Assembly (NCBI GenBank): GCA_036504735.1
Contig: DASXUQ010000010.1
Span: 310,001-374,000 of the forward strand
From: a bacterium
GTDB taxonomy: Bacteria > Electryoneota > RPQS01
Length of the DNA stretch: 64,000 nucleotides
Direction: 5' to 3'
Position numbers and translations under genes: made by a program
Notes under the pieces: generated by a model
The model's input: the letters and a program-made list of their open reading frames with translations, nothing else
What the model was told of the DNA's origin: nothing
The model's database searches: none
Part shown: piece after piece, positions 1-64,000 of the stretch
Numbering within the stretch: the stretch's first letter is position 1
How the letters are laid out: the number at the start of each line of letters is the position of its first letter

Positions 1-761
1 GTTTTCAGGATGTGGTCGATATTGGCGACCTTCAGGCAGTCGGCGAAGCCTTCATCGGTGACGATGGACATGCCGAAGACTTCCATGTCCGCATGGCGGG
101 CGACGATGCACTCGGGGACGCTGGACATGCCCACCACGTCCGCGCCGAGTGCGCGAATCATGCGGTATTCCGCGCGGGTCTCCAGATTGGGGCCGCTGAC
201 GGCCAGATAGGTTCCGCGGCGCAGCCAGACCTTCAGATCCATCGCCACCTGCTCGGCGATGGCAATCAGCCGGCGGCTGTAGGGCTCGCTCATGTCGGGG
301 AAACGTGGGCCCAGATCGTCATGATTGGGGCCGATGAGCGGATTGTCACCCAGCAGATTGATGTGATCGTCCATGATCATCAGATCGCCGGCGCGGTAGA
401 GCGGATTGACGCAGCCGCAGGCATTGGAGATCAGCAGCACCTTGACGCCGAGGGCCTTCATCACGCGCACGGGATAGGTGATCTGCTGCATGGTGTAGCC
501 TTCATAATAATGAAAGCGGCCCTGCATGGCCATCACCGATTTGCCCGCCAGTTTGCCGAAGTGCAATTTACCCGCGTGGGTCTCGACGGTGGAATGCACG
601 AAGTTCGGGATCTGCTCGTAGGGAATGACCGCGTCGCTATTGATTTCTTTGGCCAGACCTCCCAGCCCGGTGCCGAGAATAATTCCGATTTCGGGGGGAG
701 TCTTGATGTGCGGGGTCAGGGCGGCGACGGTTTCAGCGAGTTGCGTTTTCAATTGAGTCAT
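1..761 (-). CDS. punA: Purine nucleoside phosphorylase, class II (C-terminus cut by window edge)
   Basis: Purine salvage enzyme that phosphorolyses purine (deoxy)ribonucleosides to base and (deoxy)ribose-1-phosphate in the cytosol. Read on the minus strand from the ATG at 761, it gives 253 residues with no stop before the edge; the trimeric family is about 270 residues, so only the extreme C-terminus is missing. GIILGTGLGG (26-35) is the phosphate-binding loop, GRFHYYEGY follows, and the family signature around GPNLET and VGMSSVPE is intact. Where mammalian enzymes have a base-binding Asn (VTN), this protein has VTD, as in relatives that accept 6-aminopurines; the specificity remark is inference. 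The start overlaps divIVA by 29 bases, so it is the third gene of the yggS operon. Confidence 0.93.
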   Translation of the reverse strand, partial: MTQLKTQLAETVAALTPHIKTPPEIGIILGTGLGGLAKEINSDAVIPYEQIPNFVHSTVETHAGKLHFGKLAGKSVMAMQGRFHYYEGYTMQQITYPVRVMKALGVKVLLISNACGCVNPLYRAGDLMIMDDHINLLGDNPLIGPNHDDLGPRFPDMSEPYSRRLIAIAEQVAMDLKVWLRRGTYLAVSGPNLETRAEYRMIRALGADVVGMSSVPECIVARHADMEVFGMSIVTDEGFADCLKVANIDHILK

Positions 762-1224
762 GGGGCATTTCGGGCGATTGTTCCTCGAGCAGGTCGAGCA
801 GTTCAGTCTGAGCTTTGAGCAGGAAGCGCAGGCGCTTCACGTAGGCATCGTGATGGATCTTGAGCGCGCGCAGTTCTTCGCGCATGTGAGTAATCTCATT
901 CTGCGTGGCAAGCTTCATCTGGTCGGAGTCGAGCTTGGCTTCGCGCAGAATCTGCTGCCGTTCGATTTCCACCTGATCGCGCGTGGACTTGAGACTTTTC
1001 TCCGTGGCGACGATGGAATCGCGCAGTCCCTGCTCCATGTCCTGATAGGCCCCGAGCTTGGCCGCGAGTACGCGGTTCTGCTCCGAAAGCGAATTGACCT
1101 GAGTCTGCAGGGCGGCGACTTCATCGGCGACGCGCTCGAGAAAGGCCTGCACGTCGTTGGGATCGTACCCTCGAAAAGAGCGTTCAAACTCGTGTTTGGA
1201 CACGTCGAGCGGGGTCAAACTCAT
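733..1224 (-). CDS. divIVA: DivIVA-domain cell division/polarity protein
   Basis: 163 residues. The N-terminal domain contains FRGYD at 17-21, where Phe17 and Arg18 match the membrane-inserting pair of Bacillus DivIVA. The rest (about 30-150) is heptad-like and Gln/Glu/Lys-rich, as expected for the tropomyosin-like coiled coil. The family binds negatively curved membrane at poles and septa and recruits other proteins. The gene sits in the yggS-divIVA-punA operon; its ATG overlaps the yggS stop in an ATGA arrangement. The yggS-divIVA neighbourhood is common in Gram-positive division clusters, but here it occurs in what looks like a diderm, and no sepF or other division gene is adjacent. Confidence 0.9.
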   Translation of the reverse strand: MSLTPLDVSKHEFERSFRGYDPNDVQAFLERVADEVAALQTQVNSLSEQNRVLAAKLGAYQDMEQGLRDSIVATEKSLKSTRDQVEIERQQILREAKLDSDQMKLATQNEITHMREELRALKIHHDAYVKRLRFLLKAQTELLDLLEEQSPEMPHDSIENATR

Positions 1225-1949
1225 AAGTTCCTCCGTGGGCCGAACAAGGCGGTTCCCAAGCGGATCTCCGTGGCGCCTTCTTCAATGGCTATTTCATAGT
1301 CGCCGGACATGCCCATCGAGAGGGCGGTCCAGTTCGGCGGGTTCAGTTTTGCGCGCACGTCCTCGAAGGTGGCGCGCAGCAAGCGGAAACTGCGGCGGAT
1401 GGCCTCTCCTTCGGTAAGATTGGGTCCGATGGTCATGAGGCCAGCGATATCCAAGTGATCGAAGGGGAGCATCCGTTCAACCCGTTCGATGGCCTTTTCT
1501 GGGGAGATGCCGTACTTTTGAGGCTCGCCGCTGGTGTTGACTTCAATCAAAATCCGCAGCTTTTTGCCCATTTGTGCGGCGTCGCGCTCGATGAGTTCTG
1601 CCAGCTCCAGACTGTCCACACTGTCGATGGTTGCGGCAATCTGCACCGCTTTGCGTACCTTATTGGACTGAAGATGACCGATGAGATGAACAACCAGTGG
1701 AGGGGACTCCCGGAGGAGTTCACCATCTCCAAATTTATCAACAAGTTCCTGAACGCGATTTTCGCCAATATGTGCAAGACCTAAGGCACATGCTTTGCGT
1801 ATTGTCTCGGCAGGGAAGAACTTTGTGACGGCGATGAGAGTAATCGCAGAAGGCTCCCGGTCGGATCGATGGCACGCCGCGTCGATACGCGATTGCGCAT
1901 CGGCCAGATGGCGGGCAAGAATAGGATCGTGAATCTCCGGTGCGGTCAT
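1221..1949 (-). CDS. yggS: YggS/PLPBP family pyridoxal-phosphate homeostasis protein
   Basis: 242 residues, the usual length. It is a single-domain PLP-binding TIM barrel of the PROSC family, which buffers free PLP and affects amino-acid and keto-acid balance without a known catalytic reaction. The PLP lysine is K43 in AVTKFF. GENRVQE follows at 62-68, HLIGHLQSNK is present, and the family signature near SMGMSGDYEIAI is complete through RLGTALFG. It is the first gene of the minus-strand operon. Eighteen bases upstream of the ATG lies the predicted start of transcription from a good sigma-70 promoter overlapped by an inverted repeat. Confidence 0.95.
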   Translation of the reverse strand: MTAPEIHDPILARHLADAQSRIDAACHRSDREPSAITLIAVTKFFPAETIRKACALGLAHIGENRVQELVDKFGDGELLRESPPLVVHLIGHLQSNKVRKAVQIAATIDSVDSLELAELIERDAAQMGKKLRILIEVNTSGEPQKYGISPEKAIERVERMLPFDHLDIAGLMTIGPNLTEGEAIRRSFRLLRATFEDVRAKLNPPNWTALSMGMSGDYEIAIEEGATEIRLGTALFGPRRNL

Positions 1950-1973
1950 AATGGGTTCCTGAACGAAGCAAGA

Positions 1974-2002
1974 AATATAAGACTATCCTCCCACAACTGC
2001 AA
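1974..2002 (-). promoter_or_regulatory. Sigma-70-type promoter for yggS-divIVA-punA
   Basis: On the minus strand, TTGCAG (-35, plus coordinates 1997-2002) and TATATT (-10, 1974-1979) are separated by exactly 17 bases. The -35 matches TTGACA at four of six positions and the -10 matches TATAAT at five. Predicted transcription start is near 1967, leaving a short leader before the yggS ATG at 1949. Assigned from sequence only. Confidence 0.6.
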
Positions 2003-2014
2003 GGTTTTGCAGTT
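1995..2014. promoter_or_regulatory. Inverted repeat overlapping the yggS -35 box (operator candidate)
   Basis: AACTGCAA and TTGCAGTT form perfect 8-base arms around a GGTT spacer. One arm coincides with the -35 element of the yggS promoter, so a dimeric regulator bound here would be expected to block RNA polymerase. The spacing and symmetry are seen directly; the operator function and the identity of any regulator are inference. Confidence 0.45.
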
Positions 2015-2087
2015 TGGGAAGAGGTTCACAAACTTTCAATCCGGGGAAAGAATCCACAAAAATTTGCACCTCAGATAGATCAAGGAC

Positions 2088-2115
2088 TTGACAAATAATA
2101 TATTAAGTGTATCTT
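2088..2115 (+). promoter_or_regulatory. Promoter candidate for the lytic transglycosylase gene
   Basis: A perfect TTGACA (2088-2093) is followed after 16 bases by TATCTT (2110-2115). The same -10 hexamer occurs with TTGACT upstream of the phoH gene at the other end of the window. Initiation near 2122 would give a leader of about 210 bases before the ATG at 2336, much longer than needed for translation. Confidence 0.55.
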
Positions 2116-2221
2116 GATCTCTGTATCCTTCAAGCGGAGAGTTATTGTGCAGGAATATATAACTTTCTCTGAGCAAACTGAGTTGATTTGAGACGAAAAA
2201 ATAAGTACATTCAACTGAAAT

Positions 2222-2331
2222 GGGGCTCTGGGGGAGACCGCTTGTCCCGTTTCGTTGGTAAGTAACTGATTCCGTGACGGTTGGGTGGTTCTGCGGCCCC
2301 CGGCCCGAAGACCTTAACTAAGCCTTCGGAG
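2222..2331 (+). promoter_or_regulatory. Structured 5' leader, riboswitch-like, upstream of the LysM lytic transglycosylase
   Basis: GGGG (2222-2225) and CTGGGGG (2226-2234, interrupted by TC) can pair with CCCCC-GG-CCC (2297-2306), closing a domain of about 85 bases that contains GGGGGAGACCGC. A second hairpin, CCGAAG (2305-2310) with CTTCGG (2324-2329), shares bases with the first stem and covers the GGAG that would serve as ribosome binding site four bases before the ATG. Mutually exclusive stems with a masked ribosome site are typical of translational riboswitches. Because c-di-AMP (ydaO) riboswitches often precede LysM and lytic-transglycosylase genes, that class is a candidate, but the match to its conserved core is only partial. 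An unknown class or a chance GC-rich fold remains possible. Confidence 0.35.
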
Positions 2332-2335
2332 CTCC

Positions 2336-4315
2336 ATGAGACCAACACTCATTCTCCTCGTGGCACTCGTGCCAACCCTGCTTCTGACTGCGCGCGTTGA
2401 TGCGGCACATTCTGCCACGACGACGGCATCGTCCGAGACCAAGCAACTCCTGTCTTCTCGCCCGATTGGTGATAACAGCCAACTTACCGAGCGCCAGAAA
2501 TGGAGCCTTGCGCGTGATGCCTTCGACAAAGCGCAAGCGGAAGAGAAGCGGAAGGACAACGAAGCTGCGGCCTACTACTATGAGGTTGCTCTCGAACTGT
2601 TAGGCAGTTTGGACATGGCCTCGATTGAAGTGCCGACCCGGCGTGTCCTGGATTTGCAAAGCAAGGTTCTCAAGAAGTACAACTCGTTCCTTGCGTCCAT
2701 CGACAATCTGCCTTCTACCGCCGGCCCGGTGGCGATTCTGGAATCGTCCGCACCGTCCGATGAGGCCGATACCGAGAGTCTGCCCGAAAAGCCTGCTCCG
2801 GATCTGATTGCCCCGCAGGCGACCCTTCGTCCGGACCGGACTCAGCTTCCGAACGTCCCCATGACGATGAATGCCGCGGTAGCCGGGCAAATCACGTTCT
2901 TCATGAATCGTGGCCGTAAGGTTATGATGAAGTGGATGGAACGTGCTGCCTATATGTTCCCGCGTCTGCGGCCAATCATGGCCGAAGAGGGCATCCCGCA
3001 GGAAGTTCTGTTTTTGGCGATGATCGAATCGGGATTGAATCCCCGAGCGTATTCGTATGCGCACGCGGCCGGTGTCTGGCAGTTCATTCCGTCCAGTGGC
3101 CGGATTTATGGTCTCGACGTGGGCCGTCTGTATGATGAGCGCATGCACGTGGAAGAGTCCACTCGCGCGGCCTGCCAGTATCTGCGCAAGCTCTACGATG
3201 AGTTCGGCGATTGGTATCTGGCATTTGCGGCTTACAATTGCGGCGAATTGCGCGTGGAGCGTGAGATCGCCCACAGTCGGACGCGCGACTATTTTGGTTT
3301 GAAGAAGCTGCCGGCTCAGACCCGCAGCTATGTTCCGGCTTATCTAGCCACGCGAGCCATTTGCGAGAATCCCGGCCAGTACGGGTTTCCTCCCTTAAGT
3401 CCTGAGACTCCGTATGGCGGTGTGGACGTGTGGGTGAATGGAAGCTATCGGCTGGATCATGTCGCTCAGGCCGCCGGAGTGGATCCGGAAACTGTGGCGG
3501 ATCTCAACCCGGAGTTTGTGCAGGGTGTGACGCCGTCAGGCTCTCCGGTGCGCGTCCGTCTGCCCCGTAAGGCGGACAAAGATTTTGAAAGTCGCCTGGC
3601 TGCGCTGCCCCGCACCGTGATTCCGGAGACCGGAGTTCACAAGGTGCGTCGCGGCGAAACGCTGGCGGAAATTGCGCAACTCTACGACACGACGCCGAAC
3701 GCGATTCGTACGCTGTCGGAAAATCGCAAGGTGAATTTCAAGAAGTTGCGCGGCGGTATGCAACTGGCCGTTCCGCTGGGACAGAAGGTCGAACCGAAGG
3801 TGGAGCCTTCGCAGATCGCGGCGGCAGACGTATCGAAGAGCGCGGCAGCACCGAAGACGGCAGCGCCGGCACCGGTCTCCAAGACGGATACGGGCGAAGC
3901 CAGGACCGTTGCGGCGGTGAACACGAACGCACCGGCGAACCACGAGATTATCTATACGGTTCATAAGGGCGAGAGCATCGGCCAGATCAGCCGCCAATTG
4001 GGCGTGTCGGTCGATGAAATCGTGAGCCAGAACCATATTTCGAATCCGAATAAGGTGCTGCCGGGCAGCAAACTGAAGATCATGATTCAGGGTGCGCCGG
4101 AAGTGGCTCAGACGCCGGAGCCGGCTCCGAAGGCCGAGGCCAGCGCGGCGAAGAAAGTTGACTCGAAGCGATTCACGCACACCGTCCAGCCGGGGGACAC
4201 CGTTTGGTCCATCGCGCGGACGTACGGACAGGATCCGCACAAAATCTTACATTGGAATGGCCTGACCCGCGAAAGTACCCTATATCCCGGTCAGGAACTT
4301 ATTATTAACCAATAA
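2336..4315 (+). CDS. Exported lytic transglycosylase with SLT domain and three LysM domains (MltD-type)
   Basis: 659 residues that cleave the beta-1,4 MurNAc-GlcNAc bond of peptidoglycan to 1,6-anhydroMurNAc products. A Sec signal peptide covers about residues 1-23. After an Ala/Pro/Glu-rich spacer, the SLT domain spans roughly 215-330, with the catalytic Glu231 in AMIESGLNP and the supporting AAYNCGELRV motif. LysM repeats start near 435, 538 and 613 and are joined by Ala/Pro/Lys-rich linkers; the last one ends the protein. The architecture matches MltD, but there is no lipobox, so the protein is probably periplasmic rather than acylated. It is transcribed alone behind a long structured leader and followed by a weak hairpin. 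Confidence 0.93.
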   Translation: MRPTLILLVALVPTLLLTARVDAAHSATTTASSETKQLLSSRPIGDNSQLTERQKWSLARDAFDKAQAEEKRKDNEAAAYYYEVALELLGSLDMASIEVPTRRVLDLQSKVLKKYNSFLASIDNLPSTAGPVAILESSAPSDEADTESLPEKPAPDLIAPQATLRPDRTQLPNVPMTMNAAVAGQITFFMNRGRKVMMKWMERAAYMFPRLRPIMAEEGIPQEVLFLAMIESGLNPRAYSYAHAAGVWQFIPSSGRIYGLDVGRLYDERMHVEESTRAACQYLRKLYDEFGDWYLAFAAYNCGELRVEREIAHSRTRDYFGLKKLPAQTRSYVPAYLATRAICENPGQYGFPPLSPETPYGGVDVWVNGSYRLDHVAQAAGVDPETVADLNPEFVQGVTPSGSPVRVRLPRKADKDFESRLAALPRTVIPETGVHKVRRGETLAEIAQLYDTTPNAIRTLSENRKVNFKKLRGGMQLAVPLGQKVEPKVEPSQIAAADVSKSAAAPKTAAPAPVSKTDTGEARTVAAVNTNAPANHEIIYTVHKGESIGQISRQLGVSVDEIVSQNHISNPNKVLPGSKLKIMIQGAPEVAQTPEPAPKAEASAAKKVDSKRFTHTVQPGDTVWSIARTYGQDPHKILHWNGLTRESTLYPGQELIINQ

Positions 4316-4323
4316 ACCTGAAT

Positions 4324-4346
4324 ACCCCGCGGTAATGGTGCGGGGT
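4324..4346 (+). terminator. Hairpin after the lytic transglycosylase (weak terminator candidate)
   Basis: ACCCCGC and GCGGGGT form a 7-base-pair stem with a 9-base loop, starting 9 bases after the stop codon. No T-run follows, so intrinsic termination would be weak; it may instead mark the 3' end after processing. Confidence 0.35.
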
Positions 4347-4422
4347 GGTGCGGGCCGCCACGATCGGACATACAGTGAGCAGACAACAGGGTTCCCGCTG
4401 CGGCAGGATGGAGGGCATATCC

Positions 4423-4725
4423 ATGACCAAGCAGGATCTGGTTGATCGCCTGTCCAATGAGATCGGCATGCCGAAGCTCGAAGTCCAGACGGTAGTCGAC
4501 GGGCTACTCAGTCTGGTAATGGATTCGGTTGCCAGTGGACAGCGGGTGGAATTGCGCAGGTTCGGCGTGTGGAAACCGGTGAACCGCAAAGGCAGGAAAG
4601 TACGGACGCCGGGTGGCATACACGAAATTGACGTTCCGGACAGACCCTCCGTTGTCTTCGTCCCATCCACAGAGTTTCGCGCGCGGGTGAGCGACCTCAA
4701 GTTTGAGGAAGCAGGGACTGTATAG
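4423..4725 (+). CDS. HU/IHF-family nucleoid DNA-binding protein
   Basis: 100 residues, close to the family's 90-100. Residues 1-45 form the helical dimerisation part (TKQDLVDRLSNEIGMPK). The beta-arm region contains GRKVRTPGG where HU has GRNPRTGE, and ends with the F-x-PS-x-FRARV tail equivalent to F-x-PGKALK. The ATG at 4423 is chosen because GGAGG lies eight bases upstream and the family N-terminus begins there; the frame stays open upstream, but that extension has no homology-like features. The arm lacks the usual Pro63 context of E. coli HU, so it could be a diverged paralogue with a specialised role. Confidence 0.88.
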   Translation: MTKQDLVDRLSNEIGMPKLEVQTVVDGLLSLVMDSVASGQRVELRRFGVWKPVNRKGRKVRTPGGIHEIDVPDRPSVVFVPSTEFRARVSDLKFEEAGTV

Positions 4726-4827
4726 CGCGTCCGAGTTTCAGACTCATTTCGATCCTATTTCGATAAATAACAATCAACCCAGGCCGCTTCGTTATGTGAT
4801 GGAGCGTTGCCGGAAGGAGAACGCCTT

Positions 4828-4923
4828 TTGCCCTGTGGAAAGAAGCGCAAGCGCCACAAGATGTCCACTCACAAGCGCAAGAAGCGCCTGCGCAAGAATC
4901 GTCACAAGAAGAAAATTCGTTAG
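4828..4923 (+). CDS. AURKAIP1/COX24-domain mini ribosomal protein (bS22-like), TTG start
   Basis: A 31-residue protein beginning MPCGKKRKRHK and ending KNRHKKKIR, more than half Lys/Arg. The sequence matches the short bacterial AURKAIP1/COX24-domain proteins, whose mycobacterial and mitochondrial relatives (bS22, mS38) sit in the small ribosomal subunit near the decoding centre. The TTG start is supported by AAGGAGA ending eight bases upstream and by the strongly conserved N-terminal PCGKKRKRHKM. It stands alone between the HU-like gene and xseA. Its length is far below usual gene-finding cut-offs, so it is easily missed. Function in this organism is inferred from the family. Confidence 0.88.
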   Translation: MPCGKKRKRHKMSTHKRKKRLRKNRHKKKIR

Positions 4924-5039
4924 TTCTGCGGCACGGTGGTTCGTACCACAGACTGAAAGCTGCCGCTGTGGTTGCCGGACGGGCCTTGTTTCGATGAGGC
5001 CCTTCCGTTTTTGTACACGTCACGTTTTGCACGGATCTT

Positions 5040-5062
5040 AACCGCCCGGTTGCCGGGCGGTT
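5040..5062 (+). terminator. Strong GC hairpin between the mini ribosomal protein and xseA
   Basis: AACCGCCCGG and CCGGGCGGTT form a perfect 10-base-pair stem with a TTG loop. The downstream bases CCCACCC do not form a T-run, so it is either a factor-dependent terminator or a 3'-end stabiliser. It ends 13 bases before the xseA start codon and could also limit read-through into xseA. Confidence 0.5.
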
Positions 5063-5075
5063 CCCACCCAAAGCT

Positions 5076-6302
5076 ATGTCCCAGCAGGAAAAGATCTATA
5101 CCGTCACTCAAATTACCCGGGAAATCAAACGGGTAATTCACGAAGGCTTTGGAGCCTTGTGGGTGGAAGGCGAGATCTCCGGCTATAAACGCCACACGTC
5201 AGGACACCATTATTTCACCTTGAAGGATGGCGCCTCACAGATGTCCTGTGCGATGTGGAAGATGAGTGCGGGGTGGCTGACCTTTCAGCCACAAGACGGG
5301 ATGAAAGTGCAGGTGTGGGGCAACCTTGAGGTCTATGAGCCTGCGGGACGCTATCAGCTCATTGCGCTGCAGATGCGGCCATCCGGTGTGGGTGAACTGC
5401 AGAGAGCCTTTGAGGTGCTTGTGCAGAAGCTTCGCGCCGAGGGGCTGTTCGAATTGGAACGCAAACGGCCTTTGCCTCCGTATCCGGAGACCATAGGCCT
5501 GATCACCTCGGCAGATGGCGCGGCCCTCCACGATATGCGCACCGTGGCGGCCCGCCGTTGGCCTGGCGTCCAGCTTGTGCTGGCGCCGGTCAAAGTGCAG
5601 GGGACAGGAGCCGCGCAGGAAATTGCCTCCGCTATTCGCGCCTTCAACCGTGAAGGTCTGGCCGATGTGCTGGTGGTGGGGCGGGGAGGCGGTTCCCTTG
5701 AAGACTTGTGGGCCTTCAATGAAGAAATCGTCGCCCGGGCGATTTTCGAATCCCGAATTCCCGTGGTTTCCGCTGTGGGACATGAAGTGGACTTCACGGT
5801 AGCCGACTTAGTGGCGGATGTCCGCGCGCCCACGCCTTCGGCAGCCATGGAACTGGTGCTCCCGGACTGTCAGGATGTGGCGGACTATGTCGCCGAGTTG
5901 AAGCGACGGCTGGCATCGCGGCGGGTGGAGCAATTGCGCAGTCTCCGCCAGAGGCTTGACGCCCTTTCACGGCACTGGGCCTTGCGTCAGCCGGTGAATC
6001 TGGTGCATGCGAATACCCAGCGGCTGGATGATTTGCACTCCCGGCTGGAGGCTGCCTCGTCACGGTTGCTGAAAGACAAACAACATTCGCTGGAACGCGT
6101 CCGCGAACTCTTGACTCTTTTCCATCCGCAAGCTATACTGGAGAGAGGGTATGCGGTCGTACGGGACGGGGATGGACAGTATGTGCGGGACGTGCGGGCG
6201 CTGACTCCGGGCGCAGGAGTTTCGATCTTTTTTGCCCGTGGCCGGGCCGACGCGCAGATCCAGCACATTCACGATAACGGGAATCTTGATGAGCCCCACT
6301 GA
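5076..6302 (+). CDS. xseA: Exodeoxyribonuclease VII large subunit
   Basis: 408 residues. Catalytic subunit of ExoVII, which degrades single-stranded DNA from either end to oligonucleotides and acts in mismatch repair and damage tolerance. An N-terminal OB-fold (about 1-100; YTVTQITREIK, WVEGEIS, HHYFTLKD) is followed by the catalytic domain. It contains RGGGSLEDLW at 203-212 and the later SAVGHEVDFT and DVRAPTPSAAMEL segments. A long helical region (about 265-340) is the part that binds XseB, and the barrel-like C-terminus carries LERGYAVVRD. The 3' end overlaps xseB by 14 bases, as expected for coupled translation of the two subunits. Confidence 0.96.
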   Translation: MSQQEKIYTVTQITREIKRVIHEGFGALWVEGEISGYKRHTSGHHYFTLKDGASQMSCAMWKMSAGWLTFQPQDGMKVQVWGNLEVYEPAGRYQLIALQMRPSGVGELQRAFEVLVQKLRAEGLFELERKRPLPPYPETIGLITSADGAALHDMRTVAARRWPGVQLVLAPVKVQGTGAAQEIASAIRAFNREGLADVLVVGRGGGSLEDLWAFNEEIVARAIFESRIPVVSAVGHEVDFTVADLVADVRAPTPSAAMELVLPDCQDVADYVAELKRRLASRRVEQLRSLRQRLDALSRHWALRQPVNLVHANTQRLDDLHSRLEAASSRLLKDKQHSLERVRELLTLFHPQAILERGYAVVRDGDGQYVRDVRALTPGAGVSIFFARGRADAQIQHIHDNGNLDEPH

Positions 6303-6552
6303 GTCGCAAAAGAACGAGGCCGGACAGCCGCCGTCGTTTGAAGCCGCTTTAGAGCGGCTGGAGAAGCTGGTGTCTAATCTCGAATCCGGAGACGTGCCGC
6401 TCGAGCAGTCGCTCCAAGCCTTCGAGGAAGGACAGCGTTTGATCAAATTCTGTGAACAGAAACTCCAGACGGCAGAGCGGGCGCTCAAGCAGCTCGCCAA
6501 AGAGGCCGATGAGGCTTTGGGCCGCTCTGATGACCGTCCGGCAACGTCGTAA
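6289..6552 (+). CDS. xseB: Exodeoxyribonuclease VII small subunit
   Basis: 87 residues; XseB proteins are normally 70-90. The core is the expected pair of helices: PSFEAALERLEKLV then GDVPLEQSLQAFEEG, followed by a third helix containing CEQKLQTAE. Several copies wrap around the helical arm of each XseA. The ATG at 6289, inside the last codons of xseA, places the conserved FEAAL segment near residue 15 as in homologues. A longer in-frame extension is possible but would run far into xseA. The C-terminal tail is Glu/Asp-rich. Confidence 0.94.
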   Translation: MSPTESQKNEAGQPPSFEAALERLEKLVSNLESGDVPLEQSLQAFEEGQRLIKFCEQKLQTAERALKQLAKEADEALGRSDDRPATS

Positions 6553-6573
6553 CCTGGCACTGGAACGCCGCAC

Positions 6574-7431
6574 ATGATCCTCGGAATCATGGGCAACCTC
6601 CGCAAGCCCACCTTCCGCAAATCCCTGCCGACCGTTGTCGCCGAACTGCGCAAGCGCAAGGCCTCGTTTGTCATGGATGAAGCGGCCTCCAACGGTCTGA
6701 ACCTCTCCTCCTCTGAAATCCTTCCTGCTTCGCAGCTTGCCGACAGGGCCACGCTGATATTGAGCTTTGGCGGCGACGGCACTCTGCTGCGCACCGCACG
6801 TACGGTCGGAGATCGCCGCATTCCGATTCTGGGGGTAAACCTCGGACCGGGACTGGGGTATTTGACCGAGCTGGGCCTCGACGAGTTCTACACCTCGATG
6901 GATCTGATTCTCGACGAGAAATTCCGGACGGAAGAGCGGATGATGCTGCAGGCAGAGATGAACGGCGGTGCGCCGCCGATCGTCACGGCGCTGAATGACA
7001 TCACCGTCGGCCACTCGCAGATTTCGCGGACGACCCAGCTTCAGGTGATCATAGACGGCAAGCCCGTCACCACCTACCGCTGCGACGGATTGATCGTCGC
7101 CACGCCTACCGGGTCCACGGCGTACAGCCTTTCGGCGGGCGGACCGATTCTCGAGCCGACACTCAGCGTGATGATCGTCACTCCGATTAGCCCGCACACG
7201 CTGACGATGCGGCCGGTGGTGATTTCGGCGAACCGCACCCTGGAAATTCGCGCAGGCGAGAGTTCGGTGCTGGCGGCAGACGGCGAAAATGTGAAGTCGC
7301 TGAAGAGCGGAGACGTGATCCGCGTCAGCCGCGCGCCCTACACCACGGTGATTGCCAGTGTAACGGGACACGATTTCTATCACGTGCTGCGCGCCAAGCT
7401 GAAGTGGGGCACCGCCCAGCTTGAACCCTAA
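6574..7431 (+). CDS. nadK: NAD kinase
   Basis: 285 residues. Phosphorylates NAD+ to NADP+ using ATP or polyphosphate. The catalytic GGDGT motif is at 66-70 in SFGGDGTLLRTAR. The second conserved block, LNDITVG, and the third, CDGLIVATPTGSTAYSLSAGGP, are both complete, as is the C-terminal R-P-V-V-I pattern. The length is typical. The gene begins 21 bases after xseB and probably belongs to the same operon; there is no strong Shine-Dalgarno sequence before the ATG. Confidence 0.96.
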   Translation: MILGIMGNLRKPTFRKSLPTVVAELRKRKASFVMDEAASNGLNLSSSEILPASQLADRATLILSFGGDGTLLRTARTVGDRRIPILGVNLGPGLGYLTELGLDEFYTSMDLILDEKFRTEERMMLQAEMNGGAPPIVTALNDITVGHSQISRTTQLQVIIDGKPVTTYRCDGLIVATPTGSTAYSLSAGGPILEPTLSVMIVTPISPHTLTMRPVVISANRTLEIRAGESSVLAADGENVKSLKSGDVIRVSRAPYTTVIASVTGHDFYHVLRAKLKWGTAQLEP

Positions 7432-7439
7432 GAGATAAT

Positions 7440-7512
7440 CACCCCCATCCCCCCGGCCCCCCGCCTTCGTCGAGGTCTAAGGACTTTCCCCATGAAATAG
7501 GGAAAGGGGGAG
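7440..7512 (+). repeat. Dispersed intergenic repeat, copy 1 (C-rich block plus hairpin)
   Basis: CACCCCCATCCC is followed 32 bases later by CTTTCCC (7484-7490) and GGGAAAG (7500-7506), which pair around a 9-base loop and run into GGGGAG. A relative of the element occurs in the opposite orientation at 61197-61239. The copy lies just after nadK and before ftsY, entirely outside coding sequence. It may double as a bidirectional transcript end. Confidence 0.55.
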
Positions 7513-7546
7513 CTGATGAAGCAGATAGCGTTGACCAAGAGAAATT

Positions 7547-8476
7547 ATGGGCCTTTTCGATAAAGTAAAGCAAGCTTTCAAGAAAACCCGGGAAGTGCTG
7601 GGCGATAAGATCGCCGCGGTCTTCAGTTCGGGGCGGAAGCTTGATGCGCAGTTGCTGGCGGAACTTGAGGATGTGCTGCTGGCCTCGGATGTCGGCGTGG
7701 AAACGACCGGCGAACTGCTGGCCGGGCTGAAAGAGGCGGGGCGCGAAGATGGCGGCAAGACGGCCCCGGACGTGCTGCTTCGGCAGCAAATTGTCCGCCT
7801 GCTGGAGCAGGCGGAAGGCAGCGCTCCTCCCATGCAGTCTCCGCATGTCATGCTGGTGGTGGGCGTCAACGGCACCGGCAAGACCACGACAATCGGTAAG
7901 TTGGCCCATTTCTACAAGAATCAGGGCAAATCCGTAGTGCTGGCGGCGGCGGATACCTTCCGCGCCGCGGCGATTGAACAGCTTCAGATCTGGGGAGAGC
8001 GGTCCGGGGTTAAGGTGATCGCAGGTTCGATGAATGCCGACTCGGCGGCGGTGGCTTTCGATGCGCTGGACGCGGCTTTGAGCCGCAGCGCGGATGTGTT
8101 GCTGATCGATACCGCTGGACGCCTGCATAACAAAGTTAACCTCATGAAGGAACTGGAAAAGGTTTCCCGCGTCTTAAAGAAGAAAGTACCGACAGCACCG
8201 CACGAAGTACTTCTTGTTTTGGATGCCACAACGGGACAGAATGGCTTGAATCAAGCTCTGGAATTCACGCGTGTGGCTCCAGTGACCGGGTTAGTGCTTA
8301 CTAAGATCGATGGCACCGCCAAGGGAGGTGTCATTCTCTCTATTTCCAAACGGCTGGGAATTCCGATCCGCTATGTGGGATTTGGTGAAGGGATGGAAGA
8401 TCTGGCGCCGTTCAGTGCAGAGAAATTCGCCGAAGGCCTACTGGGTGATTTTGCGCAAACTGCGGCGGGCCAGTGA
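7547..8476 (+). CDS. ftsY: Signal recognition particle receptor FtsY
   Basis: 309 residues. GTPase that docks SRP-ribosome complexes at the inner membrane for cotranslational insertion. A short four-helix N domain ([13 protein letters not shown] onward) precedes the G domain. G1 is GVNGTGKTT at 106-114, followed by the SRP-GTPase box [16 protein letters not shown] (G3 region), [10 protein letters not shown] (G4) and [10 protein letters not shown] at the end. There is no long acidic A domain, as in most non-proteobacterial FtsY. The stop overlaps ribH in a GTGA arrangement. Confidence 0.97.
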
Positions 8477-8964
8477 AACTCAGCGAACCGACACCACTTG
8501 CCCTCGATGCATCGGGATTGCGCTTTGCGATTGTCGTGGCGCGGTTCAATGAAACCGTCACGCGGGCGCTACTGGACGGCGCGGTGAGCGCGCTGAAGGA
8601 GCGGGGAGCTAAAGAAGATCAAATTGAAGTCGCATGGGTGCCGGGAGCCTTCGAACTGCCGCTGGTAGCGCAGGTTCAGGCCAACCGGTTCGATATTTCA
8701 GCGGTGATTTGCCTCGGGGCGGTGATCCGTGGGGAGACGCCGCACTTTGAGTATGTCAGTCACGCGGCAGCGACAGGAATTTTGCGCGTAAGCCTGGAAT
8801 CCGGCAAGCCAGTGGCCTTCGGAGTGCTGACGACGGATACTCCGGAACAGGCGTATGAACGTGCCGGTGGCAAGGTAGGGAATAAGGGAGCGGATGCGGC
8901 GCTGACCGCGCTGGAAATGGTTCACCTGCTCACGCGGCTGGAGGACACGGCAACACCTTTGTGA
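8473..8964 (+). CDS. ribH: 6,7-dimethyl-8-ribityllumazine synthase
   Basis: 163 residues. Condenses 5-amino-6-ribitylaminouracil with 3,4-dihydroxybutanone-4-phosphate in riboflavin synthesis. The family segments [36 protein letters not shown] (with the acid-base His91) and [12 protein letters not shown] are all present, and the protein ends with the usual ALTALEM helix. It starts with GTG overlapping the ftsY stop codon, so its translation is probably coupled to ftsY. No other rib gene and no FMN riboswitch is visible in this window. Confidence 0.96.
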
Positions 8965-9013
8965 GTGCTTTCAGAGTCCCTTCCTTCTGCCGAGTGATGA
9001 GGAGCACATTGTT

Positions 9014-11437
9014 ATGAAGTACACAGTTCTGGCGCTTCTGTGCCTGCTGCCGGCCTTACTGTTCGCGCAGGCTTTTCAGTGGACAACGTTCACCTCCACG
9101 TCCAACGTGGTGGATATGGTGGTGTCGCAGGGCAAAGTCTGGACGGCGACCTCGGGTGGCCTGGCCGGTTATGATCCGGTTTCAGGAACATTCGATCTCT
9201 ATACCAATACGCGCGGCCTGGCGATGAACGAATGCGTGGCTGTGGGGACGGATGCGCGCGGCTTTGTCTGGGCGGGCTTGGGCGATGCGCGGATCACGCG
9301 CATTAATCCGACGACCCATGACGTGCGGCAGGTGGTAGATCTGGCCAATGACGTCTTCGAAATCAACGCGATTCTTCCCGTCGGCGATGAGGTTTTTGTC
9401 GCGGCCAACAACGGCATCTACCGCTTTGCCTATTACCGGGTGGTGGATGATTACCGCGTGCTTGAGGCCATAAAGGTTTTGGGGACGTTTCCGGGAGAGA
9501 CGCGCGTCACGTCACTCGCGGTGTCGGGCGGCTATCTCTATGCGGGAACCGCTTCCGGGCTGGCGCGTGTGTCCCTCAGCCTGCCGCAACTGAATGCGCC
9601 GGCGGCCTGGACCACCTTCACCCACGAGAACAGTTCGCTGCCGGAGAACAATGTTGTGGCGCTGCAAGGGTACGCCGATCCGGCGAATCTGCTAAATATT
9701 GCTACGCCGAACTATGTGTCAAGCCTGGTAGACACGGTGTGGACGACGCAGCTCCTGCCGGGCGTGGTGGATTTTGCCGACGAGGATTTTCACTGGGCCG
9801 TCAGCGATACCAACGGAACCAGCCACGTGTGGCACGTGGATGCGCCGCAGGGGCAATGGCAGGCGACCGGCGACGGTCTTCCCAGCGCGATCCGGGTGGC
9901 CGTGGTGCGCTTGAGCGGCGTGAGCATGCTTGTGCTGGGGATGAGCGACAGCGGACAGGGAAGCGGCGGATTAATACTTTCGGCTTCGCCGGGAAACACG
10001 CCGTGGGGAGCACCGGTCAGCGCGCCGGGCATCGGCGGCAATTTCATTACGGCGCTGGGAGTGGATCCGCAGGGCAAACTGTGGGCGGGCGGCTCCGGAT
10101 CGACATCGGGCGTCTATGTGCGGCACGGCGACACGTGGACGAACTTCGACCGCAGCACAGGCTATCAGCATCCGTTTTTCTATGCTCATCCCACCAGCTT
10201 TGCCTTTGATGATTTCGGCGGCACGTGGGCGGGATCGACGGGCAATGGCGTTGCGTGGTTTCACTCGGACAGCATCACTTACTTCAACAATTTCGACTGG
10301 GACACGGCGGGATTTGCGAATGTGGGCGGCACACTGGTTCCGCGGCTGAACGGCCTCAACGACAGTCCCACGCAGGGCAAGTATTACGTCGAGACCTACG
10401 TGGCGCGGGACGCCGGCGGCAATGTATTTATCTCCAACCTCGAGACAAAGACCGGTTACTCGGTGATGGCGGCGTCCAGAGGCTGGATGGCGCACGGCAA
10501 TAATCCTGCGCCGTGGCCTTACTTCCTGCCTCACGGGGTATCGCTGCAGGCGACCACGTATTACTACGCCGTCGGCAGAATGCTCGCGGATCCTTACGAC
10601 AGGTTGTGGATCGGCTCGGGCCGTAATGGCGGATACACGTTTGTGCTGGACACGCGCGGCACGCTAGCGGATACGACCGATGACCAGTGGAGCGCCTTCA
10701 CGCCCAACGAACGGCGGGACAACGTCACCTGCTTCGATCCGATCGACAAGGAAGTTCTCGACTGGACCGTGGACCACCAGGGGTATATGTGGGCAGGCAG
10801 CATCTCGGGCGCGTATTACACGCAGGGCGGCGTGCCCGGCGACCCGACGCTGACGCATTTTATTTGCGTGGCGGATCTGCCGGTGGGACACCGTGTCAAT
10901 GCCATCCACGTGGACGCGCAGGACAATAAGTGGTTCGGCACGGATAACGGCGTGGCGGTGCTGGATAAGAATTTCAACTGGATCTACGTCTTCCAGACGG
11001 CGAACAGCGTCGATCATCCGTCAGGCCTGGTCTCGAACAATGTGCTGGCGATCACATCCAATCCGGAGACGGGGGAGATCTGGATCGGAACGGCAGATGG
11101 ATTGTCGCGGTTTACATCGGCGTTTGTCTCGTCGGGCAGCGGTGATCTCGGATCGCTCTGGCCATATCCGAATCCGTTCCACGCCGACGGTTCGCAACAT
11201 ATGCGGGTGGATCCCGTACGGCTGGGTGGGCGCTTTGACGAGTTTCGCGTTCTGACCATGTCGGGACGGCTGGTACGCAAACTGGATTGGGCCGCTATGA
11301 CCGATCCGGGCAGCACCGGCGGCTGGGACGGACGGAACGACGGCGGTGAGTTTGTGGCCGGTGGAATCTACCTGCTGGTGGCCTCCTCCAACGATGGAAA
11401 GTCCGCCGTGGGCAAAATTGCTGTTCTGGGAAGATAG
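9014..11437 (+). CDS. Exported beta-propeller protein with FlgD-like C-terminal domain
   Basis: 807 residues, function unknown. A signal peptide (about 1-18, ending LLFAQA) is followed by repeats of the two-component-regulator-propeller type. These have the W-x-G-x-x-G spacing in IWAGLGDARI-, LWAGGSGS-, MWAGSISG-, WFGTDNGV- and IWIGTADGLSR-like segments and build one or two propellers over about 20-700. The last 90 residues begin WPYPNPF and contain GWDGRNDGGEFVAGGIY, the FlgD Ig-like domain common at the C-terminus of secreted proteins in FCB bacteria. There is no sensor-kinase part, so it is probably a surface or periplasmic binding or structural protein. GAGGAG lies nine bases before the ATG; recN follows after four bases. 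Confidence 0.8.
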   Translation: MKYTVLALLCLLPALLFAQAFQWTTFTSTSNVVDMVVSQGKVWTATSGGLAGYDPVSGTFDLYTNTRGLAMNECVAVGTDARGFVWAGLGDARITRINPTTHDVRQVVDLANDVFEINAILPVGDEVFVAANNGIYRFAYYRVVDDYRVLEAIKVLGTFPGETRVTSLAVSGGYLYAGTASGLARVSLSLPQLNAPAAWTTFTHENSSLPENNVVALQGYADPANLLNIATPNYVSSLVDTVWTTQLLPGVVDFADEDFHWAVSDTNGTSHVWHVDAPQGQWQATGDGLPSAIRVAVVRLSGVSMLVLGMSDSGQGSGGLILSASPGNTPWGAPVSAPGIGGNFITALGVDPQGKLWAGGSGSTSGVYVRHGDTWTNFDRSTGYQHPFFYAHPTSFAFDDFGGTWAGSTGNGVAWFHSDSITYFNNFDWDTAGFANVGGTLVPRLNGLNDSPTQGKYYVETYVARDAGGNVFISNLETKTGYSVMAASRGWMAHGNNPAPWPYFLPHGVSLQATTYYYAVGRMLADPYDRLWIGSGRNGGYTFVLDTRGTLADTTDDQWSAFTPNERRDNVTCFDPIDKEVLDWTVDHQGYMWAGSISGAYYTQGGVPGDPTLTHFICVADLPVGHRVNAIHVDAQDNKWFGTDNGVAVLDKNFNWIYVFQTANSVDHPSGLVSNNVLAITSNPETGEIWIGTADGLSRFTSAFVSSGSGDLGSLWPYPNPFHADGSQHMRVDPVRLGGRFDEFRVLTMSGRLVRKLDWAAMTDPGSTGGWDGRNDGGEFVAGGIYLLVASSNDGKSAVGKIAVLGR

Positions 11438-11441
11438 GGAG

Positions 11442-13142
11442 ATGCTTCGCCAACTTGTCATTCGGGACTACCTTCTCGTGCGGCGCGCCACGCTGGACTT
11501 CTCCGACGGTCTGACGGTGCTGACCGGCGAGACCGGCGCGGGTAAGAGCATGGTGCTGGGCGCGCTGGATGTGCTGCTGGGTGAACGGGTGCCGAAAGAC
11601 GCCGTAGCGGCCGGAGCCGAGCGCGCCGTCATTGAAGGCACGTTCGTGCTCGAACGGCCCGAACTGCTCAGCGGCGTGATCTCGAAGGATGATTACGATC
11701 TGGACGGCGAATTGCTGCTGCGGCGCGAGATTCCCCGGCAGGGCAGAGTGCGTTCGTGGCTGAATGATCACCCGCTTCCGCAGGATGCGCTGGCAAGATT
11801 GCGCGACGCGCTGTGCGACTTCCACGGACAGCGGGAACACCAGTCACTGTTCAAGCCCGCATTGCAGCTCGAGTTTCTCGATGATTTCGGCGACAACAAG
11901 GCCCATGTTCAAAACATGGCGCGATTGTTTGCGTTGCGGTCCCAGCAGAAGCGTGAACTGGTGGCCGCGCAGGCGGCGCTCAGCGCGCACCGCAAGGACC
12001 GGGCGCTGCTGGAATATCAGCTTGAAGAGATCGAGCGGCTGGGGCTAAAGGCCGGCGAAGAGGAGCAGGTGGAAGCGCGGCTGGCCAAACTTGAAGGCGC
12101 GGAGAAGTTGTCCGCGGAAGCTTCGCGGCTGCTTGGTATACTTTCCGAATCCGAACCGTCGGTGGTCGGGTTGGCGGGAATGGCAAAGATGGTTGCAGCG
12201 GGGATTGTCAAGACGGATCGCGATCTGGCACAAGTGGCGGACGAACTCTCCGAGATTACTTCGCGTTTGAAAGACATCGCCGGGGACGTGCGGCACTATC
12301 TCGACACTCTCAATTTCGATGACGCCGAACTGACGCGGCTGCGCGAGCGGCGCTCGGTCTTGTGGGAACTGCGACGCAAGCACGGCATGAATCTGGAACA
12401 GATTCTGGCGCGGGCCGGAGAATTGAAAACTCTGCTGGAAGAAGGCGAGACCCTTGAACAGCAGTGTGACGATCTCGGGGCGGCGCTAAAAAAGCTGGAC
12501 ACGGAGCTGGTGGCCTCGGCGCAGGAACTGTCGAGGCGGCGGCACGCAGCGGCGGGAGAATTTGCGCAGCGCGTGGTAACGGCCCTGAGGCCGCTGGGAT
12601 TTCCCGAGCCGCAATTCCTCGTTCCGGTGCAGACGCTGCCCGAGCCGTTTGATCCCGAGCAGATCGGTTCGAGCGGCGCGGACAAGGTGGAGTATCAGTT
12701 TTCCGCCAATCCGGGCAGCAAGCCTTCTCCCATCGGCGCGGTGGCCTCGGGCGGAGAATCGTCCCGCGTCACGCTGGCGATCAAGACCGTGCTTTCGGAG
12801 AAGGCCGAGTATCCGATGATGGTCTACGACGAAATCGACCTTGGTATTTCGGGTCGCGTCGCCGATCAGGTTGGTAAGGCACTGGCGCATCTGTCGCGCC
12901 GCCATCAGGTGCTGGTGATCACGCACCTCCCGCAAATTGCATCACGCGCGGACCAGCATCTGGCGATCCGCAAATCATCTCACGGTGACACAACAGAGAC
13001 GACGGCCCGCTTCCTGTCGGATGACGAGCGGATTCAGGCCATCGCCGCGCTCATCGCCGGGGCAAAGATCACCGATCAATCCCTCGCTTCGGCCAGCGAA
13101 CTGCTGCGCCAGAGCGGCAAACTCAAAAGCCTTTCCTCTTAA
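11442..13142 (+). CDS. recN: DNA repair protein RecN
   Basis: 566 residues. SMC-like ATPase acting in recombinational repair of double-strand breaks. Walker A is GETGAGKS at 29-36, with the N-terminal DFSDGLTVL typical of RecN. Two long coiled-coil arms occupy about 155-370. The ABC signature ASGGESSR is followed by Walker B in MVYDEIDLGISG, where RecN usually has FDE-x-D-x-GVSG; both acidic residues are present. The H-loop lies in LVITHLPQIA. The ATG at 11442 fits the canonical RecN N-terminus; the frame is open further upstream inside the propeller gene but encodes nothing RecN-like there. Confidence 0.96.
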   Translation: MLRQLVIRDYLLVRRATLDFSDGLTVLTGETGAGKSMVLGALDVLLGERVPKDAVAAGAERAVIEGTFVLERPELLSGVISKDDYDLDGELLLRREIPRQGRVRSWLNDHPLPQDALARLRDALCDFHGQREHQSLFKPALQLEFLDDFGDNKAHVQNMARLFALRSQQKRELVAAQAALSAHRKDRALLEYQLEEIERLGLKAGEEEQVEARLAKLEGAEKLSAEASRLLGILSESEPSVVGLAGMAKMVAAGIVKTDRDLAQVADELSEITSRLKDIAGDVRHYLDTLNFDDAELTRLRERRSVLWELRRKHGMNLEQILARAGELKTLLEEGETLEQQCDDLGAALKKLDTELVASAQELSRRRHAAAGEFAQRVVTALRPLGFPEPQFLVPVQTLPEPFDPEQIGSSGADKVEYQFSANPGSKPSPIGAVASGGESSRVTLAIKTVLSEKAEYPMMVYDEIDLGISGRVADQVGKALAHLSRRHQVLVITHLPQIASRADQHLAIRKSSHGDTTETTARFLSDDERIQAIAALIAGAKITDQSLASASELLRQSGKLKSLSS

Positions 13143-13143
13143 T

Positions 13144-14406
13144 TTGGATAAATTGGTAATTCAGGGCGGCCAACCGCTCGAAGGCGAAATCCGCATTTCC
13201 GGCTCGAAGAATGCCACGCTGCCGCTTCTTGCCGCGACGCTGCTTGCCCCGGGCAAGTACCGCTTTACAAATGTGCCGCGTCTGGCGGACGTGCGTACCA
13301 TGTCCCATCTGTTGCGCATTCTGGGCGCGCAAGTGGATGAAAAAGAGCATGAGCTGGTGATTGACACCGCGTACGCTCGCTACAACGAAGCTCCCTACGA
13401 GCTGGTGAAGACCATGCGTGCGAGCTTTTATGTGCTCGGCCCATTGGTGGCGCGGCACAAGGAAGCCCGGGTATCGATGCCCGGCGGCTGCGCGTGGGGG
13501 CCGCGCCCGGTGGATCTGCACATCAAAGGGCTTGAGGCGCTCGGCGCAATCACAGACCTTGAGGAAGGCTTTGTGGTGGCGCGCGCGGAAAAGCTGCGCG
13601 GCGCAACCTTTGAGTTTCCGATTTCCAGCGTCGGCGCAACGGGGAATGTGCTGATGGCGTCCGTGCTGGCTTCAGGCCGGACCGTGCTGAAGAACTGTGC
13701 CGTGGAACCGGAGATCTCGCAGCTTGCCAAGTTTCTGACGCGGATGGGCGCGGACATCGACGGCATCGGCACGCGGGAGATGGTGATCAAGGGCGTCACG
13801 GAACTGCATCCGGTGGATGCGGAGATGATTCCCGACCGCATCGAGACCGGAACCTATCTGTGCGCCGTGGGCATGGCCGGTGGCCGGGTGAAACTCGATC
13901 ACTGCGAGCCGCGCCACGTGGAGTGTCCGCTCGAGCGCGCAAAGGATATGGGGCTGCATATCGAATCCGACGGGGATTCGGTGACGGTGGAACGGCGCTC
14001 TTCCAAACTGATTCCGATTGATCTAACCACGGAGCCTTATCCGGGATTTCCGACGGATTTGCAGGCGCCGTTCATGGCGATGGCCAGCCTGGCCGACGGC
14101 ACGAGCCGTATCACCGATACGGTGTATCGCGACCGTTTTACCCATGTGGCCGAGCTTGCCCGGCTCGGCGCGAAGATCTCCATGCAGGAAAACACGGCCG
14201 AGATCAGCGGCATCGCGGAACTGAAAGGCGCTCCGGTGATGTCGACGGATCTGCGCGCGTCGGTGTGCCTTGTGCTGGCCGGTCTTGCGGCGCGCGGCAC
14301 CACCGAAGTCAAACGCATCTACCACCTCGACCGCGGCTATGAGAAGATCGAAGAGAAGCTGTCAAAGGTCGGCGCGCGAATTTCGCGCGAGGAAGGCGAG
14401 TTGTGA
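13144..14406 (+). CDS. murA: UDP-N-acetylglucosamine 1-carboxyvinyltransferase MurA
   Basis: 420 residues from a TTG start. First committed step of peptidoglycan synthesis: transfer of enolpyruvate from PEP to UDP-GlcNAc. The family N-terminus DKLVIQGGQPLEGEI with GSKNATLPLL begins right after the TTG. The PEP-binding cysteine is Cys116 in PGGCAWG, so a fosfomycin-sensitive type is expected. DRIETGTYLCA and the late LRASVCLVLAGL are present. The TTG is one base after the recN stop and lacks an obvious Shine-Dalgarno sequence, so initiation probably depends on ribosomes finishing recN. The only longer reading of the frame would start deep within recN, which the family length does not support. 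Confidence 0.93.
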   Translation: MDKLVIQGGQPLEGEIRISGSKNATLPLLAATLLAPGKYRFTNVPRLADVRTMSHLLRILGAQVDEKEHELVIDTAYARYNEAPYELVKTMRASFYVLGPLVARHKEARVSMPGGCAWGPRPVDLHIKGLEALGAITDLEEGFVVARAEKLRGATFEFPISSVGATGNVLMASVLASGRTVLKNCAVEPEISQLAKFLTRMGADIDGIGTREMVIKGVTELHPVDAEMIPDRIETGTYLCAVGMAGGRVKLDHCEPRHVECPLERAKDMGLHIESDGDSVTVERRSSKLIPIDLTTEPYPGFPTDLQAPFMAMASLADGTSRITDTVYRDRFTHVAELARLGAKISMQENTAEISGIAELKGAPVMSTDLRASVCLVLAGLAARGTTEVKRIYHLDRGYEKIEEKLSKVGARISREEGEL

Positions 14407-17400
14407 GCGCGGGCTTTGTCCATCTTCATAATCATTCCGAATACAGTCTGTTAGATGGCGCGTGCAAGGTGGGTGAGCTGATTCAGCGCACCAAGGAACT
14501 TGGCATGAACGCGCTGGCCCTGACGGACCACGGCGCGCTGTTCGGCGCGATGGAATTCTATTTTGCCGCGAAGAAGGCCGACGTCAAGCCGATCATCGGC
14601 TGCGAAACGTACATCTGCTCCAACCGCAAGGACCGGGGATCGCCCGGCGGACGATGGGGCGATTATGCCAACCATCTGCTGCTGCTGGCGAAGAACGAGA
14701 CCGGTTACCGCAATCTCGTCAAGCTTTCGTCCATCGGTTACACCGAAGGGTTTTATTACCGTCCGCGGATCGACCACGAGATGCTGGCGAAATATTCCGA
14801 GGGATTGATCGCCACGTCGGGCTGCCTGGCGGCGGAGATTCCCACACTGCTGCTGAACGAGGACGAAGAGGGGGCGTGGAAGAAGGCCGGATGGTACCGC
14901 GAGGTTTTCGGCGACGATTTTTATATCGAGTTGCAGTGGCACAATCTGGAGGAGGACCGCAAGGTCTTCTCCAAGTTGCAATCGCTGTCGAAGAAGCTGG
15001 GCTCGCGGCTGGTCGGCACCAACGACACGCATTACCTGAAGCGCGAACACGCCGAAGCGCACGACATGCTGCTATGCATCGGCACCGGCGCCAACGTTGC
15101 GGATCAGAACCGGTTGCGGTTCGACACGCAGGAGTTTTATCTCAAGACTCCCGACGAGATGCGCGAGCTGTTCCGCGACTGCGACGAGGCCGTGGCAAGC
15201 ACGGTGGAGATCGCCGACAAGTGCGACATCAAGCTGGACTTTTCCAAGCGCCATTTGCCGCGTTTTCCGCTGCCGGACGGCGAGACGGATGAGGTGTCGT
15301 TTCTGACCAAGCTGGCGCGTGCGGGAGTGGCGCGGCGCTATCCCAATGCGGGCCGGGACATTGAAGAGCGCTTGACCTTCGAACTGAACATGATTGAGCG
15401 CATGGGCTTTCCGGGCTACTTTCTCATCGTCTCCGACTTCATTCATTACGCGCGCAAAATCGGCGTGGCGGTGGGGCCGGGGCGCGGCTCGGCGGCGGGT
15501 TCGCTGGTGTGTTACGCGCTGGGGATTACGGACATCGATCCGCTGCGCTTCGAATTGTATTTTGAGCGCTTCCTGAATCCCGAGCGCATTTCGATGCCCG
15601 ATATCGATATCGACTTTCAGGATGAGAGCCGCGCACAGATCATCGACTACGTCAAGGCCAAGTACGGCGCGGAATCGGTCACGCAGATCATCACGTTCGG
15701 AAGGCTGAAGGCGCGCGCCGTGATTCGCGACATTGGCCGCGTGATGGGCGTCAGCTACGGCGACGTGGACAAGCTCGCCAAAAAGATTCCCGAAGGCCCC
15801 AACGTCAAACTGAATGCTCCCGACGGGGGAAGCGCACGCAGCGCGCGCAAGGACAATCCGGAACTGGATGCGCTGCTGCAGGAACGGTCGGATTACCGCA
15901 AGATCTTTGAGGTCGGCGAGGTGCTGGAAGGCACGTGCCGCCACGCGTCGACGCACGCGGCCGGTGTGGTGATTACGCCGGGGCCGCTCACCGATTACGT
16001 GCCGCTCTACAAGCAGTCCGACGGCAGCATCACCACCCAGTTCGACATGAGCATCGTCGAGAAGATCGGCCTGCTCAAGATGGACTTCCTCGGGCTGCGC
16101 ACGCTGAGCGTTCTTTCCCGCGCTCTCGACATGATCAAGGCGCGCGGCATCGAGGTGAACCTGCAGACGATTCTTGAAGAAAGCGATCCGAAGACGTACG
16201 AGCTTTTGTCCCGCGGTGATACCATCGGCGTGTTCCAGCTTGAAAGTCGCGGCATGCGGGACTGGCTGTCCAAACTGAAGCCCACGTGCCTGGACGACAT
16301 CGTGGCCATGGTGGCGCTCTACCGCCCGGGTCCGATGGACATGATCGGCGACTTTGTCAAGCGCAAACACGGGCAGGAGAAGATTTCTTATCTGCATCCG
16401 AAGCTGGAGCCGATCCTCAAGACCACCTACGGCATTGCGGTCTATCAGGAGCAGGTGCTGGCGATTGCGCGCGACATGGCCGGCTTCTCCCTCGGACGCG
16501 CCGACATCCTGCGCCGCGCGATGGGAAAGAAAGATCCCAAAGAGCTGGCGCGGATGAAGGAAGAGTTTATTACGGGCTGCAAGGCGACTCACAAGATAAG
16601 CCAGGCGAACGCCCAGCAGCTTTACGATCAAGTAGAGAAATTTGCGGGCTACGGCTTCAACAAGGCGCACGCCGCCTGTTACGGAGTGCTGGCCTATCAG
16701 ACGGCTTATCTGAAGGCGCATTTCACCGCTGAATTCATGGCGGCGGAAATGACGTCGTGGCACGGTGAGACGCGGGTGATGCCCAAGCTCATCAATGAGT
16801 GCCGCCGGTTTGGCGTCTCCATGCTGCCGCCGGACGTGAATGTGTCGGAGCGATTCTTCACGGTAGAAGAAGGCAAAATTCGCTGCGGCCTTGAAGCCGT
16901 CAAGAATGTCGGCGGCGGACCGATTGTCGCGATCCTGGATGCGCGGACAGAAGGCGGACCCTTTAAGACCTTTTATGATTTCGCGGCGCGGGTGGACACC
17001 AAGCAGGTGAACCGCAAGGCGATGGAAAGTCTGATCGGCTCGGGTGCGCTGGACAGCCTTGGCGGACACCGCGCGCAATACATGGCCGCGCTGGATCAGT
17101 TCTTTGCCTATGCCGTGCAGTCGGGCCGGGAACGCGATCTGGGACAGTCGTCCCTCTTCGGCGGGGGAAGCCCGGGCAATTCGCACGTGCGGGAACCGAT
17201 GCTGCCGGACATTCCGCAGTATTCTGCCGATCAGAAGCTGAGCCTCGAGAAAGACCTTGTGGGCTTCTATGTGTCCGGCCATCCGCTGGACGACGTGCGC
17301 GACGAGATCGAGCACTTGTCCACGGCCACGCTCGGAGACACGTCTGAACTTGGCGATCAGCAAATGGTGCGCCTGGCCGGTGTGGTGACCGACGTGCGCC

Positions 17401-17858
17401 GTTCGCAGACGCGCAAAGGCAAGGCGATGGCTTCGGTGACGCTCGAAGACTTTACCGGCTCCGGCGAACTGCTGGTGTTCGGCGACGTCCTGGAGCAGTA
17501 CGCGCCGCTGCTGCGCAAGGAAGCGAAGTTGGTTTTCAATACGCGGGTGAGCTGCCGGGAAGATGAAGACCCCAAGTTCATTACGCAGGATATTCTGACA
17601 ATTGACCAGGCCAAAGCGGCCTTCGCCCGCAGCTTGTGGCTCACGCTGAACGAGACGAGTCTTCCCGAGTCCACACTTGACGCGCTCGAGGAACTATTTT
17701 TGAGGCACTCCGGAAACGTGCCGGTCTACTTTAAGGTCCAGCAGAACGGCCAGACGCGCGTGGTGGAATCGCGCCGCTACCGTTTGAAAACGTCCGTAGA
17801 AGTGCTCAAACAGGTTCAGGATATGCTCGGGATTTCCGAAGTCAAGGTGGGGAAGTGA
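14403..17858 (+). CDS. dnaE: DNA polymerase III alpha subunit
   Basis: 1151 residues, GTG start overlapping the murA stop. Replicative polymerase of the DnaE1 type. An N-terminal PHP domain starts HLHNHSEYSLLDGA. The catalytic aspartates are Asp400 and Asp402 in DIDID and Asp561 in KMDFLGLRTL, matching E. coli 401, 403 and 555. The fingers region contains GPGRGSAAGSLV and HASTHAAGV. A helix-hairpin-helix region (about 830-900) precedes an OB domain with RLAGVVTDVRR, and the C-terminal tail is short. PHP-domain metal ligands look mostly intact. It is followed by rimO with a 4-base overlap, in a chain of coupled genes. Confidence 0.97.
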   Translation: MSAGFVHLHNHSEYSLLDGACKVGELIQRTKELGMNALALTDHGALFGAMEFYFAAKKADVKPIIGCETYICSNRKDRGSPGGRWGDYANHLLLLAKNETGYRNLVKLSSIGYTEGFYYRPRIDHEMLAKYSEGLIATSGCLAAEIPTLLLNEDEEGAWKKAGWYREVFGDDFYIELQWHNLEEDRKVFSKLQSLSKKLGSRLVGTNDTHYLKREHAEAHDMLLCIGTGANVADQNRLRFDTQEFYLKTPDEMRELFRDCDEAVASTVEIADKCDIKLDFSKRHLPRFPLPDGETDEVSFLTKLARAGVARRYPNAGRDIEERLTFELNMIERMGFPGYFLIVSDFIHYARKIGVAVGPGRGSAAGSLVCYALGITDIDPLRFELYFERFLNPERISMPDIDIDFQDESRAQIIDYVKAKYGAESVTQIITFGRLKARAVIRDIGRVMGVSYGDVDKLAKKIPEGPNVKLNAPDGGSARSARKDNPELDALLQERSDYRKIFEVGEVLEGTCRHASTHAAGVVITPGPLTDYVPLYKQSDGSITTQFDMSIVEKIGLLKMDFLGLRTLSVLSRALDMIKARGIEVNLQTILEESDPKTYELLSRGDTIGVFQLESRGMRDWLSKLKPTCLDDIVAMVALYRPGPMDMIGDFVKRKHGQEKISYLHPKLEPILKTTYGIAVYQEQVLAIARDMAGFSLGRADILRRAMGKKDPKELARMKEEFITGCKATHKISQANAQQLYDQVEKFAGYGFNKAHAACYGVLAYQTAYLKAHFTAEFMAAEMTSWHGETRVMPKLINECRRFGVSMLPPDVNVSERFFTVEEGKIRCGLEAVKNVGGGPIVAILDARTEGGPFKTFYDFAARVDTKQVNRKAMESLIGSGALDSLGGHRAQYMAALDQFFAYAVQSGRERDLGQSSLFGGGSPGNSHVREPMLPDIPQYSADQKLSLEKDLVGFYVSGHPLDDVRDEIEHLSTATLGDTSELGDQQMVRLAGVVTDVRRSQTRKGKAMASVTLEDFTGSGELLVFGDVLEQYAPLLRKEAKLVFNTRVSCREDEDPKFITQDILTIDQAKAAFARSLWLTLNETSLPESTLDALEELFLRHSGNVPVYFKVQQNGQTRVVESRRYRLKTSVEVLKQVQDMLGISEVKVGK

Positions 17859-19246
17859 CCAAAAAGCACTGCGCGTCCACTCTCCGTCCGCAGCGCGTGG
17901 CTTTTCAGACTCTGGGGTGCGCCAAGAATACGGTGGATTCGGACTCCTTCGCGGCGGTACTACGCGCCGCGGGATTCGAAACGGTTTCTCAGCCCTCGCG
18001 GGCCGATGTGTTGATCGTCAATACCTGCGGCTTCCTCGACGACGCCAAAGTCGAATCGGTGGAAGTGCTGCTCGAAGCCGTGCGCTGGAAGCTGGCCAAG
18101 GATGGCCGCCGCGTGTATGCTATGGGTTGCCTCACACAGCGCGACGGCGGCGAAGTGCGGGACAACATTCCCGAACTGGATGGCGTGTTCGGCATCGGTC
18201 AGTGGACGCAGATGCTCGAAGCGATGGGCACCAATCCCCTCGCGCTCGACACCGAAAGCGCAGCGTTGACCTCGTTCACCGGAGCCGCGGGGCCGGGCTC
18301 AGCTTATCTGCGGATTTCCGACGGATGCTCCCATGCCTGCGCGTTCTGTTCTATTCCGCAGATGCGCGGCCTGTACCGCAGTGAACCGATGGAAAGCCTG
18401 CTGGCTGAGGCCAAGCTGCTGGCGGCAAACGGCGTGAAAGAGATCCTGCTCATCGGGCAGGAGACCACCAGCTACGGTGTGGACCTGTACCGCGAGCGCC
18501 GGATCGTCGAATTGTGCCAGCGCCTTTCGGATCTGGAAGGGCTTCACTGGATTCGGATTCTCTACGCGCATCCGCCGTCCACGCCGCCTAAGCTGCTCGA
18601 AGAACTGGCGCGAGTGCCGAAGCTGGCGCCGTACATTGATTTTCCCATCGAGCACGCGTCCGACCGGATGTTGAAGCTCATGAACCGCCGCACCACGGCA
18701 GCGCACATGAAAGAGACCATCGCCGCCTTCCGCGCCGTACTGCCGGAGTCGTGCGTGCGGACCACAGTGCTGGTCGGCTTTCCGGGCGAGACAACGGAGG
18801 ATTTCGAAGTCCTCTACCGCTTCATGGAAGATGTGAAGTTCGAGCGCGCCGGTGTGTTTGCCTATTCCCCGCAGGACGGAACCCGGGGCGCCACGCTGCC
18901 CGATCCGGTCGAGGAGGGCATTGCGCTGGACCGGCTGGATCAGATCATGCGGCTGCAGAAGAAGATCTGTCTCGAGCGGCATCAGGCCCTCATCGGCAAG
19001 CAGATCGATGTGCTGGTCGAACGCAACAGTAAGAATCAATCCTGGGGACGCAGTGCCTGGGATGCTCCCGATATTGACGGCCGGGTACGAATCAACGAGG
19101 TCCTGACTCCGGGTCAGATGGCCACGGCCACCGTCACCAAGGCGTACGCGTATCAATTGGACGCGGCTTCGCTGACGGCGGGCAGGGAAAATTCGCAGAG
19201 GGATATATGTGGAAACTATGGCTTGCCTGTGCTCTCGCCGCGATAA
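17855..19246 (+). CDS. rimO: Ribosomal protein uS12 methylthiotransferase RimO
   Basis: 463 residues. Radical-SAM enzyme adding a methylthio group to an aspartate of ribosomal protein S12. The N-terminal UPF0004 domain carries Cys22, Cys58 and Cys92 for one 4Fe-4S cluster. The radical-SAM motif C158-x3-C162-x2-C165 (CSHACAFC) binds the other. A TRAM domain occupies about 375-445. The GTG start overlaps the dnaE stop. The last 13 codons overlap the next gene by 40 bases, slightly longer than typical RimO C-termini, which is compatible with read-out into the signal peptide of the neighbour. Confidence 0.95.
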   Translation: MTKKHCASTLRPQRVAFQTLGCAKNTVDSDSFAAVLRAAGFETVSQPSRADVLIVNTCGFLDDAKVESVEVLLEAVRWKLAKDGRRVYAMGCLTQRDGGEVRDNIPELDGVFGIGQWTQMLEAMGTNPLALDTESAALTSFTGAAGPGSAYLRISDGCSHACAFCSIPQMRGLYRSEPMESLLAEAKLLAANGVKEILLIGQETTSYGVDLYRERRIVELCQRLSDLEGLHWIRILYAHPPSTPPKLLEELARVPKLAPYIDFPIEHASDRMLKLMNRRTTAAHMKETIAAFRAVLPESCVRTTVLVGFPGETTEDFEVLYRFMEDVKFERAGVFAYSPQDGTRGATLPDPVEEGIALDRLDQIMRLQKKICLERHQALIGKQIDVLVERNSKNQSWGRSAWDAPDIDGRVRINEVLTPGQMATATVTKAYAYQLDAASLTAGRENSQRDICGNYGLPVLSPR

Positions 19247-20472
19247 CTCTGGTTGCCTGCCGTGCCCCGCATCGGGCCATGCAACCGGATGGTTCGAACA
19301 ACATCTATTCGGCGGGTGACGGCGCCCAATTTCGCTGCCAGCTCAGCCAGCGGCTGGGCGTGGAACCGGACTCGCTCCATCTGGTGGTGGCGATCAGCAT
19401 CCCTTATGACAACCTGATTTTTTTGCGCACCGATTCGGGCTATGTCGCCACCTTTGAACTGGTGACGTCGCTGTTCCATGACAGCAGCGGATTGTACAGC
19501 GAACGGATTGCGGATTCCTACGCCAAAGTGGCGACCTTCAACGAGACCAACAGCCGCAGCCGCAACGTCGCGCGCGTCGAAGAGTTTCTCGTTCCGCCGG
19601 GCACCTACAAGGTGCGGGAGACGCTGACCACGGAGCGCGAAGCCCACAAGAAGTCGCGCTGGGAAGGTAGCATTAAGCTGCCCCGCACCGATCCGCGCTT
19701 GCGGGTATCGGACCTCTACTGGGCATCGGAAGACCGCGACCTGAGTGAACTGGGTGTGCCCAAGCTGGTGGACAGTTTCAACAGTACGGACAGCACCACA
19801 CGCGCAATGGCGCAAGTCTACAGTTCGGCTAAAGACTCGATTTACTTGCACTGGTTTGTGGTTAATGCCAAGGCGGACACGGTTCGCCGCGCTGATGCCG
19901 CCGTCATGCCGGACAGCACGGTGCAGGAAGTCTGGTACGCGATGGACCTGAAGGGTCTCACGCCGCAGCGCTACACCCTGAAATTGGCGGCGGATGCCGA
20001 TGGCCGTCATGAAGCGCGCGAACGGGGATTCGGAGTCCGGATTTCGGGCATTCCCATCGCCATTACCGATCTCGATCTGGCGGTTCGCCAACTGAAGTAC
20101 ATCGCCAATTCGGAATGGATGTCCAAGCTGAAGGCCGCGCCGGCCGCCGACAAGGAAAAGGTCTTCAAGGACTTCTGGCAGGATCAGGCCAAGTCGGCCC
20201 ATGCCGAGGCCGATGACCTGATGGATGAGTATTACCGGCGCGTGCAGTATGCCAACGAGCATTTTGCCACCAACCGCTCCGGGTGGGAGTCGGATCGGGG
20301 CCGGATCTATGTCACCTATGGCGAGCCGACCGACATCGAGCGCCATCCCTTCGAAGCCGGCTCGCGGCCCTACGAGATCTGGTACTACAACAATCTCGCC
20401 CGCCGCTTCATATTCGTGGACTACACCGGATTCGGCGATTACACACTGGTCGGCCCGGAGTGGGGCTACTGA
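19207..20472 (+). CDS. GWxTD-domain lipoprotein
   Basis: 421 residues, function unknown. The signal peptide ends in a lipobox LVAC with Cys18, so the mature protein should be acylated and membrane-anchored. The C-terminal GWxTD domain starts near residue 280; its name-giving motif appears as GWESD at 359-363, followed by RGRIYVTYGEP and EIWYY, all typical of the family. The N-terminal part is beta-rich. GWxTD proteins occur in FCB and related candidate phyla, usually several per genome, with no established role. The start is fixed by the signal peptide; the gene begins inside the 3' end of rimO. Confidence 0.88.
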   Translation: MWKLWLACALAAITLVACRAPHRAMQPDGSNNIYSAGDGAQFRCQLSQRLGVEPDSLHLVVAISIPYDNLIFLRTDSGYVATFELVTSLFHDSSGLYSERIADSYAKVATFNETNSRSRNVARVEEFLVPPGTYKVRETLTTEREAHKKSRWEGSIKLPRTDPRLRVSDLYWASEDRDLSELGVPKLVDSFNSTDSTTRAMAQVYSSAKDSIYLHWFVVNAKADTVRRADAAVMPDSTVQEVWYAMDLKGLTPQRYTLKLAADADGRHEARERGFGVRISGIPIAITDLDLAVRQLKYIANSEWMSKLKAAPAADKEKVFKDFWQDQAKSAHAEADDLMDEYYRRVQYANEHFATNRSGWESDRGRIYVTYGEPTDIERHPFEAGSRPYEIWYYNNLARRFIFVDYTGFGDYTLVGPEWGY

Positions 20473-20474
20473 AC

Positions 20475-21410
20475 GTGATTGTTCCCGCTCCGCTGCGCGC
20501 AGGCGGCACGATTGGGATCTGCGCACCATCCGGCCCGGTGGACCCCGCCCGTTTGAATGCGGCGATTGCCGCGTTGCGCGCGTCGGGATTTGACGTTCAG
20601 ACGTCCGCTTCCGCCTTCTCCCGCTCAGGCTACCTTTCCGCCACGGACGACGTGCGCGCCCGCGAACTCGAAGAGATGTTTGTGCGTGACGACATTGATG
20701 CCGTCATTTGCGCGCGGGGTGGGGTGGGGGCAAGCCGCCTGCTGGAGATTCTGGATACCGCGCGGATTGCCGGACATCCCAAACCCTTTCTCGGATTCTC
20801 CGACAACACGGCGCTGCAATGGCTGCTGTGGGGGCGGCACCGCTTGGTTTCCTTCTCCGGCCCGATGGCGGTGGACTGGAGCGGCCTGGTCAGTGAGCAC
20901 ACCCTGCGCCTCGCGCTCGATGTGCTGATGGGCGATGCACCGACCGACCTGCTGAACGGTTTTTCGCGGGACGGCATCCACGTCCTGCGCGGCACCGGAT
21001 CGTTTGCCGGCACGCTGCTGCCCGGCAACCTCACCATGATCAACACCCTGCTTGGCACCCCGTATCTTCCCGCTTTGGATGGCACGCTGCTCCTGATCGA
21101 AGACGTGAATGAACCGCCCTATCGCATCGACCGCATGCTGTTCCATCTGCGCAACGCGGGAGTCTTAAGCCGCATTGGCGGCCTGTTGTGCGGTGACCTG
21201 GATGCCAGTGCTGATGAGGCGGAACGCGCCCTGGTGCGGCAAGCCGTGCTGGATGCGATGCGCGGGACATCTTGCCCGATTGTCACGGGATTGCCCTTTG
21301 GTCATGGCCGTGACCGTATGACCTTGCCGGTCGGCGGGACCGTGCACGTGAATCTTGACACTTTGACCCTTGCCTTGCGCGCAGCGGTCACACCGGAACC
21401 TTCTGCATGA
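20475..21410 (+). CDS. ldcA: LD-carboxypeptidase (peptidase family S66)
   Basis: 311 residues. Cytoplasmic murein-recycling enzyme that removes the terminal D-Ala from L-lysyl/mesoDAP-D-Ala tetrapeptides. The catalytic triad is recognisable: nucleophile Ser109 in the elbow GFSDNT, Glu209 in LIEDVNEPPY, and His277 in GLPFGHG. The Glu-His spacing of 68 equals that of the Pseudomonas enzyme. The oxyanion region RGGVGASRLL and FSGPMA are also typical. The GTG at 20475, two bases after the preceding stop, places IVPAPLRAGGTIGICAPSG at the N-terminus as in homologues. An upstream extension of the frame lies within the GWxTD gene and is not family-like. Confidence 0.93.
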   Translation: MIVPAPLRAGGTIGICAPSGPVDPARLNAAIAALRASGFDVQTSASAFSRSGYLSATDDVRARELEEMFVRDDIDAVICARGGVGASRLLEILDTARIAGHPKPFLGFSDNTALQWLLWGRHRLVSFSGPMAVDWSGLVSEHTLRLALDVLMGDAPTDLLNGFSRDGIHVLRGTGSFAGTLLPGNLTMINTLLGTPYLPALDGTLLLIEDVNEPPYRIDRMLFHLRNAGVLSRIGGLLCGDLDASADEAERALVRQAVLDAMRGTSCPIVTGLPFGHGRDRMTLPVGGTVHVNLDTLTLALRAAVTPEPSA

Positions 21411-22045
21411 GCCGTCTGCGTCTTGCCTTCTTCGTGTCCGGCAACGGCACGTTATTCGAATCCATCGCCGCCCGCTGCCGCAGCGGAGAATTGAACGCCG
21501 AGCCTGCGCTGCTGATCTCTTCTTCCGCCAAGGCTCCCGCTCTCGAACGGGCACGGTGGCTGGATGTTCCAACCGCCGTCATGCGCCGCGCGGATTTTTC
21601 CTCCGACGAAGCGTTTTCCGATGCCATGCTTGCGGCGCTGTCTGAACATCACGTCAATTTTGTCTGCCTGGCGGGCTATTTGAAACTGGTCCCCGCCGCG
21701 GTGGTCGCCGCGTTCCGCCACCGGATGCTGAATATCCATCCCGCGCTGCTGCCCGCCTTCGGCGGACAGGGCATGTACGGTCACCGGGTGCACGAGGCGG
21801 TGATCGAGTATGGGGCGCGCATCAGCGGCGCTACGGTGCATATGGTGGATGACCAGTATGATCACGGTCCGATAGTTTTGCAGCGCGCGGTGTTCGTACG
21901 CCCCGACGATACCGCCGATACGCTGGCCGAGCGGGTGCATGAAATCGAACACGATCTCTATGTCGAAGCTGTCCGCCTGTTCGCGGACAATCGTATCGAG
22001 ATGAAAGAACGTCATATACGAATCTTGCCGGGAACACGCGAATGA
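21407..22045 (+). CDS. purN: Phosphoribosylglycinamide formyltransferase
   Basis: 212 residues. Folate-dependent GAR transformylase, step three of purine synthesis. The catalytic Asn109 and His111 lie in NIHPALLPAFGG and Asp152 in VDDQYDHGP. The N-terminal VSGNGTLFES replaces the usual SGxGSNLQA phosphate loop but keeps its spacing. The start overlaps the ldcA stop in ATGA, and the stop overlaps purH the same way, so translation of ldcA, purN and purH is probably coupled. Confidence 0.94.
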   Translation: MSRLRLAFFVSGNGTLFESIAARCRSGELNAEPALLISSSAKAPALERARWLDVPTAVMRRADFSSDEAFSDAMLAALSEHHVNFVCLAGYLKLVPAAVVAAFRHRMLNIHPALLPAFGGQGMYGHRVHEAVIEYGARISGATVHMVDDQYDHGPIVLQRAVFVRPDDTADTLAERVHEIEHDLYVEAVRLFADNRIEMKERHIRILPGTRE

Positions 22046-23580
22046 TAGAAATTCGTCGAGCAATTATCAGTCTGAGCGACAAAACGGGATTGCCGGAACT
22101 GGCCCGCGCGCTGGCCGGACGCGGAGTGCAGGTGATCGCCTCGGGCGGCACGGCCACAGCCATTAAGGCCGCCGGCTGCGCGGTAACGCCGGTGGAAGAA
22201 TGGACCGGGCATCCCGAAGCGCTGGAGGGCCGCGTCAAAACGGTTCATCCGCGCATTCACGGCGGCATTCTCGCCCGCCGTCATCATGCGTCCGATCTCG
22301 AAGATATGGCACGCCTGAAACTGGAACCGATTGACCTTGTGGTCGTTAACTTCTATCCGTTTGAAGCGGTGCTGGCTTCGGGCAAACCGGAAGCGGATAT
22401 TATCGAATCCATCGACGTCGGCGGCCCTTCCATGGTACGCGCCGCGTGCAAGAACAGCCAGGATGTCGTGGTGCTGACCGACCCTGCCCAGTATCAGGAT
22501 TTCCTCGAACTGCTGGACCAGAATGCAGGCCGGGTGCCCGAAGAATATGCCCGCCGCTGCGCCGCCCGTGCCTTTGCGCGGATGGTAGCCTATGACAGCG
22601 TGATCGCGGGCTGGTTCAACGAAGGTCAGATGGAGCCGCTGGTGCTGAACCGCGTTCGCGGTCTGCGCTACGGAGAGAACCCGCATCAAAAGGGCTGGCT
22701 GCTGGCGCCGTGGGGTCAACCGGCCACCGGACTGGTCGCCGCCGATCAGATCTCGGGCAAAGAACTTTCCTACAACAACCTGCTCGACGCCGAAGGCGCG
22801 TTGCGTCTGCTGGCCGAGTTCGATGAGACCGCCGCAGTGATCATCAAGCATGTGACGCCCTGCGGCGTCGGCGTGGCGGAGACTCCCGCCAAGGCTCTCG
22901 AACTGGCCCTCGAAACGGATCGCGTGTCCGCCTTCGGCGGCATCGTCGCCCTGAATCGCGAGATGGACGAAGCCGCGGCCACTGTGGTGGCCGATATGTT
23001 CCTTGAGGTCATTCTTGCGCCGTCCTTTACGGCCGAAGCCCGCGCGGTCTTTGCCAAGAAGAAGGCGCTGCGGCTGATCTCCTTTGACTGGAATGAACTC
23101 AAGAGCCGCACGTCCACGGAAGAATTGCGAGTGATCTGGGGCGGCTATCTGGCGCAGGAGGCCGATTTCGGTTTTCCCGAATTCGCGAATCTTAAGACCG
23201 TCACCAAGCGCGCCCCCACTGAGCAGGAATCGGCGGCGATGAAGCTCGCGTGGAAGGTCTGCAAGCACGTTCGCTCCAATGCCATCGTGTTCGCCGATGC
23301 GAAGCACACGCTGGGCATCGGTGCCGGGCAGATGTCCCGCGTGGACTCGGCGCACATCGCCGTGCAGAAAGCCGGCGCTTCCAACCTTGATCTTCACGGC
23401 AGCGCCTGCGCTTCCGACGCTTTCTTTCCGTTCCGCGATGGTTTGGACGTTGCCGCGCAAGCAGGCGCTACGGCGGTCATCCAGCCCGGCGGCTCGGTGC
23501 GTGATGAGGACGTCATTGCCGCCGCCGACGAGCAGAATGTCGCCATGGTGTTTACCGGCCGGCGGCACTTTAAGCACTAA
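22042..23580 (+). CDS. purH: Bifunctional AICAR transformylase/IMP cyclohydrolase
   Basis: 512 residues. Catalyses the last two steps of IMP synthesis. The IMP cyclohydrolase domain (about 1-200, MGS-like fold) has [39 protein letters not shown] and [12 protein letters not shown]-like segments. The transformylase domain follows with RYGENPHQ, the catalytic Lys-His pair in [19 protein letters not shown], and the C-terminal [12 protein letters not shown] and FTGRRHFKH. Length and order are standard. With purN it places late purine synthesis directly before the shape-determination genes. Confidence 0.97.
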
Positions 23581-23598
23581 CTTTTCCGGAGTCTTTCT

Positions 23599-23937
23599 AT
23601 GCAGTGGCCTCGCAACCTTGATCCCCCGCTCTATGTCCGGCCTGCCTCGCGTGTTCGCTACGCCGGCAAAGACTACATCGTTCGCCGTGATGTCACCGGA
23701 GCCATCTTCGCGCTGATCGGCCGCATGACGCGCAAACTTCCCAACATCGAGGCCGCCATCATTGCGGCCCGCAATCAGAAACTCATTGCCCAGTGGGGCG
23801 GCTATTATGCCGTTTATGTGCGCGTGGATGACGAAGAAAAGCCGATGATCCTGAACTTCCTTTGGGAATTCGAGAAGAAACGCGGCGTCCAACCTCCGAA
23901 GCCGGGCGACGAAATCCGGCTGTCCGACGATAGCTGA
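23599..23937 (+). CDS. Small protein of unknown function between purH and mreB
   Basis: 112 residues that I do not recognise. It has no signal peptide or membrane segment. The composition is mixed-charge, with a Pro/Arg-rich start (WPRNLDPPLYVRP), a central predicted helix around IFALIGRMTRK to AAIIAARNQKL, a WGGYYAVYVRV beta stretch, and an acidic end. It begins 18 bases after purH and is 75 bases before mreB, so co-transcription with purH is likely. Codon use resembles its neighbours, supporting a real gene. Confidence 0.7.
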   Translation: MQWPRNLDPPLYVRPASRVRYAGKDYIVRRDVTGAIFALIGRMTRKLPNIEAAIIAARNQKLIAQWGGYYAVYVRVDDEEKPMILNFLWEFEKKRGVQPPKPGDEIRLSDDS

Positions 23938-24012
23938 CCGCCAGCCTAACCAATCTGTCTGACCTGCGTAGCGGCAATCGATCCGTTGCGCACATTTACC
24001 GAGGTATACCTA

Positions 24013-25032
24013 ATGTTCTCTCTGAGCGGGCTCTTCGCCAATGAAGTGGCAATTGACCTGGGAACCTGCAATACGTTAGTCTACGTGGAGGGCAAGGGCA
24101 TCGTAGTGCGCGAGCCCTCCATGGTCGCCGTGCGCAAACGCGACAACAAGGTTGTTGCCATCGGCACCGAAGCCCGCGAAATGCTCGGCAAAACCCACCG
24201 CGATCTCGAAGTGGTGCGCCCGATGCGGGACGGCGTAATTGATGACGACGAACTGGCCGAAGTGATGATCCGGGCCTTCATCCGCAAGGCGCAGAAGAAC
24301 CGGCTGATGAGGCCGCGCGTCATCGTCTGCGTGCCTTCCGGCGTCACCAAATCGGAAAAGCGCATCATCCGGGATTCGGCGGAACACGCCGGCGCCCGCG
24401 AAGTATACCTCATTGCCGAACCGATGGCCGCCGCACTGGGTGTGGGACTGCCGGTTAATGATCCCATCGGCAGCATGGTGATCGACATCGGCGGCGGCAC
24501 CACGGAAATCGCCGTGATTTCGCTCTCCGGCATCATCACCGATACCTCGATCCGCATTGCCGGCGATGAACTCGACGAGTGCATCGTGCAGTTCATGCGC
24601 CGCAATTACAATCTGCTGATCGGCGACCGTACGGCCGAAGAGATCAAGGTCCGCATCGGCTCGGCGGTCAAGCTCGAACAGGAACTGTCCATCGTGGCCA
24701 AGGGCCGTGACCTTGTCGAAGGTGTGCCCAAGGCCATCGAGATCAATTCGATTGAAATCCGCGAAGCTCTGGCCGAACCCATTTCCCAGATCGTCGACGC
24801 CGTGCGTACCGCACTCGAAAAGACTCCGCCCGAACTGGCCGCGGACATCCGCGACCGTGGCATTGTCATGACCGGCGGCGGCGCCCTGATCAAGGGACTG
24901 GATGTGCGCCTGCGCGAAGAAACTTCATTGCCCGTCATTCTTGCCGATGATCCGCTGACCTGTGTGGTGCGCGGTACAGGCAAGGTGCTTGATGATTTCG
25001 AAACATATAGCAAGGTTCTGCTCCCCTCCTGA
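24013..25032 (+). CDS. mreB: Rod-shape-determining protein MreB
   Basis: 339 residues. Bacterial actin that forms membrane-associated filaments guiding side-wall peptidoglycan synthesis. The phosphate 1 loop is AIDLGTCNTLVY, the phosphate 2 loop MVIDIGGGTTEIAVI, and the adenosine motif MTGGGALIKGLD. The hydrophobic N-terminal MFSLSGLF resembles the membrane-binding loop or amphipathic start of other MreB proteins. The ATG at 24013 has GAGGT eight bases upstream; an earlier in-frame start would add unrelated residues. First gene of mreB-mreC-mreD-mrdA-rodA. Confidence 0.97.
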   Translation: MFSLSGLFANEVAIDLGTCNTLVYVEGKGIVVREPSMVAVRKRDNKVVAIGTEAREMLGKTHRDLEVVRPMRDGVIDDDELAEVMIRAFIRKAQKNRLMRPRVIVCVPSGVTKSEKRIIRDSAEHAGAREVYLIAEPMAAALGVGLPVNDPIGSMVIDIGGGTTEIAVISLSGIITDTSIRIAGDELDECIVQFMRRNYNLLIGDRTAEEIKVRIGSAVKLEQELSIVAKGRDLVEGVPKAIEINSIEIREALAEPISQIVDAVRTALEKTPPELAADIRDRGIVMTGGGALIKGLDVRLREETSLPVILADDPLTCVVRGTGKVLDDFETYSKVLLPS

Positions 25033-25033
25033 T

Positions 25034-25873
25034 ATGCCCCGGAGTTCATCGCCTCTTTTTGCACCGCGACTGGATTGGGTCATCTTCCTCGCTACGGTCG
25101 GCTTCTCGCTGACCCTTCTCTTTTTCGGTAAGGGTAAAGCGGCAGCCGCCGCCAAGCAGGAGATCGGAGGAGCCGTCGCGTACCTTGCCAAGCCCGTCCT
25201 CTTCGTACGCCGCACCTTCGGCCTCTGGCAGGAGAACTCGGTTCTGCGCGAGCAGGCCGTTTCCCTCAGCCAGGAGAATGGCGACTTGCGGGATCAAGCC
25301 CTCGAAAATGCCCGCTTGCGTGCCATGCTCGGGTTCAAGGGCCGCTTCGCCATGCCTTTGGCTACCGCCAGCGTGATCGGCTATCCCGGCTCGGAAGTCG
25401 GTGGCCGCATTCTGCTCGACGTGGGCCGTCATGACGGCATCCGCACCAACTCCGCCGTGCTGACCCCCATGGGACTCGTCGGCAAAATTGTCGAAGTCTC
25501 CGAGTTTGCATCTCTGGTGCAGACTCTCGAAGGCAATGCCTACGGCGTTTCGGTGATGATCGAACGCTCGCGGGTTGCCGGAATTTTGCGCTGGATCGGC
25601 CCGCATGAATGGACCATTGTCGGATTATCCACCGGCGAAGATGTGCGCGTGGGCGATCTGGTGGTGACTGCGGGCGCCGGTATGGTCTTTCCCAAGAATA
25701 TTCGCGTGGGCGTGGTCACCAAAGTTACCGGACAGGGGACTCCCAACTCCGGGTGGTGCCGCGTCCGGCCTTTTGTGCGTTTTGAATCGCTCGAAGAGGT
25801 CTTTGTGGCGGCTCCGCCCTCCACCGCGGACCGCGGCGCCGATTCGCTGATGGCGCGGGAGGCCCGCCCGTGA
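25034..25873 (+). CDS. mreC: Rod-shape-determining protein MreC
   Basis: 279 residues. Inner-membrane scaffold of the elongasome that activates PBP2. One membrane helix (about 15-34, WVIFLATVGFSLTLLFF), a periplasmic coiled coil (about 60-95, LWQENSVLREQAVSLSQ) and a beta domain with GILRWIGPHEWTI and VTSGxG-like VTAGAGMVFPKNI. The ATG at 25034 is one base past the mreB stop; longer readings start inside mreB. It overlaps mreD in a GTGA arrangement. Confidence 0.94.
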   Translation: MPRSSSPLFAPRLDWVIFLATVGFSLTLLFFGKGKAAAAAKQEIGGAVAYLAKPVLFVRRTFGLWQENSVLREQAVSLSQENGDLRDQALENARLRAMLGFKGRFAMPLATASVIGYPGSEVGGRILLDVGRHDGIRTNSAVLTPMGLVGKIVEVSEFASLVQTLEGNAYGVSVMIERSRVAGILRWIGPHEWTIVGLSTGEDVRVGDLVVTAGAGMVFPKNIRVGVVTKVTGQGTPNSGWCRVRPFVRFESLEEVFVAAPPSTADRGADSLMAREARP

Positions 25874-26349
25874 GCTTTATCGGTTTTGCCGTGGTGGCTG
25901 TGGTGTTGCTGGTACTGGATGTAGGTCTGGGAGGATTGCTGTCGCTCGGCCCCATCCGCCCGTCGCTCACGCTGCCGTTTGTTGTCTACATCGGCCTGCA
26001 GCGCGGACCCATTGCCGGGACATTGTTCGGCGCGGGCATTGGGCTCGGCCTGGATGTCCTCGGCGCTCTGCCGCTTGGCGCCACATCGTTCTCATTCTGT
26101 ATCGTGGGCTTTGCCTGCGGGAAGCTGTGGAAGAATGATAATGCGTTCCGCCTGCTCTGGCCGTGGAGCGCGTTCCTGATCCTTGGCGGAGTCTTCGCGG
26201 AAGCGGTCTCCCATTACCTCGTGGCGCGTGGCGGCGGTCTGGAATTTCTGCCGCTCTTTGTACGCAGCGGCCTTCCCACCGCCCTGTACACCGCCATGCT
26301 CGGTGTTCTCTGGTTTCTGTCTCCCTTGCACCGCGTTCGGTCCTCATGA
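25870..26349 (+). CDS. mreD: Rod-shape-determining protein MreD
   Basis: 159 residues, GTG start. A small integral membrane protein with about five hydrophobic segments (FIGFAVVAVVLLVLDV; LTLPFVVYIGL; TLFGAGIGLGLDVL; FLILGGVFAEAV; LYTAMLGVLWFL), connecting MreC to PBP2 and RodA. The family is poorly conserved, so identification rests on size, topology, the GLGLDVLGALPLGATSF stretch and position between mreC and mrdA. ATGA overlap with mrdA. Confidence 0.9.
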   Translation: MSFIGFAVVAVVLLVLDVGLGGLLSLGPIRPSLTLPFVVYIGLQRGPIAGTLFGAGIGLGLDVLGALPLGATSFSFCIVGFACGKLWKNDNAFRLLWPWSAFLILGGVFAEAVSHYLVARGGGLEFLPLFVRSGLPTALYTAMLGVLWFLSPLHRVRSS

Positions 26350-28259
26350 TCATAAAGAAGGCAAGCGCCGAGACCCTGCGTCTCGGATCGTTTCTTGCGG
26401 TGGGCGTGCTGCTCTTCGGCTTAATGGCTGTGCGCCTCGTCAAAGTCCAGGTAATGGATTGGGCGGAATACCGCGACAAGTCGGATCATAACAGGTTTCG
26501 CCTGATCGAAATCGTCCCGCCGCGCGGCGTGCTGCGCGACCACAACGGGCGATTACTGGTGACCAACCGCCCGACGTACACCTGCTACGGTGTTCCGCGC
26601 GAACTTTGGCGCGACAAGAAAAGCATGGCGCTGCTGAACGAAGTGCTGAAGATGCCTGAAGGGTATCTGGAAAATGAAGTGATCCAGCCGTTCAAGCACA
26701 CCTTTGCGCCGATGCGTATCAAGCGCGACCTGTCGTTCGAAGATCTGTCCGCCTACGAAGAGGTGCGCGACCAGATTCCCGGCGCGTTTCTTGAAGTGGA
26801 ACAGAAACGCTCCTATGAGGGTAAGCTCGGCGCGCAGGCCTTTGGTTACGTCGCCGAAGTCTCTAAAGAGGAAATGGACCACTTCCCCGAGGTCTCCTCC
26901 GGTGACCTTGTCGGCAAACGCGGCCTGGAGAGAATTTACGATGCCGATTTGCGCGGCGTGAAAGGCAAGCGCTTTTCCGTGGTCAATGCCTTCGGGCAGG
27001 AAGTGGGAGAAGGTGACAGCCTTGCTCACGTAGATCCCATCCCCGGCAAGGAATTGTGGCTGGCGATGGACCTTGATGTGCAGGCTGAGGCGGAATCGCT
27101 GCTTACAGATAAGATCGGTTCCGTCGTCTGCATCGATGTGCGCACCGGCGGCGTCGTTTGTATGGCCAGCGCTCCCACCTATGACCCCGAGATTTTTGCC
27201 GGGCGCGTGGAAGCCTCGCAGTGGAACGCGCTGATGGAAGATCCGAAGAAGCCAATGCTCAACCGCTCGGTGCAAACCATGTATCCGCCCGGTTCGACCA
27301 TCAAGCCCGCCATGCTGACCGAGGCCTTGCAGAGCGGCGCGATCACGCCCACGTGGTCCATCAGTTGTCCGGGATATTACACCGTCGGCAACCGTACCTT
27401 CAAATGCTGGAAGAAGGGCGGGCACGGTCATGTCGTACCGATTCAGGCTGTCGAGGCGAGTTGTGACGTGTTCTTTTACAGAGTCGGTATGGAAATCGGT
27501 CCGGACGGCATTCACAGCGCCATGACGCGCTTCCATCTGGGTAAGCCGACCGGCGTGGATCAGACGTCGGAGGCCGGTGGCCTTGCACCGTCTGTGGCCT
27601 ACTATAATAAGCGTTACGGTCCCACGGGCTGGACGCGCGGTTTTATTCCGTCGATCTCCATCGGACAGGGTGAAGTGCTCGTCACCCCGGTGCAGATGGC
27701 GGCCTACGCCGCGGCGGTTGCGGACGGACACGTCTGGCGCACGCCGCACCTCGTGAACGGGGTTTTTGACCCGCAGACTCAGACGTTGGAGAAAGTCAAG
27801 CCTTCGCAAGACACCATACAGGCGGACCAGGAAGTTCTGGCCATGGTGCGTGAAGGCATGCGCCGCGTGGTGTGGGGCGATCAGGGTACGGCCAGAGCCC
27901 AGCGCGATGATCAGGTGGCCATTGCCGGAAAGACCGGCACCGCCCAGAACTCCCACGGCGATGATCACGCATGGTTCATCGGCTATGCTCCGGTGGACAA
28001 CCCCATTGTCGCCTGCTGCGTGCTGGTGGAATTCGGTATGCACGGCTCGTCCGCTGCGGCCCCGATTGCTAAAGATGTGATGAAGAGATATGTGCTCGAA
28101 GAGCGGGCGCGCGAGGGGCAGTCGCCTCAGGCGTCTCCTCCGGAACCTGCGCAGAAGCCGGATTCGCTGTCCAACGCTCCGAAGGAACCCAAGGAACCGA
28201 AACCCGCTCCGGCGCAACCGGCTCCGGGACAGGTGGTCTCGACGGAAGGGAGCCACTGA
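26346..28259 (+). CDS. mrdA: Penicillin-binding protein 2 (elongasome transpeptidase)
   Basis: 637 residues. Class B PBP that crosslinks new peptidoglycan with RodA during elongation. One N-terminal membrane helix (about 13-35), a pedestal/dimerisation domain with VPPRGVLRDHNGRLL, and a transpeptidase domain. The active-site Ser317 lies in STIK; the second motif is Ser372-Cys-Asp (SCD, in place of SxN), and the third KTGT is 529-532. The Pro/Glu/Lys-rich tail (about 585-637) is disordered. The true start is the ATG overlapping the mreD stop; earlier in-frame starts lie within mreD. Confidence 0.96.
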   Translation: MIIKKASAETLRLGSFLAVGVLLFGLMAVRLVKVQVMDWAEYRDKSDHNRFRLIEIVPPRGVLRDHNGRLLVTNRPTYTCYGVPRELWRDKKSMALLNEVLKMPEGYLENEVIQPFKHTFAPMRIKRDLSFEDLSAYEEVRDQIPGAFLEVEQKRSYEGKLGAQAFGYVAEVSKEEMDHFPEVSSGDLVGKRGLERIYDADLRGVKGKRFSVVNAFGQEVGEGDSLAHVDPIPGKELWLAMDLDVQAEAESLLTDKIGSVVCIDVRTGGVVCMASAPTYDPEIFAGRVEASQWNALMEDPKKPMLNRSVQTMYPPGSTIKPAMLTEALQSGAITPTWSISCPGYYTVGNRTFKCWKKGGHGHVVPIQAVEASCDVFFYRVGMEIGPDGIHSAMTRFHLGKPTGVDQTSEAGGLAPSVAYYNKRYGPTGWTRGFIPSISIGQGEVLVTPVQMAAYAAAVADGHVWRTPHLVNGVFDPQTQTLEKVKPSQDTIQADQEVLAMVREGMRRVVWGDQGTARAQRDDQVAIAGKTGTAQNSHGDDHAWFIGYAPVDNPIVACCVLVEFGMHGSSAAAPIAKDVMKRYVLEERAREGQSPQASPPEPAQKPDSLSNAPKEPKEPKPAPAQPAPGQVVSTEGSH

Positions 28260-29473
28260 TGGGCGAGCAACGCGGTCTGGATGTCTGGCTCCTGCTTTCG
28301 GTGATGGGCCTGGTTACCGTCGGCCTGCTGGCCAACTACTCGACCAGCTATGCCGAAGGCGAACTTGCCTTCGGGCATTTTTACCGCCAACTCATTTTTG
28401 CGGCCATCGGTTTTGTCTGCATGATGGGCGCGGCATCCATTCCTACCAAGTACTTTCAGCAGTTCGCGTACGTTGCGTACGTGCTTGGCTTCCTCGGTTT
28501 GATTGCAATTCTCGTCGTCGGTTCGTCGAAGATGGGCGCAAAGCGCTGGATTGATCTCGGTCCGTTTCAACTCCAGTTGTCCGAGATCGGAAAATTTACC
28601 GTGCTGCTTGGCGTGGCGCGGTTTCTGACCGACTTCCCGCGCGATACGAAGAAGAACTGGATCACCCTGACCGCCATAGCCCTTGCGGTCATGCCCATGG
28701 GACTGGTGCTGGTTGAGCCGGACATGGGCACGTCGCTGGTGTATCCGATGCTCTTGCTCTGTCTGCTCGCATGGGGAGGGACGCCCGGCTGGCATCTGCT
28801 GCTGTTGATTACCCCCGTTGCGGCGGTTATGACCTCCTGGCACCGGACGCTGCATATGAGTGTGCTGGCAGGCTTGCTCGCTCTCGTTGGCCTGACGTCC
28901 CGCAAGATCGTTCCGGTGCTATTGGCAGCGGTGGTCTTCCTGTTCGTCGGATCGGCGACTCCGCACCTCTGGGGCAAGCTGCGCCCCTATCAGCAAAAGC
29001 GGCTGCTCACATTCATCAATCCGGAAGCCGATCCGCTGGGCTCGGCCTACCAGCTCATTCAGTCGAAAATTGCGTTGGGTTCCGGTGCACTGACCGGCAA
29101 AGGGTTCCTGAACGGCACCCAGACGCAGCTCAAGTTTTTGCCCGAAGGCCACACCGATTTTATTTTTTCGGCTTGGGGCGAGGAATTCGGTTTTGTGGGC
29201 ACGATTGCCGTCACCGCACTTTTCTTCATTATTTTCTATCGCGGGCTGCGTCTTGCATCGCGATGCCATAACCCCTTTTACTCGCTTGTGGCCGCTGGAA
29301 TTGTTGGAATGATGGCGGCGCAGGCCCTGACCAACCTGTTGATGACGGTGGGGCTGCTGCCCGTAACGGGTGTGCCGCTGCCGTTCATCAGTTATGGTGG
29401 AAGTTCTCTTCTTACATGGATGACTCTCTCCGGTCTCCTGCTCGGTATCAGTTTCCGCTGGCGCGAACACTGA
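28259..29473 (+). CDS. rodA: Peptidoglycan glycosyltransferase RodA
   Basis: 404 residues. SEDS-family polymerase that builds glycan strands from lipid II with PBP2. About ten hydrophobic segments are visible. Hallmarks include GAKRWIDLGPFQLQLSEIGK, LVEPDMGTSLVY (with the catalytic Asp region in the W-x-P-E-x-HTDFIFS-like segment FLPEGHTDFIFSAWGEEFGF) and the closing GVPLPFISYGGSSLL. The start overlaps the mrdA stop by one base. The last 58 bases also encode the signal peptide of the next gene in another frame. Confidence 0.96.
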   Translation: MGEQRGLDVWLLLSVMGLVTVGLLANYSTSYAEGELAFGHFYRQLIFAAIGFVCMMGAASIPTKYFQQFAYVAYVLGFLGLIAILVVGSSKMGAKRWIDLGPFQLQLSEIGKFTVLLGVARFLTDFPRDTKKNWITLTAIALAVMPMGLVLVEPDMGTSLVYPMLLLCLLAWGGTPGWHLLLLITPVAAVMTSWHRTLHMSVLAGLLALVGLTSRKIVPVLLAAVVFLFVGSATPHLWGKLRPYQQKRLLTFINPEADPLGSAYQLIQSKIALGSGALTGKGFLNGTQTQLKFLPEGHTDFIFSAWGEEFGFVGTIAVTALFFIIFYRGLRLASRCHNPFYSLVAAGIVGMMAAQALTNLLMTVGLLPVTGVPLPFISYGGSSLLTWMTLSGLLLGISFRWREH

Positions 29474-31059
29474 GCTGGGGATGTCTGCTGCTGTTCGCAT
29501 TGCTGTCCGCTGCCCACGCTGAAGATCTGCTCTGGCCCCTTGGCGGCGAAAAATCGATCACGGGCGGTTTCGCCGATACCCGGCCCGATCATTTTCACGG
29601 CGGCCTCGATATTCATACCGGCCCCGAACATCTCCCCGTCATGGCTCCCGCCGACGGTTGGATCGAGCGTATACAAATTGTCCCGCCCGGCTACGGGCAT
29701 GTGCTCTACTTCCGTTTGCCCGATGGCCGCACGGCCGTATTCGGCCACCTGGACCATTTCAATCCCGTGCTCGAAAAGATGATGCGGGATTCGCAACTGG
29801 TAACGGGCAGTTGCAGTGTGGATCTTCTGTTCGACAAGCCCGCTCCGGAGCGGCAGTTCCAGCGAGGCGACGTGCTGGCCTACACCGGGCACAGCGGCGC
29901 CGGCCCCGCGCATTTCCATTATGAGATCCGCGAGGGCGCGGTGCAGACCGATCCGTTGCTCTATTACGGTCCGCACGATAACCAGCCTCCGAAAATTCTC
30001 TCCGTGCGCTGGACGACGCTCTCTGACTTCAGCCCTTCCGACATCGGACAGCCCATTCTCGGAGGTGGGGGAAAGAAGGGAAGACGCGCGCCGGGCGGTA
30101 ATGCGATTTCGGCAAGCGCCCCCGTCGCGTTCTTTGTTCAGGCATATGATCCGGGGCCGTGGGGACGCAATGCCACACCTTATGTCATGCGCGTCAAAGT
30201 GGATGGTCTGCCGGTCTACGAAGACACCACCGGCCGCATCAACCTTGCCGGACCGCGAAACATTTACGAGAAGACGGTCTGGCCGTTCAAGAGCGGCAAG
30301 CATAATGACCTATGGCGGCTGTTCGATGAGCCTGCGCCCCCCGAATATCAGGATTCCGCGCGCGATGGACGCGGCTGGCTCAGCCATTTGAACCACGCCG
30401 ATGTGACCATTGAGATCGGGGACCGCGGCGGAAATGTGACTGCGGCGCACTTCACCGTCACCAGCGGTGCCTGGCCCCGCGTGACTCCCAAACCGCTGCC
30501 CAGAGAAATCCGCATCGGCGAATTCTGTCTCGACACCAAGAGCGATCCGGTGGCTGCGTGGGCCCGAATCACGGAACTCGGCTCCGATGAGATTTCCATC
30601 GGCCCGGCGGGATTTGCATTCAGCGGCAAAACAAAACTTTGCCACTGTCTGCGCGACTTGGAGCGCAAACAGGGAGCCTTTGTTTACGAGCGCGGCGGAA
30701 AATCCATCCGTGCCCAGTGGCCCAGCCTTTCCGAAGCGGGCGACACCCTGTCCTGTCAGATTCTGCGCGGCGGCATCTATGGCGTGGGCTTCGATCATGA
30801 ACCTCCGTTGTTGACCCTGAGCGCCAAGGGCGACCGCCTTGGGTTTCATCTGACCGACGATCTGTCCGGAGTAGATTACACCGCTCTCCGCTGCACCGTG
30901 GACGGACTGACCGCGATTGCCGACTTCGAGTTTGAGGAACGCGGCGGAGATATTTGGACCCGGCAGCCGCTGAATCGCGGTGCACACGAGATTTCTTTTA
31001 CCGCGGCTGACCGCGCAGGCAACAGCCGCACCTGGCACGAGACGGTTATGCTGCGTTAA
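29416..31059 (+). CDS. Exported M23-family metallopeptidase (LytM domain) with extra C-terminal domains
   Basis: 547 residues. A signal peptide ends near residue 35 (LLSAAHA). The M23 domain lies at about 40-200: zinc ligands His61 and Asp65 in HFHGGLD, and His168 in HFHYEIRE, so the enzyme looks catalytically competent as a peptidoglycan endopeptidase. The remaining 350 residues are beta-rich and contain Ig-like segments (VDGLPVYEDTTGRIN; SGVDYTALRCTVDG; REIRIGEF) of unknown role, perhaps substrate or partner binding. The ATG at 29416 is the only canonical start in frame with the signal peptide, so the gene overlaps rodA by 58 bases. Location suggests a hydrolase paired with the RodA-PBP2 synthase. 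Confidence 0.88.
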   Translation: MDDSLRSPARYQFPLARTLSWGCLLLFALLSAAHAEDLLWPLGGEKSITGGFADTRPDHFHGGLDIHTGPEHLPVMAPADGWIERIQIVPPGYGHVLYFRLPDGRTAVFGHLDHFNPVLEKMMRDSQLVTGSCSVDLLFDKPAPERQFQRGDVLAYTGHSGAGPAHFHYEIREGAVQTDPLLYYGPHDNQPPKILSVRWTTLSDFSPSDIGQPILGGGGKKGRRAPGGNAISASAPVAFFVQAYDPGPWGRNATPYVMRVKVDGLPVYEDTTGRINLAGPRNIYEKTVWPFKSGKHNDLWRLFDEPAPPEYQDSARDGRGWLSHLNHADVTIEIGDRGGNVTAAHFTVTSGAWPRVTPKPLPREIRIGEFCLDTKSDPVAAWARITELGSDEISIGPAGFAFSGKTKLCHCLRDLERKQGAFVYERGGKSIRAQWPSLSEAGDTLSCQILRGGIYGVGFDHEPPLLTLSAKGDRLGFHLTDDLSGVDYTALRCTVDGLTAIADFEFEERGGDIWTRQPLNRGAHEISFTAADRAGNSRTWHETVMLR

Positions 31060-31072
31060 AGAGGACTCGACT

Positions 31073-31759
31073 ATGATTCCGATTCGTGATGAACTCCCTA
31101 CCACGCGTAAGCCTTTTGTCACCGTCGGCCTCATCGTCATCAACTGCGTTGTCTTTCTTTGGCAGATTGTGCAGCCCGCGCCGGTTCAGGAAAATATCGT
31201 CTTCACATTCGGAGCGGTGCCGGCGCAGCTCATGGCGGACTTCCAGCAACTGCCGCAGTTCCCCGCGCACTGGTTCACGCTGATCTCTTCGATGTTCCTG
31301 CACGGCGGCTTCTTGCACCTTGCGGGAAATATGCTGTACCTGTGGATCTTCGGCAATAATGTCGAAGACTACCTCGGACACTTCCGCTTCACGCTTTTTT
31401 ATTTTGCCTGCGGCATTGTGGCGGCGCTCACCCACGCGGTATCCGATGTGCTGTCCACGGTGCCGATGATCGGCGCGTCAGGTGCCATCAGCGGTGTGCT
31501 CGGAGCCTATTTGCTCCTGTACCCCAAAGCGCGCGTGGTGCTGCTCATCTGGTTCTTCTTCTTCCTGCGGTTCGTCCGCGTTCCGGCGTTCGTTGTGCTC
31601 GGCTTCTGGTTTGTGATGCAGCTTAGCGGCATCCTGTCATCGCCCATCAATCAGGCGGGCGGAGTGGCGCTCTGGGCGCACGTCGGAGGATTCATTTTCG
31701 GTTTTGCCGTGGTCCGTCTGCTCGGAGGTCCCCGCCGCCCGAAGCCGTACTTTGCCTGA
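31073..31759 (+). CDS. Rhomboid-family intramembrane serine protease
   Basis: 228 residues with about six membrane segments. The catalytic Ser136 is in GASGAISGVLG and the partner His203 in WAHVGGFIFG, both on predicted helices. The first loop after TM1 contains FTLISSMFLHGGFLHLAGNMLYL, in which the H-x-x-x-N pattern of active rhomboids is present. The start at 31073 is preceded by AGAGGA. It follows the M23 gene after 13 bases, but its substrate is unknown; release of membrane-anchored elongation proteins would be a guess. Confidence 0.92.
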   Translation: MIPIRDELPTTRKPFVTVGLIVINCVVFLWQIVQPAPVQENIVFTFGAVPAQLMADFQQLPQFPAHWFTLISSMFLHGGFLHLAGNMLYLWIFGNNVEDYLGHFRFTLFYFACGIVAALTHAVSDVLSTVPMIGASGAISGVLGAYLLLYPKARVVLLIWFFFFLRFVRVPAFVVLGFWFVMQLSGILSSPINQAGGVALWAHVGGFIFGFAVVRLLGGPRRPKPYFA

Positions 31760-31777
31760 ATTTAACCTGTTATCCTG

Positions 31778-34477
31778 ATGCCAACCGTTCAACTCGATAA
31801 AGCTTACAATCCTTCCGCGGTCGAAAGCGCGCTCTATGAGTCGTGGGAATCCCGCGGCTACTTCACCGCGCCGGTTCGCAAGGACCGCAAACCCTTCGTC
31901 ATCATGATCCCGCCGCCCAATGTGACGGGCGTGCTGACTATGGGCCACGTGCTCAACAACTCCCTGCAGGATGTTCTCATCCGCTGGCACCGCATGAGCG
32001 GCGAGGACGCGCTCTGGCTGCCGGGCATGGACCATGCGGGCATTGCCACGCAGATCAAAGTCGAGGCCGAACTCTCCAAGCAGGGATTGACCCGCTACGA
32101 TCTGGGCCGGGAGAAGATGATTGAGCGGATCTGGGAGTGGAAGGAACACCACGGCGGCATCATTCTCAAGCAGCTCCGCAAACTCGGCGCCTCCTGCGAC
32201 TGGACCCGCGAGCGCTTTACCCTCGATCCCAGTCTGTCGCGTGCCGTTTCGACGATCTTCGTTCGCCTCTACAACAAGGGCCTCATCTATCGCGGCAAAC
32301 GGATTGTCAACTGGGACCCGGTCTCCCGCACAGCGCTCTCCGATGAGCAGGTGGACTACCGCACGGTGTCCTCGCATCTGTGGCATATTCGCTATCCGCT
32401 GAGCGACGGTTCCGGCCATCTGGTGGTGGCGACAACCCGCCCCGAGACCATGCTCGGTGACACCGCCGTCGCCGTCCACCCCGAAGACGAGCGCTATCAG
32501 AGCATCATCGGCAAGACGGTGGATCTGCCTCTGGTGGGGCGCAAGATTCCGGTTATCGCCGACGAGTATGTGGACCGCTCCTTCGGCACCGGCTGCGTCA
32601 AAGTCACGCCGGCGCACGACCCCAACGATTTCGAAATGGGCATGCGCCACGATCTCGAGTTCATTACCGTTATCGGCCCCGATGGCAAGATGACCGACTC
32701 CGCTTCCGAAGCCTATCGCGGCCTGTCCCGCGAGGAATGCCGCAAACTGGTGATTCGCGACCTTGAAGAGCAGGGCGCGATGGAGAAAATCGAGCCCTAT
32801 ACGCATCAGGTCGGCCACAATGAGCGCAGCGGCACGGTCATCGAGCCTTTGCTCTCAGAGCAGTGGTTTGTGCGTATGAAGAGTCTTGCCGAGCCGGCCA
32901 TCGCCGCCGTGCGCGAAGGCAAGGTCAAATTCTATCCCAAGCATTGGGAGAAGACCTATTTCCACTGGCTGGAAAACGTGCGCGACTGGTGCATCTCCCG
33001 CCAGATCTGGTGGGGCCACCGCATTCCGCTCTGGACCGTCAAGGAGACCGGGGAGATCATCTGCTCGGCGGACGATCCCACCAAGGATGCCAAATACGCC
33101 GGCCTGACTCTCGAACAGGATCCCGACGTGCTCGACACATGGTTCTCTTCCTGGCTCTGGCCATTTTCCACGCTCGGTTGGCCCGAAGAGACGGCGGACC
33201 TCAAGCATTTCTTTCCCACCAGTGCGCTCGTCACGGCTCCGGACATCATTTTCCTGTGGGTCGCGCGCATGATCATGGCTTCCGAGGAAGTCTTCGAGGT
33301 CGAGCCGTTCAAGGATGTCTACTTCACCGGCATCGTGCGCGACATGCGTGGCCGCAAAATGTCCAAGTCGCTGGGCAATTCGCCCGATCCGCTGGCGGTA
33401 ATTGACCAATTCGGCGCGGACGCTCTGCGCTTCACCATGATTCTGCAGACGCCCCTCGGCGGCGACATTCGCTTCGGCACCGAACTCTGTGAGATGGGCC
33501 GCAACTTCGCCAACAAGATCTGGAATGCTTCGCGTCTGCTGCTCATGAATCTCCCCGAGGAGGGCGAAGAATTCCCCTTCCTGCCCGTGGACTGCATGAG
33601 CACACCGCCCGCCAATCTGATTGACCGCTGGATTACCTCGCGCTTCTTTACCACCACTCAGGAAGTCACCCGCGCGCTCGAAGAGATGCGCTTTGCCGAT
33701 GCCGCGAAGATCCTCTATGCGTTTGTGTGGAATGACTTCTGCGACTGGTACCTCGAACTGATCAAGACACGCCTGCAAGCCGGTGGCGATCAACGCAATG
33801 AAGCTCTGGCGCACGCGCTCGGAATCCTGCACGGTTTCCTGCGCCTGCTGCATCCGTTCATGCCGTTCATTACGGAAGAAATCTTCCAGACGCTGCGCAA
33901 GCTGTCGGAAAATCACTGGCCCGAGGCCCAGCGCACCGAAACCATTATGTTTGCGCCGTTCCCCACGGTCCGCACGGAGTTCATGGACGCGGCGGTGGAA
34001 GAAGAATTCTCGCTGTTGCAGGATGTTATCAATTCGCTGCGCAATATTCGGGGTGAACTGCGTATTGCCCGCTCGGTGAACATGACCGCCGGCGTTATCG
34101 GCGCAGCGGGACCGCAAGCGGACTTCCTGCGCGACTTTGCTCCCGTTATCCAGCGTCTTGCCGGAATCGAAGAACTGCATTTCGACAGCGCCAAGCCGCG
34201 TGGCAGCGCATCTGCCGTCGTGCAGAATCTGGAAATCTACGTGCCGCTGGGTGGTCTGATTGACCTTGCCGTCGAACAGGCGCGGCTCTCCAAAGAGCAG
34301 GATCGTCTGGTCAAGCTCGTGCAATCCACCCGGGCCCGGCTAAGCAATGAGCAGTTCGTGAAGAATGCCGATCCGGAAGTGGTGGAGGCGGAGCGCGTCA
34401 AGCTTGCCAGTCTCGAAGCTGCATTGGACAAAGTTGTTCGCTATGTCGAAGAGATCAACGCTATCACTGAGGCCTGA
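31778..34477 (+). CDS. valS: Valine--tRNA ligase
   Basis: 899 residues. Class I synthetase that charges tRNA-Val and edits mischarged threonine. The HIGH motif appears as TMGH at 54-57 in PPNVTGVLTMGH, and KMSKS is at 527-531. The editing CP1 domain includes TTRPETMLGDTAVAVHP and the GTGCVKVTPAHDPND segment. The anticodon-binding domain contains WNDFCDWYLEL. A C-terminal coiled-coil arm (about 835-899) is characteristic of ValRS. There is no T-box visible in the 18-base gap upstream. Confidence 0.98.
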   Translation: MPTVQLDKAYNPSAVESALYESWESRGYFTAPVRKDRKPFVIMIPPPNVTGVLTMGHVLNNSLQDVLIRWHRMSGEDALWLPGMDHAGIATQIKVEAELSKQGLTRYDLGREKMIERIWEWKEHHGGIILKQLRKLGASCDWTRERFTLDPSLSRAVSTIFVRLYNKGLIYRGKRIVNWDPVSRTALSDEQVDYRTVSSHLWHIRYPLSDGSGHLVVATTRPETMLGDTAVAVHPEDERYQSIIGKTVDLPLVGRKIPVIADEYVDRSFGTGCVKVTPAHDPNDFEMGMRHDLEFITVIGPDGKMTDSASEAYRGLSREECRKLVIRDLEEQGAMEKIEPYTHQVGHNERSGTVIEPLLSEQWFVRMKSLAEPAIAAVREGKVKFYPKHWEKTYFHWLENVRDWCISRQIWWGHRIPLWTVKETGEIICSADDPTKDAKYAGLTLEQDPDVLDTWFSSWLWPFSTLGWPEETADLKHFFPTSALVTAPDIIFLWVARMIMASEEVFEVEPFKDVYFTGIVRDMRGRKMSKSLGNSPDPLAVIDQFGADALRFTMILQTPLGGDIRFGTELCEMGRNFANKIWNASRLLLMNLPEEGEEFPFLPVDCMSTPPANLIDRWITSRFFTTTQEVTRALEEMRFADAAKILYAFVWNDFCDWYLELIKTRLQAGGDQRNEALAHALGILHGFLRLLHPFMPFITEEIFQTLRKLSENHWPEAQRTETIMFAPFPTVRTEFMDAAVEEEFSLLQDVINSLRNIRGELRIARSVNMTAGVIGAAGPQADFLRDFAPVIQRLAGIEELHFDSAKPRGSASAVVQNLEIYVPLGGLIDLAVEQARLSKEQDRLVKLVQSTRARLSNEQFVKNADPEVVEAERVKLASLEAALDKVVRYVEEINAITEA

Positions 34478-34479
34478 TC

Positions 34480-35829
34480 ATGAAACTTCTCGCCGCATCC
34501 TTAATACTGCTTTCCCTGAGCCTGTGCGCGCTGGCCGAAACCGGCGTGTCGCTCACGGTGTATAATCAGAATCTGGCCCTCGTGCGCGACACGCGCAAGA
34601 TGACCTTCCCGAAGGGGAAGGGCGAGGTGCAGTTCCGCGACGTCTCCGCCCAGATCGACGCCACCTCTGTGCATTTCAAGGCCGGCGGTGTACAGATGCT
34701 CGAGCAGAATTTCGATTATGATCTGGTCTCGCCTGATAAACTGCTGCAGAAATATGTCGACCAGAAAATCGAAATCGTCTCCAAAACCGGCGCCGTCACG
34801 CGCGGCACACTGCTCACGGCGCAGGCGCAGCCTTCAAACCAGATTGTGGTGCGGCAGGATGACGGCACGCTGAAGAGCATTCTGATGTCCGATAACGTCG
34901 CCGAGATCCGCTACCCCACGCTGCCCGAAGGCCTGATCACCAAGCCCACCTTGCGCTGGCTGGTCAACAGCGATGGCAGCGGCGACAAGGAAGCGGAAGT
35001 CTCCTATCTGACCACCGGCCTCGAATGGAAAGCCGACTACGTGATGTTGCTGAATGAGCCCAACACCCGCGCCGACCTTGACGCCTGGGTGACCCTCGAC
35101 AACACCAGCGGCGCCAGTTACCAGAACGCCAAATTGAAACTCATCGCAGGCTCGGTGCATCGCGTGCAGCCGCCGCAAATGCCCATGCCGATGATGGATC
35201 GCATGGTCAAATCGGCCGCTCCCGAGCGGCAGTTCGAAGAACAATCGTTTTTCGAATATCATCTTTACACCTTGCAGCGCCCGACGGACATCCTGAACAA
35301 CCAGACCAAGCAGGTGAGCCTCTTCCCGAGCACCACGGCGGGAATCAAGAAGGTCTACACCTATGATTGGCAGGCGAACAAGGATCGCGTCGGCGTCTCT
35401 GCCGAGTTCGAAAATACCGAGGCCAACGGTCTCGGCATGGCGCTTCCCGGGGGCCGCGTGCGCGTCTACCAGAAGAGCGCCGATGGCAGCCAGGAATTCG
35501 TCGGCGAAGACAGCATGGAGCACACGCCGAAGAATGAGAAGGTCACCGTCACCATCGGCAATGCTTTCGATATCGCCGCCGAGCACAACCAAACCAACTT
35601 CCGCCGCATTTCCGACCGCGTGATGGAGACCGATTTCGAGGTCAAGCTGCGCAACCATAAGAAGGAAGCGGTGCAAGTGGTCGTGGTGGATCACCTCTGG
35701 GGCGATTGGGAAATCACCCGCTCCAGCACTGAATACAAAAAAGTCTCCGCGAATAAAGTGGAATTTCGTGTCACCGTTGAACCCGAACACGAGTTCAGTC
35801 TCACCTACACCGTCCGAACCACGAGCTGA
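34480..35829 (+). CDS. Exported DUF4139-domain protein, copy 1
   Basis: 449 residues with a signal peptide ending around residue 20 (LCALA). The mature protein begins with a beta segment, TGVSLTVYNQNLALVRDTR. It contains the DUF4139 pattern: a stretch of YPTLPEGLITKPTLRW, SYLTTGLEWKADYVMLL, ASYQNAKLKLIAG, and the C-terminal GLGMALPGGRVRVYQK with NHKKEAVQVVVVDHLWG. The biochemical role of the family is unknown. Some relatives carry an N-terminal DUF4140, which is absent here. The next gene is a full-length paralogue, so this is a tandem duplication. Confidence 0.88.
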   Translation: MKLLAASLILLSLSLCALAETGVSLTVYNQNLALVRDTRKMTFPKGKGEVQFRDVSAQIDATSVHFKAGGVQMLEQNFDYDLVSPDKLLQKYVDQKIEIVSKTGAVTRGTLLTAQAQPSNQIVVRQDDGTLKSILMSDNVAEIRYPTLPEGLITKPTLRWLVNSDGSGDKEAEVSYLTTGLEWKADYVMLLNEPNTRADLDAWVTLDNTSGASYQNAKLKLIAGSVHRVQPPQMPMPMMDRMVKSAAPERQFEEQSFFEYHLYTLQRPTDILNNQTKQVSLFPSTTAGIKKVYTYDWQANKDRVGVSAEFENTEANGLGMALPGGRVRVYQKSADGSQEFVGEDSMEHTPKNEKVTVTIGNAFDIAAEHNQTNFRRISDRVMETDFEVKLRNHKKEAVQVVVVDHLWGDWEITRSSTEYKKVSANKVEFRVTVEPEHEFSLTYTVRTTS

Positions 35830-35882
35830 CCGCGGCACTCTGTTTGCCGTCTCGCTTCGTCACTGCAACTGGGAGAACAACC

Positions 35883-37247
35883 ATGCGAGTCCTGCTTGTC
35901 TTCGCCGCACTTTCACTGTCGCTCGCGTTGGCCGCTTGGGCACAACCCGGCGTTACGCTGACGATTTACAACAAAGACCTGATGGCTGTCCGGGAGACGC
36001 GGCCGATTGAGCTTTCCCGTGGCGTGTCCGAATACAGATACACAGATGTCGCGGCACGCATTGACGCCACCTCCGTAACGTTCACTGCTCCCGGTGTCGA
36101 GCTTCTCGAGCAGAACTTCGATTTTGATCTGCTATCTACCGAACAACTGCTGAAGAAGTTCTCGGGCAAAGAGGTGGAAGTAGTGACGGATAAGGGAGAG
36201 GTATTGCGGGGAGACCTGATGACGTCTTCCAGTGGCGGAGACAGCTATTACTCCTCGCGGCAGGTGATCTTGCGTCTGCCGGACAAATCCTTGCGCACCT
36301 TCGATTCGCAGCACATCGCGGGCATGCATTACCCGACGCTTCCCGACGGGGTTATCATGACACCCACGCTGCGCTGGCGAGTGAATGCGGAGAGCGGTGG
36401 CACAAAACAGGCTGAGATTGCCTATCTGACCAAAGGCATTTCCTGGCGCGCAGATTATTCCATGGTGCTGAGCGAGGAGTCCGATGCCGTATTGCTGGGC
36501 GCTTGGGTAACCATTGACAACAAGTGTGGCGCGAGCTACAGGGATGCCAAACTGAAGTTGCTCGCGGGCGATGTGCATCACGCGGACGATAAAGTGGCCG
36601 CCGCGATGGCCGTGGCCTACAAGGCCGCGGCGCCCTCAACTGAACAGCCGTTTGAAGAGCACGGTCTTTTCGAATACCATATGTATACCTTGGAGCGGCC
36701 TGCCAACGTGCTCGACAAGGAGACGAAGCAGATTGAACTCTTCAAGCCCACCCACGCCAAGGCCACGCGCATTTATGAGTATAATCCGCAGCGTAAGGAA
36801 GACCGCGTGGGCGTCATGATGGAATTTGAGAACAATCAGGCGAATGGCCTCGGCATGGCGCTCCCGGGAGGTCTGGTGCGTGTTTACCAGAATGACAAGG
36901 ATGGCGCGCGCGAGTTCCTCGGCGACGACCGCATTGACCACACTCCCAAAAACGAGAAGGTGCGAGTCCGGGTAGGCGAGGCCTTCGACATAACGGTTGC
37001 CCGCGAGGCCAAGGATCGGCGCCGCCAGCCCAACAACAGCGTCGACACCGACTGGGAAGTGCGCCTCCGTAATCACAAGTCTCAAGTCGTTACGGTTGAC
37101 GTGCTGGATCACATTGTCGGTATCTGGAATCTTGTCCGGTCCAACTATCATTTTGAAAAAAATGATGCTCAAACAATAGAAGCCAGTGTCCTCTGCGAAC
37201 CTGAAAGAGAAGTCATCATTACCTACACCGTCCACACCGGTCCATAG
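35883..37247 (+). CDS. Exported DUF4139-domain protein, copy 2
   Basis: 454 residues; colinear with copy 1 through the entire length (SVTLTIYNK-type start, SYRDAKLKLLAG, NGLGMALPGGLVRVYQ, NHKSQVVTVDVLDHIVG) but diverged to clearly separate paralogues. The signal peptide ends near residue 19 (ALAAWA). The ATG at 35883 is preceded by GGGAGA; an upstream in-frame ATG lacks a signal-peptide-like sequence. Its 3' end overlaps recG. Both copies being kept suggests divergent partners or a heteromeric assembly, which is inference. Confidence 0.88.
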   Translation: MRVLLVFAALSLSLALAAWAQPGVTLTIYNKDLMAVRETRPIELSRGVSEYRYTDVAARIDATSVTFTAPGVELLEQNFDFDLLSTEQLLKKFSGKEVEVVTDKGEVLRGDLMTSSSGGDSYYSSRQVILRLPDKSLRTFDSQHIAGMHYPTLPDGVIMTPTLRWRVNAESGGTKQAEIAYLTKGISWRADYSMVLSEESDAVLLGAWVTIDNKCGASYRDAKLKLLAGDVHHADDKVAAAMAVAYKAAAPSTEQPFEEHGLFEYHMYTLERPANVLDKETKQIELFKPTHAKATRIYEYNPQRKEDRVGVMMEFENNQANGLGMALPGGLVRVYQNDKDGAREFLGDDRIDHTPKNEKVRVRVGEAFDITVAREAKDRRRQPNNSVDTDWEVRLRNHKSQVVTVDVLDHIVGIWNLVRSNYHFEKNDAQTIEASVLCEPEREVIITYTVHTGP

Positions 37248-39351
37248 CGGCACGCCGGCGGGCTCACGACTGAGCGCACCGGTGGAAATCCTCTACTCCA
37301 TCGGACCGGAGCGCGCCAAAGCTCTGGCGGAATTCGATGTCCAGACGGTCGGTGATCTGCTGGAATTTTTCCCGCGCCGCTATCTGGATCGTTCCCACAT
37401 TGCGCGCATCGGTGAACTCCAGCCAACCGAACATGAAGTCACTGTGGTGGGCACGGTGGCCTATGTTCAGCCGATGCACACCCGCCGTGGCCGCCAATGG
37501 CTCGTCACCGGAATAGACGATGGCACGGGCGTGCTGCAACTGGTGTGGTTTCAGGGCATCAGCTATTGGCAGAAGGCCATGCAACTCGGCCAGATCGTCG
37601 CCGTCTCCGGCGTGATCACCGAGAAAGACACATGGCAAATCGTCCATCCTGCCGTCGACCGTCTCGGCGAGGAGGGCGACAAGGAAGCGTACAACACGGG
37701 TCGTATCATCGCGCTCTATCCGGGCAGCCTGTCGCTGCGCCGCGTCGGACTGGAGAGCGCCACCTTCCGCCGCATTATCAGCGCCGCGTTGAAACTTGCC
37801 AAACACGAGCTGACGGAGTTTCTTCCCAGTGAAGACTTGCACGCCATCGGAGCCTTAACCCGCTCCGAGGCCATCGAGCAGATTCACTATCCGGAAAACT
37901 GGGTCCAGCTTCAAGCCGCCTGGCAGCGGATTCGCTATGAAGAGCTGTTCTTCTACCAGATGCTCTTTGCGCGCCGCCGCCGCCTGAACGCCACCATCCC
38001 CGGCGGTGTGGCCTTCGAGACCATCGGCCCCATCACCAAAAAGATTCTGGAAGCGCTGCCCTTCAAGCTCACAGAAGGGCAGAAGCAGGTCCTGCACGAG
38101 ATCCGTACCGATCTGCAAAAGCCCATTCCCATGCAGCGCCTGTTGCAGGGAGAAGTCGGCTCCGGCAAGACCACCGTTGCCCTTGTAGCTATGGCTATGG
38201 CCGCCGATTCCGGCTATCAATCCACACTCATGGCGCCGACCGAGCTGCTCGCCGAGCAGCACTTCAATACCATCACTGGTCCCGCAGAAGCGGCGGGCAT
38301 GCGCGTGCGCATCATGCGTGGCAAGCAGAAGATTGCCCAGCGCCGCGAGGTGCTGAATGCTCTGGCCACTCATGTGGTGGATATTGCCGTGGGTACTCAT
38401 GCGCTCTTGCAGGAGAAGGTAGAGTTCGACAAACTGGGCCTGGTTATCGTGGATGAGCAGCACCGCTTCGGCGTCGAACAACGCGCCGCGCTGCGCTCCA
38501 AAGGCACGCGTCCCCATCTCTTGTTGATGACGGCCACGCCCATTCCGCGCACGCTGCGCCTGTCGCATGTCGGCGATCTGGATGAGTCCATTCTGCGCGA
38601 ACTTCCCGGCGGCGCCCGCCGCGTGCAGACTCTGCGCCGCAACGAAATGGACCGCGACAAGATCTACCGCTTCCTTGTGGAGCAGGCCAAAGCCGGACAG
38701 CGGTCTTTCATCCTCTGTCCCCTCGTTGAAGAATCCGAAAAGGTGGACACCGAAGCCGCGGTCAACTACTATGAGCGCGTCGCCCACGGCGCGCTGCGCG
38801 AAGTGAGTGTCGGCCTCGTGCATGGCCGCCAAAAGCCGGAAGAGAAGTACGCCGCGCTGGAGAAATTCCGCCGCAACGAAACCTCGATTCTTGTGGCTAC
38901 TCCGGTGATCGAAGTTGGGGTGGATATTCCCGAAGCGTCGGCGATGCTCGTGGAAAACGCGGAGCGCTTCGGTCTGGCCGCTCTGCACCAGCTTCGTGGC
39001 CGCATTGGCCGCAAAGGGCAGAAGGCCTGGTTCATCCTGTTGCCGTCTTCCAAGCTCACCGTTGAAGCCGAATCGCGTCTGAAGGCCCTCATGGAAACCG
39101 ACGACGGCTTCGTACTCGCCCAGAAGGATCTCGAACTGCGCGGCTCCGGTGAATTCTTCGGTACACGGCAAAGCGGCGAATTCGATCTGCGCTACAGCGA
39201 TCCCGTCCGCGACGAGGCCTTGCTGCTCGCCGCCCGCGAGCGCGCCTTCTCCCTTATCGAACGCGATCCCGACCTAAGCGGCTACCCCGCCCTCAAAGCC
39301 CGCTTCGAGCAGAAGCACGCCCATAAGTTGGAATTCCTCGCCGGAGGATAA
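37186..39351 (+). CDS. recG: ATP-dependent DNA helicase RecG
   Basis: 721 residues from a GTG inside the preceding gene. RecG remodels stalled forks and Holliday junctions. The wedge/OB domain spans about 30-190 with LYSIGPERAKALAEF, PRRYLDRS and VSGVITEKDTWQI. Helicase motifs follow: Q-motif region LTEGQKQVL, motif I GEVGSGKTT, motif II DEQH in IVDEQHRFGVEQR, motif III TATPIPRTLRL and motif VI QLRGRIGR. The start is uncertain: the GTG at 37186 gives a 62-base overlap, while a GTG at 37279-37281 would yield about 690 residues, also within the family range. Confidence 0.93.
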   Translation: MSSANLKEKSSLPTPSTPVHSGTPAGSRLSAPVEILYSIGPERAKALAEFDVQTVGDLLEFFPRRYLDRSHIARIGELQPTEHEVTVVGTVAYVQPMHTRRGRQWLVTGIDDGTGVLQLVWFQGISYWQKAMQLGQIVAVSGVITEKDTWQIVHPAVDRLGEEGDKEAYNTGRIIALYPGSLSLRRVGLESATFRRIISAALKLAKHELTEFLPSEDLHAIGALTRSEAIEQIHYPENWVQLQAAWQRIRYEELFFYQMLFARRRRLNATIPGGVAFETIGPITKKILEALPFKLTEGQKQVLHEIRTDLQKPIPMQRLLQGEVGSGKTTVALVAMAMAADSGYQSTLMAPTELLAEQHFNTITGPAEAAGMRVRIMRGKQKIAQRREVLNALATHVVDIAVGTHALLQEKVEFDKLGLVIVDEQHRFGVEQRAALRSKGTRPHLLLMTATPIPRTLRLSHVGDLDESILRELPGGARRVQTLRRNEMDRDKIYRFLVEQAKAGQRSFILCPLVEESEKVDTEAAVNYYERVAHGALREVSVGLVHGRQKPEEKYAALEKFRRNETSILVATPVIEVGVDIPEASAMLVENAERFGLAALHQLRGRIGRKGQKAWFILLPSSKLTVEAESRLKALMETDDGFVLAQKDLELRGSGEFFGTRQSGEFDLRYSDPVRDEALLLAARERAFSLIERDPDLSGYPALKARFEQKHAHKLEFLAGG

Positions 39352-39438
39352 TCGGCTAAGGATGAAGGCGGAAGAATGAAGCGCATGCCCGCCATCATCC
39401 CCTATTCACAACGCCAGCGCCGCGAGCGGACCCGGGGA

Positions 39439-39456
39439 CAGGGGTCACCCCTGCTG
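39439..39456. repeat. Short palindromic repeat, copy 1
   Basis: CAGGGG and CCCCTG pair around a short TCA loop within the 145-base gap before parA. Seventeen of 18 bases match the element at 58966-58983, indicating a dispersed intergenic hairpin family rather than a local accident. Confidence 0.5.
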
Positions 39457-39459
39457 ACC

Positions 39460-39488
39460 TTGCTTTTGAATTACTAAGGACCTATATT
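39460..39488 (+). promoter_or_regulatory. Promoter candidate for parA-parB, possibly giving a leaderless transcript
   Basis: TTGCTT (39460-39465) and TATATT (39483-39488) are spaced by 17 bases. Transcription would begin about 39495, at most two bases before the parA ATG at 39497, and no usable Shine-Dalgarno sequence lies at the right distance. CCTAT-ATTA-ATAGG (39481-39494), a 5-base inverted repeat, covers the -10 and could be an autoregulatory site. Confidence 0.4.
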
Positions 39489-39496
39489 AATAGGTT

Positions 39497-40285
39497 ATGC
39501 CAAAGGCTGTTGCTGTAGTCAATCAGAAAGGCGGCGTCGGAAAAACGACGACCGCGATTCATCTTGCCGCGGGTCTCGCCTTAGAGGGACACCGCACGTT
39601 GCTCGTGGACATTGATCCTCAAAATAACGCAACGGCCGGTGTTGGTATTGCCGCCAGTGAAGACCGGCCCGGCATTTATGATCTTTTGATCAACGACGCG
39701 GCCGCGAAAGACGTCATCACCAGGACAACCATCGAGGGACTGGACCTGGTCGCTGCCGATGCCCGGCTGCATGGCGCGGAAATCGAACTCGTCGAAAAGC
39801 CCAACCGTGAGCACATTCTGGCCAATGCCATGAAGAGCCTCGATGATGGCTATTCCTTCGTCTTCTTCGATTGTCCTCCTTCGTTAGGGCTGCTTACGCT
39901 GAATGCCCTCACCGCTGCCCATTCGATTATTGTCCCCATGCAGTGCGAGTACTTTGCACTCGAAGGGCTGGCCCATCTGATGAAGACCGTCAAGCTGGTG
40001 CAGAAGCAGCTCAATCCGCCGCTGGAGATTGAGGGCATCGTGCTCACCATGTTCGACGGACGGCTCAATCTTTCCAAGCAGGTCGCGGACGAAATCGCGC
40101 AGGTGTTCGGCAATCGCGTCTATAAGACGGCCATCGCGCGCAATGTCCGCCTGTCCGAGGCTCCCAGTTACGGGCAGCCGGTTTATGTCTACGATACGGC
40201 GTCACGGGGCGCGCAGAATTACCGCGATCTCACCCGTGAGTTTCTCACCTCGCAGGGGCAAAGAGTGCAAGAGGCTGCCGCATGA
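39497..40285 (+). CDS. parA: Chromosome-partitioning ATPase ParA (Soj-type)
   Basis: 262 residues. Deviant Walker A K11-GGVGKT-T with the signature Lys11, Walker A' FFDCPPSLGLLTLNAL and the DNA-binding C-terminus typical of chromosomal Soj. The short length, without an N-terminal HTH, indicates the chromosomal type rather than the plasmid ParA Ia type. ATP-dependent dimers bind DNA and form the gradient along which ParB-parS moves. The stop overlaps parB by four bases. No mnm or gid genes are beside it, so the classical origin neighbourhood is not seen. Confidence 0.95.
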   Translation: MPKAVAVVNQKGGVGKTTTAIHLAAGLALEGHRTLLVDIDPQNNATAGVGIAASEDRPGIYDLLINDAAAKDVITRTTIEGLDLVAADARLHGAEIELVEKPNREHILANAMKSLDDGYSFVFFDCPPSLGLLTLNALTAAHSIIVPMQCEYFALEGLAHLMKTVKLVQKQLNPPLEIEGIVLTMFDGRLNLSKQVADEIAQVFGNRVYKTAIARNVRLSEAPSYGQPVYVYDTASRGAQNYRDLTREFLTSQGQRVQEAAA

Positions 40286-41151
40286 AGATGAAGAAGGGTT
40301 TGGGCAAAGGGCTCGCCGCGCTGATTTCCGAAGCGGATGTTCCGGATGAAAACGGAACCGTTGTGACCGATGTGGCCGTAAAGCTGGTGGATCCCAATCC
40401 GTTCCAGCCCCGGCAGGTCTTCGATGATGAAGCCATCGAAGACCTCAAGCGTTCGATTCTTGCCAAGGGCGTTTTGCAACCGGTGCTCGTGCGCAAATAC
40501 GGCGAGCGCTTCCAGCTTATCGTCGGCGAACGCCGCTGGCGCGCTTCGTGCGCGGCAGGATTGGAGCATATTCCCGCATTGGTGCGCGAGTCCGCCAGCG
40601 ATGAAGACATGCTGGAACTGGCGGTGCTGGAGAATCTTCAGCGCGAGGACCTCAATCCCATTGAAGTCGCGCATGCGATTCTGAAACTCCAGACCACCTG
40701 CTCGCTGACGCAGGAAGCCGTCGCCGACAAGCTCGGCGTCAGCCGCGCTCACGTGGCCAACACCGTGCGGCTGCTCAAACTTCCCGAAACCATGCAGGCG
40801 GCGGTGTGCGATGGCAAAATCACCGCAGGCCACGCCCGCGCTCTGCTGGGCATCCTTGACCCGCGCGAGCAGATAGAACTTTTTCAGCGCTACATCTCCG
40901 ACAGCCGCCCCACCGTACGGCAGGCCGAGGATCTGAAACGCATGGCCACCGGCAAGGCCAAACGATCCAATGGTGAGGTCTCCGCGCTGGATCGCCGACA
41001 GGAACTGGAGATCAAAAAGATGGAAGACCGCATGCGTCGCACGCTGTCCACGCGTGTCAAAATCAAGCCCAAAGGACGCGGTGGCACTATCGAAATACAG
41101 TTTTACACGTCTGATGATCTTAATCGCTTACTGGAATTCTTCGACCATTGA
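40282..41151 (+). CDS. parB: Chromosome-partitioning protein ParB (Spo0J-type)
   Basis: 289 residues. The N-terminal ParB/Srx-like CTPase domain (about 30-125) contains VKLVDPNPFQPR, the ERRWRA motif of the nucleotide pocket and ENLQREDLNPIE. The central HTH (LTQEAVADKLGVSRAHVANTVRLLKLP) binds parS. A basic linker precedes the dimerisation C-terminus, which ends in TIEIQFYTSDDLNRLLEFF. The start GTG/ATG region overlaps parA. I could not find a canonical parS palindrome in this window. Confidence 0.95.
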   Translation: MKMKKGLGKGLAALISEADVPDENGTVVTDVAVKLVDPNPFQPRQVFDDEAIEDLKRSILAKGVLQPVLVRKYGERFQLIVGERRWRASCAAGLEHIPALVRESASDEDMLELAVLENLQREDLNPIEVAHAILKLQTTCSLTQEAVADKLGVSRAHVANTVRLLKLPETMQAAVCDGKITAGHARALLGILDPREQIELFQRYISDSRPTVRQAEDLKRMATGKAKRSNGEVSALDRRQELEIKKMEDRMRRTLSTRVKIKPKGRGGTIEIQFYTSDDLNRLLEFFDH

Positions 41152-42839
41152 ACTCAAAACCGCCTTCTAAATTCGATAAGCGTACTCATAAGCCGAAGAC
41201 CGACCGCAGTTCCGGCGCGCCGTATCGTTCCGATTCCTCGGATAAGCCCAAGTACCCTCGCAAACCTGCCGGTGGCTCCGGCTATGATGCGTCTCCGCGT
41301 TCGGATTCATCAGACAAGCCCCGTTTTCCCCGCAAGCCGTCCTCCGGTGGTCCGCGCTATGGCGATTCCCCGCGCTCCGGTCCTCCGTCCGACAGGCCGC
41401 ACTATCCGCGCAAGCCTTCCTCAGGCGGTCCGCGCTTTGGCGATTCGTCACGCTCCGGTCCCCCGTCCGACAGACCGCGCTACCCCCGCTCGGATTCTTC
41501 CGACAGACCCAGCTATCCGCGCAAGTTTGACAGCGACCGCAGGTCTGAAGGCGGCTCCCGTGAGGATCGCCCGCCGCGCCGGTTTGATTCGGATCGCAGA
41601 CCCGGTGGCCCCCGTCCGTATGACCGGGATCGCCGTCCCGAAGGCGGCCCTCGTGATGACCGCCCGCCGCGTCGCTTCGATTCCGACCGTCGCCCCAGCA
41701 GTGGCCCCCGGGAGGATCGTCCGCCTCGCCGTTTCGACTCTGACCGCCGACCCGGCGGTTCGGGTGGTGGTGGATACTCATCGGACAAGCCGCGCTATCC
41801 GCGCTCAGGCTCTTCTGACCGGCCCAGCTATCCGCGCAAGTTTGACCGTGACCGCCGCTCCGAAGGCGGATCGCGCGACGAACGCCCGCCGCGCCGCTTC
41901 GATGCGGACCGCAAGCCCAGGGATGGTGGGTACTCCGCCGACAGGTCCAGTAAGTTTGGCCGCAAGTTCGAGAATCTGGACGGCGCCGCCAGTCCCGATG
42001 AAGCCAGCTATCTGAAGCCGGACGTCGAACCTACAACCGCTGTTCCGTATGTCAAGCGCGAAGTTTACAAGCCCTACCACAAGCCCGAAGAGCAGACCCC
42101 CGGAACGTTCCGCGTCTATGGCCGCAAGCCGGTGCTTGAAGTGCTGAATCTCGATCTGGTCCGCTCCCTCGAGGTCCATAAGAACGCTCACGGTAAGCCT
42201 ATTGAAGAGATTCTGCGTCTTGCCGACGAGAAGCATATTACGGTCAAGCGCGTCGAATCATTCCCCGAAGAGGAAGAGTTGAATATGCAGGGCGTGCAAG
42301 CCCATGTTCAGCCTCCTGTCTTGCGGGATGATCTCCGTCGCTTCGTCCGCGAACTGCCCGAATCACCGACACCGCTGCTGTTGATGCTCGACGGCATCAA
42401 TGATCCGCACAATTTTGGTGCGATTCTTCGTTCCGCTGATGCAGCAGGTGTGAATGCCGTGATTATTCGTGAACGCCGGCAAGCACCTATCACCGATGTG
42501 GTCGTCAAGTCTTCCGCCGGGGCCGCTTATATGGTGCCGATCTTTCAGGTCGTCAATCTCAGCCAGACGCTCACCATCCTTTCCGGTGAAGGCTTCTGGT
42601 CTGTGGCCGCCATGTCCGGTGAAGGCAGCAAACCGTACGGCGAGTACAACTGGAACGCCAAGACGGTGTTGATTATGGGCTCCGAAGGCACCGGTGTTTC
42701 CGAGCTTCTGGCCCGTGAAGCCGATGATCGGATCTCCATTCCCATGGCCGGCAAGGTCGACAGCCTGAACGTCTCCGTTGCCACCGGCATCTTGCTCTAC
42801 GAAGGCTTAAAGGCACGTAATACGACCAAGAAATCGTGA
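41148..42839 (+). CDS. rlmB: RlmB-type 23S rRNA 2'-O-methyltransferase with a long disordered repetitive N-terminus
   Basis: 563 residues from a TTG that overlaps the parB stop. Residues about 322-563 form a complete SpoU/TrmH enzyme: an L30e-like substrate domain (FRVYGRKPVLEVLN) and a knotted SAM-binding domain with motif 1 NFGAILRSADAAG (Asn422), motif 2 LIMGSEGTG and motif 3 IPMAGKVDSLNVSVA. RlmB methylates G2251 of 23S rRNA. The first 320 residues have no such fold; they are almost entirely Arg, Ser, Pro, Asp, Gly and Lys and repeat RPPRRFDSDRRP-like and RKPSSGGPR-like units. RlmB is normally about 245 residues, so the tail more than doubles it. The tail may bind RNA or drive condensation; that is inference. 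Confidence 0.85.
   Translation: MNSKPPSKFDKRTHKPKTDRSSGAPYRSDSSDKPKYPRKPAGGSGYDASPRSDSSDKPRFPRKPSSGGPRYGDSPRSGPPSDRPHYPRKPSSGGPRFGDSSRSGPPSDRPRYPRSDSSDRPSYPRKFDSDRRSEGGSREDRPPRRFDSDRRPGGPRPYDRDRRPEGGPRDDRPPRRFDSDRRPSSGPREDRPPRRFDSDRRPGGSGGGGYSSDKPRYPRSGSSDRPSYPRKFDRDRRSEGGSRDERPPRRFDADRKPRDGGYSADRSSKFGRKFENLDGAASPDEASYLKPDVEPTTAVPYVKREVYKPYHKPEEQTPGTFRVYGRKPVLEVLNLDLVRSLEVHKNAHGKPIEEILRLADEKHITVKRVESFPEEEELNMQGVQAHVQPPVLRDDLRRFVRELPESPTPLLLMLDGINDPHNFGAILRSADAAGVNAVIIRERRQAPITDVVVKSSAGAAYMVPIFQVVNLSQTLTILSGEGFWSVAAMSGEGSKPYGEYNWNAKTVLIMGSEGTGVSELLAREADDRISIPMAGKVDSLNVSVATGILLYEGLKARNTTKKS
41331..41486 (+). repeat. Tandem 78-base repeat within the rlmB N-terminal region
   Basis: Two adjacent 26-codon units begin RKPSSGGPR and end near DRPHYP or DRPRYP. 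They differ at several synonymous and few amino-acid positions, so the repeat is maintained in protein sequence rather than being a fresh DNA duplication. Further weaker units follow to about 41940. Confidence 0.8.
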
Positions 42840-42930
42840 TGTGAAAAATTTTTCGCGTCAGTGATTTCGGCAAACTTAGTGATAACAGAAGATTATTTAG
42901 AATCACCAAAAACTGACCCAAGATACGCCC

Positions 42931-42959
42931 TTGACAGTATTTGGAGTTATCGCTATATT
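42931..42959 (+). promoter_or_regulatory. Strong sigma-70-type promoter for the M23/bactofilin/atp block
   Basis: A perfect TTGACA (42931-42936) and TATATT (42954-42959) are separated by exactly 17 bases, the best promoter in the window. Transcription should start near 42966, about 33 bases before the TTG start of the M23 gene. It sits in an A+T-rich gap that also holds a perfect 12-base palindrome at 42843-42854. Confidence 0.75.
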
Positions 42960-42998
42960 AACTAATTCTGTCAAAGAAACCCAAGAAAATACAGCAGA

Positions 42999-43850
42999 TT
43001 GGCAGCCACAAAAGGTAGCGGGTGGAAGCTCCTTGTCATTCCCGAGGATGAGTCCGATGTCCGGCAGTTCCGCTTGCCGCGGAAAACGGTCATTATCCTC
43101 GTCTCCGCTGTCCTTCTCCTGTTGCTCTATGCCACGGTGGAGACCGTCCTCTTTTGGATCGTCGCCCGGCGCGCTTCGCAAGTGGAGTCGCTGAAGCGCA
43201 AAGTCACCGAACTGGAAGGGTCCAACGGTGAACTGGCCAAAATGGGTGCGGAACTCTCCAAACTGAAAGGCTTCGAATCTCAACTGCGCCGGGCCCTCAC
43301 CGGCAAAGATGAGAATGCTCTGGAATCTCTCCCGTGGAGCAGCCTGCCCTCCTATGAGCAGCTCCCGGGGGAAAAGTCTCCCGAGCAGACAGGTGAAATG
43401 AAATCGTCGGTGAGTCCGGTCGCCGAAGCGCGAAGCCTCGGCGGATTTTCCTATACCGCGATGGATGTTCCCACGCTGCCTCCCGTACATGGCTATGTGT
43501 CGCGCCGCTATGCCGACCCCGCAAGTTTTCAGCAGGTTTCACACCGCGGTCTGGACATCGCTGCCCGTGAGGGCACCCCGATCCTGGCCGCTGCCGATGG
43601 AATCGTGCTGTTCTCGGAGTGGACCTACCGTTTCGGAAACCTCGTCGTTCTGACCCACCGATCCGGATATACCACGTTTTATGGACATAATCAGGTGCTG
43701 TTTGCCCGTCCCGGTGAGCGCGTACGTCAAGGCGAACCGATAGCGCTCCTCGGAAATTCCGGCCTCAGCACCGCTCCGCATCTGCATTTTGAAGTCTGGC
43801 AGGATGGCTCCCCCGTGGACCCCATGACTCTGCTGAAAGTCGCTCCATAG
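42999..43850 (+). CDS. Membrane-anchored M23 metallopeptidase with coiled coil
   Basis: 283 residues from a TTG. A short cytoplasmic segment containing LLVIPEDESDVRQFRLPRK precedes one membrane helix (about 29-50), a coiled coil (about 55-100), and a C-terminal M23 domain. Zinc ligands His182 and Asp186 are in HRGLD, and His261/His263 in HLHFEVW, so it should be active as a DD- or LD-endopeptidase. The gene is directly followed by a bactofilin; M23-bactofilin pairs in other bacteria localise wall remodelling. The TTG is chosen because the conserved WKLLVIPEDES stretch begins eight codons later. Confidence 0.9.
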   Translation: MAATKGSGWKLLVIPEDESDVRQFRLPRKTVIILVSAVLLLLLYATVETVLFWIVARRASQVESLKRKVTELEGSNGELAKMGAELSKLKGFESQLRRALTGKDENALESLPWSSLPSYEQLPGEKSPEQTGEMKSSVSPVAEARSLGGFSYTAMDVPTLPPVHGYVSRRYADPASFQQVSHRGLDIAAREGTPILAAADGIVLFSEWTYRFGNLVVLTHRSGYTTFYGHNQVLFARPGERVRQGEPIALLGNSGLSTAPHLHFEVWQDGSPVDPMTLLKVAP

Positions 43851-43915
43851 CGGCCATTTTGTGTAGGTACAGCAGAACGTCGTGGCCCCCGGCGGCCTCA
43901 AACCGGAGATCTGCT

Positions 43916-44365
43916 ATGAGCAAATGGGTTCCCAAGAATCTTCAAAACCTGCGTGACACGCATCCGGGCGACATCTCGACGCTGTTTGGCAAAGAGACCG
44001 AAATTCGCGGTTCCGTGAAGACCCAGGGATCACTTCGTGTGGATGGCACCGTGCACGGCGATATTACCTGCGCCAAGACGATCACCATCGGCAGCACGGG
44101 AGTGGTGGAAGGCAATATCAGCGGCGAAGATGTGATCGTTGCCGGCAAAGTGAAAGGCTCACTGTCCGCGCGTGGCCGAGTCTCCCTCGAGAGTTCTGCC
44201 CAGATCGAAGGAGATCTGAACACCAGCCGCCTGTCTATCGCCGAAGGCGCCGTATTCCGCGGCCTATCCAATATGGGCGTGACCGTGCGGGCGCCGATCC
44301 GGGTTGCCGAAGATAAGACCGATGGCGCGGAGTCACCGAAGATGGACCGGGTTGCCGCAGCCTGA
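43916..44365 (+). CDS. Bactofilin
   Basis: 149 residues. A single polymerising domain (about 30-125) made of short parallel beta-helix repeats (ETEIRGSVKTQGSLRVDG, GVVEGNISGEDVIV, KVKGSLSARGRVSLES). Flanking tails are polar. Bactofilins form nucleotide-independent filaments at the membrane and recruit peptidoglycan hydrolases; the upstream M23 gene is the likely partner. GGAG lies eight bases upstream of the ATG. The 3' end overlaps the start chosen for atpZ. Confidence 0.93.
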   Translation: MSKWVPKNLQNLRDTHPGDISTLFGKETEIRGSVKTQGSLRVDGTVHGDITCAKTITIGSTGVVEGNISGEDVIVAGKVKGSLSARGRVSLESSAQIEGDLNTSRLSIAEGAVFRGLSNMGVTVRAPIRVAEDKTDGAESPKMDRVAAA

Positions 44366-44648
44366 CCCCGGCAAAGACCCCCGCCCCAAATCGTCCGGTG
44401 GTGACTATATGCGGGACCCCCTGCAGATGGGCATCCAGATTGTGGGCGTAACCGCCGCTTTCGGCGGGTTGGGCTGGTGGCTCGACAAACTGCTGCATAC
44501 CTTTCCCTTTCTCATGGCGGCGGGCGCGGTAATCGGATTGTTCGGAATTATGTATCTCACCTATATGCGGCTGCGCGCTTCGGACCAGGACGGAAGTTCT
44601 TCTGCAAAGGATGATGCCGCGCCGCGCGATGGGGGAGAGGGGCGGTGA
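44352..44648 (+). CDS. atpZ: AtpZ/AtpI-family F0F1 ATP synthase assembly protein
   Basis: 98 residues from a TTG 14 bases inside the bactofilin gene; the alternative ATG at 44409 would give 79 residues. Two membrane helices, IVGVTAAFGGLGWWLDKLL and FLMAAGAVIGLFGIMYLTY, separated by a short loop, match the AtpZ pattern. The N-terminus is Pro/Asp-rich. Homologues assist Mg2+ supply or c-ring assembly. The Lys/Asp-rich tail ends in the first codons of the next gene. Confidence 0.75.
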   Translation: MPQPDPGKDPRPKSSGGDYMRDPLQMGIQIVGVTAAFGGLGWWLDKLLHTFPFLMAAGAVIGLFGIMYLTYMRLRASDQDGSSSAKDDAAPRDGGEGR

Positions 44649-44920
44649 TCGCTGTTCTGATCGGTCTGGCTGTGGCGGCCGTCGCCTCCGTTCCGGCCCT
44701 TCTGCTGGCGTGGGGGAGCCGCGACGTCACCGACTTCAAACAAAAGCTCAAGCTCTGGGCTATCGGTCTTGCAATGCGCTTTGCCCTGATCGGCGGAGCT
44801 TTATTTTATCTGTTCACACAGACGCTCGTGGACCGTGTTCCGGTCGTGATCGGCGTCGTCATCGGTTACATCATTTTCTATTCTTTGGAATCCATCGCCA
44901 CTCTGCGCGCAAAAAAATAA
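44645..44920 (+). CDS. atpI: ATP synthase subunit I-like small membrane protein
   Basis: 91 residues, GTG start. Three membrane segments (IAVLIGLAVAAVASVPALLLAW; LWAIGLAMRFALIGGALFYLF; VPVVIGVVIGYIIFYSLES), as in the ATP synthase I (UncI) family that precedes atpB in many operons and helps c-ring assembly. It has little sequence identity to well-known members, so the assignment depends on topology and position between atpZ and atpB. Confidence 0.65.
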   Translation: MIAVLIGLAVAAVASVPALLLAWGSRDVTDFKQKLKLWAIGLAMRFALIGGALFYLFTQTLVDRVPVVIGVVIGYIIFYSLESIATLRAKK

Positions 44921-44923
44921 CGG

Positions 44924-45832
44924 ATGAAACTGCGGCACACTCTACTCTTCGCATTCTTGCTTCTGTTCGGCCTGGTGACGGCTCACGCTCAGTCCCACGC
45001 CGAAGCTCCCGCGTCTGCGCATGAAACCGCGGCCGCCGCGCATGAAGGCGGCCAGATGAGCATCGGTGACAAACTGGTGGAACTGCTCTCCGAGCATCTT
45101 GTCGACGCTCATGAGTTCCAGTTCTTCGGCATGACCGTCCATCTGCCCGAATTCAAGATCGGCCCGTTCGTCTTCATTACCAAGCATCAGGTCTGGTGGG
45201 TGATTGCCTGCCTGCTCGTGCTTCTGGTGGCCCGCATCGCCGGGCGGCAGCGGACGGCCGTTCCCACCGGACTGCGCAATGCCCTCGAAGTAATTGCCGT
45301 CTTTCTGCGCGATGAAGTGCTGCGGCCCAATCTCCATGACCGCGCCGATGCCTTCCTGCCCTATTTCCTCACCCTCTTCACCGCGATTCTGTTCTCCAAC
45401 CTGCTCGGGCTTCTCCCCTGGGGATCGTCGGCCACCGGCAATGTGAATGTCACCGCCGGACTTGCGCTCTGTTCGCTTGGCCTGATGATCGGCATGGGTA
45501 TCCGCCAGCAGGGCTTCGCCAACTTCCTGCATGTCTTCGCTCCTCCCGGAGTCCCCGCCTGGCTGATGCCGCTCATGGTGGTCGTGGAAATCGTCAGTTT
45601 CCTGATCCGCCCCTTCGCGCTGACCATTCGTCTTTTCGCCAACATGCTTGCCGGCCACGCCGTGGTCGCCGTACTGTTCGGCCTTATCGTTGCGCCACTC
45701 TTCGCCTTCCCATCCATCGCAGTCGCTACCGGCGTTACTCTGCTCGAAATCCTTGTGGCCCTGATCCAGTCGTACATCTTCGTGATGCTCACGGCCGTCT
45801 TCATGGGCTTGACCATGCACCCGTCGCACTAA
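44924..45832 (+). CDS. atpB: F0F1 ATP synthase subunit a
   Basis: 302 residues, longer than the usual 240-270 because of an N-terminal extension (about 1-50) starting with a signal-peptide-like KLRHTLLFAFLLLFG and an Ala/His-rich segment, as in some FCB bacteria. The proton half-channels run along the four-helix core; the essential Arg is Arg236 in FALTIRLFANMLAGH. Together with the c-ring it converts ion flow into rotation. No Shine-Dalgarno of note before the ATG, three bases after the previous stop. Confidence 0.96.
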   Translation: MKLRHTLLFAFLLLFGLVTAHAQSHAEAPASAHETAAAAHEGGQMSIGDKLVELLSEHLVDAHEFQFFGMTVHLPEFKIGPFVFITKHQVWWVIACLLVLLVARIAGRQRTAVPTGLRNALEVIAVFLRDEVLRPNLHDRADAFLPYFLTLFTAILFSNLLGLLPWGSSATGNVNVTAGLALCSLGLMIGMGIRQQGFANFLHVFAPPGVPAWLMPLMVVVEIVSFLIRPFALTIRLFANMLAGHAVVAVLFGLIVAPLFAFPSIAVATGVTLLEILVALIQSYIFVMLTAVFMGLTMHPSH

Positions 45833-45873
45833 CGCGTTTAGGGTACGGCTGTGCGAACTTCGATGATCACTGG

Positions 45874-45891
45874 GCGCCACGCTCCCGCGTG
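45874..45891 (+). other. Hairpin in the gap before atpE
   Basis: CACGC (45878-45882) and GCGTG (45887-45891) pair around TCCC. The 12 bases GCGCCACGCTCC at its left are repeated exactly upstream of atpD (54335-54346). It may be a processing or stability element in the atp message. Confidence 0.4.
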
Positions 45892-45945
45892 CTCAGATTT
45901 GCAATTTCCAGTCATTCTCAATAGACAATCAACCGGAGACGTTAG

Positions 45946-46173
<228 letters not shown>

Positions 46174-46234
46174 GCAGTTCATCACGGTCTGCAGGGATCT
46201 TGCTTTGCGGACGCGGATGGTAACCGGGTAAGCT

Positions 46235-46729
46235 ATGGGACTTCAGAATGTCCTCAACATCGAGCCGGGCTCGATTCTGTGGACGATCATAACCTTTCTG
46301 ATCATCGTCTGGGTGATCGCCAAGTTCGGTTGGAAACCGATCCTGTCCGGCCTCAAGGCGCGGGAAGATTCGATTCGCTCGGATCTGGACACCGCCAAGG
46401 CCGAACGCGAGAAGGCGTCCGCCGTGCTCGCCGAATATCAGACCGCGCTCACCGGCATCAAGAAGGAAGCCGCGGAGATCGTCCAGCGCGCTCAGGAATC
46501 TGCCGCGCAGATCGTGGAAGAAGCGCGCGAACAGAGCCGCGAGCAGTCGCGGAAGGAAATCGAACGCGCCAAGGCCGAGATCGAACGCGAAACCGAAGCC
46601 GCCAAAACCGCGCTCCGTGCGCAGGTCGCCGACCTTACCGCGCAAGCCGCCGCCAAACTCATCGGCAGCGTCGTCGATCTCAAGCAACATGAGAAACTCA
46701 TTATGGACGCCTTGAGGGAGGAGCGGTGA
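46235..46729 (+). CDS. atpF: F0F1 ATP synthase subunit b
   Basis: 164 residues. One N-terminal membrane helix (about 8-28, SILWTIITFLIIVWVIAKF) ending in the conserved KFGWKPI, followed by a very long charged helix that forms the peripheral stalk. The Glu/Lys/Ala-rich coiled coil runs to the end. Its stop overlaps the atpH GTG. Confidence 0.95.
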   Translation: MGLQNVLNIEPGSILWTIITFLIIVWVIAKFGWKPILSGLKAREDSIRSDLDTAKAEREKASAVLAEYQTALTGIKKEAAEIVQRAQESAAQIVEEAREQSREQSRKEIERAKAEIERETEAAKTALRAQVADLTAQAAAKLIGSVVDLKQHEKLIMDALREER

Positions 46730-47277
46730 GGCACGCCCCCGGAGCACTCGTCAACCGTTACGCCAAATCTCTCTTTGCCGTCGCCCTTGAAAAAGGCGTG
46801 CTCAAACAGGTGCGCGATGACCTCGAGAACTTCAGCGAGACCTGGCAGGGCGACCCGGAACTGGCCCTGCTGCTCATGAACCCCCGGCTCTCGCAGGACA
46901 AGGTGCGCTCGATTCTCATGGCCATCGCCGACCGTCTGAAGGCCGCCGAACTCACCCGCCATTTCCTCTCGCTGCTGCTGGATAAGGACCGCCTCGATGT
47001 GCTCTATGACATCAGCAAGCGGTTCAATCAGCTCTGGCGCGACCACGAAGGCGAGATTGAAGTCAAGGTCGTCACCGCCATTCCCGTCAGCGAGCTGCTT
47101 CAGACGCAGATTCATGATGTGCTCAAGAGTCAGAGCGGCAAGAAGCCCCTCATCACGTGGGTGCAGGAGCCGGATATCCTCGGCGGCATCGTCGTCCAGT
47201 GGCCCCATAAGATCTTTGATGGATCCCTGGCCCGCAAATTGGAAAACCTGAAAGCGTTCATCGCCCAAGGCGCATAA
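46726..47277 (+). CDS. atpH: F0F1 ATP synthase subunit delta
   Basis: 183 residues, GTG start. An all-helical N-terminal domain (NRYAKSLFAVALEKG) binds the top of F1; the C-terminal part (VKVVTAIPVSELLQ, DILGGIVVQWPHKIFDGSLARKLENLK) binds the b stalk. Subunit delta is called OSCP in mitochondria. Length is standard. It is followed by an 82-base gap with a strong hairpin before atpA. Confidence 0.95.
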   Translation: MRHAPGALVNRYAKSLFAVALEKGVLKQVRDDLENFSETWQGDPELALLLMNPRLSQDKVRSILMAIADRLKAAELTRHFLSLLLDKDRLDVLYDISKRFNQLWRDHEGEIEVKVVTAIPVSELLQTQIHDVLKSQSGKKPLITWVQEPDILGGIVVQWPHKIFDGSLARKLENLKAFIAQGA

Positions 47278-47290
47278 GCAGCTTCGCGGC

Positions 47291-47311
47291 GGCGGGCGCG
47301 GAGCGCCCGCC
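47291..47311 (+). other. Strong GC hairpin between atpH and atpA
   Basis: GGCGGGCGC and GCGCCCGCC form a perfect 9-base-pair stem with a GGA loop, 13 bases after the atpH stop. The following CCTTTC is not a terminator tract. Because atpA must still be expressed, it is more likely an attenuating, processing or stabilising element than a full stop. Confidence 0.55.
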
Positions 47312-47359
47312 CCTTTCAATCGAAAACTTTTGTAATTGGATAAACCCGAACCCGGACAT

Positions 47360-48868
47360 ATGAGAGTCAGACCCGAAGAAATCACCTCCATTCTCAAGGA
47401 TCAGATCGCCGACTACCAAGCCCTCTCGTCCGTCGACGAAGTAGGCCGCGTCGTCTACGTCGGTGACGGTATCGCCCGCGTCTACGGTCTTGAGAAGGTC
47501 ATGTACGGCGAGATGGTGGAATTCACCGGCGGCGTAATGGGCATGGCTCTCAACCTCGAGGAAGACAACGTCGGCTGCGCGCTCTTCGGCAGTGATGCCA
47601 CCATCGAAGAAGGCAGCATCGCCAAGCGTACGGGCCGCGTCGTGCAGGTTCCGGTGGGTGAAGAACTCGTCGGACGCGTCGTCAACCCGCTGGGTATTCC
47701 CCTCGACGGCAAAGGCCCCATTCAGGCCAAAAAGTTTTCCCCCGTCGAACGTCTGGCTACCGGCGTCATTACCCGTCAGCCTGTGAAAGAGCCGCTGCAG
47801 ACCGGTATCAAGGCCATCGACGCCATGGTGCCCATCGGCCGCGGTCAGCGCGAACTCATCATCGGCGACCGCCAGACCGGCAAGACCGCTATTGCCCTTG
47901 ATACCATTATCAATCAGCGCGGCACTGGCGTCATCTGCATTTATGTTGCCATCGGTCAGAAGGGTTCTACGGTCGCCAAGGTGGTCAAGACCCTCGAAGA
48001 CAACGGTGCCATGGACCACACGATTATTGTGTCGTCCACCGCCGTCGAACCCGCTCCCATCCAGTTCCTCGCGCCGTACAGCGGCTGCGCTATGGGCGAG
48101 TTCTTCCGTGACAGTGGCCGCCACGCCTGCTGCGTCTATGACGATTTGACCAAACATGCCTGGGCCTATCGCCAGCTTTCCCTGCTGCTGCGCCGGCCGC
48201 CGGGCCGCGAAGCCTACCCGGGCGACATTTTCTATTTGCACTCCCGCCTGCTCGAGCGCGCGGCCAAGCTGAACGACGCCCTCGGCGGCGGTTCGCTGAC
48301 GGCGCTGCCCATCATCGAAACTCAGGCCGGTGACGTGTCCGCCTACATTCCGACCAACGTAATCTCCATCACCGACGGTCAGATTTTCCTTGAGTCCGAA
48401 CTCTTCTATTCCGGCATCCGTCCCGCCATCAACGTCGGCATTTCGGTATCGCGCGTCGGCGGCAACGCCCAGATCAAGGCCATGCGTCAGGTCGGCGGCT
48501 CGCTGCGGATCGACCTCGCGCAGTACCGCGAACTGGCGGCCTTCGCGCAGTTCGGTTCCGATCTCGACAAGGCCACCATCGCCCAGCTCACCCGTGGCCA
48601 GCGCCTGACCGACGTGCTGAAGCAGGGACAGTTCGCGCCGTGGCCCGTTGAAGAGCAGGTCGCCGAGCTGTGGGTCGCTACCCGCGGCTACATGGACGAC
48701 GTGCCCATCGATGATCTCAAGCGATTCGAGACCGACCTCATGAAGTACATCCGCAGCGCCGGCAAGCCCGTGCTGGAAGAGATCAAGCAGAAGAAGGCGC
48801 TTGACAAGGAACTCGAGGGTAAACTCGGCGCTCTCGTCCAGGATTTCAAAGCCACGTGGGGAAAGTAG
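47360..48868 (+). CDS. atpA: F0F1 ATP synthase subunit alpha
   Basis: 502 residues. Non-catalytic nucleotide-binding subunit. Walker A GDRQTGKT is at 169-176; other hallmarks are [44 protein letters not shown]-type segment split across the nucleotide site, and the Arg-finger context [14 protein letters not shown]. The ATG at 47360 gives the classical N-terminus [15 protein letters not shown]; a TTG eight codons earlier is less likely. Confidence 0.98.
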
Positions 48869-48881
48869 CCGCACAGCAGGC

Positions 48882-50171
48882 ATGAGACGTTCACCCGGCA
48901 TGCATTCCGGTTTGCAAAACTGGATGCTCGCCTTCCTGCTGCTGCTCGGGGCCTTCCTCTGGCAGCGTACCGCCTTCCCCCTGTGGATGGTGGATATTTT
49001 CCCGCAACAGCTTGGCGCCTATTTCTATAAGCATGGGCAGGCGGAGTGGATGTACACTCCGGTCCATCTTAATGCGGAATGGGTGGCGCACCGCGCGCCC
49101 GTCGCAACGCAGCTCGGTGCGGAAGGGGACCCCAACACGTTCCTCTATCCGCCCTTCGTCGCTGCCATGCTCTCGCCGGTCTGTGAAGCCCCCGCCACTC
49201 TTTGGCGTAATGTGCTCTTCGGCATCAATGTCTTTCTGATCTTTGTCATCGCCTACCAGATCCTGTTGCTGACTACGTTCCAGCGCAACGGACGCGCGTA
49301 TTTCTGGGCGCTCGCGCTGGTGCTGCTCTGTTACCCGCTGGCCCGTGCCACCAAGCTCGGCCAGATCGTGCCACTGCTATCGGCCCTGACATGGATGGGG
49401 CTGCTCGCCATGCGCCGCGAACGAGTCATATTGGCCGGCGTCACTCTGGGGTTTGTCAGCGCGGTAAAGATCTTTCCCCTCGCGCTGCTGCTGCTGCCGC
49501 TGTTCGGCAAACGGTACAAGCTCACCGGCGTATGGCTGGGCACGGTCGCCGCCATCTACGGAACCGCGCTGGTAACCATGGGCCTTCCCGTCCATCTTTA
49601 CTGGTGGGAAGTCATGCGCGAATTCAGCGGCCTTGTGCAGCCGTTCTTCGGCAATCAGGCTCCGCTGGGCTGGTTCGTCCGCCTGTTCTATCATCGCGGC
49701 TGGATTGAAGTTGTTCCCTTTACGACCCCGCTGCTGGATACGCTCCGGCTGGTGAGCCTTGGAGTTTTCCTCGGCCTCACCGTCATCGTGCTTTGGACCA
49801 TACGCTATCGCATCTTTGGCCGCGAGTTTGCGCTGGCGGCGGGACTGCTGCTGAGTGGCGTGCATCTGGCGCTGCCCGTGATGTGGGAACACTACTGGGT
49901 CTTTGTTCTGCCCACGCTCGGTTGGGCCATCCACGATGCCTGGCAAAAACGGGACAGCCGGTTCTGGAATGTGTGGCTCGCCGTCGCCGCGTTCTTCTTC
50001 CTGATGAAGCTGACGCATTTCTACGGCGACTCGACGGTGGGCGAAATCCTGTCCGGCAGTCAGATGTGGGGCATGCTCCTGCTCTGGGTGTGGTTTCTGC
50101 GCCGCGCGCTGCTGACTGCAACGTCTGTGGACATAGCCGGGAAGGTGACGGCTCGTGAAAGCATTTCTTGA
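48882..50171 (+). CDS. GT87-type (DUF2029) integral membrane glycosyltransferase-like protein, copy 1
   Basis: 429 residues with about ten membrane helices. The pattern resembles GT87/DUF2029 polyprenol-phosphate-mannose-dependent mannosyltransferases: an acidic first loop after TM1, FLYPPFVAAMLSPV, LARATKLGQIVPLLSAL, and GFVSAVKIFPLALLLLP. In that family a conserved early Asp/Glu is catalytic; DIF in the first loop is a candidate. Substrate is unknown. The gene sits between atpA and atpG, starting 13 bases after atpA, and overlaps its paralogue by 17 bases. The start could also be the ATG six codons later. Such genes are not part of the ATP synthase. Confidence 0.78.
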   Translation: MRRSPGMHSGLQNWMLAFLLLLGAFLWQRTAFPLWMVDIFPQQLGAYFYKHGQAEWMYTPVHLNAEWVAHRAPVATQLGAEGDPNTFLYPPFVAAMLSPVCEAPATLWRNVLFGINVFLIFVIAYQILLLTTFQRNGRAYFWALALVLLCYPLARATKLGQIVPLLSALTWMGLLAMRRERVILAGVTLGFVSAVKIFPLALLLLPLFGKRYKLTGVWLGTVAAIYGTALVTMGLPVHLYWWEVMREFSGLVQPFFGNQAPLGWFVRLFYHRGWIEVVPFTTPLLDTLRLVSLGVFLGLTVIVLWTIRYRIFGREFALAAGLLLSGVHLALPVMWEHYWVFVLPTLGWAIHDAWQKRDSRFWNVWLAVAAFFFLMKLTHFYGDSTVGEILSGSQMWGMLLLWVWFLRRALLTATSVDIAGKVTARESIS

Positions 50172-51378
50172 ATGGGTGCTGCTTGCTCTTGCCCTTCTTC
50201 AGTTCCTGCATGAAGGTCTGCCGCCGGGAAATGCCGACCTGATTTCCGTGCAGTCGCTGGCCATCGATCTTTCGCATAACGAGCCGCGCTTCCTGTATCC
50301 CGGATACGGATTCGAGCGCAACGATGAATGGGTCGCGCATCACGAAGCCAATCTGCGCAGCGTCGGACAGCCCAAGCTTGAACCCAACTGGTGCTTCTAC
50401 CCGCCGCTGATTCCATTCCTGCTTACCCCGATTGCCGGCGCGAGCGTGAACTCGTGGCGCATGGTGTGGGGCGTGCTACAGCTGTTGCTGCTCGTCGCTT
50501 TCGCCGAAGTGACGGTGCGCCTCCTCGTAAAGAGCGGTGCAACGCCGTCGCCGCACCGGGTTCTGATTTACGCGCTGATCTTCGGCTGCTATCCCGTGGA
50601 GCGGGCTGTGGCGCTGGGGCAGACCAGCATTTTGATTGCCCTGCTGCTCTGGATTGGCATCTACGCCCGGATGCTGAATAAACAGATTCCCGCGGCGCTG
50701 TCCATCGGTTTCGCCGTCTTCGTCAAGCCGTTCCTTGCGCTGACCGAACTCGTGAATCTTGCCCGCCGGAAGACGCGAGTCGCACTGATGTCATGGGGCG
50801 TCGTCTTCGGTTTGCTGCTTCTGTCGATCATCGCCGTCGGTGTTGCCGCGCACATCGAATACTGGAATCTGCTGCGCACCTTGTCCACGTCTTTAACCGC
50901 GTATGCGGGCAATCAGAGTCTGCTCGCGGGATTCCTGCGGTTCTTTTCCGCTTTGCCGGTGATGGATTACGGCTTTCAGTTCAGCCCCGGCCTTGCGCTG
51001 GCGGGCCGCTTTCTGGCCGTTATCATCCTTGGCGTCGCCGCCTGGGCGCAATGGACGTCGCGCGAGGTTCACGCGCTGGCCGCTACAGGGTTATGGATTT
51101 CCGCGTCCCTGCTCGCATTGCCCATTTCGTGGGAACATCACCTGCTGTTTCTGCTCCCGGCTATCGCATACCTTTGGACCGCCCGCTGGAATGAAACCGG
51201 CTATGCGCTGCTCGGCGCGGCCACGCTCTGCATCTGCCTGTCCGTCACTGCCCTTTACGGCGACACTTTTTCCGGCAGGGTGGCCGCATCCGTTCCGCTG
51301 TTCGGCGATCTGATGGTATTCGTTTTTCTTGTCACAATGCATGTTCGGCCCCGCGCCTTCACGCGCGTTCACGTTTGA
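50155..51378 (+). CDS. GT87-type (DUF2029) integral membrane glycosyltransferase-like protein, copy 2
   Basis: 407 residues, GTG start, paralogous to the preceding gene: FYPPLIPFLLTPIAG, VERAVALGQTSILIALLLW and SIGFAVFVKPFLAL align with the same segments of copy 1. About nine or ten membrane helices are present. The two copies are strongly diverged, so the duplication is old. It ends 15 bases before atpG, which has its own strong Shine-Dalgarno sequence GGAGAGG, so the pair is likely transcribed with the atp genes. Donor and acceptor are unknown. Confidence 0.78.
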   Translation: MKAFLEWVLLALALLQFLHEGLPPGNADLISVQSLAIDLSHNEPRFLYPGYGFERNDEWVAHHEANLRSVGQPKLEPNWCFYPPLIPFLLTPIAGASVNSWRMVWGVLQLLLLVAFAEVTVRLLVKSGATPSPHRVLIYALIFGCYPVERAVALGQTSILIALLLWIGIYARMLNKQIPAALSIGFAVFVKPFLALTELVNLARRKTRVALMSWGVVFGLLLLSIIAVGVAAHIEYWNLLRTLSTSLTAYAGNQSLLAGFLRFFSALPVMDYGFQFSPGLALAGRFLAVIILGVAAWAQWTSREVHALAATGLWISASLLALPISWEHHLLFLLPAIAYLWTARWNETGYALLGAATLCICLSVTALYGDTFSGRVAASVPLFGDLMVFVFLVTMHVRPRAFTRVHV

Positions 51379-51393
51379 GCTTCGGAGAGGTTT

Positions 51394-52254
51394 GTGTCCG
51401 GTCTTAAGATCATTAAACGCCGCATCAAGAGCATCCAGTCCACGCAGCAGATTACGCGCGTGATGAAAATGGTTGCGGCGGCCAAGCTCAAGCGGGCGCA
51501 GGAGAATATTATCAAGGCGCGCCCCTACTCGCTGCGCCTGCGCCGTGTGATCCGCGAACTCTCCACTCGCGTGGATCGCGACCTTCATCCGCTGCTTCAT
51601 CTGCCCGAGCCCGCCGGGAAGATCGGTATCGTCATCGTGACGGGTGACCGCGGACTGGCCGGAGCCTTCAACACCAACATCATGCGCCGCGCCGGGCGGT
51701 TGATCGAAGAGCGCGCGGGCACCGATGTGCAGCTCGTCACCGTGGGCCGCAAGGCCACCGAGTTTTATGCCAAGCGCGGTCCGGACGTCATCGAAAAGAT
51801 GTCGGGCTTCTTCAACACCCTCGAGTTTGCCCACGCCGTGCAGCTCGGCAATGTGCTGATCGAGCGCTTCGTGCAGCAGGATCTCGACCGTGTGTTCGTC
51901 GTCTACAATGAGTTCAAGTCGGCAATCGCGCAGAACGTCGTGGTGGAGCAGCTTCTGCCCATCGTTCCCGATCCCGCCGACGAGCATGTCTACTCCTCCG
52001 ACATCATCTATGAACCGTCGGAAGCCCGGATTCTCGATTCCATCCTGCCGCTGTTTGTCAAGGTGCAGGTGTGGCGAGTGCTCCTCGAATCCTTCGCCGC
52101 CGAAATGGGCGCGCGCATGACCGCGATGGAGAACGCAACTCAAAACGCGCAGGAGCTGATCGAGTCCCTGACCCTTACCTATAACAAGGCGCGTCAGGCG
52201 GCGATTACGCGCGAAATTCTTGAAGTGGTATCGGGCGCGGAAAGCCTCCGCTAA
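51394..52254 (+). CDS. atpG: F0F1 ATP synthase subunit gamma
   Basis: 286 residues, GTG start. The central rotor shaft: the N-terminal helix GLKIIKRRIKSIQSTQQITR and the C-terminal helix with ENATQNAQELIESLTLTYNK form the coiled coil, around a Rossmann-like middle domain with VTGDRGLAGAFNTN. Length is typical. It is separated from atpA by two unrelated membrane proteins, and from atpD by three more unrelated genes. GGAGAGG precedes the start, consistent with independent ribosome loading. Confidence 0.97.
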   Translation: MSGLKIIKRRIKSIQSTQQITRVMKMVAAAKLKRAQENIIKARPYSLRLRRVIRELSTRVDRDLHPLLHLPEPAGKIGIVIVTGDRGLAGAFNTNIMRRAGRLIEERAGTDVQLVTVGRKATEFYAKRGPDVIEKMSGFFNTLEFAHAVQLGNVLIERFVQQDLDRVFVVYNEFKSAIAQNVVVEQLLPIVPDPADEHVYSSDIIYEPSEARILDSILPLFVKVQVWRVLLESFAAEMGARMTAMENATQNAQELIESLTLTYNKARQAAITREILEVVSGAESLR

Positions 52255-52267
52255 CCGCCGCACAGCG

Positions 52268-52975
52268 GTGAAATCCCGATCCCTTCCCCTGAGTTCCCTT
52301 GATGCAGATGACGCGGCGGGGCATCTGGCGAATCTGCTGGGATCTCTCGCACCTGTTCCTCAGACGGTGCTGCTCATCGCGGACAATTATCACCCGCTGC
52401 TGAGGAAACTGAAACGCCGCCTGCCCAACGTGGCCTGGCGGACGCTTTCGGAACCCGTCGCGCCGGCGGAGCCCTTTAGGCTGCCGCTGGCGGATCGCGA
52501 AACGGATGCGGTCGTCGTCGTAGATGTCATTGCATCGCTGCCGCGCGAACGCAGGCCAGGCCTCGTTCGCGAGGCCCTGCGAATTGCTCGCCGGGATGCG
52601 CTGATCGCCGCACCCCTCGGCACGGACCTTCAGCGGCTCATTGAAGAGAGCCTCACGCGCTTTCACCGTCAGCTTCTGGGCACGGATCACCCGTGGCTTG
52701 CGGCACACCTGGCCTTCGGCTTGCCGACTCCCGACGAAGCGTTCTCCTGGGTGAGGCACGGTGAAGACGCGGACATGTTCTATGCAGGAGATGTCATCGC
52801 TTACCAGCGGATGGCGGAGCACGTAATTCGTTCCGCGCCGTCGGGTCACATAGCCACTCTCCTCGCGCAAGTCTCTAAGCACTTACTGTTTATAACCGGG
52901 CGTACGGAACTGGATCTCGAGACCGTTCCGATGCGCCGTCACCGCAGATTGTATTTGCACCTTAGAAGGGCGTAG
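52268..52975 (+). CDS. Protein of unknown function resembling a degenerate class I SAM methyltransferase
   Basis: 235 residues from the GTG at 52268; a TTG at 52220 inside atpG is an alternative. The central stretch, TDAVVVVDVIASLPRERR then LVREALRIARRDALIAAPLG, resembles motifs post-I to III of Methyltransferase_11 proteins (DVIEHLP...EALRVLKPGG...). The glycine-rich SAM loop expected before it is replaced by TVLLIADNYHPLLRK, so SAM binding is doubtful. A C-terminal part contains MAEHVIRSAPSGHIATLLAQ. No close family is recognised. It lies 13 bases after atpG and 5 bases before the NYN gene, so the three likely form a unit. Confidence 0.55.
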   Translation: MKSRSLPLSSLDADDAAGHLANLLGSLAPVPQTVLLIADNYHPLLRKLKRRLPNVAWRTLSEPVAPAEPFRLPLADRETDAVVVVDVIASLPRERRPGLVREALRIARRDALIAAPLGTDLQRLIEESLTRFHRQLLGTDHPWLAAHLAFGLPTPDEAFSWVRHGEDADMFYAGDVIAYQRMAEHVIRSAPSGHIATLLAQVSKHLLFITGRTELDLETVPMRRHRRLYLHLRRA

Positions 52976-52980
52976 ATCAC

Positions 52981-53547
52981 ATGGCATACGTAGGCGGAAG
53001 AAGACGCGTGTCCATCTTCGTAGATGGCGCGAACATGTTCTACACGCAGAAGAAAGGCCTCGGATGGTTTTTCGATCCGGCCAAGCTTCTGAAAGTGCTG
53101 AAAAGCGACGATGAATTGACGGATGCATACTGGTATATGGGGCTGAAGCAGCCGCCCGATCCTCGCGACGAAAATTTCGTACGCTTCCTCGCCTATGCGG
53201 GGTACGTTGTCCGCACCAAAGGCTTGAAAACTATTTATGATTCCGAGACCGGCGAAACCACGCAGAAGGCTAACCTCGACGTGGAAATCGTCATGGACAT
53301 GTTTAATACCGTTGAGAATTACGATAAGGCGATATTACTTTCCGGTGACGGGGATTTCGAGCGCGCGCTCGAACTCCTTCGCTCCCGCGGCAAGCAAATC
53401 ACCGTGGTCTCCACCCAGAACTGGATTGCCGCCGAACTGCGCATGGCGGTAGGCTCGCACTTCCTCGATCTGCAGGACATGCGCGACAAAATCGAGCGCA
53501 CGGATCGCATGCCCCCGCCGCCTCCGGTGACGGATTCCCGTAGCTGA
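52981..53547 (+). CDS. NYN-domain (LabA/DUF88-type) PIN-like ribonuclease candidate
   Basis: 188 residues. The NYN fold is visible: the first strand with Asp15 and Asn18 in IFVDGANMFY, the acidic pair Asp100 and Asp106 in LDVEIVMDMF, and Asp123/Asp125 in LLSGDGDFERAL. These positions form the metal site of the NYN/PIN superfamily. The Lys/Arg-rich central part (GLKTIYDSETGETTQKAN) would face RNA. A Pro-rich tail ends the protein. Members act as RNases in RNA turnover or are catalytically silent; here the acidic residues are complete. Located between atpG and atpD. Confidence 0.86.
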   Translation: MAYVGGRRRVSIFVDGANMFYTQKKGLGWFFDPAKLLKVLKSDDELTDAYWYMGLKQPPDPRDENFVRFLAYAGYVVRTKGLKTIYDSETGETTQKANLDVEIVMDMFNTVENYDKAILLSGDGDFERALELLRSRGKQITVVSTQNWIAAELRMAVGSHFLDLQDMRDKIERTDRMPPPPPVTDSRS

Positions 53548-53578
53548 GGATCACCTGACGGACACTCCATCCACCGTT

Positions 53579-54334
53579 TTGCAGGATGAGTTTCTGAAAC
53601 TGGTCACCGACCGGCAGAACGGCAGGCTCGATGCGGAGACCCTTCTGCGTCAGGCCGAAGAACTGCTGGCGGGATTGCCCCTCTATCCGCCGCAGGCCGT
53701 CATGTCCATCGGAATCGCCGCCGCCGACTGCCTTGACGCGGCGCCCGGCATGGCCGTGGATGTGGTGCTTAAACTGGTCTCGTCCACCGAACGTGAAGTC
53801 CGTGCGGTCACCGCCGCCATCGTCTTCCGTTTCGCGCGCTATCAGCCCGGCTACTGGATTGACACGGTTCAGCTTCTGATCGGCGATGAGGATTGGGAAG
53901 TCCGCGACCTCGCTTCGCATATCTTTGACACGCAGGAGTTCGGCGAAGGCGCGGTGGATTTCCACCTCGAGTTCGTGCTCGACACCGTTCAGAAATGGGT
54001 CGCCGATGCCAATGCGCTGACCCGCCGCGCCGCCACGCAGGCCCTGCTGGGCCACGCGTCCCGGCATGCGGAGTTTCGCCCGAAACTGCTGGAGATACTG
54101 CACCCGCTGCTCGACGACCCCAGCGAATACGTGCGCGACAATCACACCGCTGCTCTGCGCAAACTTGGCCGCGCCGATCCTGCGCTGGTGATGGATTACA
54201 TCGAACGCTCTCTTCCGTCAGCCGGCGATTTGGCGCGCGACACGTTCCGTACCGTTCTGAATCAGCCCTGGGCCGCCAAACTCCCCGAGCGTAAGTTACA
54301 ACTGTTGGCCGCGCTCAACCTTCCGGTTACCTAA
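53579..54334 (+). CDS. HEAT-repeat protein of unknown function
   Basis: 251 residues from a TTG. All-helical, with several HEAT-like pairs: TEREVRAVTAAIVFRFA, DEDWEVRDLASHIFD, ANALTRRAATQALLGHAS, PSEYVRDNHTAALRKLG. The C-terminus LPERKLQLLAALNLP caps the solenoid. Such proteins scaffold other proteins or, as AlkD types, bind damaged DNA, but the AlkD catalytic residues cannot be identified. The start is doubtful: a CTG eight codons earlier (53555) is preceded by GAGG at an ideal distance, whereas the TTG has no such signal. It follows the NYN gene and precedes atpD. Confidence 0.75.
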   Translation: MQDEFLKLVTDRQNGRLDAETLLRQAEELLAGLPLYPPQAVMSIGIAAADCLDAAPGMAVDVVLKLVSSTEREVRAVTAAIVFRFARYQPGYWIDTVQLLIGDEDWEVRDLASHIFDTQEFGEGAVDFHLEFVLDTVQKWVADANALTRRAATQALLGHASRHAEFRPKLLEILHPLLDDPSEYVRDNHTAALRKLGRADPALVMDYIERSLPSAGDLARDTFRTVLNQPWAAKLPERKLQLLAALNLPVT

Positions 54335-54381
54335 GCGCCACGCTCCGGTGTGGTGCGCACTGGAAATCCGGCACGCCGGAT
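54335..54381 (+). other. Two hairpins in the gap before atpD
   Basis: GCGCCAC (54335-54341) pairs with GTGGTGC (54350-54356) using one G-U pair; ATCCGG (54366-54371) pairs with CCGGAT (54376-54381) around CACG. The left arm repeats the 12-base sequence found before atpE. Confidence 0.45.
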
Positions 54382-54423
54382 AGTGACGGCAAGTACACAC
54401 AGAATTCTTTTCACACACGATAA

Positions 54424-55902
<1,479 letters not shown>

Positions 55903-55905
55903 TTT

Positions 55906-56310
55906 ATGGCCAAACCGTTTGAAATAGACATTGTCACGCCCGTCGGGACCGTCTTCACCGGAGAGATCTGGCACGTGCGCGCGCCCGGTTCCGACGGAGA
56001 TTTCGGTGTGCTCGCCGATCACGCGCCGCTCATGGCCGGACTGCGCGCCGGACGCCTGCGTATCGATCAGGCCACCGAGAGTTCCGATTTCGTGATTACC
56101 GGCGGCTTCTTCGAAGTCCATGATAACCGCGCCGTGGTGCTCGCCGAAAATTGCCTGCGCCGCGAAGATATCGATCTTGAACGCGCTCAGGCCGCCCGCG
56201 AGCGCGCGCTGCAGACTCTTGCCGCCGCCGCGACGCCTGAAGAGCAGGCCGAAGCCCGCATCGCCCTCGACAAAGCCACCGCCATCATCAAGTTCGCCGA
56301 AAATTCGTAA
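55906..56310 (+). CDS. atpC: F0F1 ATP synthase subunit epsilon
   Basis: 134 residues. The N-terminal beta-barrel (FEIDIVTPVGTVFTGEI, GDFGVLADHAPLMAGLRAG) binds the rotor, and two C-terminal helices (LERAQAARERALQTL onward) can inhibit ATP hydrolysis. It ends the locus; two hairpins, the second a strong terminator, follow. Confidence 0.96.
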   Translation: MAKPFEIDIVTPVGTVFTGEIWHVRAPGSDGDFGVLADHAPLMAGLRAGRLRIDQATESSDFVITGGFFEVHDNRAVVLAENCLRREDIDLERAQAARERALQTLAAAATPEEQAEARIALDKATAIIKFAENS

Positions 56311-56330
56311 GGACATGGTCCGCCATGTCC
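56311..56330 (+). other. Hairpin directly after atpC
   Basis: GGACATGG and CCATGTCC form a perfect 8-base-pair stem with a TCCG tetraloop, starting at the base after the atpC stop codon. Together with the terminator 11 bases on it probably protects the 3' end of the atp transcript. Confidence 0.5.
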
Positions 56331-56341
56331 GTCATGTGTAG

Positions 56342-56371
56342 GGGCGCACAGCCGTGCGCCCTTTTCTTTTT
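56342..56371 (+). terminator. Intrinsic terminator of the atp locus
   Basis: GGGCGCAC (56342-56349) pairs with GTGCGCCC (56354-56361) around AGCC, immediately followed by TTTTCTTTTT. This is a textbook rho-independent terminator. Confidence 0.9.
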
Positions 56372-56404
56372 GGTCTCCTGAACAAACGCGCAATTCTCTG
56401 CCCC

Positions 56405-56433
56405 TTGCAATGGTGCCGGAAATCACCTAAATT
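56405..56433 (+). promoter_or_regulatory. Promoter candidate upstream of the first exported-protein gene
   Basis: TTGCAA (56405-56410) and TAAATT (56428-56433) are separated by 17 bases, each with four of six consensus matches. It lies downstream of the atp terminator and about 30 bases before the ATG at 56470, as expected if this gene starts a new transcript. Confidence 0.4.
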
Positions 56434-56469
56434 ATCCCCATACAGCATTTCGGAAAACGGACGTGACTC

Positions 56470-57318
56470 ATGAAGCATCTTCGCGGGGCACTGCTCATCT
56501 TTGTATTAGTGCCGCTGCTTGCCCAAGCGGCGGAACTGCAATTCGGCGTCGGCGACTTCGGCAACTCCACCGGCCGCCGGAAAATCTATGTGTCCGGCCA
56601 GCAGGCCCAGCTTTCCGTGCGCGTCGTGCGGGGCGGGGGAGAGAAGTACCTCGGCTTGCCCTACTATCCTCCCGCCGGCCTGAAAATCTACGCCGGCACC
56701 AACAGCGTTGCCGGGTTTATGCAGGATGCCGCGTGGACCCATGACCTCAATCTCGTGCACTATGTTGATCGCTACCGCCTTCGTGCCGACAGCCTTTACC
56801 GCACCAAGGGAACACCTGTGGACGTGGACGGCGAGCAGAGCAATCTCGGCGAAATCTATCAGTTTACCTTTACCGTACCCGACGCGCCGCGGGACGGCAA
56901 AGTCTGTCTCCGCGCGGTGTATGATCACAGTGAGTTCGGCCATCTGGAAGCCGATATCCAGTGCATCAACGTCGTGCGCGCGCAGACCGAGGATGACACG
57001 CGTCTCATCTGGTCGAGTCTCATCAATGCCGCCTATGCCCGCAGTGACGCCCGCCGCGTGATCGCTCTCGCCGATTCCTTTATGGCCACCGGTTTCGTGG
57101 ACCCCGACTGGGCCGATCTGGCCAAAACCGTCGCCTATGAGAACGGCAACTACCGCAAGGCTCTCGAATATCTCGAAGCCAACTGGGAAGTCAACGGTAT
57201 CTCCTCCTCTGGTCAGCTTCAACAGTGGCGCGGCCAACGCGTCGCCGACACCGAGCGCCGCCAGAAAGATTACGACCGCCAGCACAAAGACCTCCTCACC
57301 AAACTCGGCCAAAAGTAG
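56470..57318 (+). CDS. Exported protein of unknown function, beta N-terminus and helical C-terminus
   Basis: 282 residues that I do not recognise. A signal peptide ends near residue 20 (LLAQAAE). Residues about 20-165 are beta-rich and Gly/Tyr-containing (LQFGVGDFG; YLGLPYYPPAGLKIYAG; YQFTFTVPDAPRDGKVCLRAVYDHS), possibly an Ig-like or lectin-like domain with a Cys pair. Residues about 170-282 form helices resembling one or two TPR units (YENGNYRKALEYLEANWEVNG). The next gene follows after 20 bases; both probably form an operon of envelope proteins. Confidence 0.75.
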   Translation: MKHLRGALLIFVLVPLLAQAAELQFGVGDFGNSTGRRKIYVSGQQAQLSVRVVRGGGEKYLGLPYYPPAGLKIYAGTNSVAGFMQDAAWTHDLNLVHYVDRYRLRADSLYRTKGTPVDVDGEQSNLGEIYQFTFTVPDAPRDGKVCLRAVYDHSEFGHLEADIQCINVVRAQTEDDTRLIWSSLINAAYARSDARRVIALADSFMATGFVDPDWADLAKTVAYENGNYRKALEYLEANWEVNGISSSGQLQQWRGQRVADTERRQKDYDRQHKDLLTKLGQK

Positions 57319-57338
57319 CAAAGAACCGAAGTCTCCTC

Positions 57339-58238
57339 ATGTCCTTTCGCCTGCACACTTTCGCGCAGATCATCGTGTTCTTGGCCCTCACGGCCACCTG
57401 TTCTTTCGCGCAATTGCGTGATCCGGAAGTGCGCCTGCCCGGCCGTCAAACCAACGTTGAAGGCATCAGCGTCGAACTCCGATCCGCCAAGCGGCATTAC
57501 ATCGAAGGCCAGGAAATCCTGCTGTTCAGGCATGTCCACTGTGATCCGGCGCGTCCTCTCCCGTGGTACACATCCGAATTCCGCGACAAGATCATCGTCA
57601 TGCAAAACGGCAGTCCCGTGCTTCAGCCCCCCAAGGGCTCCCGCTTTCCCGAGAATAACCGCCGGATCGTGTCCGATGACACCCTCACCTTCTTTGCCGG
57701 CTTCACCGGCCAGCCCTCAACCGTGCAGCAGTCCGGATTCCGCCATCTGTCGCCCGGGCACTACACAGGTTATTTTGAAGATGGCGTCACCTCGCCGGAG
57801 TTTGCCTTCATCGTCGATCCCGTCCCGGCATCCTTGCGGGCAGACTGGACGTCATTCTGCGATCTCAAACAGATCCGTCAGCGGCCCCGCATGACCCACA
57901 CGCCGGAGACGGAAGACAGCGTGCGCCGGGTCGCGGAAGTCTTTCTTGCCAAACGCGCAGGCGCGGCATGGCGGAAAGAAGCTCTGATCGATGCGCTCGA
58001 TCTCATGACGGATCATCGCCGCGAGTGGCAGCAATCGGACACTCTGTTGTGCGACCGGATCCTGACCGCGATGGCTTCAGAGCCGGAAATTATGGTCGAT
58101 ATTCTCTGCAGCGCCGTGTGCAGCAGCATCGGCTATGGTCTCACCGATTCCGGCACGGCACAGGTCTTGCGCTCTTTTGGTGAGCGCACGGGCCGCGCCG
58201 ATGTCGTGCGCGTTGCCGACCATTGGGTCCGGCAATAG
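57339..58238 (+). CDS. Exported protein of unknown function
   Basis: 299 residues, not recognised. The ATG at 57339 starts a signal peptide (FRLHTFAQIIVFLALTAT) cleaved near residue 24; a longer in-frame reading inside the preceding gene is Arg/Pro-rich and not gene-like. The first half is predicted beta (VEGISVELRSAKRHYIEGQEILL; HYTGYFEDGVTSPEFAF), the second half helical (SVRRVAEVFLAKRAGAAWRKEAL). The domain arrangement mirrors that of the preceding protein: beta first, helices last. A shared role in the periplasm is plausible but unproven. Confidence 0.75.
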   Translation: MSFRLHTFAQIIVFLALTATCSFAQLRDPEVRLPGRQTNVEGISVELRSAKRHYIEGQEILLFRHVHCDPARPLPWYTSEFRDKIIVMQNGSPVLQPPKGSRFPENNRRIVSDDTLTFFAGFTGQPSTVQQSGFRHLSPGHYTGYFEDGVTSPEFAFIVDPVPASLRADWTSFCDLKQIRQRPRMTHTPETEDSVRRVAEVFLAKRAGAAWRKEALIDALDLMTDHRREWQQSDTLLCDRILTAMASEPEIMVDILCSAVCSSIGYGLTDSGTAQVLRSFGERTGRADVVRVADHWVRQ

Positions 58239-58350
58239 CCGTGCAGTCGCCTGCGCTGCTCCTGCACCTGCTGCCGCAGGTTCTAAACGATTTCGGAGAT
58301 ATGAATCTATAGAATAGTTGCTCCCGAATTAACTCAGCGAGGAGTCTGCT

Positions 58351-58713
58351 ATGACCGCCATTACCAAGCGGTTGCTATTCTGGTTGCCCAGAGGGCTGTG
58401 TATCCTTTTTGCCTTGTTCATCAGCATGTTCGCGCTCGACGTGTTCGATGAACACGCCACCTTCCCTGATATGGCTCTCGCGTTACTGATGCACCTGATT
58501 CCTACCTTCATCATCGTCGCGGCTCTCATCGTCTCGTGGCGCTGGGAATGGATCGGCGCGCTGATTTTCAGTTGCCTTGCCGTCTTTTATATCATCGCCT
58601 TCTGGGGCAGATTTGACCTGACAGCTTACCTCTGCATTTCCGGCCCCCTGTTCCTCCTCGGCCTGCTCTTTCTGTGGAACTGGTTCCACCACGCCGAACT
58701 TAGGAGCCGATAG
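58351..58713 (+). CDS. Small integral membrane protein of unknown function
   Basis: 120 residues with four predicted membrane segments: LLFWLPRGLCILFALFISMFAL, LLMHLIPTFIIVAALIVSW, GALIFSCLAVFYIIAFW and AYLCISGPLFLLGLLFLW. It ends in a short basic tail. The ATG is preceded by GAGGAG six bases upstream, the best Shine-Dalgarno in this part of the window, so expression is likely. No enzyme motif is visible. It is followed by two hairpins, the second a terminator. Confidence 0.75.
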   Translation: MTAITKRLLFWLPRGLCILFALFISMFALDVFDEHATFPDMALALLMHLIPTFIIVAALIVSWRWEWIGALIFSCLAVFYIIAFWGRFDLTAYLCISGPLFLLGLLFLWNWFHHAELRSR

Positions 58714-58748
58714 CGCTGCCGGACTACGCCATACGATTTTTATGACAA

Positions 58749-58768
58749 ACGGGTGCGACAGCACCCGT
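58749..58768 (+). other. Hairpin upstream of the terminator after the membrane protein
   Basis: ACGGGTGC and GCACCCGT form a perfect 8-base-pair stem around GACA. It lies just before a second hairpin with a T-tract, the same two-hairpin arrangement as after atpC. Confidence 0.5.
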
Positions 58769-58775
58769 GTCGGAG

Positions 58776-58802
58776 GGGCGGATCTAAGATCCGCCCTTTT
58801 TT
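58776..58802 (+). terminator. Intrinsic terminator after the small membrane protein
   Basis: GGGCGGATC (58776-58784) and GATCCGCCC (58788-58796) pair around TAA, followed by TTTTTT. A strong rho-independent terminator. Confidence 0.9.
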
Positions 58803-58965
58803 GTCTCCGCCCGCGTGCTGGATTACCTGCATCTTCTGCCCTCCGGGCTGACGGTCCGCTGAAGGCGAGATCTCGGCTTCGCCGGACCGGAGGCCGCCGC
58901 TAGGGATACGTCTTGGGACCGCGCGGTCCCCCGCGCTGTCCCCCCGGCGAAGCCGGCCTCAGGTG

Positions 58966-58983
58966 CAGGGGTTACCCCTGCTG
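58966..58983. repeat. Short palindromic repeat, copy 2
   Basis: CAGGGG and CCCCTG around TTA, differing by one base from the copy at 39439-39456. Both copies lie in gaps about 40-60 bases upstream of a gene start. Confidence 0.5.
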
Positions 58984-59042
58984 CGGCATGGGCTTTGCAA
59001 ATAGAGTGATAGTTAATCAACAATCTTTCTATTGGATGGCCT

Positions 59043-61034
59043 ATGTTCAGCAAAATCTTGCTCCTGCTTGTCCTGTGCGGTGTGATGATTAGCGGCTCGG
59101 TGGCGGCAACCTTTGACGGTCTGCCTCAAGCGGTTGAAGCGGCAAAACAGGCTCAGCCCAACAATGCGGCGGTGTGTCATGATGTCGCCGGTGAACTGGT
59201 GCGTTTGACCGGCACCTACCCGAACTCATCACTGGTACCGGAAGCGCTGTTCCTTGCAGCCCGCCTCGAAAAGGCGTCAGGCAACAACCAGCAAGCCCTT
59301 GCTTTGGCCCAGCATGTCGTGACCACCTTTCCTGCCTCCGAAAGCTGCCCGGCGGCCTTTGATCTGGCCTATGCCGAACTGACCAAAAACGGTGCGGACC
59401 CCCTTGCCGGACTCGATCTTGCGCGGAATCTTGCCACCGCTCTCGGAAGCAGCCCTGTTGCTGGACGCTATTATGAAGTAGCCTTCAACACCTGTCGCGA
59501 CGCCAAACGCTGGCAGGATGCATTGACTCTCGGCAACCGGTACTTGAAGACCTGCACCGCCGCGACGCCGAATCCGTCGCTGGTACTGGGGCTCGGTGAT
59601 GTCGCCCTGATGGCGGCTGACACTCCGCTGGCCATGCAGATGCTGGAGAGCTTTCTGAACCGCTATCCCAAGCTGCCGCAGATCGTCGCCGTGCGTGCCA
59701 AGCTCGGCCAGATGTATGCTGCGGTGGGAAATGAGGCCAAAGCCAAAGAGAACTTCTCCGTTGCCTGGACCACATGGCAGAAAAACTCCAAAAAGACCGA
59801 ATACAATCAGGCAGAGGTTGCTCATGCGGCTGCGCTGTCCCTTTGGGAGTTGCAGACTGATCCGCGCAAAGAGTATAATGACCTCACGGCGATCAACACC
59901 TACCTTGACCGCAATCGCGCCAAGCGCCAGATGGAAAACCTGATTTCAGCGTACACGCAGGTGATGAAGACCGATCAGATCATGGCCGCCCAGGCGCTCA
60001 ATGCTATCGGGGACACCCATGCTCGCTTCGGCGATGCTCTGCTTAAACAGGGCTTCCAGCTTGCATTGAACACCAACAGCGAATCCATTCAACCGCCGTA
60101 TTTCTACTCGGCTCCCGAATATGAGAAGGCCATCGCGTCCTATTCGCAGGCCTTCGAACGCGCCCAGATGGATCAGGCCGATGTCGCCGTTCAACGGGAG
60201 AGCCATTACGCCGCGTCCCGGGCCTTCGAGCTTACTGCCAGTGATGGTGATGCTGTCTTCGCTTGGGCCATTCATCTGTATGAGAATGCTCCCAAGGCTG
60301 AAGTCGGGGAACTGGGCAATCAGGCCCGGCTGTTCTACCTGAACAAAACCGTCACCCCACTGCTCGAAGAGGGCCTGCGCTGCAAGACCGATGCGCTGGC
60401 CATGACCAAAACGCTGCCGGTCGAGAAGGAAGCCAAGGAGGTTCAGCTTACCCTCGATATGCCGCTGCGGCCTATCATGAATGATATGTTTGCCCTCAGC
60501 CAGGCGGAAATCCATAAGGTGGGCACGGCGTCCACCGAACTGGCAAGTTCCTTCAAGGCGGGTTTCCAGCCGTCATCGACCACGACGTTGGCGCAGAATG
60601 TCGACGAGAAGTTCGCCTATGCTTCCAAACTGGCGACGACCATGCAAAAGACGCTCGATGGCTTTTACAAGACCTTTCAGCAGAATAGCCTGCCGGAGCA
60701 ATCCGTCGCCTTTTGGGACAACATGATTGCCGGGTCGTACTATGAGTATGCCGCCGCCTGTCGTACCATGCAGGAAGACCTCGCGGTCTGCTCAGGCCAA
60801 TTGCCGGTCAAAAAGGATGATTCTCTCCTGCCGCTCTACACCAAATTGACCAAACTTCAGTCCAAAGGCGCGACAGAAGAGTTCGCCGGTCTGGTCCGCT
60901 GGCATGACCTGACCAACCAGTACAAGGTTCAGGATCCCATTGCTGACCGCTTAAAGGCCCGTTTGGGTGATCTGGACCCGCTCCACTACGGCACCGACAA
61001 TGACACCAATTCGGCCAGTCGCAAGAAACCTTGA
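59043..61034 (+). CDS. Exported TPR-like helical repeat protein of unknown function
   Basis: 663 residues. The signal peptide ends near residue 21 (VMISGSVAA). The mature protein is almost wholly helical with TPR-like pairs, e.g. YPNSSLVPEALFLAARLEKASGNNQQALALAQHV, LGQMYAAVGNEAKAKENF and YYAASRAFEL-type segments divided by linkers. Ala, Gln and Lys are common. No catalytic motif is seen. The N-terminal half resembles tol-pal-system YbgF-like TPRs in periodicity, but this is not enough to name it. A possible adaptor or scaffold in the periplasm. Confidence 0.7.
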   Translation: MFSKILLLLVLCGVMISGSVAATFDGLPQAVEAAKQAQPNNAAVCHDVAGELVRLTGTYPNSSLVPEALFLAARLEKASGNNQQALALAQHVVTTFPASESCPAAFDLAYAELTKNGADPLAGLDLARNLATALGSSPVAGRYYEVAFNTCRDAKRWQDALTLGNRYLKTCTAATPNPSLVLGLGDVALMAADTPLAMQMLESFLNRYPKLPQIVAVRAKLGQMYAAVGNEAKAKENFSVAWTTWQKNSKKTEYNQAEVAHAAALSLWELQTDPRKEYNDLTAINTYLDRNRAKRQMENLISAYTQVMKTDQIMAAQALNAIGDTHARFGDALLKQGFQLALNTNSESIQPPYFYSAPEYEKAIASYSQAFERAQMDQADVAVQRESHYAASRAFELTASDGDAVFAWAIHLYENAPKAEVGELGNQARLFYLNKTVTPLLEEGLRCKTDALAMTKTLPVEKEAKEVQLTLDMPLRPIMNDMFALSQAEIHKVGTASTELASSFKAGFQPSSTTTLAQNVDEKFAYASKLATTMQKTLDGFYKTFQQNSLPEQSVAFWDNMIAGSYYEYAAACRTMQEDLAVCSGQLPVKKDDSLLPLYTKLTKLQSKGATEEFAGLVRWHDLTNQYKVQDPIADRLKARLGDLDPLHYGTDNDTNSASRKKP

Positions 61035-61089
61035 TTTTTCAGTAAAAAATCGGCATATTCCGTCCGCCCCTACCGGCGGGCGAATCTCA

Positions 61090-61112
61090 GAGCACCGCTT
61101 CCGGCGGTGCTC
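61090..61112 (+). terminator. Strong hairpin after the TPR-like gene
   Basis: GAGCACCGC and GCGGTGCTC form a perfect 9-base-pair stem around TTCCG, 55 bases after the stop. GCTGTTGT follows, only a poor T-tract, so termination strength is uncertain. Confidence 0.5.
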
Positions 61113-61196
61113 GCTGTTGTAAGAAGCCCTGTCCATTTAGCCAATTGATTGTCTGATGGAGAAGGTTCTACCCTAAGCGGCATTAGCCCGAGTCTT

Positions 61197-61239
61197 CCCT
61201 TTCTCCACTTTTGTGGGGAAAGGGTTGGGATAGGGGGTG
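61197..61239 (-). repeat. Dispersed intergenic repeat, copy 2 (inverted relative to 7440)
   Basis: CCCTTTCTCCAC (61197-61208) pairs with GTGGGGAAAGGG (61213-61224) around TTTT with one G-U pair, followed by GGGATAGGGGGTG (61227-61239). Read on the minus strand it gives CACCCCC-TATCCC, then the hairpin, the same order as the copy at 7440-7512. Confidence 0.6.
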
Positions 61240-61390
61240 CTAAACCTGAACCAGTAACCAAGGTGATAACAGCAGGCCTGATCTGCATTCAAGTCTCGAG
61301 TCTTTAGTCTCAAGTCTTCCATTCCCGCCCTCTGCTCCCAAAGCGAAGTGCTAAGTACTCACGATCACAGACACAAACAATACTCATTTC

Positions 61391-63169
61391 ATGAAGCGTC
61401 GAACACATACCTGCGGGCAGCTCCGCAAGACCGATGTCGGCAAGGCCGTGCATCTTCAGGGTTGGGTCCATCGCAGCCGCGATCTTGGCGGCCTGGTCTT
61501 CATTGACTTGCGGGACCGATATGGCAAAACCCAGCTTGTGGTTCATCCCGAAGAAAATGCCGAACTGGCCGCGCGCGCCCACGAACTCCATGCCGAATGG
61601 GTAGTCGAGGTCGACGGTGTCGTGCAGGAACGGCCTGCGGGCATGATCAATAAGGACATGTCCACCGGCGAAATCGAAGTCAAGCTCACCAGCTTGGATG
61701 TCCTGAACAAGAGCCTTCCGCTGCCTTTCCAGCTTGATGAAGCTGCCAAAGCCGCCGAAGAACTCCGCCTGAAGTACCGCTACCTCGATCTGCGTCGCCC
61801 CGAGTTGCAGGAGATCCTGATGCTCCGCCACCGCGTGGCTGCCATTGTTCGGGAGCATTTCTCTACCGAAGGCTTCTGTGAGATCGAAACTCCGTTTCTG
61901 GTCAAAAGTACCCCGGAAGGTGCGCGGGACTATCTGGTTCCCAGCCGCATCTTCCCCGGTGAATTCTATGCCTTGCCCCAGTCCCCCCAGCTCTACAAGC
62001 AGTTGCTGATGGTTGCCGGCATGGACCGCTATTTCCAGATCGTAAAATGCTTCCGCGATGAGGATCTGCGCTCCGACCGCCAGCCTGAATTCACTCAAGT
62101 CGACGTCGAAATCAGCTTCCCCGACCGGGATATGATCTTCGAAACCGCCGAACGGCTCTTCGAGAAGATTCTCAAGGAAGGGTGGGGATTAGCCCTTCCT
62201 ACGCCGTTCCCGCGACTCTCCTACAAGTATGTGGTCGAAACCTATGGCAGTGATAAGCCGGACCTTCGCTTCGGCCTGCCCTTCTTCAATGTCACTGAGG
62301 ACTTGCGGCTCACTGACTTCCGCGTCATCGCCGAGTCCGTCCAAAACGGTGGTGTAGTTATTGGGCTATGTGTCGATGGCAAGGCGTCTGTGTCCCGTAA
62401 AGATATTGCTGAACTTGAAGAAATTGCCCGTAACTCGGGGTTGCAAGGGGTCTTATCTCTTAAATACACCGAAGAAGGCTTCTCCGGAGTCCTTGCCGGA
62501 AAGGTCGATGAAGAGAGTCTCAAGGCCGTCGTCGAACAGATGAATGCCAAGCGCGGCGATCTCATCCTGCTGGCAGTTGGCAAGAAGAGCCAGATCCTGA
62601 AGGGCCTCGGCGTCCTCCGCCGCAAGCTCGCCGACCGCTTCAAGCTGTTTGATCCCACTGCCCGCACCAATCCGTCCATCTTCTGGGTGACTGATTTTCC
62701 GCTGTTCGAGCGCGATGAAGACACCGGGGAGGTCAATGCATCTCACCATCCCTTCACCGGTTACTTGGCCGAAGATGCCCATATGCTCGAAACAGAACCG
62801 TGGAATGTCCGCTCCACCTCTTATGACTTGGTCATGAACGGCAGTGAACTCATTTCCGGCTCCATCCGTATCCATGATCCCATCCAGCAGGCCAGCATTT
62901 TCCGCCTGCTCGGCATTTCCGATGAGGAAGCTGAACTGCGCTTCGGTTTCCTGCTCGAGGCACTCAAATTCGGTGCACCCCCCATGGGCGGTCTGGCCAT
63001 TGGCCTCGACCGCACCATCATGGCCCTCACCGGGGGCTCCATCCGTGACGTCATTGCGTTCCCCAAGACAAATCTGGCCCAGTCCCTCATGGATGGCTGC
63101 CCATCACCGGTCAACCCGAAACTGCTTGATGATCTGCATCTCAATCTGACGGAACCTCGGAACTCATAA
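61391..63169 (+). CDS. aspS: Aspartate--tRNA ligase (bacterial type)
   Basis: 592 residues. Class IIb synthetase. The N-terminal OB anticodon domain (about 1-110; LQGWVHRSRDLGGLVFIDLRDR) precedes the catalytic core with motif 2 in FRDEDLRSDRQPEFTQ and motif 3 GLDRTIM. A GAD insertion (about 290-420) marks the bacterial form. QSPQLYKQLLMVAG and the class II signature are intact. Whether it is discriminating or charges tRNA-Asn too cannot be judged. The start ATG follows a weak ribosome site; a long gap with repeats lies upstream. Confidence 0.98.
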   Translation: MKRRTHTCGQLRKTDVGKAVHLQGWVHRSRDLGGLVFIDLRDRYGKTQLVVHPEENAELAARAHELHAEWVVEVDGVVQERPAGMINKDMSTGEIEVKLTSLDVLNKSLPLPFQLDEAAKAAEELRLKYRYLDLRRPELQEILMLRHRVAAIVREHFSTEGFCEIETPFLVKSTPEGARDYLVPSRIFPGEFYALPQSPQLYKQLLMVAGMDRYFQIVKCFRDEDLRSDRQPEFTQVDVEISFPDRDMIFETAERLFEKILKEGWGLALPTPFPRLSYKYVVETYGSDKPDLRFGLPFFNVTEDLRLTDFRVIAESVQNGGVVIGLCVDGKASVSRKDIAELEEIARNSGLQGVLSLKYTEEGFSGVLAGKVDEESLKAVVEQMNAKRGDLILLAVGKKSQILKGLGVLRRKLADRFKLFDPTARTNPSIFWVTDFPLFERDEDTGEVNASHHPFTGYLAEDAHMLETEPWNVRSTSYDLVMNGSELISGSIRIHDPIQQASIFRLLGISDEEAELRFGFLLEALKFGAPPMGGLAIGLDRTIMALTGGSIRDVIAFPKTNLAQSLMDGCPSPVNPKLLDDLHLNLTEPRNS

Positions 63170-63455
63170 CCTGTAACTGGCCGTGTTACGGCCTCGAGAG
63201 GGGTGAAGTACATGGCGTGTTCGACTTAGTCGGCTCGCATCCGGCAAAGCTCATTCTGATAAGTGACGCCGTCCCGATAGCCCCCAACAGGGGGATCTAA
63301 TCGCGCTGTCATCGCGTTTTCAAAAACGAACCCGGCCTATTGGCCGGCAGTTCGCTGTCTATGATTTTGTAACCTTCATCTTTTAAATCGCTTGCAATCG
63401 AGCACGCCGCCGCTGACCTTCAGCGGAGCCGGATCGGTCAGAGGCATCCCTTGGC

Positions 63456-63484
63456 TTGACTATCGTCTTGCTAAATGTTATCTT
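63456..63484 (+). promoter_or_regulatory. Sigma-70-type promoter for the phoH-family gene
   Basis: TTGACT (63456-63461) and TATCTT (63479-63484) are separated by 17 bases. Predicted start near 63491 yields a leader of about 165 bases before the TTG at 63655. The -10 hexamer equals that of the promoter at 2088-2115. Confidence 0.65.
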
Positions 63485-63511
63485 AATAGGACGGTTTTGA
63501 GGCCATTTCAC

Positions 63512-63586
63512 ATGGCTTTGTCCCGGGAGAAACTGGAAACACCTCGAGTGTTATTTCGTATAATAGCTTGTGAATGTGACGATTAG
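63512..63586 (+). CDS. Possible leader peptide (24 residues) before the phoH-family gene
   Basis: An ATG preceded by GAGG nine bases upstream starts a frame beginning MALSREKLETPRVL and ending ACECDD, with its TAG at the first base of a terminator-like hairpin. Position between promoter and hairpin is what a translated attenuation leader would look like. No run of one regulatory codon is present, so the mechanism is unclear. It may be chance. Confidence 0.25.
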   Translation: MALSREKLETPRVLFRIIACECDD

Positions 63587-63635
63587 CCTCTGTTTCTTAG
63601 GGATGTCTCTGAGAGTGCAGAGGCGTTTCTTGTTT
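63586..63635 (+). terminator. Long terminator-like hairpin in the phoH leader (attenuator candidate)
   Basis: GCCTCTG (63586-63592) pairs with CAGAGGC (63618-63624), and inside it CTTAG (63596-63600) pairs with CTGAG (63609-63613). A T-rich stretch GTTTCTTGTTT follows at 63625-63635. The hairpin lies between the promoter and the gene, suggesting conditional read-through. Confidence 0.45.
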
Positions 63636-63654
63636 AATGATAACGGAGTGCCGC

Positions 63655-64000
63655 TTGACAACACCCAATCGTAATCATACTATGCCACAAACCACTGAAG
63701 AATCGTCAGAGATCGTTGAAATACCTGTGGAAGAAGGAGTGCTCCGGCCACTTTTGGGTCCCGGAGATTCCAATTTGCATTATGTTCAGCGCTTCCTCGG
63801 CTCTCGCGTCACAGCGCGCCGGGAGAAGATCCTGATTCGCGGATCCCAGCCGGACAACACGCAGGCGGTGGATGTTCTGATGGAGATGATTGGCCGCACC
63901 CGTCGCAAAGGCACGCTCTCGCCGATGGATATCGATATTATTCTCCGTCTGTCCGGCAGCGAGGTCAAGCCCAGCGTCGCCGAAGAGGTCCGCATCGATA
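63655..64000 (+). CDS. phoH: PhoH-family ATPase, N-terminal part (cut by window edge)
   Basis: 115 codons to the edge with no stop. After a 30-residue acidic start, LLGPGDSNLHYVQRFLGSRVTARREKILIRG matches (in two halves) the KH-like N-terminal region of PhoH/YbeZ proteins, which precedes the P-loop ATPase domain lying beyond this window. PhoH proteins are linked with RNA metabolism together with YbeY. The TTG at 63655 is favoured because GGAG lies six bases upstream; an in-frame ATG at 63682 has no ribosome site. The Walker motifs cannot be checked here. Confidence 0.82.
   Translation, partial: MTTPNRNHTMPQTTEESSEIVEIPVEEGVLRPLLGPGDSNLHYVQRFLGSRVTARREKILIRGSQPDNTQAVDVLMEMIGRTRRKGTLSPMDIDIILRLSGSEVKPSVAEEVRID

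Follow-up and report, generated by a model that had tools for sequence, protein, structure and literature searches.

The dose of a lytic transglycosylase needs careful setting, and to our knowledge post-transcriptional control of these enzymes is little described. The window, the whole 64-kb stretch of DNA analysed here, carries the gene of such an enzyme, preceded by sequence that could be transcribed as a leader RNA. The question is whether this leader regulates the gene, and as what kind of element. An earlier note on the same DNA described a leader of about 210 bases behind a TTGACA promoter and likened it in part to the c-di-AMP (ydaO) riboswitch class or, failing that, proposed that it could be a new class.

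2336..4315, + strand: MltD-like lytic transglycosylase gene, 659 aa, combining an SLT domain with three LysM domains; taken as the regulated gene

The protein matches PF01464 (E 3.5e-24) and, in three stretches, PF01476 (E 2.5e-33), and its orthologues within the family are 49-62% identical. Upstream, a YggS-like gene (1949-1221) and a DivIVA-like gene (1224-733) lie on the opposite strand, so that the leader sits in a divergent intergenic region. Directly 3' of the transglycosylase gene is a gene for an HU-family DNA-binding protein (4345-4725); by eye, the partial downstream sequence of some relatives looks similar to this HU-gene region. The orthologue was located by protein in 10 of 11 same-family genomes, the eleventh being 56% complete, and in two sister-family genomes, and the upstream regions of the 12 orthologues were compared on the proper strand. 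The leader sample comprises ten sequences from a single family, five of them from close relatives.

Promoter and extent of the leader

2183..2211, + strand: conserved promoter, with -35 TTGATT (2183-2188), a 17-nt spacer and -10 TACATT (2206-2211); found for 10/10 same-family and 2/2 sister-family orthologues
2218..2335, + strand: predicted 5' leader, 118 nt, its start placed from the -10 box
2088..2115, + strand: TTGACA-N16-TATCTT, a possible extra upstream promoter, in this genome only

All 12 upstream regions contain TTG[A/T]TT-N17-TAnnTT with exact N17 spacing. The pattern TTGATTTN{14,18}TANNTT has a single match in the 64-kb window, where 0.05 would be expected by chance. Transcription is predicted to begin some 6-7 nt past TACATT, near 2218, and the predicted leaders of the ten same-family orthologues measure 113-118 nt. 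In the sister family the TTGATT-N17-TAnnTT arrangement is kept in both genomes, in which the hairpin P2, described below, was not found.

The TTGACA hexamer (2088-2093) of the earlier note is present as sequence and is followed 16 nt downstream by TATCTT, a fair -10 box. This arrangement is confined to the present genome: none of the nine further family genomes with an orthologue has a counterpart in the corresponding position. The conserved promoter is the one at 2183-2211. When the same-family genomes were searched with the leader DNA, four gave matches of 74-84% identity upstream of the orthologue; in the two longest of these, to the two nearest relatives, the similarity begins at about 2180 rather than at 2088. 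Together, the position of the conserved promoter and the onset of DNA similarity reduce the conserved leader from the 210 bases first proposed to about 115 nt. Between the two promoters, and upstream of the region with DNA similarity to relatives, lies an imperfect inverted repeat, GAGAGTTAT ... ATAACTTTCTC (2139-2178).

The P2 hairpin and its neighbours

2279..2305, + strand: P2 hairpin, with stem 2279-2285/2299-2305, bulged U2286, inner pairs 2287-2288/2297-2298 and loop UUCUGCGG (2289-2296)

P2, a hairpin of 27 nt absent from the earlier note, is the best-supported feature of the leader. A hairpin of this type is present in 10/10 family leaders, its loop reading [A/U/C/G]UCUGCGG or a near variant. 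The loop is near-invariant: CUGCGG occurs in eight of the ten, UUGCGG in one (G001) and CUGCGA in one (G010), and genome G007 has the variant ACUGCGG. Its distance from the start codon is 41-48 nt upstream in every one of the ten leaders. The arms vary widely yet pair within each genome, as in GGTTGGG/CCCAGCC, GTGGAAG/CTTCCAC, ACCGGAAG/CTTCCGGT and GGAG(T)GGGAG/CTTCCCTCC.

With the arms registered by hand, which favours pairing somewhat, 85 of 90 cells are paired, a count never reached when the 3' arms were shuffled 20,000 times. Because five of the ten leaders are closely related, the arm-swap test was redone with six divergent representatives, as an energy test in which swapped pairs could refold freely. 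The native combination of arms ranks first of 720 permutations, at -65.0 kcal/mol against -60.5 for the next best and a mean of -33.2. Across the six representatives the stem energy stays between -9.5 and -12.5 kcal/mol despite the drift in sequence. In a DNA operator the arms would be the conserved part; drifting paired arms around a near-invariant loop suggest an RNA hairpin instead.

A covariance model of P2, R1, matches nine family genomes once each (E 1.7e-7 to 0.002) and the tenth weakly, at 21.7 bits; all ten matches lie at the transglycosylase gene. Nothing scores above about 22 bits in the two sister-family genomes or in the other sampled genomes of the phylum, and seven of the next-best matches (G000, G007, G001), on examination, are all inside open reading frames. 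In a DNA search for extra copies, three partial matches (G000, G008) proved to be ordinary coding-like sequence, sharing only GGCCCGAAGACC-type letters. By these searches, P2 is present in one copy per genome, solely before the lytic transglycosylase gene. It thus combines conserved structure, compensatory changes and a place upstream of one orthologous gene, as looked for in a generic cis-regulatory leader RNA.

2222..2248, + strand: P1, a weak hairpin GGGGC/GUCCC with a purine-rich loop containing GGGGGAGA, part of the consensus structure of five close leaders
2305..2329, + strand: P3, stem CCGAAG (2305-2310) / CUUCGG (2324-2329), running into the SD-like GGAG (2328-2331)

P1 differs in sequence between genomes and has no covariation support; by eye, G005, G007 and G010 allow a hairpin with a GGCGA-type loop in the corresponding position. 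P3 adjoins P2 in the five closest genomes, where it is identical, and is absent from the five more distant leaders; it too lacks covariation. In the minimum-energy fold of the present genome, the tract GGGGCUCUGGGGGAG pairs long-range with the same RBS region as P3, and the two pairings are mutually exclusive. This agrees with the earlier note's picture of two alternative stems, the 3' one over the ribosome binding site, but overall the leader folds no better than shuffled sequence: the energy of the full leader is ordinary (z -1.04, with 24/200 shuffles as good).

Folded to a consensus, the five close leaders form P1, P2 and P3, with a z of only -1.5. For all ten full leaders, RNAalifold on MAFFT alignments gives a z of -0.05; here P2 is misplaced because of its bulge, and the arm-swap test used hand-registered arms instead. 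Alignment-based support is restricted to P2, the sole helix conserved across the family. The alignment of homologous leaders, proposed earlier as a check, has a divided outcome, in that P2 covaries strongly but the RBS-covering P3 is invariant where present and missing from the five distant leaders. The covariation of P2, with a predicted start near 2218, leaves the idea of a structured leader standing, which was to be given up had covariation been lacking and the transcript started past 2300.

Readings of the conserved leader

Sequence comparison is the basis for the promoter, the leader length, the pairing of P2, the conservation of its loop, its single copy and its association with the gene. 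From these we infer that the leader acts as RNA within the mRNA, that a trans-acting factor reads the loop and that translation is the regulated step. The best explanation, to which we give an even chance, is a lineage-specific cis-regulatory leader RNA whose P2 loop is read by a trans-acting factor, altering translation or stability of the transglycosylase mRNA. A loop that is conserved while its stem drifts, and that keeps its distance from the start codon of the single gene it precedes, follows the pattern of a recognition hairpin.

Transcription from the conserved TACATT promoter would produce an mRNA whose first ~115 nt carry P2, and P2 would hold its 8-nt loop, [A/U]UCUGCGG, at a set distance from the start codon. 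Most likely, a trans-acting factor, either an RNA-binding protein or a small RNA with CCGCAG, recognises this loop and by binding would change how well the lytic transglycosylase mRNA is translated or how stable it is. For the five closest genomes, the occupancy of P2 could pass to ribosome access via P3, which lies partly over the SD-like GGAG. Against this explanation stands the narrowness of the element, known from ten leaders of one family, with R1 matching neither of the two sister-family genomes.

As for the factor, Hfq (PF17209) and CsrA (PF02599) were each found in 0/11 family genomes, which argues against a CsrA- or Hfq-dependent leader. RRM_1 proteins occur in all 11, one to five in each (for example G000:C2:46125-46334). 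The presence of RRM_1, with Hfq and CsrA not found, may indicate an RNA-regulation toolkit of the Bacteroidota type. RbpB, an RRM protein of Bacteroides, acts as a global RNA binder on sRNAs and mRNA leaders and is reported to prefer AU-rich sequence (PMC11697453). Since the P2 loop is GC-rich, an RRM protein as its reader is a guess.

The hairpin may also be passive and regulate nothing, as a stabilising 5' structure or an RNase-processing site whose loop is kept for the sake of folding or cleavage. A stem energy held within a narrow range while the sequence drifts, and the restriction to one gene target, would both suit such a role. Neither a near-fixed 8-nt loop sequence nor a fixed distance from the start codon would be needed for it, however, and we consider it rather unlikely.

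A riboswitch of a new class, in which an aptamer built of P1, P2 and P3 binds a small molecule (e.g. a cell-wall fragment) and access to the RBS is gated by P3, is quite improbable. The structured leader of constant length and the conserved hairpin loop agree with it, as do, in five genomes, the stem over the SD and the alternative pairing for the SD. Riboswitch aptamers, however, usually conserve far more positions; here a single hairpin is conserved family-wide, and half of the leaders lack P3. Inspection of the leaders revealed no conserved junction, and by eye no consistent complement elsewhere in them would serve as pseudoknot partner for the P2 loop.

Control by an upstream ORF would require that a short ORF behind a purine-rich SD in the first half of the leader be translated, with the position of the ribosome setting the folding of P2 and P3. 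G009, G002 and G008 have GGAGG/AAGGG followed by ATG and an ORF of 7-10 codons, and the present genome has a TTG version (LSRFVGK) in the region 2220-2280. The start codon and the peptide are not conserved, however: G006 has CTG only, and no such ORF is present in G007, G005, G004 and G001. A mini-ORF with a good SD is thus limited to three or four leaders, and a conserved one was rejected. Nor does a consistent reading frame run through the leader, since its lengths (113-118 nt) are not divisible by three and a conserved small ORF is lacking from most leaders. This mechanism is very improbable.

The c-di-AMP riboswitch (ydaO, RF00379), a class that controls wall hydrolases in some bacteria, has a negligible chance: the likeness is a loose resemblance of CCGAAGACC...UAACUAAGCC, limited to some shared letters towards the 3' end, but no covariance match at E<=10 was obtained in 2000-2450, nor any match to RF00379 in 13 genomes of the order, whereas the same search gives true ydaO elements at 80-90 bits in distant genomes (G042, G052, G060). 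Diadenylate cyclase (PF02457), the c-di-AMP synthase, was found in 0/11 family genomes, against 11/14 control genomes. The search called for by the earlier note, with RF00379 and all of Rfam, matched no family, and Rfam 15 gave 0 matches at or above the gathering cut-off in the window and nine orthologous loci. At sequence level, the ydaO reading is thereby refuted. The alternative of a new class survives in weaker form, as a conserved structured leader that matches no Rfam family.

Relation to known leaders and significance

By gene, the closest described case is the YjbJ motif (WRC-39-1) of Streptococcus, where a candidate leader RNA precedes a gene predicted to encode a lytic transglycosylase; its two hairpins lie some 30 nt before the SD and are described as compatible with an intrinsic terminator (PMC11109978). 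Both elements are small, have few hairpins and belong to one lineage each. By its published description, the YjbJ motif differs in phylum and in having two hairpins, in contrast to the one covarying CUGCGG-loop hairpin here, which has no U tract. The RbpB-bound 5' UTRs of Bacteroides offer a second comparison: the present organism is likewise an FCB-type bacterium with RRM proteins and no Hfq or CsrA found, but RbpB reportedly prefers AU-rich sites and the P2 loop is GC-rich.

A wider claim, that this uncultured FCB-type phylum has here a new class of regulatory RNA, a 5'-leader sensor that sets transglycosylase synthesis by binding a cell-wall-linked small molecule or a dedicated sRNA or RRM partner, is distinctly unlikely. 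In conclusion, the leader carries a conserved and hitherto undescribed hairpin that probably tunes the amount of the enzyme. The scope is narrow, a single gene in a single family, and within it P2 is a small, concrete target of 27 nt for finding RNA readers in these uncultured bacteria.
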